Below are positions 1 to 64,000 of a stretch of 64,000 nt of DNA, in pieces. The position numbers and the translations under genes were made by a program. Position 1 is the stretch's first letter. Every line of letters starts with the position of its first letter. The notes below the pieces were generated by a model, which was given only the letters and a program-made list of their open reading frames with translations, was not told the origin of the DNA and ran no database searches. The DNA comes from Actinocatenispora comari (GTDB lineage Bacteria > Actinomycetota > Actinomycetes > Mycobacteriales > Micromonosporaceae), in NCBI RefSeq assembly GCF_017312725.1, contig NZ_BOPO01000150.1, positions 62,001 to 126,000 on the forward strand, given 5' to 3'.

Positions 1-404
1 CGGACATCCGGTTCGTCCGGCAGCTGATCGCCGCGAACGGGCACAGCCGCCGGATCGCGCAGTGCGCGCACGGGCGGCCGGTACCGGCGAAGCTGGGCTC
101 GCTCGCCGCCGCCATCGGGTCCACCGAACGCGACGAGAACAAGACGATGACCGTCTGGCTGCGCACCTGGCAACCCGGTGCCGGCCCGGACCCGGCGCCC
201 AGCCGGGACGACGACGTCGCGCACCTGACCGCCGCCAGCGACCACGACTTCCCCGGCCTGTTCCGTCGCGCGCTCGCCGCGAGCCAACACGACCAGCTGG
301 CGCTGGCCACCGCCGAGACCCGGCACGGCATCAACGTCGGCGCGCGCGACCTCGCCCGGCGGGTGACCCGTTCCCGTACCGCGGAACTCGCCCAGCTGCA
401 CTGA
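1..404 (+). CDS. DUF305 family protein, C-terminal part (5' end outside window)
   Basis: The reading frame is open from base 3 to the TGA at 402-404, so only the last 133 residues are present. The pattern fits the second half of DUF305 proteins: an MTVWLRTW segment, an acidic linker, then a helix with the FPGLFRRALAASQHDQLAL pattern and a final helix ending in TAELAQLH. Canonical DUF305 repeats carry a His-His or Met-His pair (HHxxA) thought to bind metal. Here the equivalent position reads SQHDQ, so only one His is kept, and this copy may be a divergent member. DUF305 proteins are usually exported or lipid-anchored, but the N-terminus is missing and this cannot be checked. Confidence 0.6.
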   Translation, partial: DIRFVRQLIAANGHSRRIAQCAHGRPVPAKLGSLAAAIGSTERDENKTMTVWLRTWQPGAGPDPAPSRDDDVAHLTAASDHDFPGLFRRALAASQHDQLALATAETRHGINVGARDLARRVTRSRTAELAQLH

Positions 405-548
405 CGCCGGCCCGGGCTGGTCTCCCCTGACCCGGGCCGGCGGCGGGTCGGCTCGGGGCCGGCGGTGGGCAGCTCGAACGCCGGCTCGGGCGGGTCTCCC
501 CGGCCCGGGCCGATGGTGCTGGCCCCAGCCGGATCCGGGGAACAGCAC

Positions 549-577
549 CATCGTCGCCGGGCGCCCCGGCGACGATG
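549..577. terminator. Perfect 13-bp hairpin, likely terminator
   Basis: Arms at 549-561 and 565-577 are exact reverse complements with a 3-nt loop (cgc). It lies about 145 bases after the DUF305 stop and 62 bases before the next start. No T-run follows, which is common in high-GC actinomycetes. A role as terminator of the upstream gene is an inference from position. Confidence 0.55.
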
Positions 578-639
578 CTGGACGCGTACCGGAAGACCAC
601 AGTGGACGGACCCGTGGCCGGTGCGCGAAGGGAAGTCCC

Positions 640-1530
640 GTGCGAGATTCGACGGAACGGTTCGGGCGGCTGCGGTGGCCGCTGATCGCGCTGACGAGCG
701 CGGCCGTGCTGGCCGCCGGGGTCACCGCCTGCGGTACCGGCGCCGGCACGACCCCGGACAGGCCGACCACCGCCCCGCGGCTGCACGAGGTCGCCGCGAA
801 CGGGCACCAGCTCGCGTTCTACGTCACGCCGGGCGCGAAACCGGCGATCGTCCTGGACGCCGGCGGCGGCATGGACGCCACCGAGTGGACGAAGGTGGCA
901 CCGACGATCGCGGCGCAGACCGGCTCCGAGGTCATCACCTACGACCGGGCGGGCGTCGGCCGCAGCGACGAGGTGCCCGGGCCGTGGCGGGCCGCCGACG
1001 CCGGGTCCGATCTCGCCGCCGGGCTCACCCGGCTCGGCGTCACCGACGACATCGTGCTGGTCTCGCACTCGCTCGCCGGCGAGGTGGCCTTCGCCTTCGC
1101 CGACAGCCATCCGAACCGCGTCGCCGGGGCGGTACTGGTGGATGCGAACCTGCCGCAGTTCTTCACCGCGGACGAGACCGCGCGACTCGTCGCGGCCAAC
1201 CGGCAGCAGATCGAGGGGCTGAAGCAGCAGCCGTCCACCCGAAAGACGCGGCAGTTGCTCGCCGAGGCCGACGACTACGGTCCGGTGCACGCGAAGTACC
1301 ACACGATGACCTGGCCGGCGCGCATCCCGGCGAGCGTGGTGGTGTCCGCCAGGACGCCGTTCCCGACCGCGCTGGACGCCCGGCGCTGGCGGCAGGCACA
1401 ACGCGAGTTCGCCGACGCCGCACCGAATCGACGCCGCGTGGTCGCCGAACACAGCTCGCACGACGTACCGCGCGACCGGCCGGACGTGGTCGTCCGCGCC
1501 GTCACCGACCTGCTCCGCCAGCTTCCCTAG
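640..1530 (+). CDS. Alpha/beta hydrolase, predicted lipoprotein
   Basis: A 296-residue protein. The N-terminus has Arg residues, a hydrophobic stretch (about residues 14-29) and a lipobox-like VTAC, so it is probably exported and lipid-anchored. The rest is an alpha/beta hydrolase: an oxyanion-region LDAGGG, a YDRAGVGRS strand turn, the nucleophile in VSHSLAG (the usual GxSxG has Ser and Ala in place of both Gly) and a late SSHDVP that supplies the catalytic His. The start is GTG at 640, preceded by GAAGGGAAG. It stands alone between a hairpin and a histidine phosphatase 41 bases downstream. The substrate is unknown; esterase-like activity is the general expectation for the fold. Confidence 0.75.
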   Translation: MRDSTERFGRLRWPLIALTSAAVLAAGVTACGTGAGTTPDRPTTAPRLHEVAANGHQLAFYVTPGAKPAIVLDAGGGMDATEWTKVAPTIAAQTGSEVITYDRAGVGRSDEVPGPWRAADAGSDLAAGLTRLGVTDDIVLVSHSLAGEVAFAFADSHPNRVAGAVLVDANLPQFFTADETARLVAANRQQIEGLKQQPSTRKTRQLLAEADDYGPVHAKYHTMTWPARIPASVVVSARTPFPTALDARRWRQAQREFADAAPNRRRVVAEHSSHDVPRDRPDVVVRAVTDLLRQLP

Positions 1531-1571
1531 CCGTACCCACCCGCACCGAACCGAACCGCTAGCCTCCCCGG

Positions 1572-2111
1572 ATGCCGATCGACATCGTGTTCGAGACCCA
1601 TGCGTTGACCGAGGACAACGAGCGGGGTATCGCCACCGGCTGGCTGCCCGGGCGGCTGTCCGAGCAGGGCCGCACCAACGCCGCCGACCTGGGCCGCCGC
1701 CGGCGCGACGACGGCATCGCGGCGGTGTCCACCTCCGACCTGCATCGCGCCGTGGAAACGGCGCGGATCGCGTTCGGCGACAGCGACATCCCGATCCTGG
1801 CCGACTGGCGGCTGCGCGAGTGCGACTTCGGCACCCGTAACGGCACGCCCGGCACCGAGATCAAGGCCGACCGGCTCGACCACTGCGACCGCCCGTACCC
1901 CGGCGGGGAGAGCCACACCCAGGCGATCGCCCGGGTGGTGCGGTTTCTCGCCGATCTGCCGACCCGGTGGTCGGACCGGCGCGTCCTGGTGATCGGGCAC
2001 CTCGCGACCTACCGGGCGCTGGAGCACGTCACCACCGGTCGCACCGTCCGCGATCTGGTCGCGGCCGAGTTCACCTGGCGGCCGCACGGTTGGTGCTACC
2101 GCCTCGACTGA
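1572..2111 (+). CDS. Histidine phosphatase family protein (atypical N-terminal motif)
   Basis: A 179-residue protein of the phosphoglycerate-mutase-like fold. Recognisable parts are the N-terminal FETHALTEDN in the place of the usual RHGxT motif, GRLSEQGRTNAADLG, STSDLHRAVETA with the conserved Arg, LRECDFG, PGGES and the second catalytic His in VIGHLATYRALE. The phospho-accepting His is kept, but the Arg that normally precedes it is Thr, and Ala follows it. Relatives with an ETH start exist in actinomycetes as far as I recall, so this is probably a subfamily trait. It may still act as a small-molecule phosphatase. It converges with the DUF899 gene, leaving 21 bases between stops. Confidence 0.75.
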   Translation: MPIDIVFETHALTEDNERGIATGWLPGRLSEQGRTNAADLGRRRRDDGIAAVSTSDLHRAVETARIAFGDSDIPILADWRLRECDFGTRNGTPGTEIKADRLDHCDRPYPGGESHTQAIARVVRFLADLPTRWSDRRVLVIGHLATYRALEHVTTGRTVRDLVAAEFTWRPHGWCYRLD

Positions 2112-2132
2112 GTGGAGGCGAGGCGCCGTCGT

Positions 2133-2894
2133 TCAGGCGGTCGGGTCTCGATCGGGTGCCGTCACCGTCCAGTACGTTTCCGGGTTCCAGGCGGTGACGT
2201 TCTCGTTGCGGTCCCGCGGCTGCTCCCAGTCCTCCTGCCGGCCGAGTGCGGTCAGGTCGAGCAGCGGGTAGGTGCCGCCCAGCTGGTCCATGCCGCGCGC
2301 GTAGGTGGAGTAGGTGTGGAAGACCTCCTCGCCGGCACGCAGGAAGCAGCTGATCCCGGCCAGCTCGACGGAACGCTCCCGCGCCGACTCCAACAGCTCC
2401 AGCTCGCGCCGGTAGTTGTACTCGCGTTGCGGACGGGCGGCGTCCATGGACACCTGGAGGTCGTAGTTGAAGTCGCTGCCGAACGCCGAGAACCACGGCA
2501 CGTCCCAGCCACGCTCCCGCCGGACCGCCGCGATCCTCTCATACGGGGCGCGGGAAACCAGCACGTAGGTCGTCTGCCGTGCGGCGAGATCGTCGAACAG
2601 CGCGTCGGTGAGCTGGCGGATGTCGGCCGAACAGGCCGGACACGGCTCGGACCAGTCAGGCCCGAACATCACGTGCCGGACCACCAGCTGACGCCGCCCG
2701 GCGAACAGCGCACCGAGACCCACCCGGCCCGCCGGTCCCTCGAAGACGTAGTCCTTCGCCACCCGTACCATCGGCAGCCGGCGTCGGTCCGCGTTCAGTG
2801 CGTCGCCCTGGCGGGTGTGCTCCTTCTCCCGGGCCAGCAGCTCGCGCCGAGCCGCCAGCCACTCGTCCCGCTCCACCACCTGCGGCAGTGCCAT
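2133..2894 (-). CDS. DUF899 family (thioredoxin-like) protein
   Basis: A 253-residue protein. The chosen start is ATG at 2894, with GGAGGA just upstream; longer frames reach back but lack this site. Family hallmarks are visible: the N-terminal VERDEWLAARRELLAREKE, LPMVRV, a central PDW-S-PCPACSADIRQL segment carrying a CxxC pair, and FSAFGSDFNYDLQVS. DUF899 proteins have a thioredoxin-like fold and are usually found next to ArsR/SRPBCC genes in actinomycetes; their reaction is not established. It is the last gene of a three-gene minus-strand operon (ArsR, SRPBCC, DUF899), 20 bases after the SRPBCC stop, so it should respond to the same repressor. Confidence 0.85.
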   Translation of the reverse strand: MALPQVVERDEWLAARRELLAREKEHTRQGDALNADRRRLPMVRVAKDYVFEGPAGRVGLGALFAGRRQLVVRHVMFGPDWSEPCPACSADIRQLTDALFDDLAARQTTYVLVSRAPYERIAAVRRERGWDVPWFSAFGSDFNYDLQVSMDAARPQREYNYRRELELLESARERSVELAGISCFLRAGEEVFHTYSTYARGMDQLGGTYPLLDLTALGRQEDWEQPRDRNENVTAWNPETYWTVTAPDRDPTA

Positions 2895-2914
2895 CGCATC
2901 CTCCGGGTGCTCGG

Positions 2915-3424
2915 TCAGAGATCCTTGGCCAGGACCTGGTAGTGCGGCGTCAGCTCGAGCCAGCGGGTACGCCACGGCGCCGGCTCCCGGTGCGCGAGAT
3001 GCGCGGCGAGGTCTTCCACGTGCGCCTGCCAGCCGGCGCCGTGCCCGTCGAGTACGCCCAGCGGGAGCCCGCGTTCCTCGATGACGAGCAGCGTCTGCTC
3101 ACCGTCGCTGCGCAGCTCGGCCTCGGCGACGGTCTCCTCGCCGTCCTCGTCGTCGATCATGGTCACCCGCAGGCGATGCGGCGGCTCGCACCGGTCGATC
3201 CGGACGCGACCCTGCCACGTGCTGGTGAAGCGGGCCCGGACGACGCCGCCGGGCCGCGGCTCGCCGTCGACCTCGGCGATCCAGCGGGCCAACCTGGCCG
3301 GTTCGGTGAGTGCCGACCACAGGTCGTCGATGTCGGTGTCGAACCGGTCTTCCATCCGGGCGACGCCCTTGCCGTCCTGCGCCCGTAGCGTCCCGATCAC
3401 TCCGGACCGGCTGTCCCTGCTCAT
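2915..3424 (-). CDS. SRPBCC (AHSA1/START-like) domain protein
   Basis: A 169-residue protein. The ATG at 3424 overlaps the ArsR stop (ATGA), which decides the start. The domain begins at MEDRFDTDIDDLWSALTEPARLARW and has the usual AHSA1 pattern (hydrophobic ligand-binding cup with a WQAHVEDLAAHL C-terminal helix). SRPBCC proteins of this type commonly follow ArsR regulators. Their ligands are mostly unknown. Translational coupling to the repressor suggests both are made together and autoregulated. Nothing unusual is seen in length. Confidence 0.85.
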   Translation of the reverse strand: MSRDSRSGVIGTLRAQDGKGVARMEDRFDTDIDDLWSALTEPARLARWIAEVDGEPRPGGVVRARFTSTWQGRVRIDRCEPPHRLRVTMIDDEDGEETVAEAELRSDGEQTLLVIEERGLPLGVLDGHGAGWQAHVEDLAAHLAHREPAPWRTRWLELTPHYQVLAKDL

Positions 3425-3747
3425 CCTTTGCCCTTCCGTTGCTTCTTCCCCCGCGCCACCTCGGTGTGCAGGGCGTCGAATCGCTGTTGCCACAGGGCCC
3501 GGTAGTCGCCGAGCCATTCGTCGAGTTCGGCCAGCGGCTCGGGGCGCAGCCGGTACAGCCGGAACTGGGCCTGGTGCTCCACCTCGACCAGGCCGGCCTC
3601 CCGCAGCACCCGAAGGTGCCGCGAGACGCCCGGACGCGCGATCGGCAACTGGGCGGCGAGCTCGGTCACGGTCGCCGGGCCGTCCCGCAGGGACCGGAGC
3701 ACGGTGCGCCGGCTCGGATCGGCCAGCGCCTGCAAGATCGCATCCAC
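3421..3747 (-). CDS. ArsR/SmtB family transcriptional regulator
   Basis: A 108-residue winged-helix protein: MDAILQALADPSRRTVLRSL at the start, recognition helix region ARPGVSRHLRVLREAGLVEV, and a wing ending in FRLYRLRPEPLAELDEW. No metal-binding Cys pair is seen, so it is of the DNA-binding type linked to SRPBCC partners rather than a metal sensor. The start is GTG at 3747. The 36-bp dyad at 3755-3790 sits directly upstream and would cover the ribosome-binding region and promoter, which fits autorepression of the three-gene operon. Confidence 0.88.
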   Translation of the reverse strand: MDAILQALADPSRRTVLRSLRDGPATVTELAAQLPIARPGVSRHLRVLREAGLVEVEHQAQFRLYRLRPEPLAELDEWLGDYRALWQQRFDALHTEVARGKKQRKGKG

Positions 3748-3754
3748 CCCATTA

Positions 3755-3790
3755 ATGTACCAAGGTAGTTACGTAACAAGCAAGGTACAT
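3755..3790. promoter_or_regulatory. Predicted ArsR operator: 36-bp interrupted dyad
   Basis: ATGTACC (3755-3761) and GGTACAT (3784-3790) are exact inverted arms. The centre of the same dyad is the 10-bp palindrome GTTACGTAAC (3768-3777). All share one symmetry axis. The site begins 8 bases upstream of the ArsR start. It is a nested dyad in otherwise GC-rich DNA, so a dimer or tetramer binding site is the simplest reading. Confidence 0.65.
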
Positions 3791-3960
3791 AGATCGTGGC
3801 CGTGGCCGCGGTTCGCACTTGCGGACCTGCCCGGCGGCGTGGCCATGCCGCCGCGCGCGCGGCCCGAACGAGTGCGCCAGGTGGTCCGGGCTCCGCCGAA
3901 CCGTCGACGGACGTCGTCGCCCCGGCGGCGGCCGGCGGGGTCGGTGGGTACATTCGGACG

Positions 3961-4770
3961 GTGAACCCCGCTGAACTGCGTTCGCTGTCGAACGGTGACC
4001 TGGACGCCCGGGCCGAGCGGCTGAACCGGCTGCTCGACCGGGCCGACCACGGCGACGAGTCCGCGGCCGCGACGCTGCGCGCGTTCGTCCGGGACTATCG
4101 CGCCGCGCACCGCTCGCTGTTCTGCCGGGCGATGAACCGGGCCACCGCGTTCGGCGACGACAGCCTCGAAGAGCCGCTGCTGGCCGCGCTGACCGACACC
4201 CGGTACAACTGCCAGGCCTGGGCGGCGAAGGGCTGCGCCGCGCTCGGCTTCCGCGCCGCGGTGCCGGACCTGCTGGAGATGCTGCACCACGACCAGTGGA
4301 TCGCCCGCGAGGAGGCGGTCGCCGGGCTCGGCGAGCTGGGCGACGCCTCGACCGTGCCCGCCCTGGTACCGCTGCTGGGCGAGCCGGCCGAGTGGCTGCG
4401 GGCGCGGACCGCCGAGGCACTGGCCGGGATCGGCGGCGACGCGGCCCTCGCGGCGCTGTGGCACGAGTTCACCCACCGGCGGTACCAGCGCATCGGCTAC
4501 CTGGCCAGCGCGCTGGCGCTGTTCCCGCCGGACGCGGTGCTGCCCCGGCTGCTCGACGCCGCCGCGAGCCCGGACCCGGACCAGCGGTACTGGGCGGCCG
4601 TGGCGCTCGGCTCGACCGGCGACGACCGTGCGGTGCCGGTACTCGAACGGCTGCAGGCCACCGACCGCGGCACGACGGTGTTCGACGGCCAGGTCCGTGC
4701 CGCGGCGAAGAAGGCGCTGCGCACCCTCGGCCGGATCCAGAAGGCCATCGCCGCCCGTAGCACGCCCTGA
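3961..4770 (+). CDS. HEAT-repeat protein
   Basis: A 269-residue protein when started at GTG 3961; a longer frame opens at 3796 but its extra part is low-complexity and has no homology-like pattern. After an N-terminal helical part (MNPAELRSLSNGDLDARAERL) come PBS-lyase/HEAT-like repeats: WAAKGCAALGFRAAVPDLLE, AREEAVAGLGELGDASTVPA and YWAAVALGSTGDDRAVPVLE. Such solenoids bind proteins; the partner is unknown. A second, collapsed copy of this gene lies at 31790-32025 on the other strand, including its upstream sequence. That copy supports GTG 3961 as the real start, because the two sequences align from that codon. Confidence 0.8.
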   Translation: MNPAELRSLSNGDLDARAERLNRLLDRADHGDESAAATLRAFVRDYRAAHRSLFCRAMNRATAFGDDSLEEPLLAALTDTRYNCQAWAAKGCAALGFRAAVPDLLEMLHHDQWIAREEAVAGLGELGDASTVPALVPLLGEPAEWLRARTAEALAGIGGDAALAALWHEFTHRRYQRIGYLASALALFPPDAVLPRLLDAAASPDPDQRYWAAVALGSTGDDRAVPVLERLQATDRGTTVFDGQVRAAAKKALRTLGRIQKAIAARSTP

Positions 4771-4898
4771 CACCGCGCGGGGCATCGCGCCGAGCGACGT
4801 CGCCCGGTCGCGTACCGAGGCCGAACGGCGCCACGACCGGGCGGCGCACGCCCCGGTACACCACACGGGTTGTTGCCCGGCTCGGCGAACATGGGGCC

Positions 4899-5321
4899 AT
4901 GACCAGTCCCCGACCTGCGCTGCTGGCGGTGAACGCCGCGAACCCCAACTTCTCGATCGGGCTGGTGCAGCCGGAGGCGGTGTTGGACGGGCGGCCGTTC
5001 CAGCTCAGGTGGGGCTGGAACCAGCTGCCCGTACCGCCCGGCCGGCACCAGCTGCGCGTGCAGGCCCGGGCGCCGCTGCGCGCCTTCGGCTCCGCCGACC
5101 TGATCCTCGACGCGCACCCCGGGCAGCGAGTGGTCGTCTACTACGCCTCCCCGTACGTGGCGCAGTTCGTCTGGTCCCAGCCGGGCGCGATCGGCTTCGC
5201 CCCGGTGCAGAGCAACGGCCGGAACGCCGTGCTGGTGGCGAGGCTCGTCCCGGTCGGCATCGCGTTCCTGATGATGCTCGTCATCGTGATCCTCATGATG
5301 GTCGCGGTGTTCTCGCACTGA
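4899..5321 (+). CDS. Hypothetical protein with C-terminal membrane anchor
   Basis: A 140-residue protein. I do not recognise a family with certainty. The first 110 residues look like a small beta-rich domain (FSIGLVQPEAVLDGRPFQL, PPGRHQLRVQAR, RVVVYYASPYVAQ). The last 25 residues form one strongly hydrophobic segment (VPVGIAFLMMLVIVILMMVA) ending in FSH, so it is probably a tail-anchored membrane protein facing the cytoplasm. It starts at ATG 4899; no strong ribosome-binding site is visible. It stands alone and converges on the GntR gene. Confidence 0.65.
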   Translation: MTSPRPALLAVNAANPNFSIGLVQPEAVLDGRPFQLRWGWNQLPVPPGRHQLRVQARAPLRAFGSADLILDAHPGQRVVVYYASPYVAQFVWSQPGAIGFAPVQSNGRNAVLVARLVPVGIAFLMMLVIVILMMVAVFSH

Positions 5322-5427
5322 CCGCACCCCGGCACCCGCGAACCGCCCGACCGTGACGCCCGTCCGACGGACGGTTGCCGGCATCGTCGGTGACGGCCGA
5401 GCGGCTCGTCGCGCGAACCCCGACGGT

Positions 5428-5805
5428 TCAGCACGCATCCAGTGCGGCGAGGACGGCGCGGACGGCGGCGTCGCGGTCGGCGCCGAGGGCTCCGGCGCGG
5501 ATCACGTACTCGCGCGCGGCAGCCAGCAGTTCCTCGTCCGTCCGGGCGACGCGCGGCGGGTCGTCGGCAACCACCGTGCCGCGGGCACGCGCCGTGTGCA
5601 CCCAGCCGGCAACCTCCAGCTCCCGGTACGAGCGGGCCACCGTCCCGGCCGCCAGCTGCAGGTCGCGTGCCAGTTGCCGGACGCTGGGCAGCCGGGCCCC
5701 GGCGGGGAGGGTGCCGGCCTCGATCGCCCGGGTGATCTGGTCGTAAATCTGTCGCCACGGGACGACACCGGACGACAGGTCGACCGTGATCCGCGGCGCG
5801 CTCAC
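5428..5805 (-). CDS. GntR family regulator, YtrA-like
   Basis: A 125-residue protein started at GTG 5805, whose codon overlaps the stop of the membrane-protein gene (GTGA). It has the short YtrA architecture: winged helix (PWRQIYDQITRAIEAGTL, LPSVRQLARDL, TVARSYRELEVAGWV, RGTVVAD) followed by only about 45 residues with no separate ligand domain. YtrA-type regulators usually repress adjacent membrane or ABC transporter genes. Here it follows its probable partner in one operon, and the dyad at 6574-6597 is the likely target. Confidence 0.85.
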   Translation of the reverse strand: MSAPRITVDLSSGVVPWRQIYDQITRAIEAGTLPAGARLPSVRQLARDLQLAAGTVARSYRELEVAGWVHTARARGTVVADDPPRVARTDEELLAAAREYVIRAGALGADRDAAVRAVLAALDAC

Positions 5806-6560
5806 GCCGCGGCGACGTTGGTGGCGCCGGCGATCAGCCGCCAGGCCAACAGGCCCGTCAGGGTGACCAGCAGGCCGAGGAAGGTGGTCCCGGTGGCGGC
5901 CAGCGCGCACACCGCGGCGACGCCCAGCCCGGTGGCGACCCGGCCGCTGCGGATCCGCAGCACCGCGTCCGACCGCGGCTGCCCGCTGGGCGGGCGGCGC
6001 ACCGACAGCCACAGTACGGCCGAGACCGTGAGCACCGCCGCGACCGCGCCCGCCGCGGCGACGCCCGGGTGAGGTGCCAGCACGTCGGCGTCGCCGACGG
6101 CGAACAGGTTCGGCAACCGCAGGCCGAACAGGCCGACGGCACCGACCACGCCGACTGCCGTGGCCGTGACCGCCAGCACGGCGAGCGCCCAGCCCGGCAC
6201 GAGGTCTCGTACCCGGCGGGGTTCGAGGGAGGCCTCACGTCGGGAGCGGCGAACCGGGCGCTGCGCGAGCAGTTCGGCCAGCAGCGCGCCGAGCAGCAGG
6301 GTGCCCAGCAGGCTCCACAGGCTCTGCGGTCGCCACCCCGACAGCCACCGGACCAGCACCGGGCCGGCCAGGAACAGCGGCGGGTACCAGATCCGTCGCC
6401 GGCGCAGGTAGGTCAGGGCGTCGGCGACCTCCGCGTCGGCCGGGTCGGAGACACTCCAGCGAACCAGCAACCGGCGGGCGTCCCGCGGTGTCGGCCACAG
6501 CACCACCACCCCGATCAGCACGACGAGCGCGACCACTCCGTACCCGATGGCGTCGGCCAC
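5802..6560 (-). CDS. Hypothetical integral membrane protein
   Basis: A 252-residue protein if started at GTG 6560, which follows a G-rich ribosome-binding stretch (AAGGGGGCGGG). A longer frame starts at TTG 6596 but would lie inside the predicted operator. At least five hydrophobic segments are visible (IGYGVVALVVLIGVVVL near the start, SLLGTLLLGALLAELL, WALAVLAVTATAVGVVGAV, VAAAGAVAAVLTVSAVLWL, LLVTLTGLLAWRLIAG). No enzymatic motif is recognised. Its overlap with a YtrA-type regulator suggests a cell-envelope or efflux-related role, which is inference only. Confidence 0.6.
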   Translation of the reverse strand: MADAIGYGVVALVVLIGVVVLWPTPRDARRLLVRWSVSDPADAEVADALTYLRRRRIWYPPLFLAGPVLVRWLSGWRPQSLWSLLGTLLLGALLAELLAQRPVRRSRREASLEPRRVRDLVPGWALAVLAVTATAVGVVGAVGLFGLRLPNLFAVGDADVLAPHPGVAAAGAVAAVLTVSAVLWLSVRRPPSGQPRSDAVLRIRSGRVATGLGVAAVCALAATGTTFLGLLVTLTGLLAWRLIAGATNVAAA

Positions 6561-6573
6561 GACCCGCCCCCTT

Positions 6574-6597
6574 CTTGTACCATCCACTTGATACAAG
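6574..6597. promoter_or_regulatory. Predicted YtrA/GntR operator
   Basis: CTTGTA (6574-6579) and TACAAG (6592-6597) are exact inverted arms with a 12-base spacer, 14 bases upstream of the preferred GTG 6560. The position at the head of the membrane-protein/GntR operon fits autorepression. Confidence 0.5.
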
Positions 6598-6753
6598 ACT
6601 AGGTGTCCATCCGCGTCGAGGCAAGCCGTGCGTTCGACCTTCTCTCGCTCCGGATCGCGGCCTCGGTGTACAGGATCGCCACGGCGCTGTCGGCGAAGCT
6701 GCCCGGCCGGGGCGGAACTCGTCCGCCCGGTCGCTCAGGAAGGTGTTGGATTC

Positions 6754-6870
6754 GTTGGGCCACAACGGAAGTAGCCGAGTCCTGCGGAAACCCCGGTAGA
6801 CAGTCGGGAGTCGGCGCCGCGGCAGGCGCCCGGTGCCAGGCGGTGCCGCGGGTCTCGGGCGCCGCTCGCG
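6754..6870 (+). repeat. Dispersed intergenic repeat, copy D
   Basis: This begins GTTGGGCCACAACGGAAGTAGCC and continues to a GCCCGGTGCCAGGCGGTGCC block and a CTCGGGC end. The same order of blocks is found at 13618, 16046 and 41665, all on the + strand. It lies in the 6598-6961 interval, which holds no convincing gene. The middle part is the most diverged of the four copies. Confidence 0.5.
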
Positions 6871-6961
6871 TCGACAGTCGGGTCGGTAGAACCCGTGGAC
6901 ACCCGAGCCTCGCGGCGCGCTCGTGCCGGATGCGTACCGCGGCTCCCGTGAGCGCGGGAGC

Positions 6962-7804
6962 TCAGCGCAGGACGGCACGGATGACGTCGGCACTCGCGGC
7001 CGGCTCGGCGGCGAGTCCCTGGTGGTCGCCGGGGAACTCGATCGGGCGAACGCCGAGCAGCTCGGCCAGTACCCGGGCGGATCGGGCCGGGACGCCATCT
7101 CCGGACGCGGTTCCGACCCCGACGATGACCCGGACGCGGCCGGAACGTAGAGCGGCGATGTCCGCGGCGAAGCGCAGCACCGGCAGCAACAGATGGGCCA
7201 GGAAGTAGTCCGGGTTGCCGTGGCCGCGAACCCCACCTGCCGCGGCAGCTCGCGGCAGCACGGACGGGTCGGGCAGCACGGACGGGTCGGGCAGCACGGG
7301 AGGCTCGCCGCCACCACCGGCGGTGCCGACGCACTTGCCCGTCGCGGCGCCGCCGGTCCGGCGCGTGTCGTGGACGTCCTGGAACGCGGCGCGCCAGCGG
7401 TCGCGGTCGGGCAGCAGTCCGGGCAGCGGAGGTTCGTGCACGAGCAGTTCGCGCACCTGGTCGGGGTGGTGGGCGGCCAGGTGCAAGCCGGCGAGCGCGC
7501 CGCCGCTGTTGCCCAGCACGTACGACGGGTCGGTCCCCAGCGCGGCGAGCAGCCGGTGGGCATCGTCGCCCGCCGACGCCACGTCGGTGTCGACGGGTGG
7601 CCCGGAAAGCGGGCCGCGGCGGTCGTACGTGACGACGGTGTAACGGTCGGCCAGGCACGCCGCCACCCCGACCAGCGCTCCCGCGTCGGTGGGCCTACCG
7701 GAAATGATCAGCAGCAACGGCCCGGTGCCCCGGACCTGGTAGCACAGGCTGGCGCCAGGGACCTCCAGCGTCCCGGTCTCGATCGGTGCCTGGACAAGGT
7801 TCAT
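6962..7804 (-). CDS. Alpha/beta hydrolase with internal hexapeptide repeat
   Basis: A 280-residue hydrolase: GTGPLLLIISGRPTDAGA, TYDRRGPLSG, nucleophile in VLGNSGGALAG and a C-terminal FPGDHQGLA that supplies the His. Residues around 165-185 contain a short tandem repeat (VLPDPS repeated, from an 18-base DNA repeat near 7258-7305), which sits in the lid region and looks like recent slippage. It is transcribed divergently from a TetR gene, with two matching operator-like sites between them, so the TetR protein is its likely repressor. The substrate is unknown. Confidence 0.8.
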   Translation of the reverse strand: MNLVQAPIETGTLEVPGASLCYQVRGTGPLLLIISGRPTDAGALVGVAACLADRYTVVTYDRRGPLSGPPVDTDVASAGDDAHRLLAALGTDPSYVLGNSGGALAGLHLAAHHPDQVRELLVHEPPLPGLLPDRDRWRAAFQDVHDTRRTGGAATGKCVGTAGGGGEPPVLPDPSVLPDPSVLPRAAAAGGVRGHGNPDYFLAHLLLPVLRFAADIAALRSGRVRVIVGVGTASGDGVPARSARVLAELLGVRPIEFPGDHQGLAAEPAASADVIRAVLR

Positions 7805-7855
7805 CGGCGTTTCCGTTCTCGGTCGTCGCGACCAGGACAGGAGTCGCCCCGTCTC

Positions 7856-7936
7856 AACGGAACGGGACGTCTCGTTTGCTGTCGAGAGCGTAAATCAGCC
7901 CGGCCCGCGCGTCAACACGAGACGTCTCGTTCCGTT
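7856..7936. promoter_or_regulatory. Twin TetR operators in the divergent promoter region
   Basis: Site 1 (7856-7875, read on the minus strand) and site 2 (7917-7936, plus strand) share ACGAGACGTCYCGTTCCGTT with one base different. Both contain GACGTC at the centre. They point toward the two divergent genes. Site 2 ends 11 bases before the TetR ATG and a TAGACT -10-like element overlaps its end (7936-7941), which would give a leaderless TetR transcript. Confidence 0.65.
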
Positions 7937-7947
7937 AGACTGTCGCC

Positions 7948-8529
7948 ATGACTCCCGCACCCAATCCCGAACGCCGCAACGAACGCTCCCGGCGCGCAAC
8001 CCTCGACGCGACCATCGAGCTGGTCGGCGACCGCGGGTACGCGCAGGTCACCATCGAGGCCATCGCCGCCCGGGCCGGGGTCAGCAAGCAGACGATCTAT
8101 CGGTGGTGGCCGTCCAAGGCCGCCCTGGCCCTGGAGGCGATCAACGACTTCGTCGGCGAGGCGATCGACTTCCCCGACAGCGGCGACGTCGCGGCCGACC
8201 TCGGCCAGCAGCTCAACGAGGTCATCCGGCTGCTCAAGGGCCCGATCGGGGCGGTCTTCCGCGGCATCGTCGCGGACGCGCAGAGCGACCCGTCGATCGG
8301 CGCCGCGCTGCGCGAGAACATCATCGAACCCCGCACCCGGCTGTGCGAGAAACGGCTGGTTGCGGCCATCTCCGCCGGCCAGCTGCGGGCCGACATACCC
8401 ACCCGGGCCATGACCGAGATGCTCTACTCGGTCGTGTACTTCCGGCTCCTGTTCGGCACCGACGACCTCGACGCCGGCGACATCCCACGGATCCTCGACC
8501 GCAGCCTCACCGGCCTGCGACCCCGGTAG
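7948..8529 (+). CDS. TetR/AcrR family regulator
   Basis: A 193-residue protein. The N-terminal helix-turn-helix is clear (TIELVGDRGYAQVTIEAIAA, GVSKQTIYRWWPSKAALALE). The C-terminal part (LLKGPIGAVFRGIVADAQSD, EMLYSVVYFRLLFG) matches the TetR_C_11 type. The start is ATG 7948, with no obvious ribosome-binding site, in keeping with a leaderless mRNA. It probably represses itself and the divergent alpha/beta hydrolase through the paired sites at 7856-7936. Confidence 0.88.
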   Translation: MTPAPNPERRNERSRRATLDATIELVGDRGYAQVTIEAIAARAGVSKQTIYRWWPSKAALALEAINDFVGEAIDFPDSGDVAADLGQQLNEVIRLLKGPIGAVFRGIVADAQSDPSIGAALRENIIEPRTRLCEKRLVAAISAGQLRADIPTRAMTEMLYSVVYFRLLFGTDDLDAGDIPRILDRSLTGLRPR

Positions 8530-8873
8530 CCGAACCTCGGTCACAGCGCCAGGCCGGTGGCGCCGACCCTCGACACCCGAGCGCACCGCGCCGACGCTGG
8601 AGAGGCGTCCCGGCCGAGAAGGCCACGCCGCTTGCCCCAGCCACCAACATGTCCACGGCGGGGGAGGTCAGTGGATGGACTCCGGTTCCGGAGCGGATCT
8701 TGTGTCGACGCTCACCGGGACCCTGCCCACGAGCCGGTCGAGGTCATGACCGCGACCACGCCGCGGGCGCCGCCCCGGTGGGTAGGCCCGCGTGCCGGAT
8801 CGGAACGTCGCGCCCTCCTCACCCGGCCGAGGTGCGGGTCAGCGGTGACTGCCGGGAGGAGACCCGAACCGGG
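8530..8873. other. Intergenic, no gene recognised
   Basis: About 344 bases between the TetR stop and the release-factor stop (convergent genes). A weak hairpin (GCGCCA / TGGCGC, 8546-8563) follows the TetR stop and may help termination. The open frames here have no protein-like pattern. Confidence 0.5.
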
Positions 8874-10475
8874 TCACTCGGTGCCGGCGACCAGCGGGTC
8901 GAGGCGGATGTCCGGGTGGTGGCGTTGCAGACTCAGCAGCCGCCACTTGGTCGGGAACAGCGCCAGCAACGCACCGTCGCCGCGGGTGAACACCTCGACG
9001 TCGGAGGTGGTCCGCAGCGCCTCGGCGCCGGCCACGTCGGTGGCGCGGGCCAGGGAGAACCCGAGCCGGTCGAGCCGGACCGGGGCGCGGAACTCGTGTT
9101 CGAGGCGATGGGTGGCGACCTCGAACTGCATCGGCCCGACCGCGGCCAGCACCGGCGCGTGATCGCCGCGCTGCTCGGAGCGCAGTACCTGCACCACGCC
9201 CTCGGAGTCCAGTTGCTCGACCCCGCGGCGAAACTGCTTGTACCGCGAGGAATCCCGCGCGGTCACAGTCGCGAAGTGCTCCGGTGCGAAGCTGGGGATC
9301 GGCGGGTACCGCACCGCCGGGCCGTCGTAGAGCGCGTCACCGACACGCAATGACCCGGCGTTGACCAGTCCGACGATGTCGCCGGGGAAGGCGGTGTCGA
9401 GCACCGCCCGGTCCTGCCCGAAGATCTGCTGCGCGTACTTGGTGGCGAACGGCCGACCGGTCGCCGAGTGCGTGACCACCATGCCGCGCTCGAACCGACC
9501 CGAACACACCCGGACGAACGCGATCCGGTCCCGGTGCGCCGGATCCATGTTGGCCTGGACCTTGAACACCAGCCCGGCGAACGGGGCGTCCAACCGGCGG
9601 GTCGCGCCGGCCGCATCGGGGCGTGGCGCCGGCGCCGGCGCCAGCTCCACGACGGTGTCCAGCAACTGCCGAACACCGAAGTTGGGCAGCGCCGCGCCGA
9701 ACAACACCGGTGTACTGGCACCGGCGGCATAGCTGTCCGGATCGAAGTCGCCGCAGGTGGCGGCGACCAGGTCCAGCTCCTCGCGGGCGACGGCGAAGGC
9801 GGTGTCGTGCTCGGCCTCGGCCTGCTCGGCACTGACCAGCTGCTCGGCGGCGCGGGTCGCACCACCCGGAGTGCGGGTGTAGCGGACGAAGCCGCCGCGA
9901 CGCCGGTCCAGCACGCCGTGGAAGTCGCCCGCGACACCCACCGGCCAGGTCAGCGGCGTGGGGCGCAACCCGATCCGCTGCTCGATCTCGTCCAACAGCT
10001 CCAGCGGCTCCCGGCCGGGCCGGTCCCACTTGTTGACGAACGTGATCACCGGCAGGCGGCGGTGCCGGCACACGTCGAACAGCTTCAGCGTCTGCGGCTC
10101 CAGCCCCTTCGCCGCGTCCAGCAACATCACCACGCCGTCGACCGCGGCCAACACCCGGTAGGTGTCCTCGGAGAAGTCCGCGTGCCCGGGCGTGTCCAGC
10201 AGGTTGAACACCATGCCCGCGTACTCGAACCGCAGCGCCGCGGAGGTGATCGAGATGCCGCGCTCGCGTTCCATCGCCAGCCAGTCGGAGGTCACCCCCC
10301 GCCGGTCGCCCTTGCCGTGCACCGCCCCGGCCTCGGTGATCGCCGACGCGTGCAGCGCCAACGCCTCGGTCAACGTCGACTTGCCGGCATCCGGGTGACT
10401 GATCACCGCGAACGTACGCCGCCGCGCTGCCTCCGCCCGTACGCCGTGGTCATGGGCTGCCATGGTCGCAGTCAC
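8874..10475 (-). CDS. prfC: Peptide chain release factor 3 (RF3)
   Basis: A 533-residue translational GTPase, close to the usual 525-535 for RF3. G1 is SHPDAGKSTLTE, followed by RGISITSA, G3 DTPGHADFSEDTYR and G4 NKWDRPGREPLELLDEIE. The RF3-specific DVCRHRRLP, PTPLTWPVG and C-terminal GPMQFEVATHRLEHEF and FPTKWRLL are present. RF3 recycles RF1/RF2 from the ribosome after peptide release. The start is taken as GTG 10475, which overlaps the MerR stop (GTGA) and has AAGGA 12 bases upstream; ATG 10463 is an alternative. The coupling to a MerR regulator is unusual. Confidence 0.9.
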   Translation of the reverse strand: MTATMAAHDHGVRAEAARRRTFAVISHPDAGKSTLTEALALHASAITEAGAVHGKGDRRGVTSDWLAMERERGISITSAALRFEYAGMVFNLLDTPGHADFSEDTYRVLAAVDGVVMLLDAAKGLEPQTLKLFDVCRHRRLPVITFVNKWDRPGREPLELLDEIEQRIGLRPTPLTWPVGVAGDFHGVLDRRRGGFVRYTRTPGGATRAAEQLVSAEQAEAEHDTAFAVAREELDLVAATCGDFDPDSYAAGASTPVLFGAALPNFGVRQLLDTVVELAPAPAPRPDAAGATRRLDAPFAGLVFKVQANMDPAHRDRIAFVRVCSGRFERGMVVTHSATGRPFATKYAQQIFGQDRAVLDTAFPGDIVGLVNAGSLRVGDALYDGPAVRYPPIPSFAPEHFATVTARDSSRYKQFRRGVEQLDSEGVVQVLRSEQRGDHAPVLAAVGPMQFEVATHRLEHEFRAPVRLDRLGFSLARATDVAGAEALRTTSDVEVFTRGDGALLALFPTKWRLLSLQRHHPDIRLDPLVAGTE

Positions 10476-10933
10476 CGGCTTTGCTCGTCCTTCCTCGCGC
10501 CCTCGGCGGACTCTCCACTCACCCGCGGCGTGCTCCGACGGCGGGCGTCCCGGCCTGCCGCGGCGCGCAGTTGACCCGCGAAGCGTTCCGCGGTGGTCAG
10601 CTGCTCGCGCAACGCGTCGATGCGGGCGGTCACCGCGTGCTGGTACATCTCCAGCCGATCCCGCAGCAGCGCACGAGCCTGCGCATCCTCGGTGTCGGCC
10701 AGCCGATCCAGCACCCCGAGCAGATCGCGCATCTCCTCCAGGCTGAACTCCAACGGCTTCATCTGCTTGATCACGTTCAGCCGCTCGACATCGGCGTCCG
10801 TGTAGAGCCGGAACCCGCCCCGGCTGCGCGCCGAGGGCACCACCAGCCCGACCTCGCCATACCACCGGATCGTGCGCAGCGACAGGCCGGTGCGCTCGGC
10901 GACCTCCCCGATCTGCATGTGCGCCCGTTCCAT
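10472..10933 (-). CDS. MerR family transcriptional regulator
   Basis: A 153-residue protein with the MerR DNA-binding domain (MQIGEVAERTGLSLRTIRWYGEVGLV, GGFRLYTDADVERL) and a dimerisation coiled coil (residues about 75-125). ATG 10933 follows GAGGTGGGG; a GTG two codons upstream and an ATG seven codons downstream are alternatives. No effector-binding domain or Cys cluster is seen, so the signal is unknown. Its stop overlaps the release-factor start, so the two are translated from one message. Confidence 0.85.
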   Translation of the reverse strand: MERAHMQIGEVAERTGLSLRTIRWYGEVGLVVPSARSRGGFRLYTDADVERLNVIKQMKPLEFSLEEMRDLLGVLDRLADTEDAQARALLRDRLEMYQHAVTARIDALREQLTTAERFAGQLRAAAGRDARRRSTPRVSGESAEGARKDEQSR

Positions 10934-11286
10934 CCCCACCTCACCCGCGCCGACGATCCGCTGCCAGAACAGTAGGGCTCGACGCGGGCGTGACGGCCGC
11001 CACCTGTCGACCCCGCACCTGTCCGAGCCGTCGTCTCACTCTACTCTGACGTTAGGTTAAGCTGGGGAGCAGCGTTGGCTCGACCGGCGCCTCAGACCCC
11101 AACCTGGTGGTCGGCCGCGCGTCCCCGACACGCTGGTCTGCTTCCGCCACGTGTCCCGGCGTTGGGATGCACGGCCCCGCTCCAGCCGCCCAGGTGGGGC
11201 CCGTCCACCCTTGAAGGAAGACGCGCGATCCGCAGCAACGACGAGGAGTCCTGGTGGACCGGTCAAGCATCGTTGGGGGAGACAAC
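10934..11286. other. Divergent intergenic region
   Basis: About 350 bases between the MerR gene (minus) and the small ORF/aminopropyltransferase-like gene (plus). A lower-GC patch at about 11035-11066 (TCACTCTACTCTGACGTTAG) is the best candidate for promoters. I see no further gene. Confidence 0.4.
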
Positions 11287-11361
11287 ATGACGAGCAGGGG
11301 CAGCGCCACTGTCGTTCCGGGGTTGTCGGGTGCCGACACGAGTAGCGGTGGTGGCCGATGA
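11287..11361 (+). CDS. Possible 24-residue leader peptide
   Basis: ATG 11287 is preceded by GGGGGAG at a good distance, and the frame runs 24 codons (MTSRGSATVVPGLS...) to a TGA that overlaps the ATG of the next gene (ATGA). The overlap and ribosome-binding site suggest real translation and coupling. The peptide resembles nothing I know. It could also be chance. Confidence 0.35.
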   Translation: MTSRGSATVVPGLSGADTSSGGGR

Positions 11362-12071
11362 GCGCACACTTCGCCGAACTGGACTGGCAGCAGACACCGA
11401 TCGGAGCGGTCAGTCTGCGGCGCCGGATCGAGCCGATGCTGCGGGTGGAGATCCACGAGGTCAAGCTCGACGACGAGTACCTGATGTCGAGCCTGTTCAC
11501 CGAAGCCGAGATCGCGCTCGCCGATCGGGCGCTGGCGGCGGTGGCCGGTGACCAGCTCGACGTGGTCGTGGGTGGCCTCGGCCTCGGCTACACCGCACGC
11601 GCCGCGCTACGCGAGGCCCGGGTGCGCTCGCTGCGGGTGATCGAGCTGTTGGAACCCGTGCTCGACTGGCACCGCCGTGGCCTGCTGCCCGGCGCCGCGG
11701 AACTGACCGAGAACGCGCGCTGCGAGCTGGTGCACGGTGACTTCTTCTCGATGGCCGCGAGTCGGGACGGGTTCGATCCGGCCGAGCCCGGCCGACGGTT
11801 CCACGCGATCCTGCTCGACATCGACCACTCCCCCGACCACCTGCTGGATCCAGCCAACGCCAGCTTCTACTCCCCGGCAGGGCTTGCTCGACTCGCCGAC
11901 CACCTGCATCCGGGAGGCGTCTTCGCGTTGTGGTCGAACGACCCGCCCGCCCAGACCGTCACCGCGATGCTCGGTGGAGTCTTCGCGACCGCGACCGCGC
12001 ACGTGGTCAGTTTCCCCAACCCGCTGCAGGGCGGCGAGTCATCCAACACCATCTACCTCGCCACCCGGTGA
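11358..12071 (+). CDS. Spermidine-synthase-like (aminopropyltransferase fold) protein
   Basis: A 237-residue protein with the class I methyltransferase-like fold of polyamine aminopropyltransferases: VVVGGLGLGYTARAAL (cofactor loop), RVIELLEPVLDWHRRGLLP, LVHGDFF, ILLDIDHSPDHLL and HLHPGGVFALWSNDPP. The acidic residues typical of putrescine binding are not obvious, and this stand-alone branch is often annotated only as spermidine synthase-like. The start is the ATG overlapping the stop of the small upstream frame. Substrate and product are uncertain. Confidence 0.75.
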   Translation: MSAHFAELDWQQTPIGAVSLRRRIEPMLRVEIHEVKLDDEYLMSSLFTEAEIALADRALAAVAGDQLDVVVGGLGLGYTARAALREARVRSLRVIELLEPVLDWHRRGLLPGAAELTENARCELVHGDFFSMAASRDGFDPAEPGRRFHAILLDIDHSPDHLLDPANASFYSPAGLARLADHLHPGGVFALWSNDPPAQTVTAMLGGVFATATAHVVSFPNPLQGGESSNTIYLATR

Positions 12072-12254
12072 CCGGACGACCGCGATCAGGGCACCGCAGC
12101 GTGGCGACGATCGGGCCGATCACCGTCCCCGGCCACTGCTGCGCTACCTGGTCTGGTGCCAGCCCACCCGACGAACCCCGACAACACCCATGACGCAGCC
12201 GGCGATGTGAAAGTGTCGGCCCCACACCAGGATCCCCGTTGGAGGGAGCGGCGA

Positions 12255-13475
12255 ATGCCCAGTTCGATGGCCGGCAACCAGCCGAATCCGTTGGCGCAGT
12301 TGACGGTCGCGCAACTTCGTCAGCGGACCAGCATGAAGTGGCGTGCGCATCCCGCTGATGTGCTGCCGCTGTGGGTGGCCGAGATGGACGTGCCGTTGGC
12401 GGCCCCGGTCGTCGACGCGCTTCAGACCGCCATCACCCGCGGCGACACCGGCTACCCCTACGGAACCGCCTATGCCGAGGCACTCGCAGGCTTCGCCGCG
12501 GACCGTTGGGGCTGGGAGGGCCTCGCGGTCGAGCGCACGGCGATCGTGCCCGATGTGATGTTGGGCATCGTGGAGGTGCTGCGGCTGATCACCGACCGGG
12601 GCGACACCGTGGTGGTCAACCCACCGGTATACCCACCGTTCTACGCGTTCGTCGGCCACGACGGGCGTCGCGTGGTCGAAGCACGGCTGGGGGCCGACGG
12701 GCGCATCGATCCGGCGGCGTTGGGCGAAACGTTCGCGCAGGCACGCCAGCACGGTGGCCGGGTGGCGTACCTGATGAGCAACCCGCACAACCCGACCGGG
12801 GTGGTCCACACCCAGGCCGAGCTGGCGGGGGTGGCACAGCTGGCCCGCCAGTACGGGGTGCGGGTGGTCGCCGACGAGATCCACGCCCCGCTGGTGCTGC
12901 CCGGCGCCAGGTTCACCCCGTACCTGAGCGTGCCGGGAGCCGAGGACGCGTTCGCGGTGACCTCCGCATCCAAGGCGTGGAACCTGCCCGGGCTCAAGGC
13001 GGCGCTGGCGGTCGCCGGCCCAGACGCTGCGGCCGAGCTGGCCCGAATGCCGGAGGAGGTCAGCCACGGCCCCAGCCATCTGGGCATCCTCGCCCACACC
13101 GCCGCGCTGCGCGATGGACGGGACTGGCTCGACGCCCTGGTGGCCGGCCTCGACGCCAACCGCACCCTGCTCGGGCAACTGATCGCCGAGCACCTCCCGC
13201 AGGTGCGCCACCGTCCTCCCGAGGGCACCTACCTCGCCTGGTTGGACTGCCGCGAGCTGGGGCTCACCGAGCCTGACGCCACCGATGGCCCCGGCGTGGT
13301 CAGCGAACTCGCCGGTCCCGCCCGCTTCTTTCTCGAGCACGCGCGGGTGGCGCTCAGCTCCGGTCATGTGTTCGGTTCCGGCGGCCGCGGGCACGTCCGG
13401 CTCAACTTCGCCACCTCACCGACGATCCTGACCGACGCGGTCACCAGGATGGGCCGGGCGGTGGCGGACCGGTAG
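12255..13475 (+). CDS. PLP-dependent aminotransferase class I/II, MalY/PatB type (possible C-S lyase)
   Basis: A 406-residue fold-type I enzyme. ATG 12255 follows GGAGGGAG; an upstream in-frame start at 12156 lacks such a site. Key features are [19 protein letters not shown] at the start, [12 protein letters not shown], the [11 protein letters not shown] loop, [16 protein letters not shown] and the PLP-binding Lys in [13 protein letters not shown]. This order matches MalY/PatB cystathionine beta-lyases, which cleave cysteine S-conjugates or cystathionine to a thiol, pyruvate and ammonia. Whether it is a lyase or a transaminase cannot be settled by eye. It stands alone, 183 bases after the aminopropyltransferase-like gene. 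Confidence 0.85.
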
Positions 13476-13617
13476 CCGGCTCGGGCCCGGTGCAGGAGCA
13501 AGTCGGTGCAAGGTCGTCCGCTCCCAGCTGGGCGCCATGTCGACGAACTCCTGCGACCGCAGTCCGGTCAGTACCTGAGCTGGTAGCGCCGCGGTACGCT
13601 CCCGGCGGTCGGCGATC

Positions 13618-13713
13618 CGTTGGGGCACAGCAGGAGTAGCCGATACCTGCCGAAGCTCCAGTACGCGTTCAAGTTCCGATGCCGCCGCATGTCGCCCAGT
13701 GCCAGGCGGTGGT
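13618..13713 (+). repeat. Dispersed intergenic repeat, copy A
   Basis: This shares a run from CTGCCGAA through GTTCAAGTTCCGATGCC and GTCGCCCAGTGCCAGGCG with copy B at 16046-16170. It is about 95 bases, ends at the stop of the small membrane protein gene, and carries no gene of its own. Confidence 0.65.
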
Positions 13714-13844
13714 CAACGCCGTCGGCGCCGTAGCATCTTGACGGCGATCACGCCCACCACGGCGAGGACAGCCACGGTCAACCACACCGCGGTGGGCGCA
13801 CCGGACAACAGGCCAACAGCTGCCAGCAGGGATCCGATCAACAT
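13713..13844 (-). CDS. Small single-pass or hairpin membrane protein (43 aa)
   Basis: ATG 13844 is preceded by AAGGAG at 8 bases, the best ribosome-binding site in the area, which picks it over the longer upstream frame. The 43 residues are MLIGSLLAAVGLLSGAPTAV followed by a second hydrophobic stretch and KMLRRRRR, so two short membrane segments with a basic tail. The function is unknown. Small basic-tailed proteins of this kind are common and mostly uncharacterised in actinomycetes. Confidence 0.6.
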   Translation of the reverse strand: MLIGSLLAAVGLLSGAPTAVWLTVAVLAVVGVIAVKMLRRRRR

Positions 13845-14113
13845 GGGTGGCGCTCCTTCGGTGGTCACTCTCGCGACGGCACAACCGTTGACGACGACGC
13901 TACGAACATCGCCGCGGATGTGTCGTCGGTTCGCGGTTGGAGATTTCCCAGGGCAGGTATCCACCCCGATCTCCACCTCCAGCACGAGACACCCTGTGCG
14001 GAAACCGGCTAGCGTCACCGCCGATCGCCTCAGTGACCGCACGGGATCAGGGAGGGCGTGATGGCGAGCATGCAGGCAACATCGGCGCCGGGAGTGCGCC
14101 AGGGCGGGGACCG

Positions 14114-15649
14114 GTGACCGACGTCGTGATCGCGGGCGCCGGACCCACCGGGCTCACGCTGGCGATCGAGCTGGCCCGCCGGGGCGTCGACGTGCGCATC
14201 GTCGACCGAGCTGCCGAGCACTTCCCCGGTTCGCGCGGGAAGGGGCTCACCGCACGCACCCAGGAGGTACTGGACGACCTCGGTGTCGCCGACGAGGCGC
14301 TGCAGCACGGGTTTCGCCACCTGCCACACCGGCGGTACGTCGATGGTGATCTGGTTGCCGAGGACGACCCGCACGCCCAGCGGTCACCCACACCGGATCG
14401 GCCCTACGACGGCGGGCTGCTGATCCCGCAGTGGCGGATCGAGCGGATCCTGCGCGCGCGGCTCGCCGAGGAGGGCGTGCGGGTCGAACTGGCCGCAGGC
14501 GTCGCCGAGTTCAGCCAGTCCGCGGACAGTGTGCATGCGGTGCTGGATACCGGCGAGCAGGTAGCTGCGCGCTACCTGGTCGGCTGCGACGGCGGCCGTA
14601 GCACCGTGCGCAAGGCACTCGACGTGCGCTTCGAGGGCGAGAGCAGGGCACAGGCCATGCTGCTCGGGGACGTCGAGCTCGACGGGCTCGAACCGGACGC
14701 CTGGTACCAGTGGACCGTCCGCGGGCGCGGGTTTCTGGCCCTGTGCCCGTTCCGCGACGAGCGGTCCTGGCAACTGCAGGCCGTACCGTTGCGCGACTTC
14801 GGCGCGGAGGGCGGCGTCCCCGAACCCTCGCTGCCGTACTTCCGGCGGATCGTCGACGATCTCGCCGGCGGACACGGCATCCACCTCTCGAAGGCGACCT
14901 GGCTGTCCACGTACCGGGTGAACGTACGGATGGTCGACCGGTTCAAGGTGGGCCGGGTGTTGCTCGCCGGCGACGCGGCGCACGTACACCCGCCGGCCGG
15001 TGGCCTCGGCATGAACACCGGCATCCAGGACGCGTACAACCTCGGCTGGAAGCTCGCCATGGTGTGTTCCGGCGCTCCGCAGTCGATGCTGGACAGCTAC
15101 GAGGAGGAGCGGCTCCCGGTCGCCGCGTGGACGCTCGGCGCGAGTACCGAGGGGCTGCGCAGGGTCGCGGAGCGGTTCGTCGACGGTGGCAGCGCGGACA
15201 TCACGGACGGCGCGCACCGGGACGGCCAGCAGCTCCGGCTCGGCTACCCGTCCAGTTCGCTGTCCGTCGACGGCGACGCCGGGAACGGACCACGCGCCGG
15301 TGATCGTGCGCCCGACGCGCCCTGCGTGGACCGCTCCGGTACGCCACGGCGGCTGTTCGACGCCTTCCGCGGCCCGCATTTCACCCTGCTCGGCTTCGGC
15401 GACTCCTGCGCCGGTGCACTGGCGGACGCCGCCCACAGTCGACTCATCGAGCCGGTGTCGATCGGCGCGCCGGGCAGCGGTGCCGATCTGGTGGACGTCG
15501 ACGGGCACGCGCGCACCGCGTACGGCGTCACCGGAGACACCCTCGTCCTGGTGCGGCCCGATGGCTACCTCGCGCTGCGCGCACCCGGCGCAAGCACGAC
15601 TGCCGTGCCGGACTACCTGAACCGAGTCGGCGTCAGCCAGATCGCTTGA
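14114..15649 (+). CDS. FAD-dependent aromatic monooxygenase (class A flavoprotein)
   Basis: A 511-residue protein. GTG 14114 follows GGGCGGGGA. The Rossmann motif VVIAGAGPTGLTLAIELARRG begins at residue 4, the DG-type motif YLVGCDGGRSTVRK near 160, and the GD motif VLLAGDAAHVHPPAGGLGMN followed by DAYNLGWKLA near 290-320. A C-terminal thioredoxin-like part (RRLFDAFRGPHFTLLGFG) is typical of PgaE/MtmOIV/Rox-like hydroxylases that act on polyketides, phenols or rifamycins. No biosynthetic genes are beside it, so detoxification or antibiotic inactivation is as likely as biosynthesis. Confidence 0.85.
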   Translation: MTDVVIAGAGPTGLTLAIELARRGVDVRIVDRAAEHFPGSRGKGLTARTQEVLDDLGVADEALQHGFRHLPHRRYVDGDLVAEDDPHAQRSPTPDRPYDGGLLIPQWRIERILRARLAEEGVRVELAAGVAEFSQSADSVHAVLDTGEQVAARYLVGCDGGRSTVRKALDVRFEGESRAQAMLLGDVELDGLEPDAWYQWTVRGRGFLALCPFRDERSWQLQAVPLRDFGAEGGVPEPSLPYFRRIVDDLAGGHGIHLSKATWLSTYRVNVRMVDRFKVGRVLLAGDAAHVHPPAGGLGMNTGIQDAYNLGWKLAMVCSGAPQSMLDSYEEERLPVAAWTLGASTEGLRRVAERFVDGGSADITDGAHRDGQQLRLGYPSSSLSVDGDAGNGPRAGDRAPDAPCVDRSGTPRRLFDAFRGPHFTLLGFGDSCAGALADAAHSRLIEPVSIGAPGSGADLVDVDGHARTAYGVTGDTLVLVRPDGYLALRAPGASTTAVPDYLNRVGVSQIA

Positions 15650-15990
15650 CCACCGAGACGTCGATGCCCAGGGTGCCCTTGTCGCCGACCAGCACGCTCC
15701 CGGCCCCCAGGGGGCCCGTTCCACGTGATACTCGACCTGGCTCAATCAGTGCGTGTCGTCGTGGATGGCGACCGCCGCGCCAGTCCCATCCGACCGGCAA
15801 CGGCCACCGATCGGCCACGTCAACCGCCGAGAGCACGCACATCTCCAGCGTTGTACCACGATATGAGATCCGTCCCCCGGGCACTCCTGCGAAGTGGGCA
15901 CCGAACCCGCATGGGGGTCTGCAACACGGAGACTGCCCGGGAGGATGGCTCGAACGCTCTGAACGGCATCCTGATTGGGTAAAGCATGGG
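15650..15990. other. Degraded stretch without a recognisable gene
   Basis: About 340 bases after the monooxygenase. Open frames on the minus strand (up to 127 codons) lack ribosome-binding sites and protein-like composition. The local GC is lower than in neighbouring genes. It leads into the tRNA fragment. Confidence 0.4.
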
Positions 15991-16035
15991 TGCGCCCGGA
16001 GGAATTCGAACCCCAACCCTCTGATCCGAAGTCGG
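15991..16035 (-). pseudogene. tRNA-Arg 3' half (anticodon arm to acceptor), fragment
   Basis: On the minus strand the sequence runs from a CTTCGGATCAG anticodon loop region (TCG if aligned to tRNA-Arg) through a T arm with GTTCGAAT to CCTCCGGGCGCA, the 3' acceptor strand. The matching 5' acceptor strand (GCGCCCG) and D arm are absent; that position is taken by repeat copy B. The anticodon and T stems carry mismatches. It is therefore a fragment, either an attachment-site scar of an integrated element or a decayed tRNA. Confidence 0.6.
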
Positions 16036-16045
16036 AAGGCTGGAT

Positions 16046-16170
16046 GCCTTGGGCCACAAGTAAAGTAGGCCAGACCTGCCGAAACTCTAGCACGCGTTCA
16101 AGTTCCGATGCCGCCGCATGTCGCCCAGTGCCAGGCGATGCCGCAGCGTCTCGGGCACCGCTCGGGCACC
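16046..16170 (+). repeat. Dispersed intergenic repeat, copy B
   Basis: This is the longest well-kept copy, starting GCCTTGGGCCACAAG and ending CTCGGGCACCGCTCGGGCACC. Copies A and B are nearly identical over about 60 bases; copy C (41665) shares both ends. It abuts the tRNA fragment. Confidence 0.65.
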
Positions 16171-16213
16171 GGAATCAGATGCAACCGGATCCCCCATTGC
16201 AGGATGCTTCGTT

Positions 16214-16576
16214 CTAGGTGAGCGTACCGGCGTCCCGGGCGGTCACGTTGCAGCGCAGGCGAAGTAGCCGAATTGGAGCGCATCCCCGACCTCCTCGTAG
16301 CCAAGGAACACAGTGCGCCGCGATGGTCTCGGAGGCCTGGTCGAACAGGGTGTCAGCGTCGTCGGGCCGGTCGTGGGCAGTCAGGTGTGCGGTGAGGATG
16401 GTGATGTAGGCCGCGGCCAAACACACCTCGAACTCGCCGGGTGCAGCCTGTTGACGCGCGTAGTCGTCCGGGTAGGCGAAGGCCGCCGGGTCGCCGTCCC
16501 ACAAGGTGGCGTGGGCCACCACGCTAGCCACATCATGAAACCGGGTCCCGCGCCCGGTGCGCGTCCCTGCCGCCAC
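16214..16576 (-). CDS. Hypothetical protein or gene remnant
   Basis: A 120-codon frame from GTG 16576. The middle is protein-like: an FAYPDDYARQQAAPGEFEV segment followed by helices (CLAAAYITILTAHLTAH, DADTLFDQASETIAAH). The last 25 codons look random. I do not recognise a family. No ribosome-binding site is clear, and the surroundings are degraded, so it may be the surviving part of a larger gene. Confidence 0.35.
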   Translation of the reverse strand: MAAGTRTGRGTRFHDVASVVAHATLWDGDPAAFAYPDDYARQQAAPGEFEVCLAAAYITILTAHLTAHDRPDDADTLFDQASETIAAHCVPWLRGGRGCAPIRLLRLRCNVTARDAGTLT

Positions 16577-17256
16577 TGCACCACCGGGAGAACCTGCCGC
16601 ACCATCGACACCGCCAACCCCTCCGGGGAACTGCGCGATCCTCGCCGGTCACGGCGGTCCGGCGCTGGAGTTTGTGACCTCTGAAAGAGACCGGCTTTAC
16701 AGCATGCGACTCGATCGCCAGATCACTTTGGGCGCAATTGTCAAGCTACCTGCTTGAGAACGTCACGCGTATCGATGGCGAGCTTACGGTTCCGAAGCCA
16801 CGTCACGTCAACGGGATGCGCTCGCACAAAGCCCGTTTGGCGGTCTCGGCCCGCGGTGATCGGCAGACGGTGCTCGTCGTGGCGCAAGGACCGATCACTG
16901 GCACCGGGACTCTAGGCAGCTCCCGGATGTGCAGCCTCTCGTCACGCTCGGCAGTGGAGACCAGGCTGCTGTCCGGACTCCCGATCGCCGTAGCGCCGGA
17001 GTCGTCTGGCTGTTCAGCTCGCCCGGCTCCGCGACGAAGCGTGGTGCTATGACAGTCGCGGATGAGTACGGCGCGCCTCGGCCCGCCCGATCGTCGCCGT
17101 GACCGCCGACCTCGGGTCACCCGCGGCTCCTTCCCGGACTACGCATTCTCACCCCCGACGCAGGCGAACCCCCATCAAGATCGACCGCCGAGGACGCGCT
17201 CAGGCCCGCGTTCATCGCCTTCTGACGCGCCGGACTCGCCGCAGGGCAGACCTGGG
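16577..17256. other. Sparse region, no supported gene
   Basis: About 680 bases with lower GC content than average (for example around 16670-16800). Frames of about 100 codons exist on both strands, but none shows a domain, good start site or consistent composition. It probably belongs to the same decayed stretch as 15650-16213. Confidence 0.4.
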
Positions 17257-17275
17257 TATACAATCATGTTGTATA
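17257..17275. promoter_or_regulatory. Predicted MarR operator
   Basis: TATACAA (17257-17263) and TTGTATA (17269-17275) are perfect inverted arms with a 5-base spacer, 20 bases upstream of the MBL-fold gene. MarR dimers bind sites of this size. The downstream operon encodes a MarR protein. Confidence 0.65.
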
Positions 17276-17295
17276 TCCACGACGAAGGACGCACC

Positions 17296-17946
17296 ATGCA
17301 GCTCACCAAGCACGCCCACGCCTGTGTCTCGATCGAGCACGACGACGCCCGCCTCCTGATCGACCCCGGCGTGTTCACTCCCGATGCTGCCGACCTGCTC
17401 GCCCGGGCAGACGCCGCCCTGGTCACCCATGACCACTTCGACCACATCGACCTCGACGCGGTCATTGCCGCTCTCGCCACTCGCCCGAAGCTGGCGGTCT
17501 TCGGTCCAGCCTCGGTCGTCGAGGCCCTGCGCAAGCTCGGCGCCGACACCGAACGACTCCGCACCGTCGGCGATGGTGACCGATTCGAGATCGGCGGCGT
17601 GCCGATCCGCGTGACCGGCAAGACACACGCGGTCATCCACGACGACATTCCGGTCCCCGAGAACGTCGGATACGTCGTCGCCGACGCGATCTACCACCCC
17701 GGCGACTCCTACCACCTTCCCGGCACCACGATCGAGACCCTGCTCGTCCCGTCCAGCGGACCATGGACCCACATGGGTCGCGCGATCGACTTCATCCGCG
17801 CCGCAGCCCCCAGGCGCAGCGTGCCGATCCACGACATCATGCTCAGCGAGATCGGACAGCGCTCGGTCCAGATGCTCCTCGGCGAGGCCGGCCCGGCCGG
17901 GACCGCACTGCACCAGCTCTCGCCCGACGAGACGATAGAGCTGTGA
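17296..17946 (+). CDS. MBL-fold metallo-hydrolase (UlaG-like)
   Basis: A 216-residue protein. ATG 17296 follows GAAGGA at 6 bases; a frame extending upstream would run through the operator. The metal-binding motif THDHFDHIDLDAV is clear, with IDPGVF upstream, KTHAVIHDDIP and a later YHPGDSYHLP that supplies the bridging Asp. It is a compact metallo-beta-lactamase-fold hydrolase of the L-ascorbate-6-phosphate lactonase-like group. The substrate is unknown. Its stop overlaps the MarR start, so the pair is one translationally coupled operon. Confidence 0.85.
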   Translation: MQLTKHAHACVSIEHDDARLLIDPGVFTPDAADLLARADAALVTHDHFDHIDLDAVIAALATRPKLAVFGPASVVEALRKLGADTERLRTVGDGDRFEIGGVPIRVTGKTHAVIHDDIPVPENVGYVVADAIYHPGDSYHLPGTTIETLLVPSSGPWTHMGRAIDFIRAAAPRRSVPIHDIMLSEIGQRSVQMLLGEAGPAGTALHQLSPDETIEL

Positions 17947-18401
17947 CGATGGCCCCGCAGATCCGTGAACAGACATCGGAGCAGAAGCAGGAGTACGCCG
18001 CGGCACTCGCCGAAGAACTGCGGCTCACCATCGGGCGCCTCATCCGCCGCACCCGAGCCCAGGCCGACGACCTGCCGCGCGCCCGGGCCGAGAGCCTCAC
18101 CCGGCTCGAGGCCGTGGGGCCACAGACGATCGCGCAGCTCGCCGCGCACCGCAACGTCCGTCACCAGGCGATGAGTCACAGCCTCGGCGAGCTCGAGCGG
18201 CGTGGCCTCGTCGTGCGTGAGCCGGACCCCGCCGACGCCCGCGCCGTGCTCATCCGCCTCACCCGGGAAGGCCGCGAGGCCCTCGAACGGGACCGACAGG
18301 CACGCCGCGATGTCCTCGCCGCGGCGATCCTCGAGCGCCTCGACGACGACGAGCGCGCTCTGCTTGGTCGGCTGCCGGCGCTCCTGAAAAAGCTCGTCTG
18401 A
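17943..18401 (+). CDS. MarR family transcriptional regulator
   Basis: A 152-residue protein from GTG 17943 (overlap GTGA with the MBL-fold gene); ATG 17949 is the alternative. The winged helix is typical: QTIAQLAAHRNVRHQAMSHSL, LERRGLVVREPDPADARAVL, RLTREGREALE. It is expected to bind TATACAA-N5-TTGTATA at 17257 and repress its own operon. The inducer is not known; a substrate of the MBL-fold enzyme would be a natural candidate. Confidence 0.88.
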   Translation: MTMAPQIREQTSEQKQEYAAALAEELRLTIGRLIRRTRAQADDLPRARAESLTRLEAVGPQTIAQLAAHRNVRHQAMSHSLGELERRGLVVREPDPADARAVLIRLTREGREALERDRQARRDVLAAAILERLDDDERALLGRLPALLKKLV

Positions 18402-18595
18402 GCCGTCGACCTCAAACCACGCAGGGTCAGTTCCTAGCGTCGCCGTCGGTGTCAGGGTGAGGTCCGCCAGCCGGAATCCGACGAATCCGTCGACAGATGC
18501 AATGGATCAGCGCGTATCGGATGGCATTGTGGTGGCATCGTGACCGCGCCAAGCCCGCTCACGAGCCTCCGCGACCATTCCGAGCAGGAGTATCG

Positions 18596-19312
18596 ATGAC
18601 TCACACCGTCCTCATCATCGGCGCCTCACGCGGTCTCGGCCACGCCATGGCCGGCGAATTCGCCACCCGTGGCTGGCGCGTCATCGGCACCGTTCGAGAC
18701 GAGACGGTGCGCACGCCGCTGCACGAGCTGTCCGATCATGCTGCGGGGCGGGTCAGCGTCGAACGCCTCGACATGAACAAACCCGAGGAGCTCACCGCGC
18801 TCCACCAGCGCCTCGCGCACGGCCAGGACGGCGCCCAGATCGACATACTCCTGCTCAACGCCGGCACGACGGCCGCGCAACAGACTCCGATCGGCGAGGT
18901 CTCACCCGCCGACTTCCTCCATGTGATGACCACCAACGTGCTCGGCCCGATGCGCGTCATCGAGACGCTGGAGCATCTGGTCGCACCCGGCGGCCTGATC
19001 GCGGCGATGTCGTCAGGCCAGGGAAGCATCACCAACAACACCGCCGGCGGGCGTGAGGTCTACCGTGCCAGCAAGGCCGCGCTCAACATGTCGATGCGCA
19101 GCTTCGTAGCCCGGCAAGCCTCGACTTCCGGAGGAGCGGACCGGGCGTACCTGCTTGTGGCCCCTGGCTGGATCAGGACGGATCTCGGCGGAGCAGAAGC
19201 GCCCTACACCATCGAGGAGAGCACCCCGATCCTGGTCGATCTGTTGATCTCCCGGCTCGGACAGCCCGGCCTGGCCTACCTCGATCGATTCGGAGACACC
19301 GTTCCTTGGTGA
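18596..19312 (+). CDS. Short-chain dehydrogenase/reductase (SDR)
   Basis: A 238-residue NAD(P)-dependent oxidoreductase. ATG 18596 follows AGCAGGAG. The cofactor motif is IIGASRGLGHAMA, then LLLNAGT in place of NNAG, a catalytic Ser region (AAMSSGQGS) and the active-site YRASKAALNMSM (YxxxK). The C-terminus has APGWIRTDLGG. It lies 194 bases after MarR on the same strand and could be read from its own promoter. The substrate is unknown. Confidence 0.88.
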   Translation: MTHTVLIIGASRGLGHAMAGEFATRGWRVIGTVRDETVRTPLHELSDHAAGRVSVERLDMNKPEELTALHQRLAHGQDGAQIDILLLNAGTTAAQQTPIGEVSPADFLHVMTTNVLGPMRVIETLEHLVAPGGLIAAMSSGQGSITNNTAGGREVYRASKAALNMSMRSFVARQASTSGGADRAYLLVAPGWIRTDLGGAEAPYTIEESTPILVDLLISRLGQPGLAYLDRFGDTVPW

Positions 19313-19443
19313 CCTACTCAGCGAAGCTGACGCCCAGCCACTGGCACCACAGCCAACTGCTCAGTTCCGATGGCAGAAGCCCCTGCGGCTCAGCCTGCGG
19401 CCCCGACACGTACAGGCTCACCTGCCTTAGGCCCGGACCATGG

Positions 19444-19489
19444 CCGGTCGCGTACCGGGGAGCGCCGACCGGACGGGGTACCCGACCGG
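19444..19489. terminator. Bidirectional terminator-like hairpin
   Basis: CCGGTCGCGTACC (19444-19456) pairs with GGTACCCGACCGG (19477-19489) with one mismatch. It lies between the convergent SDR and sialidase genes. Confidence 0.55.
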
Positions 19490-19526
19490 GCGGAAGCTCC
19501 GCTCCCGCACCAGAACGAGGGATGAC

Positions 19527-21398
19527 TCAGCGATGAATCCTCTCCATCGGCATGTGCAGGACAGTCGCATCCGGGGGCATGGTGTTGTCGAGGTACGACC
19601 GCTGTACTTGGTCGGCGGTCAGCGCCTGGTCGGCGAGCCAGCTGTCGTCGAGGTCGCCGAGTAGCGGATCGTTGATGCCATCGAGTCGGGCACCGAACCG
19701 GATGCCGCCGACGCTGTCGTCGGACACCGAGCCCTGGACCGCCGCGCCGCGTGCCGCGAGCGTTCCGTCGATGTAGAGGGAGACCGCGTTGGTTCCGCGG
19801 GTGAGTACGACCTGGTGCCATGCGCCGTCCGCGTAGTCTCCTGCGGCGTTGACGTTGTCGCCGTTGATCGTCGCCCGCAGCGTCTGGTTCGCCAGCAGTT
19901 GCACCGACCACTGTGGTTGGTTGCCAGTACCGTTGGCCCACACGACGGTCTGTTTGCGGGTGCTGCTGGTCCGGAACCACGCGGCCACGCTGAATGGCTT
20001 GTGCCCGAACAGCAGCTCGGGGGTGCGCGGCACCTCGACGTAGTCGCCGGCCAGGTGCAACGCGCCGCCGAACCGACCACCCACCGGCTGCGGCGCTCCG
20101 CTGACCACGGCGTCGTGGTGGCCGGGGCCGACGTCCGGGGTACGCGCCGGTGCCGGCGGTGGGCTGTTCAGCAGGCCGGTGGGAACGCGGGCGAAGGTGA
20201 TCCGCTGGCCGTAGGTGACCCTGGTGTCGGTCGGTACCCGGTCGCCGTTCTCGTACAACACGCCGATCGAACGGTCCCTGGCGCCGAGCTGTACCAGATC
20301 GGAGTACGAGGACGGCCCGGCGTAGACCAACGGGCCCTGCCGCCAGGTCCTGCCTCGGTCGGTGCTCGACCACAGCGTCATCCGTTCACGGCTGGTGGCG
20401 TGGTTCGGCGCGGACAGCACGAGCCGGTCGCCCATCGCCAGGACCGAGCAGGACACCTGGGCGGCGACGACATCGTGCACCGGCCGGTAGGAGTGGTCGA
20501 AGCTCGTCCCGCCGTCGTGGCTCGTGGTGTCCGCGCGGCCGACCAGAGCCGTGCTGCCGGTGCGCGTGTTGAAGTAGACCGTTCCGTCAGGCAGTTCGGC
20601 GGCGGTGCTCTCGTTGGGATGGGTGACCGAGGCGTCGTCGACGCCGCCGACGTGCCAGCTGGTACCGCCGTCGTCGCTGTAAATTGCCTGGCCGCCGAAC
20701 ACGCCGGGGTCGGTGCAGTCCATGCCGGCCGGTGGGGTGATCGAGTGGTCGCCGGCGATCACCAGCCGGCCGGGGTGCGAGCCGTGCTGCAGCTGGATGC
20801 CGTGGCCGGGTCCGCCGACGAAGTGTCGCCAGGTCGGCAGTTTCGCCTCGTCGGTGATGTCGCGTGGCGTCGACCAGGTGCGCCCGTCGTCGTCGCTGTA
20901 CTGGATGAACGGGCGTCGCGTGTCCTGGACGGTGGCCTGCCCGCAGGTGATCGTCTGCAGGGTCTCGTGGCCGCCGGTGTGCGTGGTGTTCAGGATGATG
21001 CGGCCGGTCCGGCGGTCGACGACGGGCACCGGGTTTCCGGACTTGTCGTCGTTGTTGTCGTCGACGACCTGCAGCGGCCCCCAGGTCTTACCGCCGTTGA
21101 CGGACCGCTTCAGGACCACGTCGATGTTGCCGTTGTCCGAGGGGCTGTCGACGCGACCCTCGGCGAACGCGAGCAGCGTGCCGTCGTCGGTTCGTACGAT
21201 CGAGGGGATGCGGAAACTGTTGTAGCCGTCCTGATCGCGGGAGAACACGGTGCTGTAGCTGATCGCCGGGTTCGTGTCGGCGTTGCGTCCGGTGGCGTCC
21301 GCGGCCGCCGGCCGGGCGCCCGCGGACTGGGTGGAGACCATCACGCCGGCGGCGACGGTCGCCGCGACGACCAGCCCGCGGCTCGTGCGAATCGACAT
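19527..21398 (-). CDS. Secreted exo-alpha-sialidase with C-terminal LamG-like domain
   Basis: A 623-residue protein started at ATG 21398 (GGAGGG upstream). Residues 1-30 form a signal peptide ending in an AGA-R-type site. The GH33 propeller is well marked: FRIP with the first Arg of the triad at 63, Asp boxes at about 99-106, 168-175, 241-248, 293-300 and 345-352, an acid/base Asp near 92, NES (near 262), FNTR with Arg 279, YSDL with the nucleophile Tyr near 365 and LYENGD. After a Pro-rich linker (about 405) comes a jelly-roll LamG-like domain (HLAGDYVEVP, FSVAAWFRT, WHQVVLTRGTNAVSLYIDG). It should release terminal sialic acid from glycans outside the cell. Confidence 0.92.
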   Translation of the reverse strand: MSIRTSRGLVVAATVAAGVMVSTQSAGARPAAADATGRNADTNPAISYSTVFSRDQDGYNSFRIPSIVRTDDGTLLAFAEGRVDSPSDNGNIDVVLKRSVNGGKTWGPLQVVDDNNDDKSGNPVPVVDRRTGRIILNTTHTGGHETLQTITCGQATVQDTRRPFIQYSDDDGRTWSTPRDITDEAKLPTWRHFVGGPGHGIQLQHGSHPGRLVIAGDHSITPPAGMDCTDPGVFGGQAIYSDDGGTSWHVGGVDDASVTHPNESTAAELPDGTVYFNTRTGSTALVGRADTTSHDGGTSFDHSYRPVHDVVAAQVSCSVLAMGDRLVLSAPNHATSRERMTLWSSTDRGRTWRQGPLVYAGPSSYSDLVQLGARDRSIGVLYENGDRVPTDTRVTYGQRITFARVPTGLLNSPPPAPARTPDVGPGHHDAVVSGAPQPVGGRFGGALHLAGDYVEVPRTPELLFGHKPFSVAAWFRTSSTRKQTVVWANGTGNQPQWSVQLLANQTLRATINGDNVNAAGDYADGAWHQVVLTRGTNAVSLYIDGTLAARGAAVQGSVSDDSVGGIRFGARLDGINDPLLGDLDDSWLADQALTADQVQRSYLDNTMPPDATVLHMPMERIHR

Positions 21399-21420
21399 GC
21401 GAGACCCTCCGTTCGATCGG

Positions 21421-22887
21421 TCACTCGGTGCGGCTTTCCCGCACCGCGGCAAGGAAGTAGTCGCGGTGTTCCCGGCGCGCCTCCGGGTCGGGATCCGGTA
21501 CGTTCGGGGCGTCGAGCACGGCGGCGCTCTCATCCACGTACGGGGGTACCGGCGCGTCGAACTGCAGCCAGCGCAGGGCGGCCCGCCGCAGCTCGGGCAT
21601 CGCGCCGGGATCCGGATCACGGGCCAGGTTGCGCAGCTCCAGCGGATCGGACCGCAGGTCGAAGAGCATCTCGTCGGCAGCGGTGGTGATCAGCTTGTGC
21701 GTCGCGGAGCGGACCAGGTAGGCCGGGTCCGGATCGCGGGTCATGGCGAACACGTGGGTCCGGCGGGACGCCGTGTCGGTCAGATCCCGCCCGGGCAGGC
21801 GTGGGTCGTGGCCGGTCCGGCAGATGCCCGCCACGGTGGGCGCGACATCGACGGTGCTGGCAAGCGCGTCGGTGCGGCGGCCGGCCCGTTGGTTCCCCGG
21901 CAGTTTCATGATCAGGGGCACTCGCAGCACCGCGTCGTACATCGGACCGTGCTTCAACAGCAGGTGGTGGAAGCCGAGGTACTCGCCGTGGTCGGCGGTG
22001 AAGACGATCGTGCTCGACTCGTACCGGCCCTGCGCCCGGAGCGCGGCGACGATCCGGCCGACCTGCTCGTCGAGCTGGCTGATCGTCGCGTAGTACGCCG
22101 CCATCGTGGCCCGCAGCCGTTGCTCGTCCAACCGGTCGTGGTCGAAGTACGCCTGCCGCCACGCCCGGTCGGCCGACGGCAGTTCCGCGCGCCATCCGGG
22201 CAGCAGCGTCAGCTCCTCGGGCCGGTACCGATCGGCCCACCCGGCCGGCGGATCGAACGGGTGGTGCGGCTTGATGAACGACACGTGCAGCAGCTGCGGC
22301 GTGTCCGGTGCCCAGCCCCGAATCTCCTCGACCGCCCGGTCACCGATCCAGGTGGTCGAGTGCCATTCGTCCGGCAGGTTCGACGTGCCGGTGCCGAAGG
22401 AGTCCCAGTACGCCGGTGGCGCGTCCGGGCGGACGGTGAGTTCCTGGTCGGTCAGATCCACCACGTCGGCCAGCCCGGCAGCCCGCAGATCCCGGTGGTA
22501 GTCGTCGTCGTAGCGTCCCGGACCATGCTGTTCGGCCAGGATCATCCGCTGGTAGCCGACGTCCAGGTAGGTCGGCGTGAAGTGCATCTTGCCGACGGCG
22601 GTCGTCTGGTAACCGTGCCGCCGCAGCACCCGCGGGATGGTGTCGATACCGGGTGCCAGCGTGCTGTGGTTGTCCAGCCCGCCGTGCTGGTGCGGGTACA
22701 GGCCGGACAGCAGCGAGTAGCGCGAGGGCGTGCACACCGGGTACGGGCAGAACGCCTCGGTGAAGGTCGTCCCGTCCGCCGCCAACCCGTCGAGGTGCGG
22801 TGTCAGCACGTCCGGATTCCCTGTCACGCCAAGGCAGTCCGCGCGCAACTGGTCGGCCTGGATGAGCACCACATCCGGGGCGGTCAC
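21421..22887 (-). CDS. Type I sulfatase
   Basis: A 488-residue protein of the alkaline-phosphatase superfamily. The modification site is CTPSR at residues 52-56 (Cys type, converted to formylglycine by an FGE-type enzyme that is not in the window). VVLIQADQLRADCLG supplies part of the metal site, VGKMHF the active-site Lys/His, FTADHGEYLG the second metal site. No signal peptide is visible, so it may act in the cytoplasm on imported sugars. The GTG start overlaps the aldolase stop (GTGA). In this operon it would desulfate sialylated or other sulfated glycan fragments; the exact substrate is inference. Confidence 0.9.
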   Translation of the reverse strand: MTAPDVVLIQADQLRADCLGVTGNPDVLTPHLDGLAADGTTFTEAFCPYPVCTPSRYSLLSGLYPHQHGGLDNHSTLAPGIDTIPRVLRRHGYQTTAVGKMHFTPTYLDVGYQRMILAEQHGPGRYDDDYHRDLRAAGLADVVDLTDQELTVRPDAPPAYWDSFGTGTSNLPDEWHSTTWIGDRAVEEIRGWAPDTPQLLHVSFIKPHHPFDPPAGWADRYRPEELTLLPGWRAELPSADRAWRQAYFDHDRLDEQRLRATMAAYYATISQLDEQVGRIVAALRAQGRYESSTIVFTADHGEYLGFHHLLLKHGPMYDAVLRVPLIMKLPGNQRAGRRTDALASTVDVAPTVAGICRTGHDPRLPGRDLTDTASRRTHVFAMTRDPDPAYLVRSATHKLITTAADEMLFDLRSDPLELRNLARDPDPGAMPELRRAALRWLQFDAPVPPYVDESAAVLDAPNVPDPDPEARREHRDYFLAAVRESRTE

Positions 22888-23819
22888 GACGGGTGCCGAT
22901 CCAGGAAACCGATGGCGCCCAGCGCATCGGCCATCGCGTCACGTTGCCGGTCGTCGAGGCTCGGCATCGGTGGCCGGCACGGGCCGCAGTCGACGGCGGT
23001 GAGCCCGGCGGCGGCCTTGAACCCGGGCAGTTCGCCGGCGTACCCGCCGACCGTCTCGATGGTGCGTTGGGCCAACCGCTGGCACTGCCGTGCCTGGTCG
23101 AGCTCGCCCGCCGCGACGTGCCGGAGCAGCCGCAGGTACAGCGGGGCGGCGAAGTTGTAGACCGAACCGATCGCGGCCCGGACGCCGAGCCCCGCGGCCA
23201 CCAGGATCAGCTGCGCGTTGCCGATGTACAACTCGTACTCGTCGCGGGCCAGCGCCAGACACCGTTGCAGGTCCGCGACGTCGCCGGCAGCGAACTTGAT
23301 GCCGGCGAAGGTCGGCAGCCGCTCGATGGCCTCGACCAGCACGGCACTCGCCGGAATGTGCACCCCCGTCATCCCGGGGATGTGGTAGTAGACGAACGGC
23401 AGTTCCCCGGCCGCGGCGGCGATCGGCGCGAGGAAGTCCACCAGCTCGGCGGGCGTGGCCGGCTTGTGGAAGTACGGGGGTACTGCGGAAATCGCGTCCG
23501 CGCCGACGTCCTGCGCGTGCCGGGCCAGTGCCGCCGCCTCCCGCTGGCTGGTGTGCCCGACGTGCGCGATCACCTGCATCCGACCACCGGCGGCTGCGCA
23601 CCAGCGTTCGAGCAGCTCCCGCCGTTCGTCCCGGGTCAGCGACGCCCCCTCGCCCGCCGTACCCCCGACGTACACGGCAGCGCAGCCCCACCCGGCCAAC
23701 TGGTCGGCCTGCCGTTCGATGGTCTGCCAGGCCACGCTCCCGTCCTGGTCGAACGGGGTGAACGCCGCGGTCGCGAGCGCCATCACCGAACCGTGCGCGT
23801 CCAAGGCCAGCTGTGCCAT
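22884..23819 (-). CDS. DHDPS/NAL family aldolase, N-acetylneuraminate-lyase-like
   Basis: A 311-residue TIM-barrel aldolase. ATG 23819 follows GAGAGGAC. Family motifs are VYVGGTAGEGASLTRDER (carboxylate binding), the catalytic Tyr in YYHIPGMTGVHIP (144-153) and the Schiff-base Lys 175 in FAGIKFAAGD. The YYHIPxxTGV form resembles N-acetylneuraminate lyases more than dihydrodipicolinate synthases. With a sialidase in the same operon, cleavage of a sialic acid to an acylmannosamine and pyruvate is the best guess, although other 2-keto-3-deoxy acids are possible. Confidence 0.82.
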   Translation of the reverse strand: MAQLALDAHGSVMALATAAFTPFDQDGSVAWQTIERQADQLAGWGCAAVYVGGTAGEGASLTRDERRELLERWCAAAGGRMQVIAHVGHTSQREAAALARHAQDVGADAISAVPPYFHKPATPAELVDFLAPIAAAAGELPFVYYHIPGMTGVHIPASAVLVEAIERLPTFAGIKFAAGDVADLQRCLALARDEYELYIGNAQLILVAAGLGVRAAIGSVYNFAAPLYLRLLRHVAAGELDQARQCQRLAQRTIETVGGYAGELPGFKAAAGLTAVDCGPCRPPMPSLDDRQRDAMADALGAIGFLDRHPS

Positions 23820-23842
23820 GGGTTGTCCTCTCGATTCCGTCG

Positions 23843-25378
23843 TCAGTGGGTGCGCAGGTTGTCCAGGATCAGGTAGTCGCGCTGATCCACCGCATAACCG
23901 GAGATCTGCCTGCGCAGCCCGGCCAGCGACTTCTTGGTGGCGATCCCCACCGCCCAGGCACCGTCGACGATGACCTTGTTCAGCTGCGCGTACGCGTCGC
24001 GCTGCGCGGCGGTGGTCGTCGCGGTGTTGCAGGCGTGGACCGCGTCGATGTAGCTCTGCGGTACCTGGTTCTTCATCATCACGTTGTCCTGACTGGGCAG
24101 CATCGCCCGGCCCCGGGCCACCAGCCCCGGGCTCTGCAGCGTGTTGGGCTGGTTGGCGACGCAGCACTGCAGCTTGCCGGCGAACAGGTCGTTGAGGAAG
24201 GCGGTCGCCTCCATCGGCTTGAGTGTCAGGTCGAAGCCGATCTTCTTGAAGTCGTCCTGGATGATCTGCATCATCTGGCTGGCGCCGGGATCGCTGCTCA
24301 CCGCGGCGGTGGCGGTGCGCTCACCGCCGGCCTTCTTCAGCAGCCGCGCGGCCGCGTCGAGATCGAAGGCGTGCGAGGTGAGGTACGACTTGTCGAAGCC
24401 GGCCGAGCCCGGCATGATCGGCGCGTAGACCGGGTCGCCGATGCCGAACCTGACCTGTTTGATGATCTTCTCGCGGTCGATCGCCCGGGCCAGCGCCTGC
24501 CGCAGCTTGACGTTGTCGAACGGCGGCATCCCACCGTTCATGAAGAAGATGTCCATCCGGCCGCTGCCCTGCGCGACGGTGAACTGGTCCTTGAGCTGGG
24601 CGACGTCGTTGAACTCCAGATACGTTGCGCCGTCGACGTCACCGGACTGCAGCGCCGAGACCATCGCCTGGTCGTCCTGGAAGAACCGGAACTCGATCTC
24701 CTTGAGCCGGGGCTTGCCCTTGTCCCAGTAGTGGGGGTTCCGGGACAGCCGCAGCCGCCGGTTCGGGTCGTAGTCCACCAGCCGGAACGGGCCGGAGCCC
24801 GCGGGCTTGTTCGCCAGTGCCGCACCGCTGTTGTGGTCGGCCGGAACGAGCGGGAACGAGAACATCCAGTCGAGCACGATGCCCTCGGCCACCGCGTAGT
24901 GGAAGTCGATCCGGACGGTCCGCTTGTCGACCGCGGTGGCCTTCTTGATGAACTCGCTGGGCTGCACCAGGGTGAACCCGTCCTTGGGGTCCAGTGCCCG
25001 CTTGACCCCGGCGACCACGTCCTCGGCGCCGATCGCCCGCCCGTCGTGGAACTTCGCCGCCCGCAGGGTGATGGTCACCGATCGGAAGTCCGATCCGATC
25101 GCCCATTTCTCGGCGCCCGCCGGAACGGTCCGGTAGCCGCCGGGCGCGTAGTCGATCAGGTAGCTGTAGAAGGAGTGGATGTGCAGCGCCGAGTTCGTCT
25201 GGTACGGGTCGAACTGCATGATCTGCGTGGTGCCGAGCGTCAGCCGGTCGCCGTGGGCACCACCGGTCGGGTCGCCGGAGGCTCCGCAGCCGGCGAGACC
25301 CGGTGTCGCGGCGGCGATTCCGGCGACACCGGCGGACACCAGCAGCGAGCGACGACTGAGTCGAGGTAGTTCGGTCAC
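23843..25378 (-). CDS. ABC transporter substrate-binding protein, family 5 (Opp/Dpp class), Tat lipoprotein
   Basis: A 511-residue solute-binding protein. GTG 25378 sits 5 bases after GGAGG, which fixes the start. The N-terminus carries a twin-arginine motif (LSRRSLLVSAG) and a lipobox (LAGC), so it is probably exported folded and lipid-anchored. The body follows the SBP_bac_5 pattern: VTITLRAAKFHDGRAIGAEDVV, GSGPFRLVDYDP, NPHYWDKGKP, LRQALARAIDRE. It belongs to the same operon as the sialidase, sulfatase and aldolase, so the cargo may be a sialic acid or glycan fragment rather than a peptide. Confidence 0.88.
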   Translation of the reverse strand: MTELPRLSRRSLLVSAGVAGIAAATPGLAGCGASGDPTGGAHGDRLTLGTTQIMQFDPYQTNSALHIHSFYSYLIDYAPGGYRTVPAGAEKWAIGSDFRSVTITLRAAKFHDGRAIGAEDVVAGVKRALDPKDGFTLVQPSEFIKKATAVDKRTVRIDFHYAVAEGIVLDWMFSFPLVPADHNSGAALANKPAGSGPFRLVDYDPNRRLRLSRNPHYWDKGKPRLKEIEFRFFQDDQAMVSALQSGDVDGATYLEFNDVAQLKDQFTVAQGSGRMDIFFMNGGMPPFDNVKLRQALARAIDREKIIKQVRFGIGDPVYAPIMPGSAGFDKSYLTSHAFDLDAAARLLKKAGGERTATAAVSSDPGASQMMQIIQDDFKKIGFDLTLKPMEATAFLNDLFAGKLQCCVANQPNTLQSPGLVARGRAMLPSQDNVMMKNQVPQSYIDAVHACNTATTTAAQRDAYAQLNKVIVDGAWAVGIATKKSLAGLRRQISGYAVDQRDYLILDNLRTH

Positions 25379-25395
25379 AGGTACCTCCGAGGAAG

Positions 25396-26343
25396 TCACG
25401 CCAGACGGATACGAGGGTCGAGGTAGGCGTAGAGGAGATCGACGAGCAGGTTGAGCACCAGGAAGACGACCACCACGAACAGCACGCCGCCCTGCACCAC
25501 GGCGTAGTCGCGCTGGCCGATCGAGGTGTAGAGCAGCCGACCGAGGCCGGGATAGTTGAAGAGGGCCTCGATGACCACGGTTCCGCCGAGCAGGCTGCCG
25601 AGCTGGATGCCGACCACGGTCACGGTGGGCAGTGCCGCGTTGCGCATCGCGTGTCGGATGACCACCCGCGATTCGCGGACGCCCTTGGCCCGCACCGTCC
25701 GGATGAAGTCGCGTTGCATCACCTCGGACAGCGACGTCGCGAGAAACCGGGCGATGATGCACGAGCCGTGTACCGCGACGGCGATCGCGGGCAGGATCGA
25801 CCAGCGCAGGGCGGCCACCGGGTGCTGCCAGAAGTTGACGTAGTCGCCGGTGGCCGGCAACGCGTGCGTGCGTACCGCGAGCGTGATGATCAGCAACAGC
25901 GCCAGCCAGAACGACGGGATCGCCAGCCCGGCCGTCAGGTAGCCGTGGGACAGCCGGGCGAGCAGCGACCGCGGCCGCAACGCGATGAGGGTGCCGATCG
26001 GGATCGCGATCAGCAGCGCGAGCAGCATGCCGAGTACCGCCAGCTGGACGGTGGCCGGAATGCGTTCGGCCAGGGTGTGGGACACCGAGTCGGCGGAGTA
26101 GAAGGACTGGCCGAGGTGGCCGGTCACCGCTCCCTTGACCCAGAGGAGGTACTGCACGACGACCGGCTTGTCCAGGCCGAGCCGGGCCCGGGTGGCGGCG
26201 ATCTGGGGGCCGCTGGCGTCCGGGCCGGCGAGCACCGTGGCCGCGTCACCGGGCAACGCGTACACCATGGCCCACACCGCGATGGACGCGAGCACCAGCA
26301 CGACGAGGAATTGACCGACCCGGCGGAGCAGATAGGCGGACAT
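25396..26343 (-). CDS. ABC transporter permease, DppB type
   Basis: A 315-residue inner-membrane permease with six predicted membrane helices. It has the DppB-type start (LLRRVGQFLVVLVLASIAVW), RLGLDKPVVVQYLLWVKGA, and the EAA-like coupling loop DFIRTVRAKGVRESRVVIRHAMRNAALP, followed by GVQLG-like IQLGSLLGGTVVIEALFNYPG. Its ATG overlaps the stop of the next permease by one base (TGATG). It pairs with the second permease to form the channel of the importer. Confidence 0.92.
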   Translation of the reverse strand: MSAYLLRRVGQFLVVLVLASIAVWAMVYALPGDAATVLAGPDASGPQIAATRARLGLDKPVVVQYLLWVKGAVTGHLGQSFYSADSVSHTLAERIPATVQLAVLGMLLALLIAIPIGTLIALRPRSLLARLSHGYLTAGLAIPSFWLALLLIITLAVRTHALPATGDYVNFWQHPVAALRWSILPAIAVAVHGSCIIARFLATSLSEVMQRDFIRTVRAKGVRESRVVIRHAMRNAALPTVTVVGIQLGSLLGGTVVIEALFNYPGLGRLLYTSIGQRDYAVVQGGVLFVVVVFLVLNLLVDLLYAYLDPRIRLA

Positions 26344-27239
26344 CAGATCGCCGCCCTGGTCGTCGCACCGGCGCTCTCGACGCCGACGGCGATTCGCAGG
26401 CCGTGCCCCACCCGGTCCATGCAGAACACGGTGATGGCCAGGCAGAGACCGGGGAACACCCCGAAGGTCGGGCTCTGGTAGAGGTAGCCGCGGGCCTCCT
26501 GCAGCATGCCGCCCCACGAGGGCGTGGGTGGCGGCACGCCGAGCCCGAGGACGCTGAGGCCCGCCTCGACCACCACCGCCAACGACGCGGTGATCACCAG
26601 CTGCACCATGATCGGACCGAGCAGGTTCAGCAGCACGGTACGGAACATGGTGTCGGGCGTGGTCGCACCCATTCCGCGGCTCGCGACCACGAAGTCACGG
26701 TCCCGGATGCTCAACGTCGCGGCCCGTGCCAGGCGGGCGAACTGCGGTATCGCGGCGACGCCGATCGCGACGATCAGGTTGATCCGGCTCGCCCCGATGA
26801 CTGCGGTGATCACCAGTGCCAGCAGCACCGTCGGTACGGCGAGGAGCAGGTCGACGAACCGCATCGAGACGGAGTCGGTCCAGCGCCCGAGGTAGCCCGC
26901 GACCACGCCCAGCGGGACGCCGATCAGCGCGCCGAGCGCGGCGGAGCCGCACCCCACCGTCAACGACGCCCGGGCGCCGTAGATCGCGCGCGACAGGATG
27001 TCCCGGCCGAGATCGTCGGTACCCAGCCAGTGGCTGCCGCTGGGGCCGAGCAGCGAGCCGGCCGACTGGGCCGTCGGGCCGTACGGGGCGAGCAACGGTG
27101 CCGCGACCGCGCAGACCACGATGACCAGCAGGCCGATCGCCCCCACCACGGCCGAGCGGGACCGGGCGTACCGGGACAGGAACGTGCGCGCGCCCGAGCG
27201 CGCCCGCACCCGCTCGGCCGCCATCGACAGGGTCGTCAT
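26343..27239 (-). CDS. ABC transporter permease, DppC type
   Basis: A 298-residue permease. The DppC N-terminal domain (SRYARSRSAVVGAIGLLVIV, APLLAPYGP, HWLGTDDLGRDILSRAIYGAR) precedes the transmembrane core, and the coupling loop is DFVVASRGMGATTPDTMFRTVLLNLL. The start ATG 27239 overlaps the ATPase stop by one base. The gene lies in the tight minus-strand run 29311-23843. Confidence 0.92.
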   Translation of the reverse strand: MTTLSMAAERVRARSGARTFLSRYARSRSAVVGAIGLLVIVVCAVAAPLLAPYGPTAQSAGSLLGPSGSHWLGTDDLGRDILSRAIYGARASLTVGCGSAALGALIGVPLGVVAGYLGRWTDSVSMRFVDLLLAVPTVLLALVITAVIGASRINLIVAIGVAAIPQFARLARAATLSIRDRDFVVASRGMGATTPDTMFRTVLLNLLGPIMVQLVITASLAVVVEAGLSVLGLGVPPPTPSWGGMLQEARGYLYQSPTFGVFPGLCLAITVFCMDRVGHGLRIAVGVESAGATTRAAI

Positions 27240-29311
27240 CAGGCCACCTCCTCGGCGAAGTGACAGGCCGTCCAGCGCCCGTCGACCTGCCGGAGCTCCG
27301 GCGTACGATCCGCGCACGCGGCACGGTCGCGGCCCAGCGGGCAGCGGCTGCGGAACCGGCAGCCGGTCGTCGCGGCGGTCGGATCGGGAGGATCACCGGT
27401 CAGCGGGACCCGGGACCGGCGAACCGACGGGTCGGGCACCGGGATCGAGTCCAGCAGCGCCCTGGTGTACGGATGCCGTGGCCGGCGATAGAGCTGGCCG
27501 GCGGCGCCGGTCTCCACGATCGCCCCGAGGTACATCACGGCGACCGTGTCGGCCATCTGCCGCACGACCGAGAGGTCGTGGCTGACGAACAGGTAGGCCA
27601 CGCCCGTCTCGTCCTGCAGATCGCGGAGCAGGTTGAGTACCTGCGCCTGGACGGACACGTCCAGCGCGGACACCGGTTCGTCGAAGATCACCAGCGCGGG
27701 GCCGGGTGCCAGCGCACGGGCGATCGCGACGCGCTGCCGCTGCCCGCCGGAGAACTCCGCGGGCAGCCGGTCGGCGTGTTCGGGCCGCAACCCGACCTTC
27801 TCGAACAGTTCGAGCACGGTACGCCGCCGCTCGGTGCGCGGGACTCCGGCGAGGCGCAACGGCTCGGCGGCGTTGTCGCCCACCGACAGGCGCGGATTCA
27901 GCGACGAGTACGGGTCCTGGTACACCATCTGCACGCGCTGCCGCAGCCGGCGCAGCTGACGGCCGTTGGCCCGCAGCAGGTCCGCGCCGTCGATCCGGAT
28001 CGAACCCGCGGTCGGTTCCAGGAGCCTGATCAACGACCTGGCAAGCGTCGACTTGCCGCAGCCTGACTCTCCGACCAGCCCGAGGGTCGAACCCTGCCCG
28101 ATGCGAAGGTCGACGCCGTCGACGGCACGGGCCGTCGCGACGGTACGGGCCAGCAGGCCCCGGCGGATGGGGAAGACCTTGGCCAGCCCGGCGACCTCGA
28201 CGACAGCGGGTGCGTCGTCGGGGCGCGCGGCTGACGGCCGGGCGCCGGGCTGCGGCAGCAGGGTGACCGCCTGGCCGGCGTGGTGGCAGGCCACCGCACC
28301 GTCGTCGCGGGGAACCAGCAACGGCCGTTCGGTGCGGCACTCGGGTAGGTCGCCGCCGATCGGGCAGCGCGGCGCGAACGCGCACCCGGCCGAACGTTCC
28401 CGCAGGTCAGGAGGCTGGCCGGGGATTGCCCGGAGTCGACCCCGGGGCTGGTCCAGTCGCGGCAGGGACGCCAACAACGAGGCGGTGTACGGGTGCTGCG
28501 GCCGGCCGAAGATCCGCGCCACCGGTGCCGTCTCCACGATCCGCCCCGCGTACATGACCGCGGCGCGGTCGGCCATCTCGGCCACGACGCCGAGATCGTG
28601 GGTGATCAGCACGGTCGCCGCCCCGGTCTCGCGGGCGGCCAGCCGCAGCAGTTCGAGGATCTGCGCCTGGACGCTGACGTCGAGCGCGGTGGTCGGTTCG
28701 TCGGCGATCAACACCGTGGGCCGGTTCGCGATCGCCATCGCGATCACGACGCGTTGGCACATGCCGCCGGAGAACTGGTGCGGGTACTGGTCGTACCGGA
28801 TCTCGGGCTGCGGCACGCCAACCTGCGTGAGCAGCTCGAGCACCCGGGCCCGCGCCGTACGGGCGGTCAGCGCGCGGTCGTGTGCACGCAGCGCCTCGGC
28901 GATCTGGTCACCGACCCGCTGCACCGGGTCGAGCGCGGACATCGGGTCCTGGAAGATCATCGCGACGTCGGCGCCCAGACGCGTCCGGCGCTCCCGGGCC
29001 GGCAATGCCAGCAGGTCCTGGCCGCCCACCTCGGCCCGCCCGGACACCCGGTGGACGTTGCCCGCCGAGAGCAGCCCGAGCGCGGCGAGGACGGTCACGC
29101 TCTTGCCCGAGCCGGTCTCGCCGACGACCGCCAGGGTCTCACCGCGCGCCACCTGGTACGTGACGTGGTCGACGGCGCGGACGGTGCCGGCGGGGGTCGC
29201 GAACTCGACGACCAGGTCGTCGATCCGCAACGCCGGCTCACCGGGATGCTCCTCGACCGGGTGCGGTTCGGCCGTGGCGGGGCGGAGACGTCCGGAGCCG
29301 GCAACCCGCAT
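27239..29311 (-). CDS. ABC transporter ATPase, fused DppD-DppF type (two nucleotide-binding domains)
   Basis: A 690-residue protein with two complete ABC cassettes. Walker A motifs are at about 64-71 (GETGSGKS) and 414-421 (GESGCGKS); signatures are FSGGMCQR and FSGGQRQR; Walker B are ADEPTTALD and FDEPVSALD. Each half ends in the oligopeptide-transporter Cys-rich tail ([11 protein letters not shown] with later Cys; [10 protein letters not shown]). ATG 29311 follows GGGAG. Fusion of the two ATPases means one gene powers the heterodimeric permease. It is the first gene of the operon, downstream of the promoter at 29353-29382. Confidence 0.92.
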
Positions 29312-29326
29312 TGACCCATCTCCCAA

Positions 29327-29382
29327 CCTGAGGGATATCCTACAAGTCAGGGACCTTAGGGTTAGCCGAACGACCGTGTCAA
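29327..29382 (-). promoter_or_regulatory. Promoter and candidate operator of the sialidase/ABC operon
   Basis: On the minus strand TTGACA (29382-29377) and TAAGGT (29358-29353) are separated by 18 bases, a good vegetative promoter. Just downstream lies an interrupted dyad CCTGA/TCAGG (29327-29331 and 29347-29351), overlapping the expected start of transcription. This is where the divergent FadR-type regulator would be expected to bind. Confidence 0.55.
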
Positions 29383-29445
29383 GCAGTTCCCGACGATGAC
29401 GCCGGCGAGACGCCAGCACCACCGACCAGAGAACGAGGTCACCAG

Positions 29446-30174
29446 GTGAGCGAGCACGTACCGGAAACACCGGTTCCGCGGTTGCGCCCGGCACCGCTGC
29501 ACAAGGCGGTCCAGGACGAGATCCGACGGTTCATCCTGCGCGAGCGGTTGCAGGCCGGCGACCCGCTCAAACCGGAGGCCGAACTGGCGCGGCTGTTCGG
29601 GGTCAGCCGCAACTCGGTGCGCGAGGCGGTCAAGGCGCTGGAGTCGACCGGCGTGCTGGAAACCCGCCGCGGCAGCGGAGTGTACGTCCGAGACTTCTCC
29701 TTCACTCCACTGCTGGAACACCTGCCGTACGGGCTGATGCGGGAACCGCAGGCGTTGAACGACCTGATCGGCCTGCGCAAGACGCTGGAGTCGGCGCTGA
29801 TCGGCGACGCGATCGCCGCGCTGAGCGACACGAACGCCGCGGCACTGCGCGAGCTGCTGGCCACCATGCGGCAACGCGCCAAGGACGGCGCCGATCTCAG
29901 CGACCCCGACCGGGCCTTCCATCAACTACTGTTCGCCGACCTCGGCAACACGATGCTGCTGCAACTGTTCGACCTGTTCTGGCAGGCCTATCACCAGGCG
30001 ACGCTGTCGGTACCGCACCGAGACCCGATGCTGATCGTCCACGACCACGCCGCCATCGTCGAGGCCGTACTCGCCAAGGACGCCGACGCCGCCCGCGAAT
30101 CGGTCCGCGCCCACTACGTCGGGATCGAGGAACGCATCCGCCAGGAACTCGATCACCTCGCGAACAAACGCTGA
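29446..30174 (+). CDS. GntR family regulator, FadR type
   Basis: A 242-residue protein. The winged helix is canonical (LHKAVQDEIRRFILRERLQAGDPL, PEAELARLFGVSRNSVREAVKALESTGVLE, RRGSGVYV). The all-helical FCD domain follows, with metal/ligand residues in the DPDRAFHQLLF, VHDHAAIVEAV and SVRAHYV segments. It is transcribed away from the ABC/sialidase operon. FadR-subfamily proteins such as NanR control sialic acid genes in other bacteria, so a sugar-acid-responsive repressor fits. The GTG start is 7-8 bases after GAGG. Confidence 0.88.
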   Translation: MSEHVPETPVPRLRPAPLHKAVQDEIRRFILRERLQAGDPLKPEAELARLFGVSRNSVREAVKALESTGVLETRRGSGVYVRDFSFTPLLEHLPYGLMREPQALNDLIGLRKTLESALIGDAIAALSDTNAAALRELLATMRQRAKDGADLSDPDRAFHQLLFADLGNTMLLQLFDLFWQAYHQATLSVPHRDPMLIVHDHAAIVEAVLAKDADAARESVRAHYVGIEERIRQELDHLANKR

Positions 30175-30426
30175 TACGCATGGAAACACCTCGACGCCGT
30201 CGCTCGGCCGTTCAACCCGAACGTCGACCGGAGAAGGCCGACCCCGGCCACGATCGGCCAGCCGCCGCCACACCGGTTCGCTGGCTGCGAGGAAAGCGCT
30301 CGATGTCGGTGATGGCGGCACGGGGCGATAGGGTGACGGGATGACAGATCGACGCACTCGCGTCGCGCGGCGGGAAGGCGAGGGCCGCGTCGGACGGCCA
30401 GGTGGAACCGGCAAGCTGCGCGCCGA

Positions 30427-30966
30427 GTGGCTGTCATGACCGTGCTGGCCGTCGCCGAGGGCCCCTTGGTCTTCGGGTTCGGGGTCTTCGTCTTTCTCGC
30501 CCTCGCGGCGCTGATCATCGGTGGGCTCGCCTACGCGATCCGGCATCGGGACGCCACCCTGCGATCCGCGTACCAACTGGGCCTCGCCCGGCAGCCCACC
30601 CCGGCGCCGGTGCCCTGGCCCTACTTCTTCCCGCCCGGCAACGATGCCCGGCTCGCCTGGTCGTTTCGTGGCGTCTGGCGTGGGCGCCCGGTGCAGATCG
30701 CCGAACACCGTGACTCTCCGCGGCCGCTGACGGCCGGCGCCGGGCACACCCGCGCCGCGACGATCGTCGTGACGCCGTTGGGCGGGCCCGTCGCCGACCA
30801 GGATCTCGGCGTAAAGGCTGGATTACACTGGCGCGTGTACGCGGGCCTGCTCGCCGGCACCCGACGGTACCCAATCATGCCGAAGGCAATCCGGTCCGAG
30901 CTCGACGCGCTCGTCTGGATGGCCGACAAACTCGGTCCGCCGCCCTACCCACCCCGCGTCTGGTAG
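30427..30966 (+). CDS. Hypothetical protein with N-terminal membrane helix
   Basis: A 179-residue protein from GTG 30427 (ATG 30436 is an alternative). Residues 10-38 make one long hydrophobic segment (GFGVFVFLALAALIIGGLAY), followed by a soluble part with PVPWPYFFPPGNDARLAW, FRGVWRGRPVQIAEHRDSP and a C-terminal PPYPPRVW. It looks like a membrane-anchored cytoplasmic domain. I do not recognise the family. It follows the FadR gene by about 250 bases. Confidence 0.6.
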   Translation: MAVMTVLAVAEGPLVFGFGVFVFLALAALIIGGLAYAIRHRDATLRSAYQLGLARQPTPAPVPWPYFFPPGNDARLAWSFRGVWRGRPVQIAEHRDSPRPLTAGAGHTRAATIVVTPLGGPVADQDLGVKAGLHWRVYAGLLAGTRRYPIMPKAIRSELDALVWMADKLGPPPYPPRVW

Positions 30967-31299
30967 TTCCGCAGCGCCTGCGACGAGACGCGGAAGGATC
31001 GCGCCCGTTCGTGGACTGGCTCGCGACTACGCCCGGCGTCAGCGGCGGCCTCGACCCGGCTGCTACGCGCTGCCGCTACCGATGAGCGTCAGCCGGGTTA
31101 CCTGCCAGTCATGCTGGCTGCCTGTCGCCGGCGGGAGCGAAGTGCTGGTCGTCGGCCCTTCTGGGTACGCTCCTGGGCGCTTGGGGTCGCCAACGCTGCT
31201 CAGAACGCCGCGATCGGTGGGCCGGCGCTACTCACCGCCCTGGTTTGGCAGGTGCTCCAGACCTTCGGGTCCGTCCTGGTCGCTCGGGAACTTCGCCAC
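30967..31299. other. No supported gene
   Basis: This begins with a weak hairpin (TTCCGC / GCGGAA, 30967-30995) directly after the stop at 30966, a possible terminator. The rest shows only frames without protein-like pattern. It merges into the decayed DIP1984-family gene. Confidence 0.4.
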
Positions 31300-31684
31300 A
31301 CCAGCGTGTTCGGCATCGTCCGGGGGCTGGCATCCGGCAAGTTCGGTACCGCCTGGGGCAGCAGCTCGGACCGCAGCTGCCGGCCGGCGCCGCGCCGGTC
31401 CGCGCCAGCGGCGGCGTCCGCCGCGGCGGTGCGCAGCGAATGCCGGAGCCGCAACACGTCGCGCCGGGCAGCGCATCGGTGACCGTGGCCCCGTCATCGA
31501 GCCGGGTGGCCGCGTTGGTCGCGTTGATCCGGCGGATCAGCGACTCCAGCTCGTCGAGCAGCCGCTCGGACTCGGCGGGGTCTCACCCTCCTGGTACCGC
31601 GCCGACCCGATGATCCGGGCGCGCAGCTGGCTGACCCCGGCGGACCGCCTCGGCGCGTTCGGGCAAGGCCTCGGCAAGCTTCAC
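31300..31684 (-). pseudogene. DIP1984 family protein, frameshifted remnant
   Basis: GTG 31684 still has a perfect GAGGAGG ribosome-binding site. The translation MKLAEALPERAEAVRR is followed by a shift, then QLRARIIGSARYQEGETP, a second shift, ERLLDELESLIRRINATNAA, a third shift and RRDVLRLRHSLRTAAADA with RQLRSELLPQAVPNLP. The blocks are in the order of DIP1984-family proteins (about 150 residues, function unknown). The C-terminal third cannot be followed. At least three frameshifts rule out a working gene. Confidence 0.75.
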
Positions 31685-31789
31685 GGGACCTCCTCGGCTG
31701 CGGGTGTCCCAGTATGCAGCCGGGCTTGCTCGCGCCGGGCGAGCACCCGGCACCAAGCAACCGACACCGACTGGCGCGGGGCGGGGTGG

Positions 31790-32025
31790 TAGTGCGTGGT
31801 GCGGGCGGCGATCGCCTTCCGGATTCGGCCGAGTGTGCGCAGTGCCCTCATCGCCCGGCAGAACAGCGAACGATGGGCGGTACGGCAGTCCGGGACGAAC
31901 GCGCGCAGCGTCGCCGCCGCGGACTTGTCGCCGAGGTCGCCGGACCGGTCGAGAAGACCGGGTCAGGCGATCGATCCGGGCGTCCAGATCCCCGTCCGGC
32001 AACGAACGCAGATTAGCGGGTTCAC
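31790..32025 (-). pseudogene. Collapsed second copy of the HEAT-repeat gene
   Basis: From GTG 32025 the minus strand aligns with the intact gene at 3961-4770, including the bases before the start (GGATACGTTCGGGCGGTGAAC against GGGTACATTCGGACGGTGAAC). Frameshifts occur after codon 3 and near codon 25. The copy then jumps from the TAHRSLFCRAM region (intact residues about 50-58) straight to RALRTLGRIRKAIAAR, the intact C-terminus, so roughly 190 codons of HEAT repeats were deleted. It is clearly a dead paralogue. Confidence 0.8.
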
Positions 32026-32130
32026 CGCCCGAACGTATCCGTGACCCGGCACGCGCTGCCGATCGCCGCGGAGTGAAGTGAAAGAGCAGCTCGGAAGTTG
32101 GCTACTAGAGCCCTGGTCAGTGCCGACACG

Positions 32131-33072
32131 TCAGATCGCGTCGAGAGGGAGGAGCGTATCTTCCGTCGATGACTGTCTGAACTTGCCAGGCGCCAATCCG
32201 AATGCACGTTTGAAGGCGTGAGCGAACGCGAACTCGGAGGTGTATCCGACCTTCGTGGCAACCGCGGCCAGGGGGACATCGCTGCCACGCAGGAGCCGGG
32301 CGGCAAGCGTCATCCGCCACCAGGTGAGGTAGGTCAGCGGCGGCTGGCCCACGAGTGCGGTGAATCGTCGAGCGAAAGCGGCCCGCGACAGCCCGGCCCG
32401 GGCGCCCAGCTCCTCCACCGTCCACGGCCGGGCCGGATCGCCGTGCATGGCCCGGAGCGCGGCATCGATCGCGGGGTCGCGGATCGCCGCTGCCCAGCCG
32501 CTCGGGGTGCGTTTACCGGCGTCGTCGAACCAGGCGCGCAGGATGTGCAGCAGCAACGCGTCGAGCAAGGCAGGCAGCATGGCGTCACCGCCGGGCTGTG
32601 GGCGACGGAGCTCGTCGCCGAGCAGCTCGACGGCGGCGCGCAGGCCCGAGTGCTGCCCGACCCGGGCCGGCAGGTGGATGATCTCGGGAAGGTCGGCCAG
32701 GAGCGGATGTGTCCGGGAACGGTCCAACAGGTACGCGCCGCACACCATCACGGTCGACGCATTCGGGGTCGGCGCGCCGCCCGACGAGGAGGTCAGTGTC
32801 GCCAATGGCGCCGAGGCGTCCGCTAACGGAGTGGACCGGCTGTCGGCCAGGCCATGACCGCAGCCGCGGGGTAGGAAGGCTACGTCCCCAGCCCCCAGAG
32901 CTATCGGCGGCCCGTCCGGGGGAACCAGCCAACACGACCCTTCCAACACGATGTGAAAGCCGGCGCCGGCGACCGGCGCGAACCATCGCCCGAACGGCGC
33001 CACCCGGAGTACCCGCGCCGCGTGCGGTCGCCCGGTACGCATCGCGAGGACCGCGTCGGAGAGCACATCCAT
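32131..33072 (-). CDS. AraC family regulator with cupin-type sensor domain
   Basis: A 313-residue protein. The N-terminal cupin_6 domain (FHIVLEGSCWLVPPDGPPIALGAGDVAFLPRGCGHGL) is followed by two helix-turn-helix units (WTVEELGARAGLSRAAFARRF, PLAAVATKVGYTSEFAFAHAFKRAFG). It is divergent from a saccharopine-dehydrogenase-like gene. Direct repeats at 33103-33134 in the shared upstream region, spaced two helix turns, suit a two-site AraC protein. It most likely activates the neighbour. Confidence 0.88.
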   Translation of the reverse strand: MDVLSDAVLAMRTGRPHAARVLRVAPFGRWFAPVAGAGFHIVLEGSCWLVPPDGPPIALGAGDVAFLPRGCGHGLADSRSTPLADASAPLATLTSSSGGAPTPNASTVMVCGAYLLDRSRTHPLLADLPEIIHLPARVGQHSGLRAAVELLGDELRRPQPGGDAMLPALLDALLLHILRAWFDDAGKRTPSGWAAAIRDPAIDAALRAMHGDPARPWTVEELGARAGLSRAAFARRFTALVGQPPLTYLTWWRMTLAARLLRGSDVPLAAVATKVGYTSEFAFAHAFKRAFGLAPGKFRQSSTEDTLLPLDAI

Positions 33073-33102
33073 GTAGCCATCGTATCTTCACAGGGCCACT
33101 AG

Positions 33103-33134
33103 AAGACGTTCGCATATGAATGCAAGACGTTGGC
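33103..33134. promoter_or_regulatory. Predicted AraC-type operator, direct repeats
   Basis: AAGACGTTCGC (33103-33113) and AAGACGTTGGC (33124-33134) repeat with a period of 21 bases, two turns of the helix, in the divergent region between the AraC gene and its neighbour. AraC-family proteins bind such tandem half-sites. Confidence 0.6.
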
Positions 33135-33226
33135 GCATTGGTCATCTCATCGCAGCGTCATACGGTGAGACATCAGCGAGGGCTTGGCCCTGCTGAACAG
33201 CGATGCCTAGAGCGAGGAGAAGTCAC

Positions 33227-34297
33227 GTGAAGATCGCCGTGTACGGCGCCAGCGGCTTCCAGGCGAAGCTCGTCCTGGCGGAGCTCGCCCGCCGGGACAT
33301 CCGTCCCGGGCTGGTCGGACGTAACGCCGAGCGCCTACACGCGGCAGCGGTGCAGGTGGGTCTCGTCGATGCCGAGCGCAGAGTGGCGGACACCGGCGAC
33401 CACGACGCGCTCGTCGACGCTTTCTGCGGGTACGACGTGGTCATCAACTGTGCCGGGCCCTTCACACCGTCCGGGCACGCTGTGGTGCGGGCCGTCATCG
33501 CCGCCGGCTGCCATTACGTCGACACGGCAGGCGAACAGTCCTACATCAAGTCTGTCTTCGACACCTTTACCGATGAGGCACGGCGGGCCGGGGTCACGGT
33601 CGTGCCCGCCACGAACGATGCGTGCGTGCCCGGTGACCTGATCGCACGCCTGATCGCTGAACGCATTCCGCGCATCGACGAGATGGCCGTCGCGCACTTC
33701 ATCGTCGGAGGCGGTGGGCCCTCGCGGGGGTCGCTGCGTTCGCTCATCGAGACGGCCGATGCGATCGCCGCGGGCGGGCTCACCTACGACGACGGCGATT
33801 GGCACACCGGCATCCCCGCCCGGCGCGCCGCGATCACCCTTCCCGGTGAAACGCAGCCGACGCCGGTCTCGGCGCTGCCGCTGTCGGAGGTGGTGACCAT
33901 TCCCCGCCACGTGACGGTCCGGCACGTCGAAAGCCTCGTCGACGCCGCGCTCAGTGCCCGGTTGAGCACCCCGCTCACCGCGCAGATGATCGACAGCCTG
34001 CCCGAAGGGCCAAGCGACGGCGCACGCGCCGCGCAACGCTTCACGTACCTTGTGGACGCCGCCGGCCCCGACGGCGAACACGTCCGAGGGACCATCCGGG
34101 GTCGGGACACCTACGGCACCACCGCCGTGATCGCCGTCGAGGCGGCCCGCAGGCTCGTTGCAGACGGCGCTAGCCACGGCGTGCTCGCACCCGCGCAGGC
34201 CTACGATCCCGCCAGCTTCCTCGACTTCCTCGGCCAACACGGAATCACTTGGGCCATCACCGATTCCGACATCTCCCACAGCCAGCCGACATCCTGA
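33227..34297 (+). CDS. Saccharopine dehydrogenase-like NAD(P)-binding protein
   Basis: A 356-residue protein. GTG 33227 follows GAGGAGAA. The N-terminal Rossmann motif VKIAVYGASGFQAKLVLAEL and the GYDVVINCAGPFTPSGHAVV and CHYVDTAGEQSYI segments match the Sacchrp_dh_NADP family, whose members are often annotated as trans-acting enoyl reductases or simply as saccharopine dehydrogenase-like. The real substrate is unknown. It is probably under control of the divergent AraC regulator. Confidence 0.82.
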   Translation: MKIAVYGASGFQAKLVLAELARRDIRPGLVGRNAERLHAAAVQVGLVDAERRVADTGDHDALVDAFCGYDVVINCAGPFTPSGHAVVRAVIAAGCHYVDTAGEQSYIKSVFDTFTDEARRAGVTVVPATNDACVPGDLIARLIAERIPRIDEMAVAHFIVGGGGPSRGSLRSLIETADAIAAGGLTYDDGDWHTGIPARRAAITLPGETQPTPVSALPLSEVVTIPRHVTVRHVESLVDAALSARLSTPLTAQMIDSLPEGPSDGARAAQRFTYLVDAAGPDGEHVRGTIRGRDTYGTTAVIAVEAARRLVADGASHGVLAPAQAYDPASFLDFLGQHGITWAITDSDISHSQPTS

Positions 34298-34358
34298 CAA
34301 CCACACGTGGGCAAGCAGCCAACGCTGACGACCGGCCGGAGACGGTGCGGATACCGGC

Positions 34359-34702
34359 TTACTGGGCTGTGAGCGCGGCGCGATCGCGGCCGGTGAACTC
34401 GGGCCGAAGGTGTGCGTGGCCGCCGTGGAACAGCGGTGAAGGGATCAGGAAGTCGGCCGCGGCGACGTTCATCGCCACGGGAATATTCCAGACCGCGGCC
34501 AGTCGCAGCACAGCTCGCACGTCAGGATCATGCGATTAGGCTTCCAGTGACTCCCAGGAGAAGACGAGCATATCGACCTCGCCTTGGGTGATCCGGGCAC
34601 CGATCTGCTGATCGCCACCGACCGGCCGGGCCAGGAAGCGTTCGATCGGAATGCCGAGCTCGTACTCGAACAGCTTGCTGCAGACAAAGTACCGGTTGTG
34701 AT
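34359..34702 (-). pseudogene. mgsA: Methylglyoxal synthase remnant
   Basis: Read on the minus strand from about 34702: LNHNRYFVCSKLFEYELGI, FLARPVGGDQQIGARITQGE, VDMLVFSWESLEA, then an in-frame TAA at 34538-34536 where the family has a Pro-rich turn, then [20 protein letters not shown] and [11 protein letters not shown], ending in TAA at 34361. GGDQQIGA and HDPDV carry the catalytic Asp and His/Asp of methylglyoxal synthase. The N-terminal third with the phosphate-binding start is missing and the sigma-factor gene begins there. N-terminal truncation plus a premature stop make it a pseudogene. Confidence 0.8.
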
Positions 34703-35965
34703 TCAGCGGCCCAGGTCGTCGAGTCGGCGCTGGAGCTCGTCACGTTGCACCGGATTGACGGTCAGGGCGATGGCTCGCTGGTAGGCCGCCGCCGCGCCGG
34801 TAGCGCCGGCACGGCGGAGCAGGTCGGCATGGGTGGCGTGCAGCGGCTGGTACTGCCGCAGTGCGGGGTCGGCGAGAAGCGGTTCGAGTAGTACGAGCCC
34901 GGCCCGCGGCCCGGCGGCCAACCCCACGGCTGCGGCGCGGTTGAGGGCGACGACCGATGATGGGGCGAGTCTGGCCAACGCGCCGTACAGGTCGGCGATC
35001 CGAGCCCAGTCGGTCCGGCCGGCCTGCAGCAACTCCGCCGCGATGGCCGCCTCCACCTGGTACCGGCCGGGGCGCCGCAGTTCCAGCGCACGGCGCAGGG
35101 CAGTCGTTCCCGCCGCGATGGCGGCGTCGTCCCAGCAGGCCCGATCCTGTCGCTCCCACGGCACGTACCGCCCGGCCGCATCGACGCGTGCACCCCGGCG
35201 CGCGTCGAGGAGCAGCATCAACGCCAGCAGCCCCCACGTCTCGGGCTGGTCGGGCATCAGCTCGGTCAGGAGCCGGCTGAGCCGGAGCCCCTCGGCGCAG
35301 AGAACGGTGCGTACCAGGTGATCTCCCGGGGTTGCCGAGTAGCCCTCGTTGAAGATCAGGTAGAGCACGTGCAGCACGCCGTCGAGCCGGCCCGCTAACG
35401 CGGTGCGGTCCGGGACCCGGTACCGGACCCGCGCGTCGGCGAGCCGCCGTTTGGCGCGGACGATGCGTTTGCCCATGGTCGGTTCCGCGACCAGGAACGC
35501 GCTGGCGATCTCTGCCGTGGTCAGACCGGCGACCACCCGTAGCGTCAGGGCGATCCGTGCCTCGGTGCCGAGCGCCGGATGGCAGCACGTGAAGATCAGA
35601 CGGAGCCGGTCATCGTCTATCACGTCGTGGGGAACGGCGGGGTGTTCCGCTGTGTCCAGGCGCATCAGCTCGGCCAACCGGGCGGTCCGGTCGGCGCGCG
35701 AGCGGTCCCGGCGAAGCTGGTCGATCGCTCGCCGGCGGGCCGTGACGGTCAGCCAGCCGCCCGGGTTGGGCGGCACTCCGTCCTGACGCCAGACGCGGGT
35801 GGCGGTCGTGAAAGCATCCTGGACCGCGTCCTCCGCCCTGGTGAGATCGCCCAGCTGCCGGACCAGGGTGGCCAGGATCGCGGCCCGCTCTTGCTTGAAC
35901 ACGCGGATCAGCGCCACCGTGCTGGCGTTGCCCGGGTCGTCCGGAGCGCGGCTCGGATCAGGCAT
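34703..35965 (-). CDS. ECF RNA polymerase sigma factor, ECF42-like
   Basis: A 420-residue protein. Sigma region 2 (LIRVFKQERAAILATLVRQLGDLTRAEDAVQDAF), region 4 (GLTTAEIASAFLVAEPTMGKRIVRAKRRL) and a long C-terminal helical/TPR-like extension (GYSATPGDHLVRTVLCAEGLRLSRLL ... WARIADLYGALARL) place it in the ECF42 type. That group lacks an anti-sigma factor and is typically encoded beside a DGPF/YCII protein, as here. The C-terminal extension is thought to control activity. It starts 27 bases after the YCII stop. Confidence 0.9.
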   Translation of the reverse strand: MPDPSRAPDDPGNASTVALIRVFKQERAAILATLVRQLGDLTRAEDAVQDAFTTATRVWRQDGVPPNPGGWLTVTARRRAIDQLRRDRSRADRTARLAELMRLDTAEHPAVPHDVIDDDRLRLIFTCCHPALGTEARIALTLRVVAGLTTAEIASAFLVAEPTMGKRIVRAKRRLADARVRYRVPDRTALAGRLDGVLHVLYLIFNEGYSATPGDHLVRTVLCAEGLRLSRLLTELMPDQPETWGLLALMLLLDARRGARVDAAGRYVPWERQDRACWDDAAIAAGTTALRRALELRRPGRYQVEAAIAAELLQAGRTDWARIADLYGALARLAPSSVVALNRAAAVGLAAGPRAGLVLLEPLLADPALRQYQPLHATHADLLRRAGATGAAAAYQRAIALTVNPVQRDELQRRLDDLGR

Positions 35966-35992
35966 CGGTACTCATCGCACGCCGCATAGCGC

Positions 35993-36352
35993 TCACCGCC
36001 CGGCGGCGGCCGAGGTGGCGTCCAGGATCGCGCGTACCTCCACCGTCCCGCTCGCCGCGGTCGGCATACGAGCCGCGGCGGCGATCGCCTCGTCCAGGCT
36101 CGGGCAGTCCAGCACGTAGTAGCCGACGAGGACCTCCTTGGTGACCGCGTACGGCCCGTCGGTCACCAGTGTCTCGCCGTCCCGGACCCGGACGGTTCGA
36201 GCCGTCTCCGGGGTGTCCAGCGGCCCGTTCGCCACCAGCAGGCCGGCGTCGCGCAGCGTATCGGTCACCTCCTGCCACAGCGGCAGCTGCTCCCAGCGGT
36301 CGGCCTGCGGATCCGGCGGCGAGGCGTGCAGCAGCAACATGTACTCGGGCAT
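35993..36352 (-). CDS. YCII-related (DGPF) domain protein
   Basis: A 119-residue protein from ATG 36352, with GGAGGT upstream. MPEYMLLLHASPPDPQ opens the ferredoxin-like domain, and LVTDGPYAVTKEVLVGYYVLD carries the DGP(F/Y) motif of the family. These small proteins are co-encoded with ECF42 sigma factors; their exact role is unknown. It is the first gene of the two-gene unit with the sigma factor. Confidence 0.88.
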   Translation of the reverse strand: MPEYMLLLHASPPDPQADRWEQLPLWQEVTDTLRDAGLLVANGPLDTPETARTVRVRDGETLVTDGPYAVTKEVLVGYYVLDCPSLDEAIAAAARMPTAASGTVEVRAILDATSAAAGR

Positions 36353-36521
36353 CGTTACCTCCACCTCCGTCCGGGCGTCCCCGCCCGCGCCATGGCGCGG
36401 GCGGTACCGTGTCCAGTTCCGGTACCGGGATCGGCCGCCCACCGATGTGGATCCCGCGAGCGCCCCAAACTCATCGCCGCCCAGGCCGAAACGTCGCCAG
36501 CGACGGCGACGGTGTTTCCGC

Positions 36522-37424
36522 TCAGGCGGGTCCGAGTCGCGGTCCGACCCACGTGGCCAGCTTCCGGATCGCGTCGTCGGCCTCGGGCATGGTGCCGGCG
36601 GCCATCTGGAAGGTGTACAGCTGGTCGGGGAACACGTCGAGGCGAACGTCCACACCGGCCAGGCGGGCGTTCTCGGCGAGCTGGAGGCTTTCACCCAGCA
36701 GCGTCTCGTTGCCGCCCACCTGAACGTAGGTCGGCGGCAGGCCGCGAAGATCGGCGTGGACGGGGCTCACCTGCGGGTCGCCCGGATCGAACGAGCCCAC
36801 GTACAGCGTTGCCAGCGCTTGGACGACTTCCCGGTAGAAGAAGGCTTCCCGGTCACGGTTGGTCTCGAACGTGGTGCTGCTGACCGTCATGTCGACCCAC
36901 GGCGAGATGAGCAGCAGCGCGGCCGGGCCAGGCAATCCCTCCTGCCGTGCGCGCAGCGCCGTCGAGACGGCAAGCCCGCCGCCGAGCGAGTCACCGGCCA
37001 CGGCGATGTTTCGGGCGTCGATCCCCTGCTCGAGCAGCCAACGGTACGCGGTGACCGCATCTTCGGCCGGCACCGGAGCCGGCGCCTGGTGGTACTCCGC
37101 GAGCAGCGCACGAGTACCGCTGGCCTTGGCGAGCTGACCGAACAGCTTGCGGTGGGTGTAGATCGATCCGCTGACCCCACCACCGCCGTGCAGGCAGAGC
37201 AGGACACGATCGTGCACGCATGCGGTGGGGACGGCCCACAGCGCGGGTAGGCCGGCCACCGAGGTCTCGAGGTAGTCGGTGCCTCCCGGTTCGGCCGTGA
37301 GGGTCGGCCAGTACGCCTCGACCCTCGCCCGGACCTCGTCGGGGGCCTGGTCCGGCTTCTCCCGGGCGGCCTCGGTCATGCTTCGCCAGTAGGCCTCGAC
37401 CCGGTTCGGGGTGGTGTCGTTCAT
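36522..37424 (-). CDS. HSL-type alpha/beta hydrolase lacking the usual catalytic His
   Basis: A 300-residue protein of the hormone-sensitive-lipase group: oxyanion motif LCLHGGGGVSGS, nucleophile AGDSLGGGLA, acid region QVGGNETLLGES. The position of the catalytic His (usually H before a V/G-F pair) reads DQLYTFQ, so Tyr stands in for His. Unless a neighbouring His takes over, activity is doubtful. The start overlaps the stop of the SnoaL-like gene (ATGA), so the two are coupled. Confidence 0.8.
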   Translation of the reverse strand: MNDTTPNRVEAYWRSMTEAAREKPDQAPDEVRARVEAYWPTLTAEPGGTDYLETSVAGLPALWAVPTACVHDRVLLCLHGGGGVSGSIYTHRKLFGQLAKASGTRALLAEYHQAPAPVPAEDAVTAYRWLLEQGIDARNIAVAGDSLGGGLAVSTALRARQEGLPGPAALLLISPWVDMTVSSTTFETNRDREAFFYREVVQALATLYVGSFDPGDPQVSPVHADLRGLPPTYVQVGGNETLLGESLQLAENARLAGVDVRLDVFPDQLYTFQMAAGTMPEADDAIRKLATWVGPRLGPA

Positions 37425-37894
37425 CGTGACTCTCCTTCAGCTGGGCGGTTTTCAGCTGGGCGGTTCCTATCCGGGGCCGGGCAGCTGTGGTACGCCTCGA
37501 CGAGCCACCTGTCGCCGTGCCTGGACAGCGTCCAAGTAGCGAGCTCCCACCGAGCGGCATGCGGTTCGGCCTCTCCGGCCAGCGCGGTCGCACTCCGGGT
37601 GACGACGATCGTCACCCGGCTACCGACCGAACGGATGCTCTGCACCGCATGGATACGGCGGGAGCCCTTCAACGGGCCGGCGAAGGCATCTCGCATGGCA
37701 GCACGGATACTCCCCTTACCCTGCAGGAAGGTGCCGGGAAGGCCGACCGTCGCGTCCTCGGCGTACCCCCGGACGAACCGGTCGGCGTCTCCCGCCGCCC
37801 AGGCGTGCGACGACGCCTCGAACAAGGCCGACGCAGCCGCCTCCGCATCGACCGTCGCGGACGGCGCCTGGCGTACCGGTGGATCCGTACTCAT
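37421..37894 (-). CDS. SgcJ/EcaC-type NTF2-like (SnoaL-like) protein
   Basis: A 157-residue protein from ATG 37894 (GAGGAGG upstream). The cone-shaped NTF2-like fold is suggested by LFEASSHAWAAGDADRFVRGY, ATVGLPGTFLQGKGSIRAAM and RWELATWTLSRHGDRWLVEAYH. SgcJ/EcaC proteins are small, mostly uncharacterised and often annotated as oxidoreductases without direct proof. It is coupled to the downstream hydrolase. Confidence 0.78.
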   Translation of the reverse strand: MSTDPPVRQAPSATVDAEAAASALFEASSHAWAAGDADRFVRGYAEDATVGLPGTFLQGKGSIRAAMRDAFAGPLKGSRRIHAVQSIRSVGSRVTIVVTRSATALAGEAEPHAARWELATWTLSRHGDRWLVEAYHSCPAPDRNRPAENRPAEGESR

Positions 37895-38340
37895 CGCGTG
37901 CCTCCTCGCGCTGGGCCCCACGATCCGGCGGCCCCTGCTCAACCAACGCAGCAGCGATGCCGATTTGGACACCCGGCAGCTGGGATGTGGCCGCGGGTGC
38001 GCCGGAGCAGTCGGACGGGCACGTCCAGCGACCAGGGATGGCCACCAGGGACCGTCCCTGCGTTCGTACGCGCACACCTGCAGCCAACAGATCACCGTGA
38101 CACCACCCCGGCCGCAGCGCGTCGTTGGCAAACGTCGCCCTCGCCCGCAACCGCCGCGGCCGATGCTCACCCAACCCGGGCCGGTCATCGAACAGCGAGC
38201 GCGAATCTGCGAGTCACCACGGGCCGGAGGCAGGCGCGGCCTGCCACCGGCCGCGACCGCCGGGCCGGAACGCCGGTCTGCGGAAGGACTCTGCAGCACG
38301 TACTGGCCGGCGGGTGCAGGTGGCGCGAAACCCGGGTCGG
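37895..38340. other. No supported gene
   Basis: About 445 bases between the MerR stop and the SnoaL-like start on the same strand. Frames here are long because of GC bias but have no domain pattern. It should hold the promoter of the SnoaL-like/hydrolase pair. Confidence 0.4.
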
Positions 38341-38757
38341 TCAGTGTCGAGCTCGGTGGGTTGTGGTCGGCGGGATCTCGCAGAGCCGCTGGTCGGAGGT
38401 AAGGTCGTCCAGCGCTGCGTGCAGGGCCTGAAGTCGCGCTCGTACCTCGCTTTCGAGGGCGCGGCGCAGCACACACCAGTCGTCGACGGTGATCCGGCGG
38501 CGCTCGGGCAGGTCTGCCATGAGCTCACGGATCTCCGCAATGGACAGCCCGACCCGCTGCGCCACTCGGATGATCTTGACGATGCACTCCTCGGCCTCGT
38601 AGAAACGGCGTTGGTTGCCGGCAGTACGTTCGCTGACGACCAGCCGGTGCTTCTCGTAGAACCGGATGGCCGACGGCGCGACGCCGGTGCGGTGTGCCAG
38701 CTCGCTGACGGTCAGGGTCGCCTGTCCGCCGTTCCTGGCGAGGGTGGCCGTGGTCAT
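38341..38757 (-). CDS. MerR family transcriptional regulator
   Basis: A 138-residue protein: LTVSELAHRTGVAPSAIRFYEKHRLV, GNQRRFYEAEECIVKIIRVA and a helical dimerisation part. Three Cys residues are present but not in the SoxR CxxCxC cluster pattern. It is divergent from an efflux/reductase/patatin operon whose promoter has the stretched 19-base spacer of MerR-controlled genes, so it is very probably the activator of that operon. The inducer is unknown, perhaps a drug or quinone. Confidence 0.88.
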   Translation of the reverse strand: MTTATLARNGGQATLTVSELAHRTGVAPSAIRFYEKHRLVVSERTAGNQRRFYEAEECIVKIIRVAQRVGLSIAEIRELMADLPERRRITVDDWCVLRRALESEVRARLQALHAALDDLTSDQRLCEIPPTTTHRARH

Positions 38758-38769
38758 CGACGCGCTCCC

Positions 38770-38800
38770 TTGACTTCAACATTTGTTTAACTCCTACCGT
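38770..38800 (+). promoter_or_regulatory. MerR-type promoter with 19-base spacer
   Basis: TTGACT (38770-38775) and TACCGT (38795-38800) are 19 bases apart, too far for unaided sigma-70 but typical of MerR-family targets. A 16-base dyad TTnAACAnnTGTTnAA (38775-38790) lies in the spacer. Transcription would start near 38807, at the GTG start of the MFS gene, so the mRNA would be leaderless. Confidence 0.7.
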
Positions 38801-38807
38801 ACCGGGC

Positions 38808-40199
38808 GTGAGCGAGCTACAGGAAGCGACCGCAGCGCCGGCCCCCATCACCCGGGCAACGTGGGCTGCGGCGTCGGTCATGGCGCTGGGTGGGTTCCTG
38901 GCCAACATGGACGGTTCGATCGTCGCGGTCGGCCTGCGGCACATGCAGGACAGCCTCGGTGTCGGGCTGGCCGAGATCCAATGGGTGGCCACCGCGTACC
39001 TTCTCGGATTGTCGGCCGGGCTGCCGTTCACGCCATGGCTGGCACAGCGACTCGGCACCGGGCGGCTGTGGCTGTGGGCGCTCAGCGGCTTCGTCGCCAC
39101 GTCGGTGCTGTGCGCACTGGCCCCGACCGCCCCTGTCCTGATCGCGGTACGGGCGCTGCAAGGCGTGACCGCCGGCATCCTCGTCGTCGCGGGGCAGACG
39201 CTCATCGGCGAAGTAGTCGGCCCGGCGCGGCTTGGCCGGATGATGGGCACGCTGGGTCTGGTCGTCGGGCTCGCGCCGATCGTCGGGCCGAGCGTCGGTG
39301 GCTTGTTGCTGGCCTGGACATCATGGCCGGCACTGTTCTGGCTCAACGTACCGATCGGTCTCGCCGCGGTCGGGCTCGGCCTGCGTTTGGTGCCGCGCGG
39401 TGCGCACCGAACGCCACCACCGATGGACTGGCAGGGCGCGGTGTTGGTGTCGGTGGGGCTGCCGCTGCTGCTGTACGCGCTCACCGCTCTCGCCGCGCCG
39501 GGCGGTCGGGCAACGCCGGCCGTCCTTGCGGTGCTCGGGGCCGGCGCGACCGCACTGTTCATCCGACGCTCGGCGCGCCTGCCGCATCCGGTGCTGCGGA
39601 TACGGCTCGCTGTCCGGCCGGTGGCGGCGGCGGCCCTGGCCACCGTCCTCAGTGGGGGCGCCAGCATGTTCGCTGCGGTTCTGCTGGTACCGCTGTGGTT
39701 CCAGCTCCAGCTTGGTCAGGACGCGCTCTCGACGGGGCTGCTACTGGCGCCGATGGGCGCGGGCACGACGCTGATCATGCTCGTTGCCGGCCGGCTCACC
39801 GATCGTTACGGGGGCGGCGCCGTCGCCTCGGTCGGCGCACTGATCGTGCTGGCCTGCACCGCGCCACTGCCGTGGCTGGGCGCCGGAACGCCGATGGTCG
39901 CCATGCAGGCCATGCTCGTCGTGCGTGGTGCCGGGCTCGGGCTGGCGATGATGCCGGCGATGACAGCGATGTACGCGTCGGTGTCCACACAGGAGCTGGG
40001 AGACGCGACCGCCCTCGCCAACATCACCATGCGCCTGGGCGGCGCCGCCGGGGGCTCGGCTGTGGTGCTCGTCCTGGCCGCCGCGCGATTCCATGCCGCG
40101 TTCCTCGTACTGGCCGGCATCTGTCTGCTTGCCGCCGCAGCGGCCATCTGGCTCCGCCGCACCGAATCCACCTACTCCCGAAGGGGCCACCCAGCATGA
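38808..40199 (+). CDS. MFS drug efflux transporter, DHA2 (14-TM) type
   Basis: A 463-residue membrane protein with about 14 hydrophobic segments. Motif D1-like FLANMDGSIVAVGLRHMQDSLG, motif A-like region around LAQRLGTGRLW and motif C-like GLVVGLAPIVGPSVGGLLL match EmrB/QacA-type proton antiporters. It would export drugs or toxic metabolites. It is the first gene of a coupled operon (ATGA overlap with the reductase) under the MerR-type promoter. Confidence 0.9.
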   Translation: MSELQEATAAPAPITRATWAAASVMALGGFLANMDGSIVAVGLRHMQDSLGVGLAEIQWVATAYLLGLSAGLPFTPWLAQRLGTGRLWLWALSGFVATSVLCALAPTAPVLIAVRALQGVTAGILVVAGQTLIGEVVGPARLGRMMGTLGLVVGLAPIVGPSVGGLLLAWTSWPALFWLNVPIGLAAVGLGLRLVPRGAHRTPPPMDWQGAVLVSVGLPLLLYALTALAAPGGRATPAVLAVLGAGATALFIRRSARLPHPVLRIRLAVRPVAAAALATVLSGGASMFAAVLLVPLWFQLQLGQDALSTGLLLAPMGAGTTLIMLVAGRLTDRYGGGAVASVGALIVLACTAPLPWLGAGTPMVAMQAMLVVRGAGLGLAMMPAMTAMYASVSTQELGDATALANITMRLGGAAGGSAVVLVLAAARFHAAFLVLAGICLLAAAAAIWLRRTESTYSRRGHPA

Positions 40200-40765
40200 A
40201 CACCACCGCCGACCTGCGTGTCGCAGTCATCGTCGGCAGCGTCCGCGATGGACGATTCGGCACGTACGTAGGGGCCTGGGTCGCCGAGCGACTCGCCGCG
40301 TGGGGCGTGGACGCCGACCCGATCGACCTGGCCGGCGTGACCGTGCCGGCGACGATGATCGACCATCCCGATGTCGCTGCATTCGCTGCACGCATCGATG
40401 CGGCAGAGGCGATCGTGGTGGTCACGCCCGAGTACAACCACAGCTACCCTGGGCCGTTGAAGGCCGCGATCGACACGCTGCGCGACCAGTGGTTCGCCAA
40501 GCCCGTGGCATTCGTCAGCTACGGCGGGCTGGCCGGCGGCCTGCGGGCGGTCGAGGCGCTCCGGCTCGTCTTCGCCGAACTGCACGCCGTCACCATCCGC
40601 GAGACGGTCAGCCTGCACAACCCATGGGGCCCGGCCGCCGACACGAGCACCGCATACCCCGACGCGGCCGCCGACGACGCCCTCCGCCGGATGACCCACC
40701 AGTTGCTGTGGTGGGCCGAAGCCCTCCACCATGCCCGCCGCCGCACCCCGTACCCCGTCGCCTGA
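40196..40765 (+). CDS. NADPH-dependent FMN reductase
   Basis: A 189-residue flavodoxin-like protein. IVGSVRDGRFGTYVGAW binds FMN phosphate, and VVTPEYNHSYPGPLKAAID is the conserved active-site loop, followed by FVSYGGLAGGLRAVEAL. It reduces FMN, quinones or azo/nitro compounds. Coupled to the MFS pump, it probably detoxifies the same class of compound that induces the operon. Confidence 0.9.
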   Translation: MNTTADLRVAVIVGSVRDGRFGTYVGAWVAERLAAWGVDADPIDLAGVTVPATMIDHPDVAAFAARIDAAEAIVVVTPEYNHSYPGPLKAAIDTLRDQWFAKPVAFVSYGGLAGGLRAVEALRLVFAELHAVTIRETVSLHNPWGPAADTSTAYPDAAADDALRRMTHQLLWWAEALHHARRRTPYPVA

Positions 40766-40776
40766 AAGGGCCACAC

Positions 40777-41616
40777 ATGCATCCGCAGAGCACCACCCGC
40801 CGGGCACTCGTACTCGGCGCCGGCGGCGTCGTCGGCACCGCCTGGATGGCGGGCCTCGCCGTTGGCCTACCTGACCATGGCATCGACCTCGCCGACTCTG
40901 ACCTGTTCGTCGGCACGTCCGCCGGTGCGATCATCGGCGCCGTCCTGGCGACCGGTGAGCGGCCCGAGCGCCTCGCCGCCTTGCCACCGACAACCGGTCA
41001 CCCGCACGTACCGGACCCCGCGGTGCTGGCCGAGGTGTTCGCCGTGCTCGCCGAACCCGGCCAGGACGCGACGGTGGCGCGTCGTCGGGTCGGGCAACTC
41101 GCCCGCACGGCGGACGTCGGGGGACCACACACCCAGATCGATCGGATGCGCGGTCTGCTCGGTACCACCCGCTTTCCGGAACGGCTGCTCGTCACCGCCG
41201 TCGACGCCGACACAGGAGAACCGGTGGTCTGGGACCGCGACAGCGGCATACCACTACCTCATGCGGTCGCCGCCAGCACCGCATTCCCCGGCGCCTCGCC
41301 GCCGATCCCGATCGGCGGCCGGTACTACCTGGACGGCGGCCTGCGATCGGCGACCAACGCCGACCTCGCCACCGACGCCGACACGCTGGTCGTTGTCGAA
41401 CCCCTCGCCCACCTGTTCCCGCCCGAACAGCTTCGGCAGGAACTCACCGTGGCTGACGCAACCACCGTCGTCACCCTGCGCCCCGACTCCGCAGCCATCA
41501 TTGCCTTCGGTCCCGACCTGTACGACCGGGCCGTCTGGGCGGACGCCTACCGGGCCGGCACGCGCCAGTCCATCGACGCCGCAGACCGGCTCCGTCACGT
41601 CGGTACCGGCGGGTAA
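40777..41616 (+). CDS. Patatin-like phospholipase family protein
   Basis: A 279-residue protein. ATG 40777 follows GAAAGGG. The oxyanion loop is LVLGAGGVVGTAWMAG, the nucleophile is in GTSAGAIIG and the dyad Asp in YYLDGGLRSATNADLA. It is an acyl hydrolase of the patatin fold, cytoplasmic as no signal peptide is seen. It lies 11 bases after the reductase and is the third gene of the MerR-controlled operon. Confidence 0.9.
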   Translation: MHPQSTTRRALVLGAGGVVGTAWMAGLAVGLPDHGIDLADSDLFVGTSAGAIIGAVLATGERPERLAALPPTTGHPHVPDPAVLAEVFAVLAEPGQDATVARRRVGQLARTADVGGPHTQIDRMRGLLGTTRFPERLLVTAVDADTGEPVVWDRDSGIPLPHAVAASTAFPGASPPIPIGGRYYLDGGLRSATNADLATDADTLVVVEPLAHLFPPEQLRQELTVADATTVVTLRPDSAAIIAFGPDLYDRAVWADAYRAGTRQSIDAADRLRHVGTGG

Positions 41617-41664
41617 AGCCCTTGGTTGCCACGGGCCCGCGCCGAGCACTCTGTTCCGCAACAT

Positions 41665-41790
41665 GCCTCGGGCAACAAGGAAGGTAGCCGAGAGCTGCCG
41701 GAGCTCTCGCGGACGTTCGAGCATCAATGCCGCGGAATTTCGCCCAGTGCCAAGCGATGTCGCGCGCTCGCGGGCACGGCTCGGGCACCA
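41665..41790 (+). repeat. Dispersed intergenic repeat, copy C
   Basis: This runs from GCCTCGGGCAACAAGGAAGGTAGCC to CGGGCACGGCTCGGGCACCA, with the CGCCCAGTGCCAAGCGATG block near its middle. It shares start, middle and end blocks with copy B. It lies between the patatin gene and a broken MFS gene. Confidence 0.6.
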
Positions 41791-41913
41791 GAGCCAGGAG
41801 TCAGGTCGTTCTGAGTCCCCCAGAGCGAGAAATGGGGCACGGCCACACGGTGAGATGCCCCGAGCACGAGGGCGCAACCAGCGAGGGTCGAGGGCAGTAC
41901 TGCCACTCCCAAA

Positions 41914-42107
41914 CTAGTTGTTCGGCCGACCACCGCGAAGCTCGCGCACCGTGATCAGCGACTCGACCGTCGATCCGGCCAGCTCCAGCGTCGCGCTCGA
42001 CGACGGGGATGGCGGTCAGCGCGGTCGCCACCACCAGGATGTCGAGTACCACCATGAACGAGCCGAGCGAAGTCAGCGCGAGCGTCCACCCGCGGCGTGC
42101 GGCTCAC
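41914..42107 (-). pseudogene. MFS transporter N-terminal fragment
   Basis: GTG 42107 overlaps the stop of the NmrA-type gene (GTGA). After a one-base shift the minus strand reads RGWTLALTSLGSFMVVLDIL and VVATALTAI, the first membrane helix and motif D1 of a DHA2-type transporter. Homology then stops and the frame ends at TAG 41914. Only about one tenth of the gene is left. It was probably the second gene of an operon with the NmrA-type protein. Confidence 0.6.
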
Positions 42108-42988
42108 CGGGCCGATCCCGTGAATTCCTCGGCATGGGCGCTGGCGAACTGGGCGAAGTGGGTCGGTGTCACGCCGAAGGTGCGGTGCGCGGCGAGCTCG
42201 ACCCGGGCGATCGGTGTGCGGTGACGTTCCCGGAACTGCTCGTCGAACAGGTCCACGACGTGTGGCGGTAGTCCGGCCGCGGCGTAGCGGCGCCGCTGCT
42301 CCTCGAACGTGACTTCCACGTATCGGAACGTGGCGCCGGTAGCCGCCGAGACGCGGTCAGCCACCTCCGCCATGGTCAACGCCTCCGGGCCGGTGATGTC
42401 GTACGCCTTGTTCTCGTGGCCGTCCGTGGTGAGCACCCCCACGGCGATCTCGGCGACATCGGCCAGGTCGACCGGCGACAGCTGACCAGCGCCCAGCGGC
42501 ATCACCAGCTCCCGGGTCGTGACATCGAAGCCGGTCACCGAGCTCGGGAGGTAGTTCTGCATGAACTGGCTGGGTCGCAGATGGGTCCAGGCGAGCCCGG
42601 AGCGTTCCAGATAACGCTCGATCTGGCCGTGCCACCGGGTGCCTCGGAATACCTCCTGATCGAAGCCGACGCCGGCTTCGCGGCCGGAGTACTTCACGAT
42701 GTGCGGCACTCCGGCCGCCTGGGCGGCGTCGATGAAGCTCAGCTGGGTGTCGACCATCTCCTCTCGCGGCGAGGAGATCAGCAGCGCGCGCTTCACACCC
42801 TCCAGCGCGGGGCCAAGCGTCGCGGCGCGGCGCAGATCGCCGGCGACGACCGTGACGCCCGGCAGTTCGGCCAGCCACGGCACCCGCGCCGGATCGCGGA
42901 CCACCGCCCGCACCGGCGCGCCCCGGCGAGCGAACGCGCGTACGACGGCAGAACCAGCTTTGCCTGCCGCACCGGTAACCAGAATCAT
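42104..42988 (-). CDS. NmrA-like NAD(P)-binding protein (atypical SDR)
   Basis: A 294-residue protein. Two adjacent ATG codons (42991, 42988) follow AGGAGG; the second is at the better distance. MILVTGAAGKAGSAVVRAFARRGAPVRAVVRDP is the Rossmann start of the NmrA/HSCARG group, which senses or uses NAD(P)H. VAGDLRRAATLGPALEGVKRALLISS and HLRPSQFMQNYLP are further family features. There is no clear YxxxK pair. It may act as a redox-sensing oxidoreductase. An upstream regulator is not present. Confidence 0.85.
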   Translation of the reverse strand: MILVTGAAGKAGSAVVRAFARRGAPVRAVVRDPARVPWLAELPGVTVVAGDLRRAATLGPALEGVKRALLISSPREEMVDTQLSFIDAAQAAGVPHIVKYSGREAGVGFDQEVFRGTRWHGQIERYLERSGLAWTHLRPSQFMQNYLPSSVTGFDVTTRELVMPLGAGQLSPVDLADVAEIAVGVLTTDGHENKAYDITGPEALTMAEVADRVSAATGATFRYVEVTFEEQRRRYAAAGLPPHVVDLFDEQFRERHRTPIARVELAAHRTFGVTPTHFAQFASAHAEEFTGSAR

Positions 42989-43079
42989 CATGTCCTCCTG
43001 TCGAATGCCGCACTCGGCGGCAGATCCGTTCCGTGCTGAGCCGCGCTCCGCGACTCCGACGGGCGTCGCCGCCGCGACG

Positions 43080-43209
43080 TGCTGTTCACCGGGACGGGCC
43101 GGCGGTCCCCGTGCCGATGCCGTCCCGTTCACCGACCCCCTCGCATGCTGTTCACCGGGACGGGCCGGCGGTCCCCGTGCCGATGCCGTCCCGTTCACCG
43201 ACCCCCTCG
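43080..43209. repeat. Exact tandem duplication, 66-bp period
   Basis: Two identical 64-base copies (43080-43143 and 43146-43209) are separated by 2 bases. Each carries a CGGGACGG ... CCGTCCCG inverted pair that can fold into a hairpin. The second copy covers the last 19 codons and stop of the DHFR-like gene; the first lies between genes. Perfect identity points to a recent duplication. Confidence 0.85.
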
Positions 43210-43787
43210 TCCGGGGCGTAACACGCCCGGACGACCCCGCACCGGTAACCGCGCGCCTCGAGCAGGCGCAGCCGCGTTCCCGGCCCGAGGACCTGTCGCC
43301 CGGCGCCGACCGCGGTCGGATTCACGTAGAACTGGAACTCGTCGACCAGGCCGGCGGCGGCGAGCCCGGCCACGAACCGCACACCGCCGAAGGCCAACAG
43401 ATCACCGTCATGGCGTTCCCGTATCGCGCGTACCGCCTCGGGCAGCGGTGCCTGGCTGGCGGTCGTGCGGGGCCAGGGCAGGTCGAGCCGTTGCCGGCTG
43501 ATCACCACCTTGTCCAGCTCCCCGACCCGCCGCGCGAAGGCGAGCGCCGGTTCATCCGGAAACGACCGCGCGGTCGCCGCCCAGTGGTCGAGGTACCCTT
43601 CCCCGATCATGGTGCGGCTGAGCAGGATCGTGCCCACCGTGTCGAACGTCGCGTTGAAGTCGGCGGCCAGCTCCGCGTCCCAGGTGGGCCGGCCGGTCCA
43701 GTCCCAGGCCTGCCAGTCGGCGTCCGGGGACTCCGCGTCGACGAAGCCGTCCACCGTCACCTGCATGCTCACGATCAACTTGCCCAT
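43152..43787 (-). CDS. Dihydrofolate reductase family (RibD C-terminal-like) protein
   Basis: A 211-residue protein: MGKLIVSMQVTVDGFVDAES, TILLSRTMIGEGYLDHW, KVVISRQRLD, DLLAFGGVRFVAGLAAAGLVDEF and NPTAVGAGRQVLGPG match the RibD_C/YwjB-like reductase family. These NADPH-binding proteins are common in actinomycetes and mostly of unknown substrate. The last residues (DEGVGERDGIGTGTAGPSR) come from the tandem duplication, so the present C-terminus is probably altered from the ancestral one. Confidence 0.85.
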   Translation of the reverse strand: MGKLIVSMQVTVDGFVDAESPDADWQAWDWTGRPTWDAELAADFNATFDTVGTILLSRTMIGEGYLDHWAATARSFPDEPALAFARRVGELDKVVISRQRLDLPWPRTTASQAPLPEAVRAIRERHDGDLLAFGGVRFVAGLAAAGLVDEFQFYVNPTAVGAGRQVLGPGTRLRLLEARGYRCGVVRACYAPDEGVGERDGIGTGTAGPSR

Positions 43788-44165
43788 GGATCCTCACTGC
43801 CGGGTCGTGGCGGCGACGCCGCCAGCACACATCGAACGTCGCCACATTCCCTGCGCGACAGGGATGCGGCGCGCCAGCTGCGGTGGGTGTCCTGCCCGGG
43901 CCGCGGAACGACCCCACCGGCCCGAGCAGAATAGGCACGCCTTACGGGAACCACACGACCGGAATCATCTGCTTCACCCCTCCCGGAATCGGCTCGACGA
44001 CGTCGAGCAGTACCGACCTGACAAGGGTTCAGATCCGGGCCACGGCAGGAACTCATCGCCTGCCGGTGGGCGATGAAGGACATCACAGTCCGCGCGGTCA
44101 CCGGTGAGTCGGCTTGCCGCCTGTACCGCGGTCGCCGCCCGGTTTCGCCGCGAGTCGACCCTCGT
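43788..44165. other. No supported gene
   Basis: About 380 bases between the DHFR-like start and the LarC stop, both minus-strand. I see no domain pattern or clear RNA element. The DHFR-like promoter should lie within it. Confidence 0.4.
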
Positions 44166-45035
44166 CTACGGCCGCTGCGCTTCGTGCGCCGGGAACCGCG
44201 GGGGCTGGTTGGTCCTGGCCGGTACGGCCGGTTCCTCGTCGGCCGTGCCTCGCAGCGGCGCCACCGTGTCCTCGGCGCTGTGGTCGATCGGGGCGCCGAG
44301 GACCAGGCGGGTGAGGTTCGCGGCCTCGCGGGGATCCCGGTCGCCGGCACCGGTGCCGGTTGCCAGCACCCGCATCGGCGGCATCGGGCCGTGTTCGGTG
44401 GTCAGTGCCGCGATCAGGGCGGCACCGGTCGGGGTGCACGCCTCGTATGGCAACCCGCCGCCGAGCACGGGCAGCCCCGCCTCCGCGACGATGCCCAGTA
44501 CGGCCGGTCCCGGCAGCGGGATCGCGCCGTGCGCCGCCCGGGTGGTACCGGAGCCGAGTGCCACCGGCCCGGCGCACAACCGTTCGAGGCCGCGGTGTTC
44601 GCGCAGCCAGTGCACGCCGGCGCAGCTGCCGGCGATGTCGGCGAGCGCGTCCAGCGCGCCGACCTCGTGGAATGCGACGTCTTCCGGGTCGATGCGGTGC
44701 ACCGCGGCCTCGGCGCGGGCGATTCGGGCGAAGGCGTCGAGCGCCGGTTCGACGATGCCGGACGGCAGGTCGGCGGTCGACAGCATCTGCCGGATCTCGC
44801 GCCAGTGCCGGTGATGCGGGCTGGGCGGGGCATCGACGTCGACCTTGGTGGCGCCGATGGCGTGCCGGTTGGTTGGCTCGGCCCGCAACGTGACGGGCTC
44901 GATCGGTAGCGCGGCGACGGCCGCCTGCAGGTACGCCAGCGGGACGCCGAGGTCGACCAGCGCGCCGAGCAGCATGTCGCCGGCCACTCCGGCGGCGCAG
45001 TCCCACCATCCGATCGTACGGGTCGAGGCGATCAC
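44166..45035 (-). CDS. larC: LarC-type nickel-pincer cofactor protein, N-terminal (LarC1) part only
   Basis: A 289-residue protein. GTG 45035 follows AAAGGAAG. WWDCAAGVAGDMLLGALVDLGVPL, HHRHWREIRQML, DVAFHEVGALDALADIAGS, GPVALGSGTTRAAHGAIPLPGPA, YEACTPTGAALIAAL and ATGTGAGDRD are the LarC order. LarC inserts nickel into the pincer nucleotide of lactate racemase-type enzymes. Full LarC is about 400 residues and includes a C-terminal LarC2 domain. Here the protein ends soon after ANLTRLVLG and no LarC2 is seen downstream. LarB and LarE are also absent from the window. Confidence 0.82.
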   Translation of the reverse strand: MIASTRTIGWWDCAAGVAGDMLLGALVDLGVPLAYLQAAVAALPIEPVTLRAEPTNRHAIGATKVDVDAPPSPHHRHWREIRQMLSTADLPSGIVEPALDAFARIARAEAAVHRIDPEDVAFHEVGALDALADIAGSCAGVHWLREHRGLERLCAGPVALGSGTTRAAHGAIPLPGPAVLGIVAEAGLPVLGGGLPYEACTPTGAALIAALTTEHGPMPPMRVLATGTGAGDRDPREAANLTRLVLGAPIDHSAEDTVAPLRGTADEEPAVPARTNQPPRFPAHEAQRP

Positions 45036-45108
45036 GACTTCCTTTCGTGTGGTGCGGCGATCGAGGAGCGGGCCCGACGGTCGATGACACCCTCGGGGCC
45101 GGCTCTAA

Positions 45109-45137
45109 TGCAAGTAAATTGCAATAGCAGTTATAGT
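45109..45137. promoter_or_regulatory. Candidate operator/promoter between LarC-like and LacI genes
   Basis: In an AT-rich island, TGCAA (45109-45113) and TTGCA (45119-45123) form a dyad, and TATAGT (45132-45137) is a possible -10 element for rightward transcription. The adjacent LacI-type protein could bind here. The stretch 45138-45435 up to the LacI start holds no separate gene that I can support. Confidence 0.4.
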
Positions 45138-45435
45138 GCATCAAAGCTCGAGCGGGTGAGGTGGGTGCGGTGCCGACAGTGCTGGGCGTCGAAAAGCTGG
45201 ACGAGAGGCCGGGCACGTCCACCGACCCTGCTGCCGTGCTGCACGGGGCGCCGATCACCGACCCGGTGCCATGACGTCGCCGAGGCCGTCCGGCCGCGGC
45301 GCCGACCTCGGCATCGACAGGCCCACCCGCCGGTCCGTCGATCCCATGCGGCGCGCGGATGCCGAGCCGGTGCGGCCCCGCCGGCCATCGGCGAACCGGC
45401 CGGCTCGGTCCGGTACGGCAGGGACGGGGACGACG

Positions 45436-46443
45436 ATGCGGAGCCTCGCTGCGCGTCTCGGGGTCAGCGCGATGACGGTGTCCCGTGCGTTGAACGATCG
45501 GCCCGGGGTCGCCGAGGCCACCCGGCGCAGGGTGCTCGGGGCGGCGGCCGCCCTCGGCTACCGGCCCGACAGGCGAGCGAGCCGCCTGCGTGCCGGTGCA
45601 CCAGCCGGTCTCGTCGGGCTGGTCGTCACCAGCCTCGCCGACCCCGTGATGTCCGCCCTGACTGCCGGGGTGGAGCGGGCCTGTGCCGAGAACGCGGCGC
45701 GCGTCATCGTTGCCAGCAGCAACAGTGACCCGGCCGCGGAGTCCGGGTTGGTCGCCGACCTGCGCGCACGCGGCGTCGACGGTGTGGTCGTGGTACCGGC
45801 CGGTGCCGATCACGCCCACCTGCGTGCCGGTCAGCGTGGAGGTGGGCCACTGGTGCTCGCCACCAGCCCGCCCGCCGGCCTCGCCGCCGACTGCGTCCTG
45901 GTCGACGAGGTCAGCGGCGCCCATCGGGCCTGCCGGCAGCTGTTCCGGCAGGGCCATCGACGCATCGGCTTCCTCGCCTCGACCAGGTCCTGGGCCGGAT
46001 CCGAACGATTGCGCGGGCACATCCTGGCCCACGACGAGGCTGGGGTACCGGTCGACGAGCGCCTGGTCCGCCAGCCGCGCGAGGATGCCCACAGCGCGCG
46101 GAGCGCGGCACGGGAGCTGCTGTCGACGGGCGACGACGCCCCGTCGGCGTTGCTGGCCGCCGATTTCCCCAGCCTGGTCGCTGTTCTTCGCACCGTCGGT
46201 GCGCGGCCGGGCTCCCGACCGCCTGCCATCGTCGGGTTCGGCCCGGCGCGCACCGACCTGGCGCCCTTCCCGCTCACGATGGTCTCGCCCGACTCGGTCG
46301 CGCTCGGCCGGGCCGCGGCCCAGCTGGTGTTCGAGCCTCGGGCACCCGGATCGACCGCACCACGCCAGATCATGATGGCGAGCAGCCTCGTCGGGCCGTC
46401 GACCCGCTTGGCGCACGCGGTAGCGCCGCCGCGGATCGGGTGA
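45436..46443 (+). CDS. LacI family transcriptional regulator
   Basis: A 335-residue protein from ATG 45436 (GGGGA upstream). The frame is open further back to 45271, but the helix-turn-helix begins immediately: MRSLAARLGVSAMTVSRALN, VAEATRRRVLGAAAALGYRPD. The sensor part has LVGLVVTSLADPVMSALTAG, GVDGVVVVPAG, CRQLFRQGHRRIGFLA and ALLAADFPSLVAVL. It is divergent from the LarC-like gene. The ligand is probably a sugar or sugar acid; lactate racemase-type enzymes act on 2-hydroxy acids, which would fit, but this is speculation. Confidence 0.88.
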   Translation: MRSLAARLGVSAMTVSRALNDRPGVAEATRRRVLGAAAALGYRPDRRASRLRAGAPAGLVGLVVTSLADPVMSALTAGVERACAENAARVIVASSNSDPAAESGLVADLRARGVDGVVVVPAGADHAHLRAGQRGGGPLVLATSPPAGLAADCVLVDEVSGAHRACRQLFRQGHRRIGFLASTRSWAGSERLRGHILAHDEAGVPVDERLVRQPREDAHSARSAARELLSTGDDAPSALLAADFPSLVAVLRTVGARPGSRPPAIVGFGPARTDLAPFPLTMVSPDSVALGRAAAQLVFEPRAPGSTAPRQIMMASSLVGPSTRLAHAVAPPRIG

Positions 46444-46463
46444 CGGTAGGCGAAGGCCGAGCC

Positions 46464-46502
46464 GTTGCCGGTGTTCCGGGTTGTCGCCAGAACACCGGCA
46501 AC
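46464..46502. terminator. Bidirectional terminator hairpin
   Basis: GTTGCCGGTGTTC (46464-46476) and GAACACCGGCAAC (46490-46502) are a perfect 13-bp stem with a 13-base loop, placed exactly between the convergent LacI and nrdB stops. There is no T-run. Confidence 0.8.
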
Positions 46503-46510
46503 GTGGAGGC

Positions 46511-47560
46511 TCAGAAGTCGTCGTCGAAACTGACCGACCCCGTGACCGCGACCTGGTAGGCCGAGACCCGGCGCTCGAAGAAGTTCGACAGCTCCTGAAC
46601 GTCCTGCAGTTCCATGAACGCGAACGGGTTGTGACTGCCGTACATGGGCTCGATGCCGAGCATGGCCAGCCGCCGGTCGGCGACGTGCTGGAGGTACTCG
46701 CGCATGTGCGCCAGCGACATCCCGGACACGCCCTGTTCCAACAGGTCCGCCGCGAACTGGACCTCGCACTCCACCGCCTCGGCGAGCATGTCCTCGACCT
46801 GCTGTCGCATCTCGGCGTCGAACAGGTCGGGCTCCTCGGCCCGGACGGTGTCGACCACGTCGAAGGCGAACGCCATGTGCATCGACTCGTCCCGGAAGAC
46901 CCAGTTGGTACCCGACGCGAGGCCGTGCAGCAGTCCGCGGGAGCGCAGGAAGTACACGTACGCGAAGGCGCCGTAGAAGAACAGGCCCTCGATGCAGGCG
47001 GCGAAGCAGATCACGTTGAGCAGGAAGGCGCGCCGGTCCTCGCGGGTCCTGAGCTCCCGCAGCTGGAAGATGGAGTCGATCCACCGGAAACAGAACTCCG
47101 CCTTGCGGGCGATCGACGGGATGTTCTCCACCGCCGCGAACGCCTCGAACCGCTCCTTCTCGTCCGGTACGTAGGTGTCCAGCAGGTTCAGGTAGAACTG
47201 GACGTGCACGGCCTCCTCGTACAGCTGCCGGGACAGGTAGAGGCGGCCCTCCGGCGAGTTGACATGCTGGTAGAGGTTGAGCACCAGGTTGTTGGCCACG
47301 ATGGTGTCGCCGGTGGCGAAGAAGGCGACCAGTCGCGACACCAGGTGCTGCTCGGCGGGGGAGAGCTTCGCCAGGTCGGCGAGGTCGGAGTGCAGGTCGA
47401 CCTCCTCCACCGTCCAGGTGTTCTTGATCGCGTCCTTGAACCGGTCGAAGAACCGGGGGTAGCGCATCGGCCGCAGGGTCAGGTCCATGCCGGGGTCGAG
47501 CAGCAGGTGCGGTTTCCCGGCGCCGGCACGGGTGCTGATGGTCTCGGGGTTCGTCGTCAT
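46511..47560 (-). CDS. nrdB: Class Ia ribonucleotide reductase, beta subunit
   Basis: A 349-residue ferritin-like protein. The di-iron ligands are recognisable: Asp in FATGDTIVANN, Glu and His in YEEAVHVQFY, Glu in ACIEGLFFYGAF, Glu and His in FRDESMHMAF. The Tyr four residues after the first His (HVQFY) is in the place of the radical Tyr. The C-terminal tail (VSFDDDF) would dock on NrdA. ATG 47560 overlaps the nrdA stop (ATGA). NrdAB reduces ribonucleotides to deoxyribonucleotides. Confidence 0.93.
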   Translation of the reverse strand: MTTNPETISTRAGAGKPHLLLDPGMDLTLRPMRYPRFFDRFKDAIKNTWTVEEVDLHSDLADLAKLSPAEQHLVSRLVAFFATGDTIVANNLVLNLYQHVNSPEGRLYLSRQLYEEAVHVQFYLNLLDTYVPDEKERFEAFAAVENIPSIARKAEFCFRWIDSIFQLRELRTREDRRAFLLNVICFAACIEGLFFYGAFAYVYFLRSRGLLHGLASGTNWVFRDESMHMAFAFDVVDTVRAEEPDLFDAEMRQQVEDMLAEAVECEVQFAADLLEQGVSGMSLAHMREYLQHVADRRLAMLGIEPMYGSHNPFAFMELQDVQELSNFFERRVSAYQVAVTGSVSFDDDF

Positions 47561-49947
47561 TGGCACGCCTCGCAGCTCTCGGGGTTTTCCAGCGAACAGG
47601 CCAGCGCCTCGGGGTCGCTGACCGGGGCGGCGGCGCTCGTCGCGGGCGCGACCGCGACGGTCGCCTGCTGGATGCGCGTCGCCGGCCGGGAGCGCAGGTA
47701 GTAGGTGGTCTTGAGCCCGGACTTCCAGGCGTGCAGGTACATCGAGGACAGCTTGCCGATGGTCGGCGCGCTCAGGAACAGGTTCAGTGACTGGGACTGG
47801 TCGATGTACGGGGAGCGTGCGGCCGCCAGGTCGATCAACGCACGCTGCGGCAGCTCCCACGCGGTACGAAACAGCCTGCGCAGCTCGGTGGGCAGTTCGG
47901 CGATCGCCTGCACGGAGCCCTCGGCCCGCTTGATCTGCTCGCGGACCGGCGCCGTCCACAGCCCGAGCTTCTTCAACTCCCGTACCAGGTAGGTGTTGAT
48001 CTGGAGGAACTCGCCGGACATCGTCTCGCGTTTGAACAGGTTGGACACCTGCGGTTCGATGCACTCGTAGCAGCCGGCGATCGACGCGATGGTGGCGGTC
48101 GGTGCGATCGCCACCAGCAGCGAGTTGCGCAGGCCGTGCGCGGCGATCGATGCGCGTACCGCCGTCCACCGGTCGGTCTGCGTCGGCTCGCAGCCCCACA
48201 GGTCGGGACACAGAGTTCCGCCGGCCGCACGCGTCTCCGCGTACGCGGGGTGCGGCCCGAACCGTTCGGCGAGCCCGGCCGAGGTCTCCAGCGCCGTCAG
48301 CAGGATCTCCTCCTGTACCCGGGTCGACAGCTCCCGCGCCGGCGCCGAGTCGAACGGCAGGCGCAGGGTGAAGAACGCGTCCTGCAAGCCCATCAGGCCG
48401 AGCCCGACCGGACGCCAGCGCGGGTTGGAGGCCGCCGCCTGCTCGGCGGGGTAGTAGTTGATGTCGATGACGCGGTCCAGGAACGTCACCGCGGTGCGCA
48501 CGGTGGCGCGCAGCTTGTCCCAGTCCACTCCGTCGGCGCCGACGTGCGCGCCCAGGTTGATCGACCCGAGGTTGCACACGGCGGTCTCGGTGTCGTTGTT
48601 GACTTCGAGGATCTCGGTGCACAGGTTGGACAGGTGGATGGTGTTGCCCGGCCGGCCGGTCTGGTTGCCCAACCGGTTCGCCGTGTCCTTGAACGTCATC
48701 CAGCCGTTGCCGGTCTGCGCCAGGGTGCGCATCATCCGGCCGTACAGGTCCCGGGCCCGGACCGTGCGGACCGCCTTCTTCTCCGCCGCCCGGTACGCGG
48801 TGTCGAACGCCTCGCCGAACAGGTCGGGCAGCTCCGGCGCGTCCGACGGGTCGATCAGCGACCAGTCCCGGTCGGCCTCCACCCGGCGCATGAACTCGTC
48901 GGGGATCCAGTTGGCGAGGTTCAGGTTGTGCGTACGGCGGGAGTCCTCGCCGGTGTTGTCCCGCAGCTCCAGGAACTCCTCGACATCGGGATGCCACGGC
49001 TCCAGGTAGACACACGCCGCCCCCTTGCGCCGGCCGCCCTGGTTCACCGCGGCCACGCCGGCGTCGAGGGTCTTGAGGAACGGCACGATCCCGTTCGACG
49101 TGCCGTTGGTGCCGCGAATCAGCGCGCCGCGGCCACGGACCCGCGACCACGAGATCCCGATCCCGCCGGAGAACTTCGACAGCCGCGCCACCTGGTGGTA
49201 CCGCTCGTAGATCGAGTCGAGCTCGTCGCGTGGTGAGTCGACCAGAAAGCACGACGACAGCTGCGCGTGCCGCGTCCCGGAGTTGAACAGCGTCGGCGAG
49301 CTCGGCAGGTACGACAGGCTCGACATCAGCCGGTAGAAGGCGATCGCCTCGGCCGGCGTCCGCGACAGTCCACATGCGACCCGGAGCAGCCAGTACTGCG
49401 GCGTCTCCACAACCAGCCGGGAGACCGGATGCCGCAACAGGTAACGATCCGCGACGGTACGCAGCCCGAAGTACTCGAAGCGCCGGTCGCCGTCCGGATC
49501 CACCGCGTCGTCGAGCCCGCGGGCGTTGCGCGCCACGAACTCGGCGGTGTCGTCGCCGATCAGGCCCAGGCCATGCGCGTACCGGATCGACTGGCTGAAA
49601 CTCTCGACGCCCTGCCCCCGCACCTCCTTGTCCACGAAGGTGGCCAGCAGCCGGGCCGCGAGCCGGGAGTACTGCGGCTCCTCACCGATCAACTCGGCTG
49701 CCGTCTGGATCGACAGCCGATCCAGCTCCTCGGTGCTGGCACCGTCGTACAGCCCGCTGATGGTCCTGGTCGCCACCCGCAGCGGATCGACCTCGTCGAG
49801 GTCGGACACCCAACGCCGCACCGCCTGGACGATCTTGTTGACGTCCACCGGCTCGGCGATCCCGTCACGCTTGCGTACCCGCATCACGGGTCGTCGCTGT
49901 TCCGACGCCCGGTGATCCGACGCAGACTGCTCCTGCAGCACCGTCAT
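47557..49947 (-). CDS. nrdA: Class Ia ribonucleotide reductase, alpha subunit
   Basis: A 796-residue catalytic subunit from ATG 49947 (AGGGAG upstream). An N-terminal ATP cone (VRKRDGIAEPVDVNKIVQAV) implies allosteric activity control. Active-site elements: QLSSCFLVDS, LSNLCTEILE (thiyl Cys and Glu), TAVCNLGSINLG (redox Cys), PTATIASIAG and KTTYYLRS (Tyr pair of the radical path). The C-terminal CEACQ supplies the swinging Cys pair. It lies downstream of a cobalamin riboswitch, so it should be shut down when B12 is plentiful, presumably in favour of a B12-dependent class II enzyme elsewhere. Confidence 0.95.
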   Translation of the reverse strand: MTVLQEQSASDHRASEQRRPVMRVRKRDGIAEPVDVNKIVQAVRRWVSDLDEVDPLRVATRTISGLYDGASTEELDRLSIQTAAELIGEEPQYSRLAARLLATFVDKEVRGQGVESFSQSIRYAHGLGLIGDDTAEFVARNARGLDDAVDPDGDRRFEYFGLRTVADRYLLRHPVSRLVVETPQYWLLRVACGLSRTPAEAIAFYRLMSSLSYLPSSPTLFNSGTRHAQLSSCFLVDSPRDELDSIYERYHQVARLSKFSGGIGISWSRVRGRGALIRGTNGTSNGIVPFLKTLDAGVAAVNQGGRRKGAACVYLEPWHPDVEEFLELRDNTGEDSRRTHNLNLANWIPDEFMRRVEADRDWSLIDPSDAPELPDLFGEAFDTAYRAAEKKAVRTVRARDLYGRMMRTLAQTGNGWMTFKDTANRLGNQTGRPGNTIHLSNLCTEILEVNNDTETAVCNLGSINLGAHVGADGVDWDKLRATVRTAVTFLDRVIDINYYPAEQAAASNPRWRPVGLGLMGLQDAFFTLRLPFDSAPARELSTRVQEEILLTALETSAGLAERFGPHPAYAETRAAGGTLCPDLWGCEPTQTDRWTAVRASIAAHGLRNSLLVAIAPTATIASIAGCYECIEPQVSNLFKRETMSGEFLQINTYLVRELKKLGLWTAPVREQIKRAEGSVQAIAELPTELRRLFRTAWELPQRALIDLAAARSPYIDQSQSLNLFLSAPTIGKLSSMYLHAWKSGLKTTYYLRSRPATRIQQATVAVAPATSAAAPVSDPEALACSLENPESCEACQ

Positions 49948-50085
49948 GCTCCCTCGTCCCACGCCCGAAGGTCGTCGGTGCGCGGGCAGGGACGCCGCCG
50001 GCAGCCGCAGCGCACCGCGGACGAACCGGCTGATGGCGTCGGCCGTCCCGCGCGGCCTTCGACCGCCGCACGCGGCGCGTGCGGC

Positions 50086-50272
50086 GCTGCTGGCAGGTCT
50101 TCGGACTCGTGGGCGTCGTGCTGTCCTACTGGCCGTCGCTTCCCGGACCGGTGCGGTCCAGTGCTCTGTGACGGCGGTCGTTCCCACTCACCGCTGCGGG
50201 GCAGTCCCGGACTCGCACCGGGTTCCCTCTTGCCTCGACCGCCACCGGAAGCGACGGCCGAACCAGCTGCAG
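50086..50272 (-). promoter_or_regulatory. Cobalamin (adenosylcobalamin) riboswitch
   Basis: On the minus strand: AGAGGGAACCCGGTGCGAG, GTCCGGGACTGCCCCGCAG and the 3' end AGTCCGAAGACCTGCC match the conserved cobalamin aptamer. A 13-base P2-like pairing is exact (GGCCGTCGCTTCC with GGAAGCGACGGCC, plus-strand 50247-50259 and 50143-50155). GCTGG/CCAGC at the ends can form P1. It sits about 140 bases upstream of nrdA. An AT-rich TATATA at 50279-50286 just before it may be part of the promoter. Confidence 0.93.
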
Positions 50273-50473
50273 TGACCACTATATATGGCGGCATGGTCGA
50301 GCCTTCACACCAGATGCTGTGTCGGCGCGTCGCGTCCGGTGGCGGATCGTGGAACGCGCGGGAACTGCCGAGGGATGTCGTACGACTGGGACAACGACAG
50401 GCTCGGCGTGGTCGCCGCTCTGGCCACCGCCGTTGCCGCGCACTGTTGTCCCGGGCGTCGGAAGGAATCACCC

Positions 50474-51838
50474 ATGGCCGTCGGCAGCGTCCTTGCTGAC
50501 ACGGAGCATCCGACCCCCGCCGCCCCGACCGGGCCCGGCGCCGCCAGCTGGGGTGCCGTGCGGCCGTTGCTGCTGCGGATCCACTTCTACGCCGGGGTGT
50601 TCGTCGCGCCGTTCCTGGTGATCGCGGCGCTGACCGGGCTGGCGTACACCACGATGCCCCAGGTCGAGCGGCTCGTGTACCGGCACGAGCTGACGGTGCC
50701 GGTGGGTGGCCAACGGCTGTCGGTGGCGGCGCAGGTGGAGGCCGCGCGGGCGGCGCATCCGGAGGGTACGGTCACGGCGATCCGCCCCGCCGCGACCGCG
50801 ACCGCCAGCACCCGGGTGATCATGGATGCGCCCGGACTGGCCGACGGCACCAGCCGCACGGTGTTCGTCGATCCCTACACGGGACGGGTGCTGGGCGCGG
50901 AGAACACCGTCGGGGAGTGGCTGCCGGTGCGGGCCTGGGTCGACAGCTTGCATCGCACGCTGCAGTGGGGCACGGTCGGCCGAATGTACAGCGAGCTGGC
51001 GGCCAGCTGGCTGTGGGTGGTGGTGCTCGGCGGGCTGGTGCTGTGGTTGAGCGGTCGCCGGCGCGCCGGGCCGGTACGGCGACGGGTCCTGCCGCGGGTC
51101 CGGCCCGCCGGCCGATCCCGGGTGCTGTCCTGGCACGGGGTGCTGGGGCTGTGGGCGGCCGCCGGTTTCCTGTTCCTGTCCGCGACCGGGTTGACCTGGT
51201 CGCACTTCGCCGGTGACAACATCTCCGCGCTCCGCGGCGCGTGGGGGTGGGCGACACCCACGGTGTCCAGTGCGGTGGCCCCGCCCGCGGCGCGGCGCGG
51301 GCAGGTCGACGTGGACCGGGCGTTGGCGGCGGCGGCGAGCCGGGGCGTCAGCGGGCCGGTCCAGATCGATCTTCCTGCCGAGCCGGGGCAGGCCTACGTG
51401 GTGCACCAGGTTCAGCGATCGTGGCCGGAGAAGCAGGATTCGGCGGCGATCGATCCGGCGACCGGCCGGGTCACCGCCGTGCTGCGCTTCGACGACTGGC
51501 CGGTGGCGGCGAAACTCGCCCGCTGGGGCGTGGATGCGCACATGGGGCTGCTGTTCGGGTTGGCCAACCAGATCGTGCTGGCCGGGTTGGCGGTCGTGCT
51601 GATCGTCCTGGTCGTGCTCGGGTACCGGATGTGGTGGCTGCGCCGCCCGGGACGCGGCTGGGGCAGGCGACCGCACCGCGGTGCGTGGCGCCGCGTCTCG
51701 GCCCGGGTGCTGGCGCCGCTGCTGGTGGCCGCGGTTGTCCTGGGCTGGCTCGTACCGGAGCTGGGCGCCAGCCTCGCCGTGTTCGTGGCGATCGACGTGG
51801 CCCTCGGTCGGCGGGCCCGGCGGCGGGCGGTGGCGTGA
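50474..51838 (+). CDS. PepSY-associated TM (iron-regulated membrane type) protein
   Basis: A 454-residue membrane protein from ATG 50474 (GAAGGA upstream). It has the PepSY-TM order: LLRIHFYAGVFVAPFLVIAALTGLAYTT, a PepSY-like loop ending in VFVDPYTGRVLGAEN, LHRTLQWGTVGRMYSELAASWLWVVVLGG, RVLSWHGVLGLWAAAGFLFLSATGL, a second PepSY part (AAIDPATGRVTAVLRFDDWP) and a final helix pair. Conserved His residues in the helices suggest heme or metal electron transfer. It is coupled to a Met/His-rich DUF5134 protein, so metal (copper or iron) handling is plausible. Confidence 0.85.
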   Translation: MAVGSVLADTEHPTPAAPTGPGAASWGAVRPLLLRIHFYAGVFVAPFLVIAALTGLAYTTMPQVERLVYRHELTVPVGGQRLSVAAQVEAARAAHPEGTVTAIRPAATATASTRVIMDAPGLADGTSRTVFVDPYTGRVLGAENTVGEWLPVRAWVDSLHRTLQWGTVGRMYSELAASWLWVVVLGGLVLWLSGRRRAGPVRRRVLPRVRPAGRSRVLSWHGVLGLWAAAGFLFLSATGLTWSHFAGDNISALRGAWGWATPTVSSAVAPPAARRGQVDVDRALAAAASRGVSGPVQIDLPAEPGQAYVVHQVQRSWPEKQDSAAIDPATGRVTAVLRFDDWPVAAKLARWGVDAHMGLLFGLANQIVLAGLAVVLIVLVVLGYRMWWLRRPGRGWGRRPHRGAWRRVSARVLAPLLVAAVVLGWLVPELGASLAVFVAIDVALGRRARRRAVA

Positions 51839-52482
51839 TGTCGTCGCCGCCGCTGGTGTGGACGTTGACGGTCGTGTTCGCCGCGACTGCCGGCTTCTGC
51901 CTGCTGCGCTGTGTCGTGCCGGCGTGGATCGGCGCGTCGCGCGCGGTGGTGCACCGGGTCGGCGACTGCTGGCACGCGGCCATGGCCCTGGGCATGGTCG
52001 GGATGCTCTGGCCGTGGGGCATGCACGTTCCTGCGTTGCCACAGAACGTCGTGTTCGGTGCCGGGGCGCTGTTCTTCGGTCTGCAACTGGTACGCCCGCC
52101 GGCCGGTCACGGCCGGCGGGCGCTGGCGCTGCACGCGGTGATGATGCTCGCGATGGTCTGGATGGTGATCGCGATGCCGTTGTCGATGGGTACCGGATCC
52201 GCTGGTGTCACGCCGATGCCGGGCATGCCGGGGATGTCGGTGCCCACTGCCGCCACCGGTGGTGGGCTACCCGCCGGAGTCCTGTCCACCGGCCTCGTCG
52301 CCGCGCTGGGCCTCGCGGCCGCCACGTTGCACTGGACCGCCCGATGCATCGACCAGGCCCGTACCTGGACCGCACCTCGGACCCGGCCGCGATCGGCCGG
52401 GCCGTGGTACTCGTTGGCGGAGACCGGTGGTCATGGGGCGATGAGCCTCGGAATGACGGTGATGCTCATTGCCATGCTGTGA
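51838..52482 (+). CDS. DUF5134 family membrane protein, Met/His-rich
   Basis: A 214-residue protein; ATG 51838 shares a base with the PepSY stop (TGATG). Five or six hydrophobic segments: TLTVVFAATAGFCLLRC, WHAAMALGMVGMLWPWGMH, QNVVFGAGALFFGLQL, HAVMMLAMVWMVIAMPLSMG, GLVAALGLAAATLHW, HGAMSLGMTVMLIAML. His and Met are concentrated at helix ends, and a loop has MPGMPGMSVP, a pattern seen in copper-binding proteins. The DUF5134 function is unknown. It works presumably with the PepSY protein. Confidence 0.8.
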   Translation: MSSPPLVWTLTVVFAATAGFCLLRCVVPAWIGASRAVVHRVGDCWHAAMALGMVGMLWPWGMHVPALPQNVVFGAGALFFGLQLVRPPAGHGRRALALHAVMMLAMVWMVIAMPLSMGTGSAGVTPMPGMPGMSVPTAATGGGLPAGVLSTGLVAALGLAAATLHWTARCIDQARTWTAPRTRPRSAGPWYSLAETGGHGAMSLGMTVMLIAML

Positions 52483-52616
52483 CCGGGTTCGAGCCGCCGC
52501 TGTCATCGTCGGCGGGAACGAGGGCGACGACGGCGTTCGTGCGCTCGGACGACCGTGTGCCGGCGAGGATGTGTCGCGCCCTCGGCCCACTCCGACCACC
52601 GGACGAACCACGACGT

Positions 52617-53000
52617 CTAGCGGATGCCGACGACCTGCCTGTCCGGCTCGATGAGGGCCACCACGCGTTCCCGCTCGCGGGAGTAGGGCTGCCCGGTGTA
52701 CTTCATCGCGATCCGGTCGATGATCTGCCACGCGTGGTCGTCGTCGAGCCAGCTGACGACGCGCCCGCGGATCGCTATGGGGCTGAACGGATTGTCCGCG
52801 GGGGCGATGGACAGAGCCACCCGCGGATCACGGCGCAGGTTCCTCGCCTTGAGCGAGTCCGGTCCGGTGAAGATCGCGATCCGGTCGCCTTCGGTGCCGA
52901 CGAAGACGGGAACCGCGTGTGGTGACCCGTCCGCCAGGACGGTGGCGAGGTGTGCGATGGATGTGCTGTCGAGGACACGGCGGACTTCGGGATCGAGCAT
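52617..53000 (-). CDS. PPOX class F420/FMN-dependent enzyme
   Basis: A 127-residue split-barrel protein from ATG 53000 (AAGGAG upstream). AHLATVLADGSPHAVPVFVG, IAIFTGPDSLKARNLRRDPRVALSIA and VVSWLDDDHAWQIIDRIAMKYTG match the pyridoxamine-phosphate-oxidase-like family whose actinomycete members use F420 or FMN. The substrate is unknown. It lies 10 bases after the epimerase stop and closes a three-gene minus-strand operon. Confidence 0.88.
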   Translation of the reverse strand: MLDPEVRRVLDSTSIAHLATVLADGSPHAVPVFVGTEGDRIAIFTGPDSLKARNLRRDPRVALSIAPADNPFSPIAIRGRVVSWLDDDHAWQIIDRIAMKYTGQPYSRERERVVALIEPDRQVVGIR

Positions 53001-53010
53001 GGTGTCTCCT

Positions 53011-53931
53011 TCACCGGGAATGGGTGCGGCGCCAGGTGAGGTAGTGCGCGATGGCGTGGGGCAGGTCGTAGGCGGGTGCGAATCCGGTCTCCTCACCGAG
53101 GCGGGTGACATCGAGATGGGGGATCGGTTCTGGCTCCGCTCGGATACCCGTCCGCAGTTCGAGCGGCCACGTCGGGTCGATGCCGCGGAGCGCGTCGACG
53201 AGTTCACGGTTCCGGTAGGTCGCCCCGCTGGAGACGTTGTAGACGTCGTGCCGCAGCTCGGGTGCGGTCGTCAGCAGCGCGATCGCCCTGCCTGCGTCCG
53301 GGGCGTAGCAGACGTCGCCGCCGCCGTGGGGATCCAGCGGCGCGGGCCGCTCGCCGCGCAGCAGCGCGCTGAGGTAGGTCACGATGCCCTCGAACGGCGA
53401 GAACGGGTCGAACAGCGGCCCCCAGATGCTGCCGATCCGCAACAGCACGGGTTGGATGCCGGTGCCGAGCAGCCCGTTCAGAACGACCGGCTCGGCGGCC
53501 TTCTTGAACCCGACGATCAGGTGTGGCGACGGTCCCGTGGGCAGGGCGAGGTCCTCGGTCCACGGCACCTCCGGCCGACCGGCATACACCCCGAGGCTGC
53601 TGGCCACCGCGAGGCGGCGTACCTTCCAGGCGCGAGCGGCGTCGAGCACGGCGAACAGCCCCGCCATCTCGTTGCCGAAGAACGCCACCGGGTCGTCGCC
53701 CGGGATCGTGCCGGCCAGGTGCACGATGTCACGGATCTGGTGACGGCGACCCAGCTCCAGTACGGCGTCGCGGTCGGTGACGTCGAGGGTCTCGACGACG
53801 ACCCGCCCGTCGAGGAACGCCGGGACATCCGTGCGCCGGTGGGACGTGACGACGACCTGCTCGCCAAGGTCGGCCAGTGCGCGGGCGGTGTGGGCGCCGA
53901 TCATGCCGAGGCCGCCGGTAACCAGGATCAT
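53011..53931 (-). CDS. NAD-dependent epimerase/dehydratase-like protein (no canonical Tyr)
   Basis: A 306-residue extended SDR. ATG 53931 overlaps the DHFR-like stop (ATGA). MILVTGGLGMIGAHTARAL, DIVHLAGT, VASSLGVYAG and a Lys in IVGFKKAAEPVVLNGL are present. In the YxxxK motif the Tyr position is occupied by Ile, so the classical proton relay is missing. It may bind NAD(P) for another reaction or be inactive. The function is unknown. Confidence 0.8.
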   Translation of the reverse strand: MILVTGGLGMIGAHTARALADLGEQVVVTSHRRTDVPAFLDGRVVVETLDVTDRDAVLELGRRHQIRDIVHLAGTIPGDDPVAFFGNEMAGLFAVLDAARAWKVRRLAVASSLGVYAGRPEVPWTEDLALPTGPSPHLIVGFKKAAEPVVLNGLLGTGIQPVLLRIGSIWGPLFDPFSPFEGIVTYLSALLRGERPAPLDPHGGGDVCYAPDAGRAIALLTTAPELRHDVYNVSSGATYRNRELVDALRGIDPTWPLELRTGIRAEPEPIPHLDVTRLGEETGFAPAYDLPHAIAHYLTWRRTHSR

Positions 53932-54524
53932 CGCTGCACCTCGTAGTGCAGGTGGGTCACGTCGGCAGCGGCGACCACATCGATGACGCGCAGCGTGACG
54001 TGCGCGGGCAGCTCGTGGAAGAAGCGTCGACCGCCACCGAGGAGGATGGGCACCTGGTGCAGGATCAGCTCGTCGACGAGGCCGGCCCGGAGCGCTTCGG
54101 TGACGATCACCCCGCCCATCAGAGCCACGTCCCGGTCTCCGGCGGCGCGGCTCGCGGCCTCGACCGCGTCCTCGATCCCGGTCGTGATCAGGGTCTGGCG
54201 CCCACCCATCGCCGGTGCCGGTCGGTGGCTGAGCACGAACAGCGGCGCCGTCGGATGCGGGCCGCCGACATCGCCGAAGCGTTCGGAGTCGTCGTAGGTG
54301 GTCCGACCGGCCAGGGTCGCGCCGGTCCGGCTCGCCAGCGTGTCGAAGAACGGCGCGCTCTGCGCGCTCAGGGTGAACCCGTCGAAAACGCTGCTGGGCA
54401 CCTCCCCGCTGCCGTACCAGTCGAACAGTTCCCCGCCGTCGCCGAGGCCGTGCCCGGGGCGCGCGTCGCGTCCGGTGATGTAGCCGTCGACGGACACCGA
54501 CAGTCCGCAGATCACCTTGCTCAT
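53928..54524 (-). CDS. Dihydrofolate reductase family (RibD C-terminal-like) protein
   Basis: A 198-residue protein from ATG 54524 (AGGAAAGG upstream): VICGLSVSVDGYITGRDARPG, GATLAGRTTYDDSERFGD, APLFVLSH, VALMGGVIVTEALRAGLVDEL, VPILLGGGRRFF. It is a second member of the family also found at 43152-43787 but longer at the N-terminal loop. It heads the operon with the epimerase and PPOX protein, all nucleotide-cofactor enzymes. It is divergent from the sensor kinase. Confidence 0.88.
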   Translation of the reverse strand: MSKVICGLSVSVDGYITGRDARPGHGLGDGGELFDWYGSGEVPSSVFDGFTLSAQSAPFFDTLASRTGATLAGRTTYDDSERFGDVGGPHPTAPLFVLSHRPAPAMGGRQTLITTGIEDAVEAASRAAGDRDVALMGGVIVTEALRAGLVDELILHQVPILLGGGRRFFHELPAHVTLRVIDVVAAADVTHLHYEVQR

Positions 54525-54657
54525 CGTTGTGCCTTTCCTCGTGGTTCGGTCGTCGCACAAGCGATCGGTGCGGAGAAGCGATTCCGTCGGCCGTCGCCCT
54601 GCGATGGCACCACTCTGCGCCGCTGCGGCCGGCGGAGGTAGTGGCCCGGCGAACGAG

Positions 54658-54698
54658 TGCACCGAGGGTTCTGCACCCGATGACCGTGCACTTTGCAC
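54658..54698. promoter_or_regulatory. Cluster of TGCAC half-sites
   Basis: TGCAC occurs at 54658, 54672, 54687 and 54694. The last two overlap an inverted repeat GTGCA-CTT-TGCAC (54686-54698). The first three are spaced by 14-15 bases. The cluster lies between the divergent DHFR-like gene and the kinase, 52 bases before the kinase start. The response regulator may bind here. Confidence 0.4.
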
Positions 54699-54749
54699 AA
54701 CCGCCCGACGGGACCGGATCCGGCCTCGCGCCGGCCGTACAGTTGGACC

Positions 54750-56696
54750 GTGCAGTCGAGCATCGCGCAGGACGGGGCCGGCGGAAGCTCCTCGCGGGCC
54801 GCCACGCGACGCGCCAACCACCACGGCACCGCGGCGGCGAGGACCCTGGTACTGGCGTACCTCGGCTGCCTGCTGGTCAGCAAGCTTGCCGACGCCAACC
54901 CCCATCCCGACCTCCGGTACCTGCCGTTCGTCGCCCTGTGCTTCGTGTTGCCGTTCTGGTACGCGAGCGGCTGGGCACGGGCGCCCTGGCGGAAGGGGCG
55001 TTGGTGGCTTCTGCTCGGGCAGGCCGCGGTGACGTACCTCGGGTTCGCGGTCTTCCAGGGCTCCTGGGTCGGCGGCGTCTCCGGCCTGCTGGGTGCCCTG
55101 GTGCTGCTGCTCGTGCGCCCGCCGTGGCGCCGGTGGCTGTTCGGCGCGCTCGCGCTCGCCGAGATCACCCTGTGGCTGACGGTGGGCCTGCCGTACCGGC
55201 CGAGCGTGAACGCGGCCGGATGGATGCTGATCGTCTTCGGGAACGTCAGCCTGGGAGTGTTCGGCCTGACCCGGCTGCTGGAACTGGTCGAGCGCCTGGA
55301 ATCCACTCAGGACGCCCTCGCCGACGCGGCGGTGGCGGCGCAGCGACTCGCTGCCGCGACCGATGTTCGCCGGGCGATCGTTTACCACCTCAACGAGGTG
55401 CGCGCACAGGTCCGCCATGCACTCGACGGCAGATCGGATGCCACCCGGACAGCACTGCGGCGGGCGGCAGATGCCGCCCGTACGGCTTCGGCATCGGCGC
55501 GGCGAATCGTCATCGACCTGCCTGCCTCGCCCGCCCTCGCTTCGATCGACCGGATCGAGCGGGTCACCCCCGCCCTGGCGCGCCGGGTCGTCACCGCGGT
55601 CGTGCTCCTGTTCGCCGGCCAGTACCTGCTGAACCTCGTCTTCCCCGCGGAGGGCGGTGCCACCGCACGTCCGGCGACCACGGTGCTCGCGGTGTCGGTC
55701 GCGGCGGTCATGGTCGCGCTCCAGTTGCGGCACTCCCGGTTCCGCCCCGACGACGAGCGTCCGGCGGGGTGGCCATGGACGCTGGGAGTGCAGGCTGTGC
55801 TCTGCTTCGTCGCCTACCCGATCTTCGGGGTGGTGAGCATCGTGTTCGTGGCATACCTCAGCGGCAGCATCCTGCTGCTGATCGAGCGCCCCATCCGGTG
55901 GGTGCTGTTCGGCCTCGTCGCGATCTGCATCCCGATCCTCACCGCGGTCGGTCCCTCCGACCTCGTCGGGCTGCCGTTGCAGATCCGGTGGTCCTGCTAC
56001 GCCGTCACGACGCTGGCGGCAGGAGGCCTGTTGGTGTACGGGCTGTCCCGGTTTCACCGGACCGCCGCCGAACTGGATCTCGCCCGACGAGAACTGGCCG
56101 AGGCCGCCGTCACCCAGGAGCGACTTCGGATCGCCCAGGACGCCCACGACACCCTGGGCCTCGGGCTGTCGACCATCGCGCTCAAGAGCGACCTCGCCCA
56201 CACCCTCCTCGACCGGGACGAAGGGCGGGCGCGGCGCGAAATCGTCCACATGCTGCACGTCGCCCGTACGGTGAGCTCCGACGCGTCCGCTCTCGTGGAC
56301 GGCACGTTGAACCTGGCACTGGACGAGGAGCTGGCGACCGCCGAGGACGTGCTCACCACCGCCGACGTGGTGACCACGATCGTCCGCGCGGACCTCTCCG
56401 CCGAAGCCGCGGTCGAATCGGAGATCGCGTCGATCCTGCGCGAGGCCGTGACGAACGTCCTGCGGCACAGCACGGCGCGCGAGTGCCGGATCGAGCTCGC
56501 CTGCCGGGACGGGCAGCTGTCCCTTCTGGTGGCCAACGACGGCGCGGCACGCGGGGGTGAGGTGACGCAGGGGAGGGGGCTTGCCAACATCGCCGCGCGT
56601 GCCGCTCGTCTGGGAGGATCGGTGCGCACCAGGCTCGAAGGGGGCCGATTCGAGGTTGCCGCCAGCGTGCCGGCTGGGAAGGGGGAGCGAGCATGA
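54750..56696 (+). CDS. Sensor histidine kinase (DesK/NarL type) with internally duplicated membrane-DHp module
   Basis: A 648-residue protein from GTG 54750. The C-terminal kinase core is intact: H box QERLRIAQDAHDTLGLGLST with phospho-acceptor His 466, N box REAVTNVLRHS, G box GRGLANIAARAARLGG. The N-terminal half repeats the plan: membrane helices (about 33-180) ending in LLVRPPWRRWLFGALAL, then a helix with ALADAAVAAQRLAAATDVRR, where the His-Asp of the H box is replaced by Arg-Arg (Arg 207). The second membrane block (about 270-436) has the matching LLLIERPIRWVLFGLVAI. So the protein is a fused tandem duplicate whose first DHp is dead. Confidence 0.88.
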   Translation: MQSSIAQDGAGGSSSRAATRRANHHGTAAARTLVLAYLGCLLVSKLADANPHPDLRYLPFVALCFVLPFWYASGWARAPWRKGRWWLLLGQAAVTYLGFAVFQGSWVGGVSGLLGALVLLLVRPPWRRWLFGALALAEITLWLTVGLPYRPSVNAAGWMLIVFGNVSLGVFGLTRLLELVERLESTQDALADAAVAAQRLAAATDVRRAIVYHLNEVRAQVRHALDGRSDATRTALRRAADAARTASASARRIVIDLPASPALASIDRIERVTPALARRVVTAVVLLFAGQYLLNLVFPAEGGATARPATTVLAVSVAAVMVALQLRHSRFRPDDERPAGWPWTLGVQAVLCFVAYPIFGVVSIVFVAYLSGSILLLIERPIRWVLFGLVAICIPILTAVGPSDLVGLPLQIRWSCYAVTTLAAGGLLVYGLSRFHRTAAELDLARRELAEAAVTQERLRIAQDAHDTLGLGLSTIALKSDLAHTLLDRDEGRARREIVHMLHVARTVSSDASALVDGTLNLALDEELATAEDVLTTADVVTTIVRADLSAEAAVESEIASILREAVTNVLRHSTARECRIELACRDGQLSLLVANDGAARGGEVTQGRGLANIAARAARLGGSVRTRLEGGRFEVAASVPAGKGERA

Positions 56697-57298
56697 TCCG
56701 CGTCCTGGTCGCCGAGGACTCGGCCATCCTGCGCGACACCCTCGTCGCCGTCCTCGACCTCGAGGACGGACTGACCGTCGTCGCCGATGTCGGCACCGGC
56801 GCAGAGATCGTTCCCGCGGCCCTCAAGCAGGTGCCGGACGTCGCGCTCCTCGACATCGACCTTCCCGGCACGGACGGGCTGACCGCCGCGGGTCACCTCG
56901 CCATCGCACTGCCGGCCTGCCGGGTACTCATCCTGACCGCGCACGCCCGGCCCGCCAACCTCCGGGCCGCCCTGGACGCCCACGTCGCCGGGTTTCTCGC
57001 CAAGGACACCTCGGCACGGGAGCTGATCACCGCCATCCGTACGGTCGCCTCCGGGGGACGTGTCGTCGATCCGGATGCCGCGATCGCCGCGATCGAAACC
57101 CGGCCGAGCCCCCTGACCGCGCGGGAGACCGAGGTTCTGCGACTCCATGCCAGCGGCGCGAACCCCCGTGACATCGCGAACGCACTGTTCCTGTCCTACG
57201 GGACGGTCCGCAACTACCTGGCCTCGGCGACGGACAAGCTCGGTGCGCGGAACCGGACGGACGCGGTGATCATCGCGAACGAGCAAGGCTGGCTCTAG
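56693..57298 (+). CDS. LuxR/NarL family response regulator
   Basis: A 201-residue protein; ATG 56693 overlaps the kinase stop (ATGA). The receiver has the acidic pair in VLVAEDSAIL, phospho-acceptor Asp 54 in ALLDIDLPGTDG and Lys in FLAKDTSA. The LuxR-type helix-turn-helix is LTARETEVLRLHASGANPRD and NALFLSYGTVRNYLASATDKLG. It resembles DesR. It is phosphorylated by the coupled kinase and probably controls nearby membrane or redox genes. Confidence 0.92.
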   Translation: MIRVLVAEDSAILRDTLVAVLDLEDGLTVVADVGTGAEIVPAALKQVPDVALLDIDLPGTDGLTAAGHLAIALPACRVLILTAHARPANLRAALDAHVAGFLAKDTSARELITAIRTVASGGRVVDPDAAIAAIETRPSPLTARETEVLRLHASGANPRDIANALFLSYGTVRNYLASATDKLGARNRTDAVIIANEQGWL

Positions 57299-57419
57299 GC
57301 GGGCCACCCGCGGCGCTCGACCAGAGAACGCCCCAGCGATGCGTGGCAGTACCCGCGGAACGCCGTGCCGCCTGCCGGACGGCTCGGCCGAGGGTGAGCC
57401 ACCGGATGAGGAGAGCACG

Positions 57420-57914
57420 ATGAACGACCTGAACGCCGACCGGTCCGAGCCTGACCGCGGAACGCCTGCCGGGCCGCGCATCCGTGCCTTCGACCATGTC
57501 GGAATCACCGTCGCTGATCTGGCCCGGGCGACGGAGTTCTTCGTCCGCCTCGGCCTGGAGTCGCACGGGGCACCGATGACCGTCGAGGGGGAGTTTCTCG
57601 ACACCGTCATCGGCATCCCCGGTTCGCGCACCCAGATCGTCATGCTGAGCGCGCCCGGCGGCGGGACCACGGTGGAGCTTTCGAGCTTTGTCCGGCCGGA
57701 TCACGAACCGGGCGTCCCGGACGCGATGGCCACCACGCTCGGGCTTCGCAACGTGGCCTTCGAGGTCGACGACCTCGATGCCGCCATCGACCAGGTCGTC
57801 GCAGACGGGTACCACCTCGTCGGAGGCGTCGGCCAGTACGAGCAGGCCTGGCGGATGGCCTACGTGCGTGGGCCCGAGGGCATCATCGTCTCCCTCGCCC
57901 AGCGGGTCGGCTGA
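57420..57914 (+). CDS. VOC (glyoxalase/bleomycin resistance) family protein
   Basis: A 164-residue protein from ATG 57420 (GAGGAGA upstream). After about 22 variable residues comes one VOC module pair: IRAFDHVGITVADLARATEFF with the first metal His, TVELSSFVRPDH, LRNVAFEVDDLDAAIDQVVADG and MAYVRGPEGIIVSLAQ with the Glu. It may bind metal and act as a dioxygenase, isomerase or binding protein. It follows the two-component genes by 121 bases and could be in their regulon. Confidence 0.85.
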   Translation: MNDLNADRSEPDRGTPAGPRIRAFDHVGITVADLARATEFFVRLGLESHGAPMTVEGEFLDTVIGIPGSRTQIVMLSAPGGGTTVELSSFVRPDHEPGVPDAMATTLGLRNVAFEVDDLDAAIDQVVADGYHLVGGVGQYEQAWRMAYVRGPEGIIVSLAQRVG

Positions 57915-58166
57915 TCCTCGTCCGTCCCCGCGTCGCGTCCAGACCGGGTCGTGCGGGCGACGACGCGAAGACCGGCGGCGCGGGCATCGACAGCTGCCGG
58001 GTGCCGTTCGCGGGTGGACCGTATCGCCCGTATCCGTCCCGGGTTGTCCGCCTGCCGCCGCGCGGTTGTAGGGCCGATTAGCGGGTTCACCCGGATGGTG
58101 GGTGGGTCGCGTCGTGGCGAGGATGTGATCCCGTCGGCGGCCCGCGCCGGCGGTTGGGAGCAGGAC

Positions 58167-58352
58167 ATGGATCACGAGCAGACCATTCGTGGCTGGAAGG
58201 ATCTCGACGCCCCGGGGGGGTCGAACCCGGCCGGCCGGATCGAACTCGACTCGGCGCACGGCGGCATGATCGCCACCCCGCGTACCGACTGGAACTGGCT
58301 CAGCGACGACTGCTGCCTCAGCGGCGTGACCTGCGGGGTCACCTGCAGCTGA
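58167..58352 (+). CDS. lanA: Type II lanthipeptide precursor (LanA1)
   Basis: A 61-residue peptide; ATG 58167 follows GGGAG. The leader has the mersacidin-like IRGWKDLD start, then NPAGRIELDS and AHGG, a double-Gly site for C39 cleavage at residues 32-33. The core is 28 residues: MIATPRTDWNWLSDD, then a Cys-Cys pair (49-50) and a C-terminal LSGVTCGVTCS. Four Cys and seven Ser/Thr allow up to four (methyl)lanthionine rings. The GVTC unit occurs twice in tandem. It lies 130 bases upstream of LanM. I do not recognise this core among known lantibiotics. Confidence 0.9.
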   Translation: MDHEQTIRGWKDLDAPGGSNPAGRIELDSAHGGMIATPRTDWNWLSDDCCLSGVTCGVTCS

Positions 58353-58359
58353 GTCGACC

Positions 58360-58384
58360 GGCCGGCGGGCCCCGCCCGCCGGCC
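58360..58384 (+). terminator. Strong hairpin between precursor and LanM, likely attenuator
   Basis: GGCCGGCGGGC (58360-58370) and GCCCGCCGGCC (58374-58384) form a perfect 11-bp all-GC stem with a CCC loop, 8 bases after the precursor stop. Such a partial terminator would make precursor mRNA more abundant than lanM mRNA. Confidence 0.7.
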
Positions 58385-58482
58385 ACCCGCTCGCCCGACC
58401 CGGGCCGCACCATCTTTCGGTTGCCCGGCAACACCTTCCGCCGTGTTCGCGGCATCCCGTTCGTCGCACGTGAGGAGTCATC

Positions 58483-61400
58483 GTGCCCGTCGACAAGCAT
58501 CCCCTGCCGGTACTGGGACTGCCGTGGGAACGCGGCGAGCGGCCGGCGTTGACCGGAGCCTGGTGGGCCCGCGCGCTGACGCTGGCCGAACGGATCGCCG
58601 CGCCCGGTGCGCCGTCCCCGGCGGTACCGGGCAGCCCGGACGGTGACCGGGCCGCGCGCCGGCTGAGCCGGTGGCGTACGGCGTACCCGGAGGTCACCGA
58701 CGACGCCGTCGCCCCGGTACTGGCCGGGTACGGGATCGACGAGCAGCGCCTGCTCGACCTGCTCGCCGAACCGGCCGACGAGTTGGCCGCGCGGGCCGGC
58801 AAGCCGGCCTGGGCGGCCCGGGTCGAGCGCGTCGTCGGCGCGATGGCGTACCACGGCGTGGACCGCACCGACGACTGGCGTGACGCGTTCGCCGCCATCG
58901 TGGCGCCGTTCGTCGCCGACGCCGCCGATCGGCTCGCCGGGCGGGTCGAGTACACCGGGGCGCCGGACGTGGACGGCGCGGCGTTGCTGGCGACGTTCCG
59001 GGCCGTGCTAGGCCGGCAGCTGGTGGACGCCGCGAGCCGGATCCTGGTCCTGGAACTCAACGTGATGCGGCTCGCCGACCGGCTGTCGGGGCCGGACGCC
59101 GCCGCCCGGTTCTGGTCGTTCGCCGAGCTGCTCGCGGACCCGGCCGAACTCGCCGCGCTGCTCGACGAGTACGCGGTGCTGGGCCGGACCCTGGTCACGC
59201 TCGCCGACCAGGCGGTCGAGGCGTACGCGGAGTTCCTGGGCCGGTTCGCGCACGACCGCGCGGCGCTGGTCGAGCGGTTGCTCGACGGCGAGCCGGGGAC
59301 CCTGGTCGAGGTGGCGATGGGCGGCGGCGACTCGCACGAGCGGGGCCGGTCGGTCGCCGTACTGCGGTTCGCCTCCGGCGCCCGGCTGGTGTACAAGCCG
59401 CGGCCGTTGGCGCTGCACCAGCACGTCAACGACATCCTGGCCTGGTACTCGCAGCGGCTGCCGGACGCCGCGCTGCGCCGGGTGCGGGTGCTGTCGGCGG
59501 ACGGGTACGGCTGGACGGAGTTCGTCCCGGTCGCCGAGTGCGCCGACCCCGGCGAGGCCCGCGGGTACTTCCGGCGGCAGGGCGCGCTGCTCGCGCTGCT
59601 GTACGTGCTGGCCGCGGTGGATTTCCACTACGAGAACGTGATCGCCTGCGGGGCCGACCCGGTCGTGGTCGACCTGGAGTCGGTGTTCCACGGCGACCTG
59701 CCGGTCACCACCGGCGCGGCGTTCACCGACGGGGATCCGGCGATGGCCGCGCTGCGCGACTCGGTCAGCCGTACCGGCCTGCTGCCGGCCGTGCTGTACG
59801 GGCCGGACGGTGGGGTGCTCGACGTCGGCGGGATGGGCGGCGACAAGGGCGGCGTGCTGCCGTTCAAGTCGGTGACCTTCGACGCCGCCGGTACCGACGA
59901 GATGCGGCTGGTGCGCGACTACCGCGAGTTCCCGGGCAGCCAGAACCGGCCCACCCTGGCCGGTCGGGACCTGGATGTCCGGGAGTTCGCGGCGGAGCTG
60001 CTGGCCGGCTTCCGCGCCGGGTACCGGGCGCTGGCCGCGCACCGGGACCAGCTGGCCGGGCTGATCGAGCGGTGCGCGGCCGACGAGACCCGGTGCATCG
60101 TGCGGGCCACCCGCAACTACATGCTGATCCTCACCGAGTCCAGCCATCCCGACGTCGGCCGGGACGCGCTGGACCGGGAGCGGGTGTTCGGGCTGCTGTG
60201 GGCGGCGTCGGTGTCGGATCCGGCGCGGCTGCGGCTGGTCGGCGCGGAGCTGACCGACCTGTGGCACGGCGACGTACCGCTGTTTCGTACCCGGGCCGGA
60301 TCGACCGATCTGTACCGCGTCGACGGCGGCCGGATCGCCGAGGTGCTCCCGGAGTCCGGGCTGGCCCGTGCCCGGCGGGTGCTCGACCGGTTGGGCGAGG
60401 CGGATCTCGCCGAGCAGGAGTGGGTCATCGAGGCGACGCTGGCGACCCGCGCGGAGACCGGTCACGGTACGCCGTCCCGGTCGGCCCGCACCGCGGTCGA
60501 CCCGGCGGCGAGCGTGCAGGAGCGCGCGCTGGCGCACGCCCGGGCGATCGGCGACCGGCTGGCCGACTCGGCGTACCGGCGTGGGGACCGGGTCGGCTGG
60601 CTCGGCATGGACCTGGTCCAGGACACCCAGTGGACGGTCACCCAGCTGCGCGCCGACCTGTACAACGGCTATCCCGGGGTCGCGGTCTTCCTGGCCGGGC
60701 TGGCCCACCTCACCGGCCGGCAGCGGTACGCCGAGCTGGCCCGGGCGGCGTTGCGCCCGTTGCCGGCCCAGGTCGAGCACGTCCGGCCGCTGCTCGATCG
60801 CGACGGCGACGTGCGCGGCGTGCTCGGCCCGTACTCGGGGCCGACCGGTGTGGCCTACGCGCTGGCCTCGGCGGCGCGGCTGCTGGACGATGCCGAGCTG
60901 GCCGCGCCGGTGCCCGGCATCCTCGACTGGGTCACCGGGCTGGTCGAGCGGGACGAGACGCTCGACATCATCGGCGGCGCGGCCGGTTGCCTGGCGCTGG
61001 CCGAATCGCTGCTGGACGCCGGTGTCGGCGGGACGGTGGCGGCCCGGCTCGCCGCGGCCTGCGCGGCCCGGCTGATCGACACCTCGGTGCCGGTCGACGG
61101 CGGCATCGGTTGGTACACCATGGACTCCGGCGCCCCGCTGGTCGGGTTCTCGCACGGGGCGGCGGGGATCGGCTGGGCCCTGCTGCGGTACGCGGCGCGC
61201 ACCGGCGACGCCGCCGCGCGTGCCGCCGGCCGGGCGGCGCTCGCCTACGAGCGGACGCTGTTTCGCCCGGAGCTGGACAACTGGCCGGACCTGCGGCAGT
61301 TGCCGGACCGCCCGTGGGCCCGGCGCAGCGAACCGGTCGAGGTGGCGCACATGCACGCGTGGTGCCACGGCGCACCCGGCATCGGCCTGGCGCGGGCGGC

Positions 61401-61755
61401 GTTGCCGCCCGCCGAGCGGGACATCGACACGGACACCGACCTGGCCCGCGCGGTGCGCTCCACGGCCGTGTTCGGCCACTTCGGCAACCACAGCATCTGC
61501 CACGGTGACCTGGGCAACCTGGAGCTGTTCAGCGTCGCCGCCCGCGCCGGCGTGACGTCCGCGGCCGGGCACCGGGAAAGCCTCGCCGCGGCCGTACTGG
61601 CCCATCTGGACCGGGTCGGCCCGCGCTGTGGCACCCCGTCGTCGGTACCGACCCCCGGGTTGATGACCGGGCTGTCCGGCATCGGTCACGGGCTGCTGCG
61701 CCTCGCGGCGCCGGACCGGATCGCGCCGGTGCTGTTGCTGGCGGTACGGCCGTGA
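58483..61755 (+). CDS. lanM: LanM class II lanthipeptide synthetase
   Basis: A 1090-residue bifunctional enzyme. GTG 58483 follows GAGGAG. The N-terminal dehydratase (DUF4135) half has the kinase-like residues: Lys 305 in LVYKPRPLALHQHVND, then VDFHYENVIA and VVVDLESVFHGD. The C-terminal LanC-like cyclase has YNGYPGVAVFLAG, SGPTGVAYAL, GFSHGAAGIGWALL and the zinc ligands Cys 961 (WCHGAPG) and Cys 1006-His 1007 (ICHGDLGN). It phosphorylates and dehydrates Ser/Thr of the precursors, then adds Cys to form (methyl)lanthionines. Its stop overlaps the LanT start (GTGA). Confidence 0.96.
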   Translation: MPVDKHPLPVLGLPWERGERPALTGAWWARALTLAERIAAPGAPSPAVPGSPDGDRAARRLSRWRTAYPEVTDDAVAPVLAGYGIDEQRLLDLLAEPADELAARAGKPAWAARVERVVGAMAYHGVDRTDDWRDAFAAIVAPFVADAADRLAGRVEYTGAPDVDGAALLATFRAVLGRQLVDAASRILVLELNVMRLADRLSGPDAAARFWSFAELLADPAELAALLDEYAVLGRTLVTLADQAVEAYAEFLGRFAHDRAALVERLLDGEPGTLVEVAMGGGDSHERGRSVAVLRFASGARLVYKPRPLALHQHVNDILAWYSQRLPDAALRRVRVLSADGYGWTEFVPVAECADPGEARGYFRRQGALLALLYVLAAVDFHYENVIACGADPVVVDLESVFHGDLPVTTGAAFTDGDPAMAALRDSVSRTGLLPAVLYGPDGGVLDVGGMGGDKGGVLPFKSVTFDAAGTDEMRLVRDYREFPGSQNRPTLAGRDLDVREFAAELLAGFRAGYRALAAHRDQLAGLIERCAADETRCIVRATRNYMLILTESSHPDVGRDALDRERVFGLLWAASVSDPARLRLVGAELTDLWHGDVPLFRTRAGSTDLYRVDGGRIAEVLPESGLARARRVLDRLGEADLAEQEWVIEATLATRAETGHGTPSRSARTAVDPAASVQERALAHARAIGDRLADSAYRRGDRVGWLGMDLVQDTQWTVTQLRADLYNGYPGVAVFLAGLAHLTGRQRYAELARAALRPLPAQVEHVRPLLDRDGDVRGVLGPYSGPTGVAYALASAARLLDDAELAAPVPGILDWVTGLVERDETLDIIGGAAGCLALAESLLDAGVGGTVAARLAAACAARLIDTSVPVDGGIGWYTMDSGAPLVGFSHGAAGIGWALLRYAARTGDAAARAAGRAALAYERTLFRPELDNWPDLRQLPDRPWARRSEPVEVAHMHAWCHGAPGIGLARAALPPAERDIDTDTDLARAVRSTAVFGHFGNHSICHGDLGNLELFSVAARAGVTSAAGHRESLAAAVLAHLDRVGPRCGTPSSVPTPGLMTGLSGIGHGLLRLAAPDRIAPVLLLAVRP

Positions 61756-63944
61756 CCCGGGTACCGCTGCGGTTCCAGCTGACCCGCACCGAGTGCGGCG
61801 CCGCGTGCCTGGCGATGGTGCTCAGCCGGTACGGGCGGGACACCTCGGTACCGGAGTGCCGGGCGCTGCTGGGTACCGGCCGGGACGGCGTGTCGGTGTC
61901 GGCGATCGCCGCGGCCGCGGAGCAGGCGGGGCTGGCGGTCGGCGTGGAGCGCTCCGACCGGCTGCCGGCCGGGCCGCTGACCGGCCTGGCGATCGCCTAC
62001 CTGGCCCGGCACCACTTCGTCGTCGTGGTCCGCGCCGACGACCGGAGGGTGTCGCTGGTGGATCCGGGGGTCGGGCGGCAGCGGCTGTCCCGCGCCGAGT
62101 TCGACGACCAGTACGGCGGGGTGCTGCTGCGGCTGTCTCCCACCGATCGGTTGGAGCGGCGGCGAACCCGGTGGCGGGACGCGCCGATGGTGCGCTACCT
62201 GCACCAGTTCGCCTCGGTACCGGGTGGGCGGCGGCTGATCGCGCTGACCGTGCTGTTCGCCGCGGGACTGCAGGCGCTGGGGCTGGGCATCCCGCTGCTG
62301 ACCAAGCTGGTGGTGGACACCCTGGTACCGGCGCACCGAACGGATCTGCTGCCCGCCGTCGGCGCCGGCATCGTCGCGGTGGGCGTCGCGTACGGCGCGT
62401 TGACGCTGGCCCGCGGACTGGCGTTGCTGACCCTGCGCGCGCTGGGCGACCGGGAGCTGACGCACGGGTTCGTCAAGCACCTGTTCCGGCTGCCGATCGG
62501 GTTCTTCCTGGACCGCGGCCGCGGCGACCTGCTGATGCGCCTGTCGAGCGTGTCCACCACCCGGGAGACGTTGAGCCAGCAGCTGTTGACGATGATCGTC
62601 GACGGGTTCCTGCTGATCGGCTACCTGATCGCGGTCGTGCTGCTGTCCCCGCTGTACCTGCTGCCGCTGGTGCCGCTGGCCGTCGCGCAGGCGCTGGTAC
62701 TGGCCGCGACCTACCGGCGGCTGCGGGTGCTGGCGCAGCGGGAGCTGACCGCCCGCTCGGAGGAGCAGAGCTACCTGGTGGAGACGCTGGAGGCGGTGAT
62801 CCCGCTGAAGGCCAACGGGGTGGAGGAGCGGGCCGTCGCGCACTGGCGGCGACTGTTCGACCGGTACCAGCGGGCGATGGTACGCCGTGGCCGCGGCACG
62901 GCGGTACTCGGCGCCGCGCAGCGGGCGGTCGGCACGCTGGGCCCGCTGGCGCTGCTGTGGTTCGGTGCCGGCATGGTCCTGTCGGGCCGGTTGAGCCTGG
63001 GCGCGATGCTCGCCGCCAACGCCGTCGCGCTGTCGATCCTGTCGCCGCTGGAGACCTTCGCCGGTGTCGGCCAGCTGTACCACGCGGTGCGGGCCCAGGT
63101 GGAGCGGCTGTTCGACGTGCTCGACACGCCGGCCGAGCAGAGCGGTACGGTCCGGTTGCCGGCCGACGAGCCGACCCGGATCACGGTGCGGGGGTTGGGT
63201 TTCCGCTACCACGACAGCCAGCCGCCGATCCTCACCGACGTCGGGTTCGACCTGCCGCCCGGCGGCAAGCTCGGGGTGGTCGGCCGTACCGGCTCGGGCA
63301 AGAGCACGCTGGGACTGCTGCTGCTGGGCCTGCTGCGGCCCACCGAAGGCGAGGTACGCCACGACGGGGTCGCGGTGGCCGAGCTGGACGTGCCCGACCT
63401 GCGGTCGCACTGCGGCGCGGTGCTGCAGGAACTGACCCTGTTCAACGGCAGTATCCGGGACAACCTGGTACTGAGCCGGCCGGACGCCACCGACGCCGAG
63501 GTGATCGGCGCTGCCCGAGCCGCCGGCCTGCACGACGACGTGCTGGCGCTGCCGATGGGCTACGACACCCTCGTCGGTGAGGGGGGCACCGCGCTGTCGG
63601 CCGGCCAGCGGCAACGCATCGCGCTCGCCCGTGCGCTGGTGCACCGGCCCCGGCTGCTGGTGCTGGACGAGGCCACCAGCCACCTGGATCCGCAGACCGA
63701 GCGCGAGGTCGACGCCGCGCTGGCGCGGTTGGCGGTGACCCGGGTGGTCATCTCGCACCGGCTGTCGGCGATCCGCGGTGCCGACCAGATCCTGGTCCTG
63801 GACCGGGGGCGGGTCGTGCAGCGCGGCGGCCACGACGAGCTGGTGGCCGCCCATGGCCGGTACCGGCAGCTGTTCGGTACGGCCGATTCCGAGACCCGGG
63901 ACGGCGCCGTGCCGTCTCGTGACACCGAAAGGAGCATCCGATGA
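61752..63944 (+). CDS. lanT: LanT bifunctional C39 peptidase / ABC exporter
   Basis: A 730-residue protein. The N-terminal C39 peptidase has the catalytic Cys 15 in TECGAACLAMVLSRYG, and HHFVVVV followed by VSLVDPGVG for the His and Asp. Then an ABC membrane domain (about 165-440) and an ATPase: Walker A GRTGSGKST, signature LSAGQRQR, Walker B LLVLDEATSHLD and the switch His in ISHRLSAI. It cuts the leader after the double Gly and exports the modified peptide. It is coupled to lanM upstream (GTGA) and to the second precursor downstream (ATGA). Confidence 0.96.
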   Translation: MTRVPLRFQLTRTECGAACLAMVLSRYGRDTSVPECRALLGTGRDGVSVSAIAAAAEQAGLAVGVERSDRLPAGPLTGLAIAYLARHHFVVVVRADDRRVSLVDPGVGRQRLSRAEFDDQYGGVLLRLSPTDRLERRRTRWRDAPMVRYLHQFASVPGGRRLIALTVLFAAGLQALGLGIPLLTKLVVDTLVPAHRTDLLPAVGAGIVAVGVAYGALTLARGLALLTLRALGDRELTHGFVKHLFRLPIGFFLDRGRGDLLMRLSSVSTTRETLSQQLLTMIVDGFLLIGYLIAVVLLSPLYLLPLVPLAVAQALVLAATYRRLRVLAQRELTARSEEQSYLVETLEAVIPLKANGVEERAVAHWRRLFDRYQRAMVRRGRGTAVLGAAQRAVGTLGPLALLWFGAGMVLSGRLSLGAMLAANAVALSILSPLETFAGVGQLYHAVRAQVERLFDVLDTPAEQSGTVRLPADEPTRITVRGLGFRYHDSQPPILTDVGFDLPPGGKLGVVGRTGSGKSTLGLLLLGLLRPTEGEVRHDGVAVAELDVPDLRSHCGAVLQELTLFNGSIRDNLVLSRPDATDAEVIGAARAAGLHDDVLALPMGYDTLVGEGGTALSAGQRQRIALARALVHRPRLLVLDEATSHLDPQTEREVDAALARLAVTRVVISHRLSAIRGADQILVLDRGRVVQRGGHDELVAAHGRYRQLFGTADSETRDGAVPSRDTERSIR

Positions 63945-64000
63945 GCGAACTGATCCGGTCCTGGAAGGACCCGGACTCGACGCCCGCCGCGGCCAGCCCT
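63941..64000 (+). CDS. lanA: Second lanthipeptide precursor (LanA2), start only
   Basis: ATG 63941 overlaps the LanT stop (ATGA) and has AAAGGAG upstream. The 20 codons seen, MSELIRSWKDPDSTPAAASP, match the leader start of LanA1 (IRGWKDLD) and mersacidin-type leaders. The core lies beyond the window. Confidence 0.8.
   Translation, partial: MSELIRSWKDPDSTPAAASP

Follow-up and report, generated by a model that had tools for sequence, protein, structure and literature searches.

The locus at the end of the window (the whole 64-kb stretch of DNA analysed here) probably makes five class II lanthipeptides and constitutes an expanded roseocin-like system, in which one beta peptide is accompanied by several alpha peptides. 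Within its two-component family, roseocin is the one that has been characterised, and the usual lipid II motif is missing from it. The locus contains genes for five precursors (A1 to A5), one LanM and one LanT. Judging from their sequences, this single LanM and single exporter very probably convert the five peptides into ringed, antibiotic-like products akin to roseocin. The best reading is a variant of the already known roseocin kind and not a stand-alone compound; its rings, synergy and activity we infer. The window ends inside A2, 60 bases after its start at 63941, and beyond LanT the genome encodes the four precursors A2–A5 and then a LuxR-type regulator on the opposite strand. In this genome every gene of the unit has an open reading frame. 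The features are:

58167..58265, plus strand: leader of A1, 33 aa, GWKD ... NPAG ... Gly-Gly; the leaders of A2–A5 are alike
58266..58352, plus strand: core of A1 and stop, 28 aa, T-x5-S-x-D-Cys-Cys, then GVTC GVTC S; core identical in the congener G003
58483..61755, plus strand: lanM, class II lanthipeptide synthetase of CHG type (TIGR03897; DUF4135 and LANC_like; alignment to LicM2, 6st5)
61752..63944, plus strand: lanT, C39 peptidase-containing ABC exporter (Pfam C39, ABC_membrane and ABC_tran; match to 4ry2)
63941–64135 (63941..64000 inside the window), plus strand: A2, beta-like precursor (ORF and shared leader)
64148–64342, past the window end: A3 precursor
64401–64586, past the window end: A4 precursor
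64633–64806, past the window end: A5 precursor
64890–67613, past the window end, minus strand: LuxR regulator (LAL-type)

A1 is a protein of 61 aa encoded at 58167–58352 (+). The preliminary description had reported it as a precursor with a WKD leader, a double Gly and a 28-residue core, in which SDD precedes Cys-Cys and two GVTC units follow, ahead of LanM and a C39-containing LanT; the ORF translation, TIGR03897 and Pfam bore this out. The class II assignment is also supported, by the LanM domains and the Gly-Gly precursors. LanM, whose start codon is GTG, scored 827 bits against TIGR03897 lanti_2_LanM (cut-off 304), and Pfam recognised both its dehydratase (DUF4135) and its LanC-like cyclase (LANC_like) domain. 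In the alignment to LicM2 (6st5), its KPR, DFHxEN, WCHG and CHG stretches line up, and the zinc site is of the CHG type, CCG being absent. LanT matched the bacteriocin transporter 4ry2 with 306 bits across residues 10–709. Gly-Gly ends the leader in all five precursors, and the cores bear Ser, Thr and Cys. LanM would dehydrate the Ser and Thr residues of these cores and close two overlapping rings on the motif Cys-Cys, plus at least one ring further along each peptide; LanT would then cleave after Gly-Gly and export the products. A2 may be the shared beta partner, with A3–A5 (perhaps also A1) as alternative alphas acting on Gram-positive competitors, and the LAL regulator may control the unit. 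No immunity transporter was recognised in the ORF lists read by eye or by Pfam on seven proteins beyond the regulator. The histidine kinase, response regulator and glyoxalase encoded upstream were rejected as cluster members, since they are not beside the cluster in G003.

The published alpha motif of roseocin is S/TxxxxTxGCC (PMC10027976, section 16). It occurs exactly, near the core N-terminus, in A3, A4 and A5 (three of five cores) and is absent from A1, where its counterpart is T-x5-S-x-D-CC. The C-terminus of A2 has GT-x5-T-x-GCC, one residue longer than the strict beta motif; a beta-like motif of the same length was found in genome G210, and the strict form in G1454 and G1664. Compared by motif, A1 is a departed alpha relative and the least typical of the five precursors, so the earlier idea of a new lanthipeptide standing alone gives way to one member of a roseocin-like set. 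The 4 Cys and 7 Ser/Thr of its core would arithmetically allow up to four rings. Fewer are possible, because roseocin alpha has an indispensable disulfide besides its four thioether rings (PMC10027976).

The proposed unlikeness of the A1 core to mersacidin, actagardine and their kin held so far as tested: the T-x-T-x-[E/D]-C lipid II motif was found in none of the 36 tabulated cores, and in profile searches A1 matched no NCBIfam or Pfam model. A mersacidin-type lantibiotic was rejected, the lipid II motif being absent and the TIGR03898 (mersacidin/lichenicidin) scores lying under the cut-off of 23.5 (A4, 20.5; A2, 15.6; A5, 14.7; A3, 13.7; A1, no match). A literature search with five strings taken from the cores, A1 supplying two, returned seven papers, none of them on lanthipeptides by title; its matches came from one generic string only, and its coverage stopped short of supplements, so A1 may be listed in one.

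Roseocin (RosA1 beta, RosA2 alpha and RosM of Streptomyces roseosporus) shares with the present locus the WKD/PAG leader ending in Gly-Gly or Gly-Ala, the CHG LanM, the C39 LanT, the alpha motif (A3–A5), a near-beta end (A2) and the lack of the mersacidin lipid II motif. The roseocin family comprises type 1 with three precursors and one LanM, type 2 with two and one, and type 3 with two precursors and two LanMs (PMC10027976), whereas five precursors and one LanM are found here; the comparison of A1 with type 1 did not include the third precursor of that type, LanA2A. The leaders of 32–33 aa are shorter than in the type 2 and 3 loci examined, and the LanM clade is separate from the LanMs of types 1–3. 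Small-sized roseocin homologs from Walker et al. 2020 were left unclassified (PMC10027976, section 16), and a class II cluster of Herbidospora mongoliensis has 6 distinct precursors (PMC7268733, section 6); the cited parts of these papers propose no type or mechanism for either. Going by description, both possibly fall into one broad class with the present locus, on account of small cores and several precursors; the G1457 cluster compared below also has six. Lacticin 3147, haloduracin and lichenicidin have LanM, C39 LanT and the alpha/beta idea in common with the locus, but TxTxEC is absent here and one LanM takes the place of their two (PMC10027976, section 4).

RosM itself is absent from our LanM trees, in which L155/L156 stand for it. 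The LanM of the window lies in a 20-row clade (SH-aLRT 100), apart from a 15-row clade (98) that holds the roseocin-type loci; the other tree, from which six more distant rows were left out, gave the same split with 10 rows (100) and 17 rows (100). For the 20/15-row tree, 22 earlier rows were picked by hand and five of nine from g75 were added. Rows shorter than 850 residues or aligned over less than 800 were removed (L045, the second frame of L053, L072 and L075). LanM2 of G210 entered the trees by hand, as blastp gave only a short piece, and the first lanM of G210, available in fragments only, is in no tree. Loci without such a multi-precursor set account for 12 of the 20 rows. Several points go against the expanded roseocin-like system: A1 is outside the alpha motif, A2 is one residue off the strict beta motif, LanM is outside the RosM-type clade and shares its own with these 12 rows, no immunity transporter was recognised by eye or by Pfam in the proteins covered, and lanM and lanT of G003 are frame-broken as assembled.

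Similar clusters were found in another genus of the same family and in a second family. Genomes with such precursors numbered at least 36 of 354 in f1, 19 of 327 in f103 and 11 of 295 in g75 (by inference only, Micromonosporaceae, Streptosporangiaceae and Streptomyces, respectively), at least one of 396 in the phylum sample (the window's own) and at least five of 374 in the class sample (the window's own included); these are lower bounds because only the best 14–19 candidates per genome were scored. One further precursor search gave 6 of 61. We compared eight clusters including that of the window, chosen by hand from its LanM clade with at least three such precursors. Outside this table stand L210–L212 (three precursors each) and L214 and L215 (two each), all without a GCC motif, L213 and L216 (one each), the roseocin-type pairs, L202/L203, and L126, whose three precursors accompany a LanM of the roseocin-type clade. 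The 36 cores comprise 25 alpha, 4 beta, 5 Gly-less and 2 other members; at position six the alpha pattern of the table accepts either Ser or Thr, and the published motif Thr alone, and the fourth G1454 precursor, labelled alpha by the script, was counted as beta since it has the strict beta motif. The looser [ST]x4[ST]xGCC fits 27 of the 36 cores (2000 shuffles: mean 0.046, maximum 2), in a set found partly by this motif itself. The nearest LanMs are those of G1664 (48% identity) and G1454, where the gene order is also lanM-lanT-beta-alpha(s) and a LAL regulator 32% identical adjoins the cluster.

Instead of alpha/beta partners, a tolerant LanM might make several unlike peptides that act independently as antibiotics or signals, a reading we consider rather unlikely. 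The leaders of A1–A5 resemble each other more (14–19 identical of 32–33) than the cores (5–10 of 24–31), as such a diversity-type cluster would have it, and prochlorosins (ProcM) likewise combine one LanM with several precursors of diverse cores. However, most cores keep the alpha motif, and the LanM is of the CHG and not the CCG type, a distinction drawn in PMC10027976 (section 4). A prochlorosin-type cluster was rejected on this zinc site; the shared core motif and clustered genes are further differences. Beta-like precursors occur in four of the eight clusters, G1454 among them by motif position, and none was found in G1457 (six precursors, the contig ending soon after them), G1507, G1471 and G1662. 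Because of these four, alpha-type peptides may not need a beta.

It is improbable that A1 is an independent lantibiotic, with a four-ring structure peculiar to it and A2–A5 as accessories. A1 lies alone upstream of lanM, and in the orthologous unit of the congener G003 it is 96% identical in nucleotides and its core is unchanged at the protein level, so A1 is more than a chance ORF. However, its leader is closest to that of A3 (19 of 33 identical), and the precursors lie after lanT in all six f103 loci compared, where a pattern scan gave no accepted one upstream of lanM (an L205 frame without a WKD leader was discounted by eye). The G210 contig apparently holding the first lanM start (62% identity) has no A1-like precursor in about 1.4 kb upstream of it. 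Exactly one member without Gly before Cys-Cys occurs in five of the eight clusters, A1 being that of its own, a pattern that suggests A1 fills one of the roles in a set. Decay of the cluster, with no product in nature, is hardly credible: lanM and lanT of G003 are each frame-broken by a net one-base indel as assembled, but the regulator gene there is also gapped in the alignment, as assembly error could give, the unit is open in the window's genome, and precursor substitutions per site are mostly synonymous (pooled core pN 0.029 versus pS 0.140). This ratio, and the orthologous G003 unit in which no Ser, Thr or Cys is replaced in any core, also favour the expanded roseocin-like system.

Starting from the expanded roseocin-like system, we tentatively consider a fourth roseocin-like type possible. 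Its single CHG LanM would serve one beta and a series of small alphas that can replace each other, along with a Gly-less peptide (here A1) whose role is separate. The product would be a combinatorial antibiotic mixture, in which alphas differing in target range share one partner. The 36 precursors in eight clusters provide a comparison set. If several natural alphas do work with one beta, they would directly reveal the portions of the alpha core that determine the target, as against those that only hold the partner, and such a cluster would indicate the range of substrates that a CHG LanM accepts.

The reading frame at 58167-58352 encodes the 61-residue precursor A1 of the preliminary description, with a GWKD and NPAG leader, a Gly-Gly site and a 28-residue core in which SDD precedes the Cys-Cys pair and two GVTC units are found. 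The LanM and C39-LanT that had been placed after it are there as well, and four further precursors follow. The window corresponds to G000:C150:62001-126000. The cluster is composed of:

58167-58352, precursor A1
downstream of A1, lanM, class II synthetase (TIGR03897, 827 bits)
downstream of A1, lanT, exporter with a C39 peptidase
from 63941, after lanT, precursor A2, read beyond the window end
after lanT, precursors A3, A4 and A5
after A5, opposite strand, 907-residue LuxR regulator of the LAL type (AAA_16 and GerE domains)

A2 to A5 all share the leader type and a Cys-Cys core. The unit has one LanM; a more distant one (38% identity) is located elsewhere in the source genome, where a second class II lanthipeptide locus with a LanM of 38% identity lies at about 7100-10800 of locus L005 (G000:C75:41106-44763). 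The single precursor of that locus ends in STCNYASVTCSHICSCAI; it has near-identical counterparts in genomes G002 and G003, while the one in G001 is more distant.

Judged by their motifs, the A1-A5 cores match the roseocin family rather than the mersacidin kind. A mersacidin-type identity was set aside, since the mersacidin lipid II motif is absent from the cores tabulated and none of A1-A5 reached the cut-off of the mersacidin/lichenicidin model. A3 (SEHASTLGCC), A4 (TEGALTWGCC) and A5 (TEGWNTFGCC) carry the exact roseocin alpha motif S/TxxxxTxGCC, and A2, which ends in GTCMVSATVGCC, has the beta motif with one extra residue. Relative to the alpha motif, A1 (TDWNWLSDDCC) has a loop one residue longer, Ser in place of Thr and Asp in place of Gly. 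Two loci of a Streptomyces-like genus (L155 and L156), putatively roseocin-type by our own assignment and used as anchors for comparison, have an alpha core with five Ser/Thr, six Cys and Leu at residue 8, the features given for roseocin alpha in the available text of PMC10027976. A roseocin-like alpha and beta pair was also seen in a Gemmatimonas MAG (L036) on contig JAJKIV010000141.1, which is binned outside Actinobacteria.

Similar precursor sets are found in other genomes. G210, of another genus in the window's own family, has a lanT of 69% identity, a second lanM and five consecutive precursors: a beta with the extra residue of A2, three exact alphas and one other. Its first lanM is apparently split across contigs, and no A1-like precursor was found in the available stretch upstream of the apparent start of that gene. 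In family f103, at least 19 of 327 genomes matched in the precursor search. G1454 and G1664 have the order lanM-lanT-beta-alpha(s) with an adjoining LAL regulator (32% identity), and G1664 has an additional, unlike precursor past the regulator. The clusters of G1457, G1507, G1471 and G1662 each hold between four and six precursors, every one of the alpha type or with the Gly before Cys-Cys replaced (Gly-less); no beta precursor was found in these four clusters, and the G1457 contig ends just past its precursors. The pattern [ST]x4[ST]xGCC fits 27 of 36 cores from eight clusters, whereas over 2000 shuffles it fitted 0.046 cores on average and never more than 2; this is a hand-chosen set that includes the window's own cores and was obtained with a search profile itself containing the motif.

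The preliminary description considered the A1 core unfamiliar. It indeed has no mersacidin motif, but it is less odd than it first appeared, because exactly one Gly-less member is present in five of the eight clusters (with D, K, K, Q or R in place of Gly), and in four of these members the loop has five residues, as in A1. The five cases are not independent, since G1457 and G1507, and likewise G1471 and G1662, are closely related; no Gly-less member was found in G210, G1454 or G1664. A1 probably plays the Gly-less role in such a precursor set, placed upstream of lanM. Its leader is nearest to that of A3 (19/33 identical).

The congener G003 has counterparts of A1-A5, lanM, lanT and the regulator at 88-96% nucleotide identity. 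Nonsynonymous differences are well below synonymous ones in both leaders (pN 0.032, pS 0.198) and cores (pN 0.029, pS 0.140). At the protein level the A1 core is unchanged, the substitutions in the five cores spare every Ser, Thr and Cys, and the two A3 cores are of unequal length, by one residue. As assembled, G003 lanM and lanT (locus L059, G003:C1:5350000-5369999) each have a net one-base indel, reflecting assembly error or decay, and the regulator alignment is also gapped. The similarity spans from near 4019 of the extended locus L003 (window 58019) to near 13702. The upstream kinase, response regulator and glyoxalase genes thus fall outside the conserved unit. The first two, which lie at 54693-57298 just 5' of the cluster and encode a histidine kinase and a response regulator of the LuxR type, are not beside it in G003. 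The unit seems to occupy different places in the two genomes, because the arginase-family gene adjoining the cluster in the source genome has a single match in G003, which lies some 1.3 megabases away from the unit there.

In LanM trees, made by short searches with no bootstrap, the window LanM branches together with its G1454 and G1664 counterparts (SH-aLRT 95; highest identity 48%). The larger clade (20 rows, SH-aLRT 100) contains a LanM from each of the eight multi-precursor clusters, G210 being represented by its second LanM. This clade is not specific to such clusters, because the remaining 12 rows belong to loci whose precursors are of another type, single or unrecognised. LanMs of the same wide clade occur in three f103 clusters (L210, L211 and L212) with three precursors each, whose cores have few Cys and no GCC motif. 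Genome G042 encodes, at separate loci (L127, L131, L132 and L060), several peptides with a WKDP leader and few Cys, most of them with an acidic C-terminus that has Trp at or near its end; one of the peptides adjoins a LanM 45% identical to that of the window. Short ORFs adjoining LanM genes at L061 11278, L069 7671 and L072 10780 have a hydrophobic segment and Thr-Cys-Cys near the C-terminus, and do not look like usual lanthipeptide precursors. Among 13 LanMs beside precursors that we assigned as roseocin-type, 12 fall in a separate clade (15 rows, SH-aLRT 98), and the thirteenth, that of L036, is unplaced. Thus, by sequence comparison, the precursors point to the roseocin kind and the LanM to a separate branch, which sets the cluster apart from roseocin types 1-3.

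This kind of cluster is already known. The available text of PMC10027976 mentions small-sized roseocin homologs that cannot be placed in types 1-3, and that of PMC7268733 a class II cluster with six precursors in Herbidospora mongoliensis. No other study of a multi-precursor roseocin-like cluster was found in the open-licence literature, searched by title and abstract start. As far as that literature goes, there is no description of one CHG LanM encoded with five precursors, of a recurring Gly-less member or of the separate LanM clade.

In class II biosynthesis, LanM binds the leader, phosphorylates and eliminates Ser/Thr, and closes thioether rings at its zinc site. The WCHG and CHG stretches of the zinc site align to LicM2, and the window LanM would act in this way on the leader common to A1-A5. 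In A3-A5, the two motif Ser/Thr would pair with Cys-Cys, forming two rings that overlap, as the available text of PMC10027976 proposes for roseocin alpha. In A1, one of these rings would be a residue wider, and S19, T22, C23 and C27 would be available for two further rings. LanT would cleave after Gly-Gly and export the products. A2 is probably the beta partner common to the alphas, and the set may be synergistic, as the published roseocin pair is.
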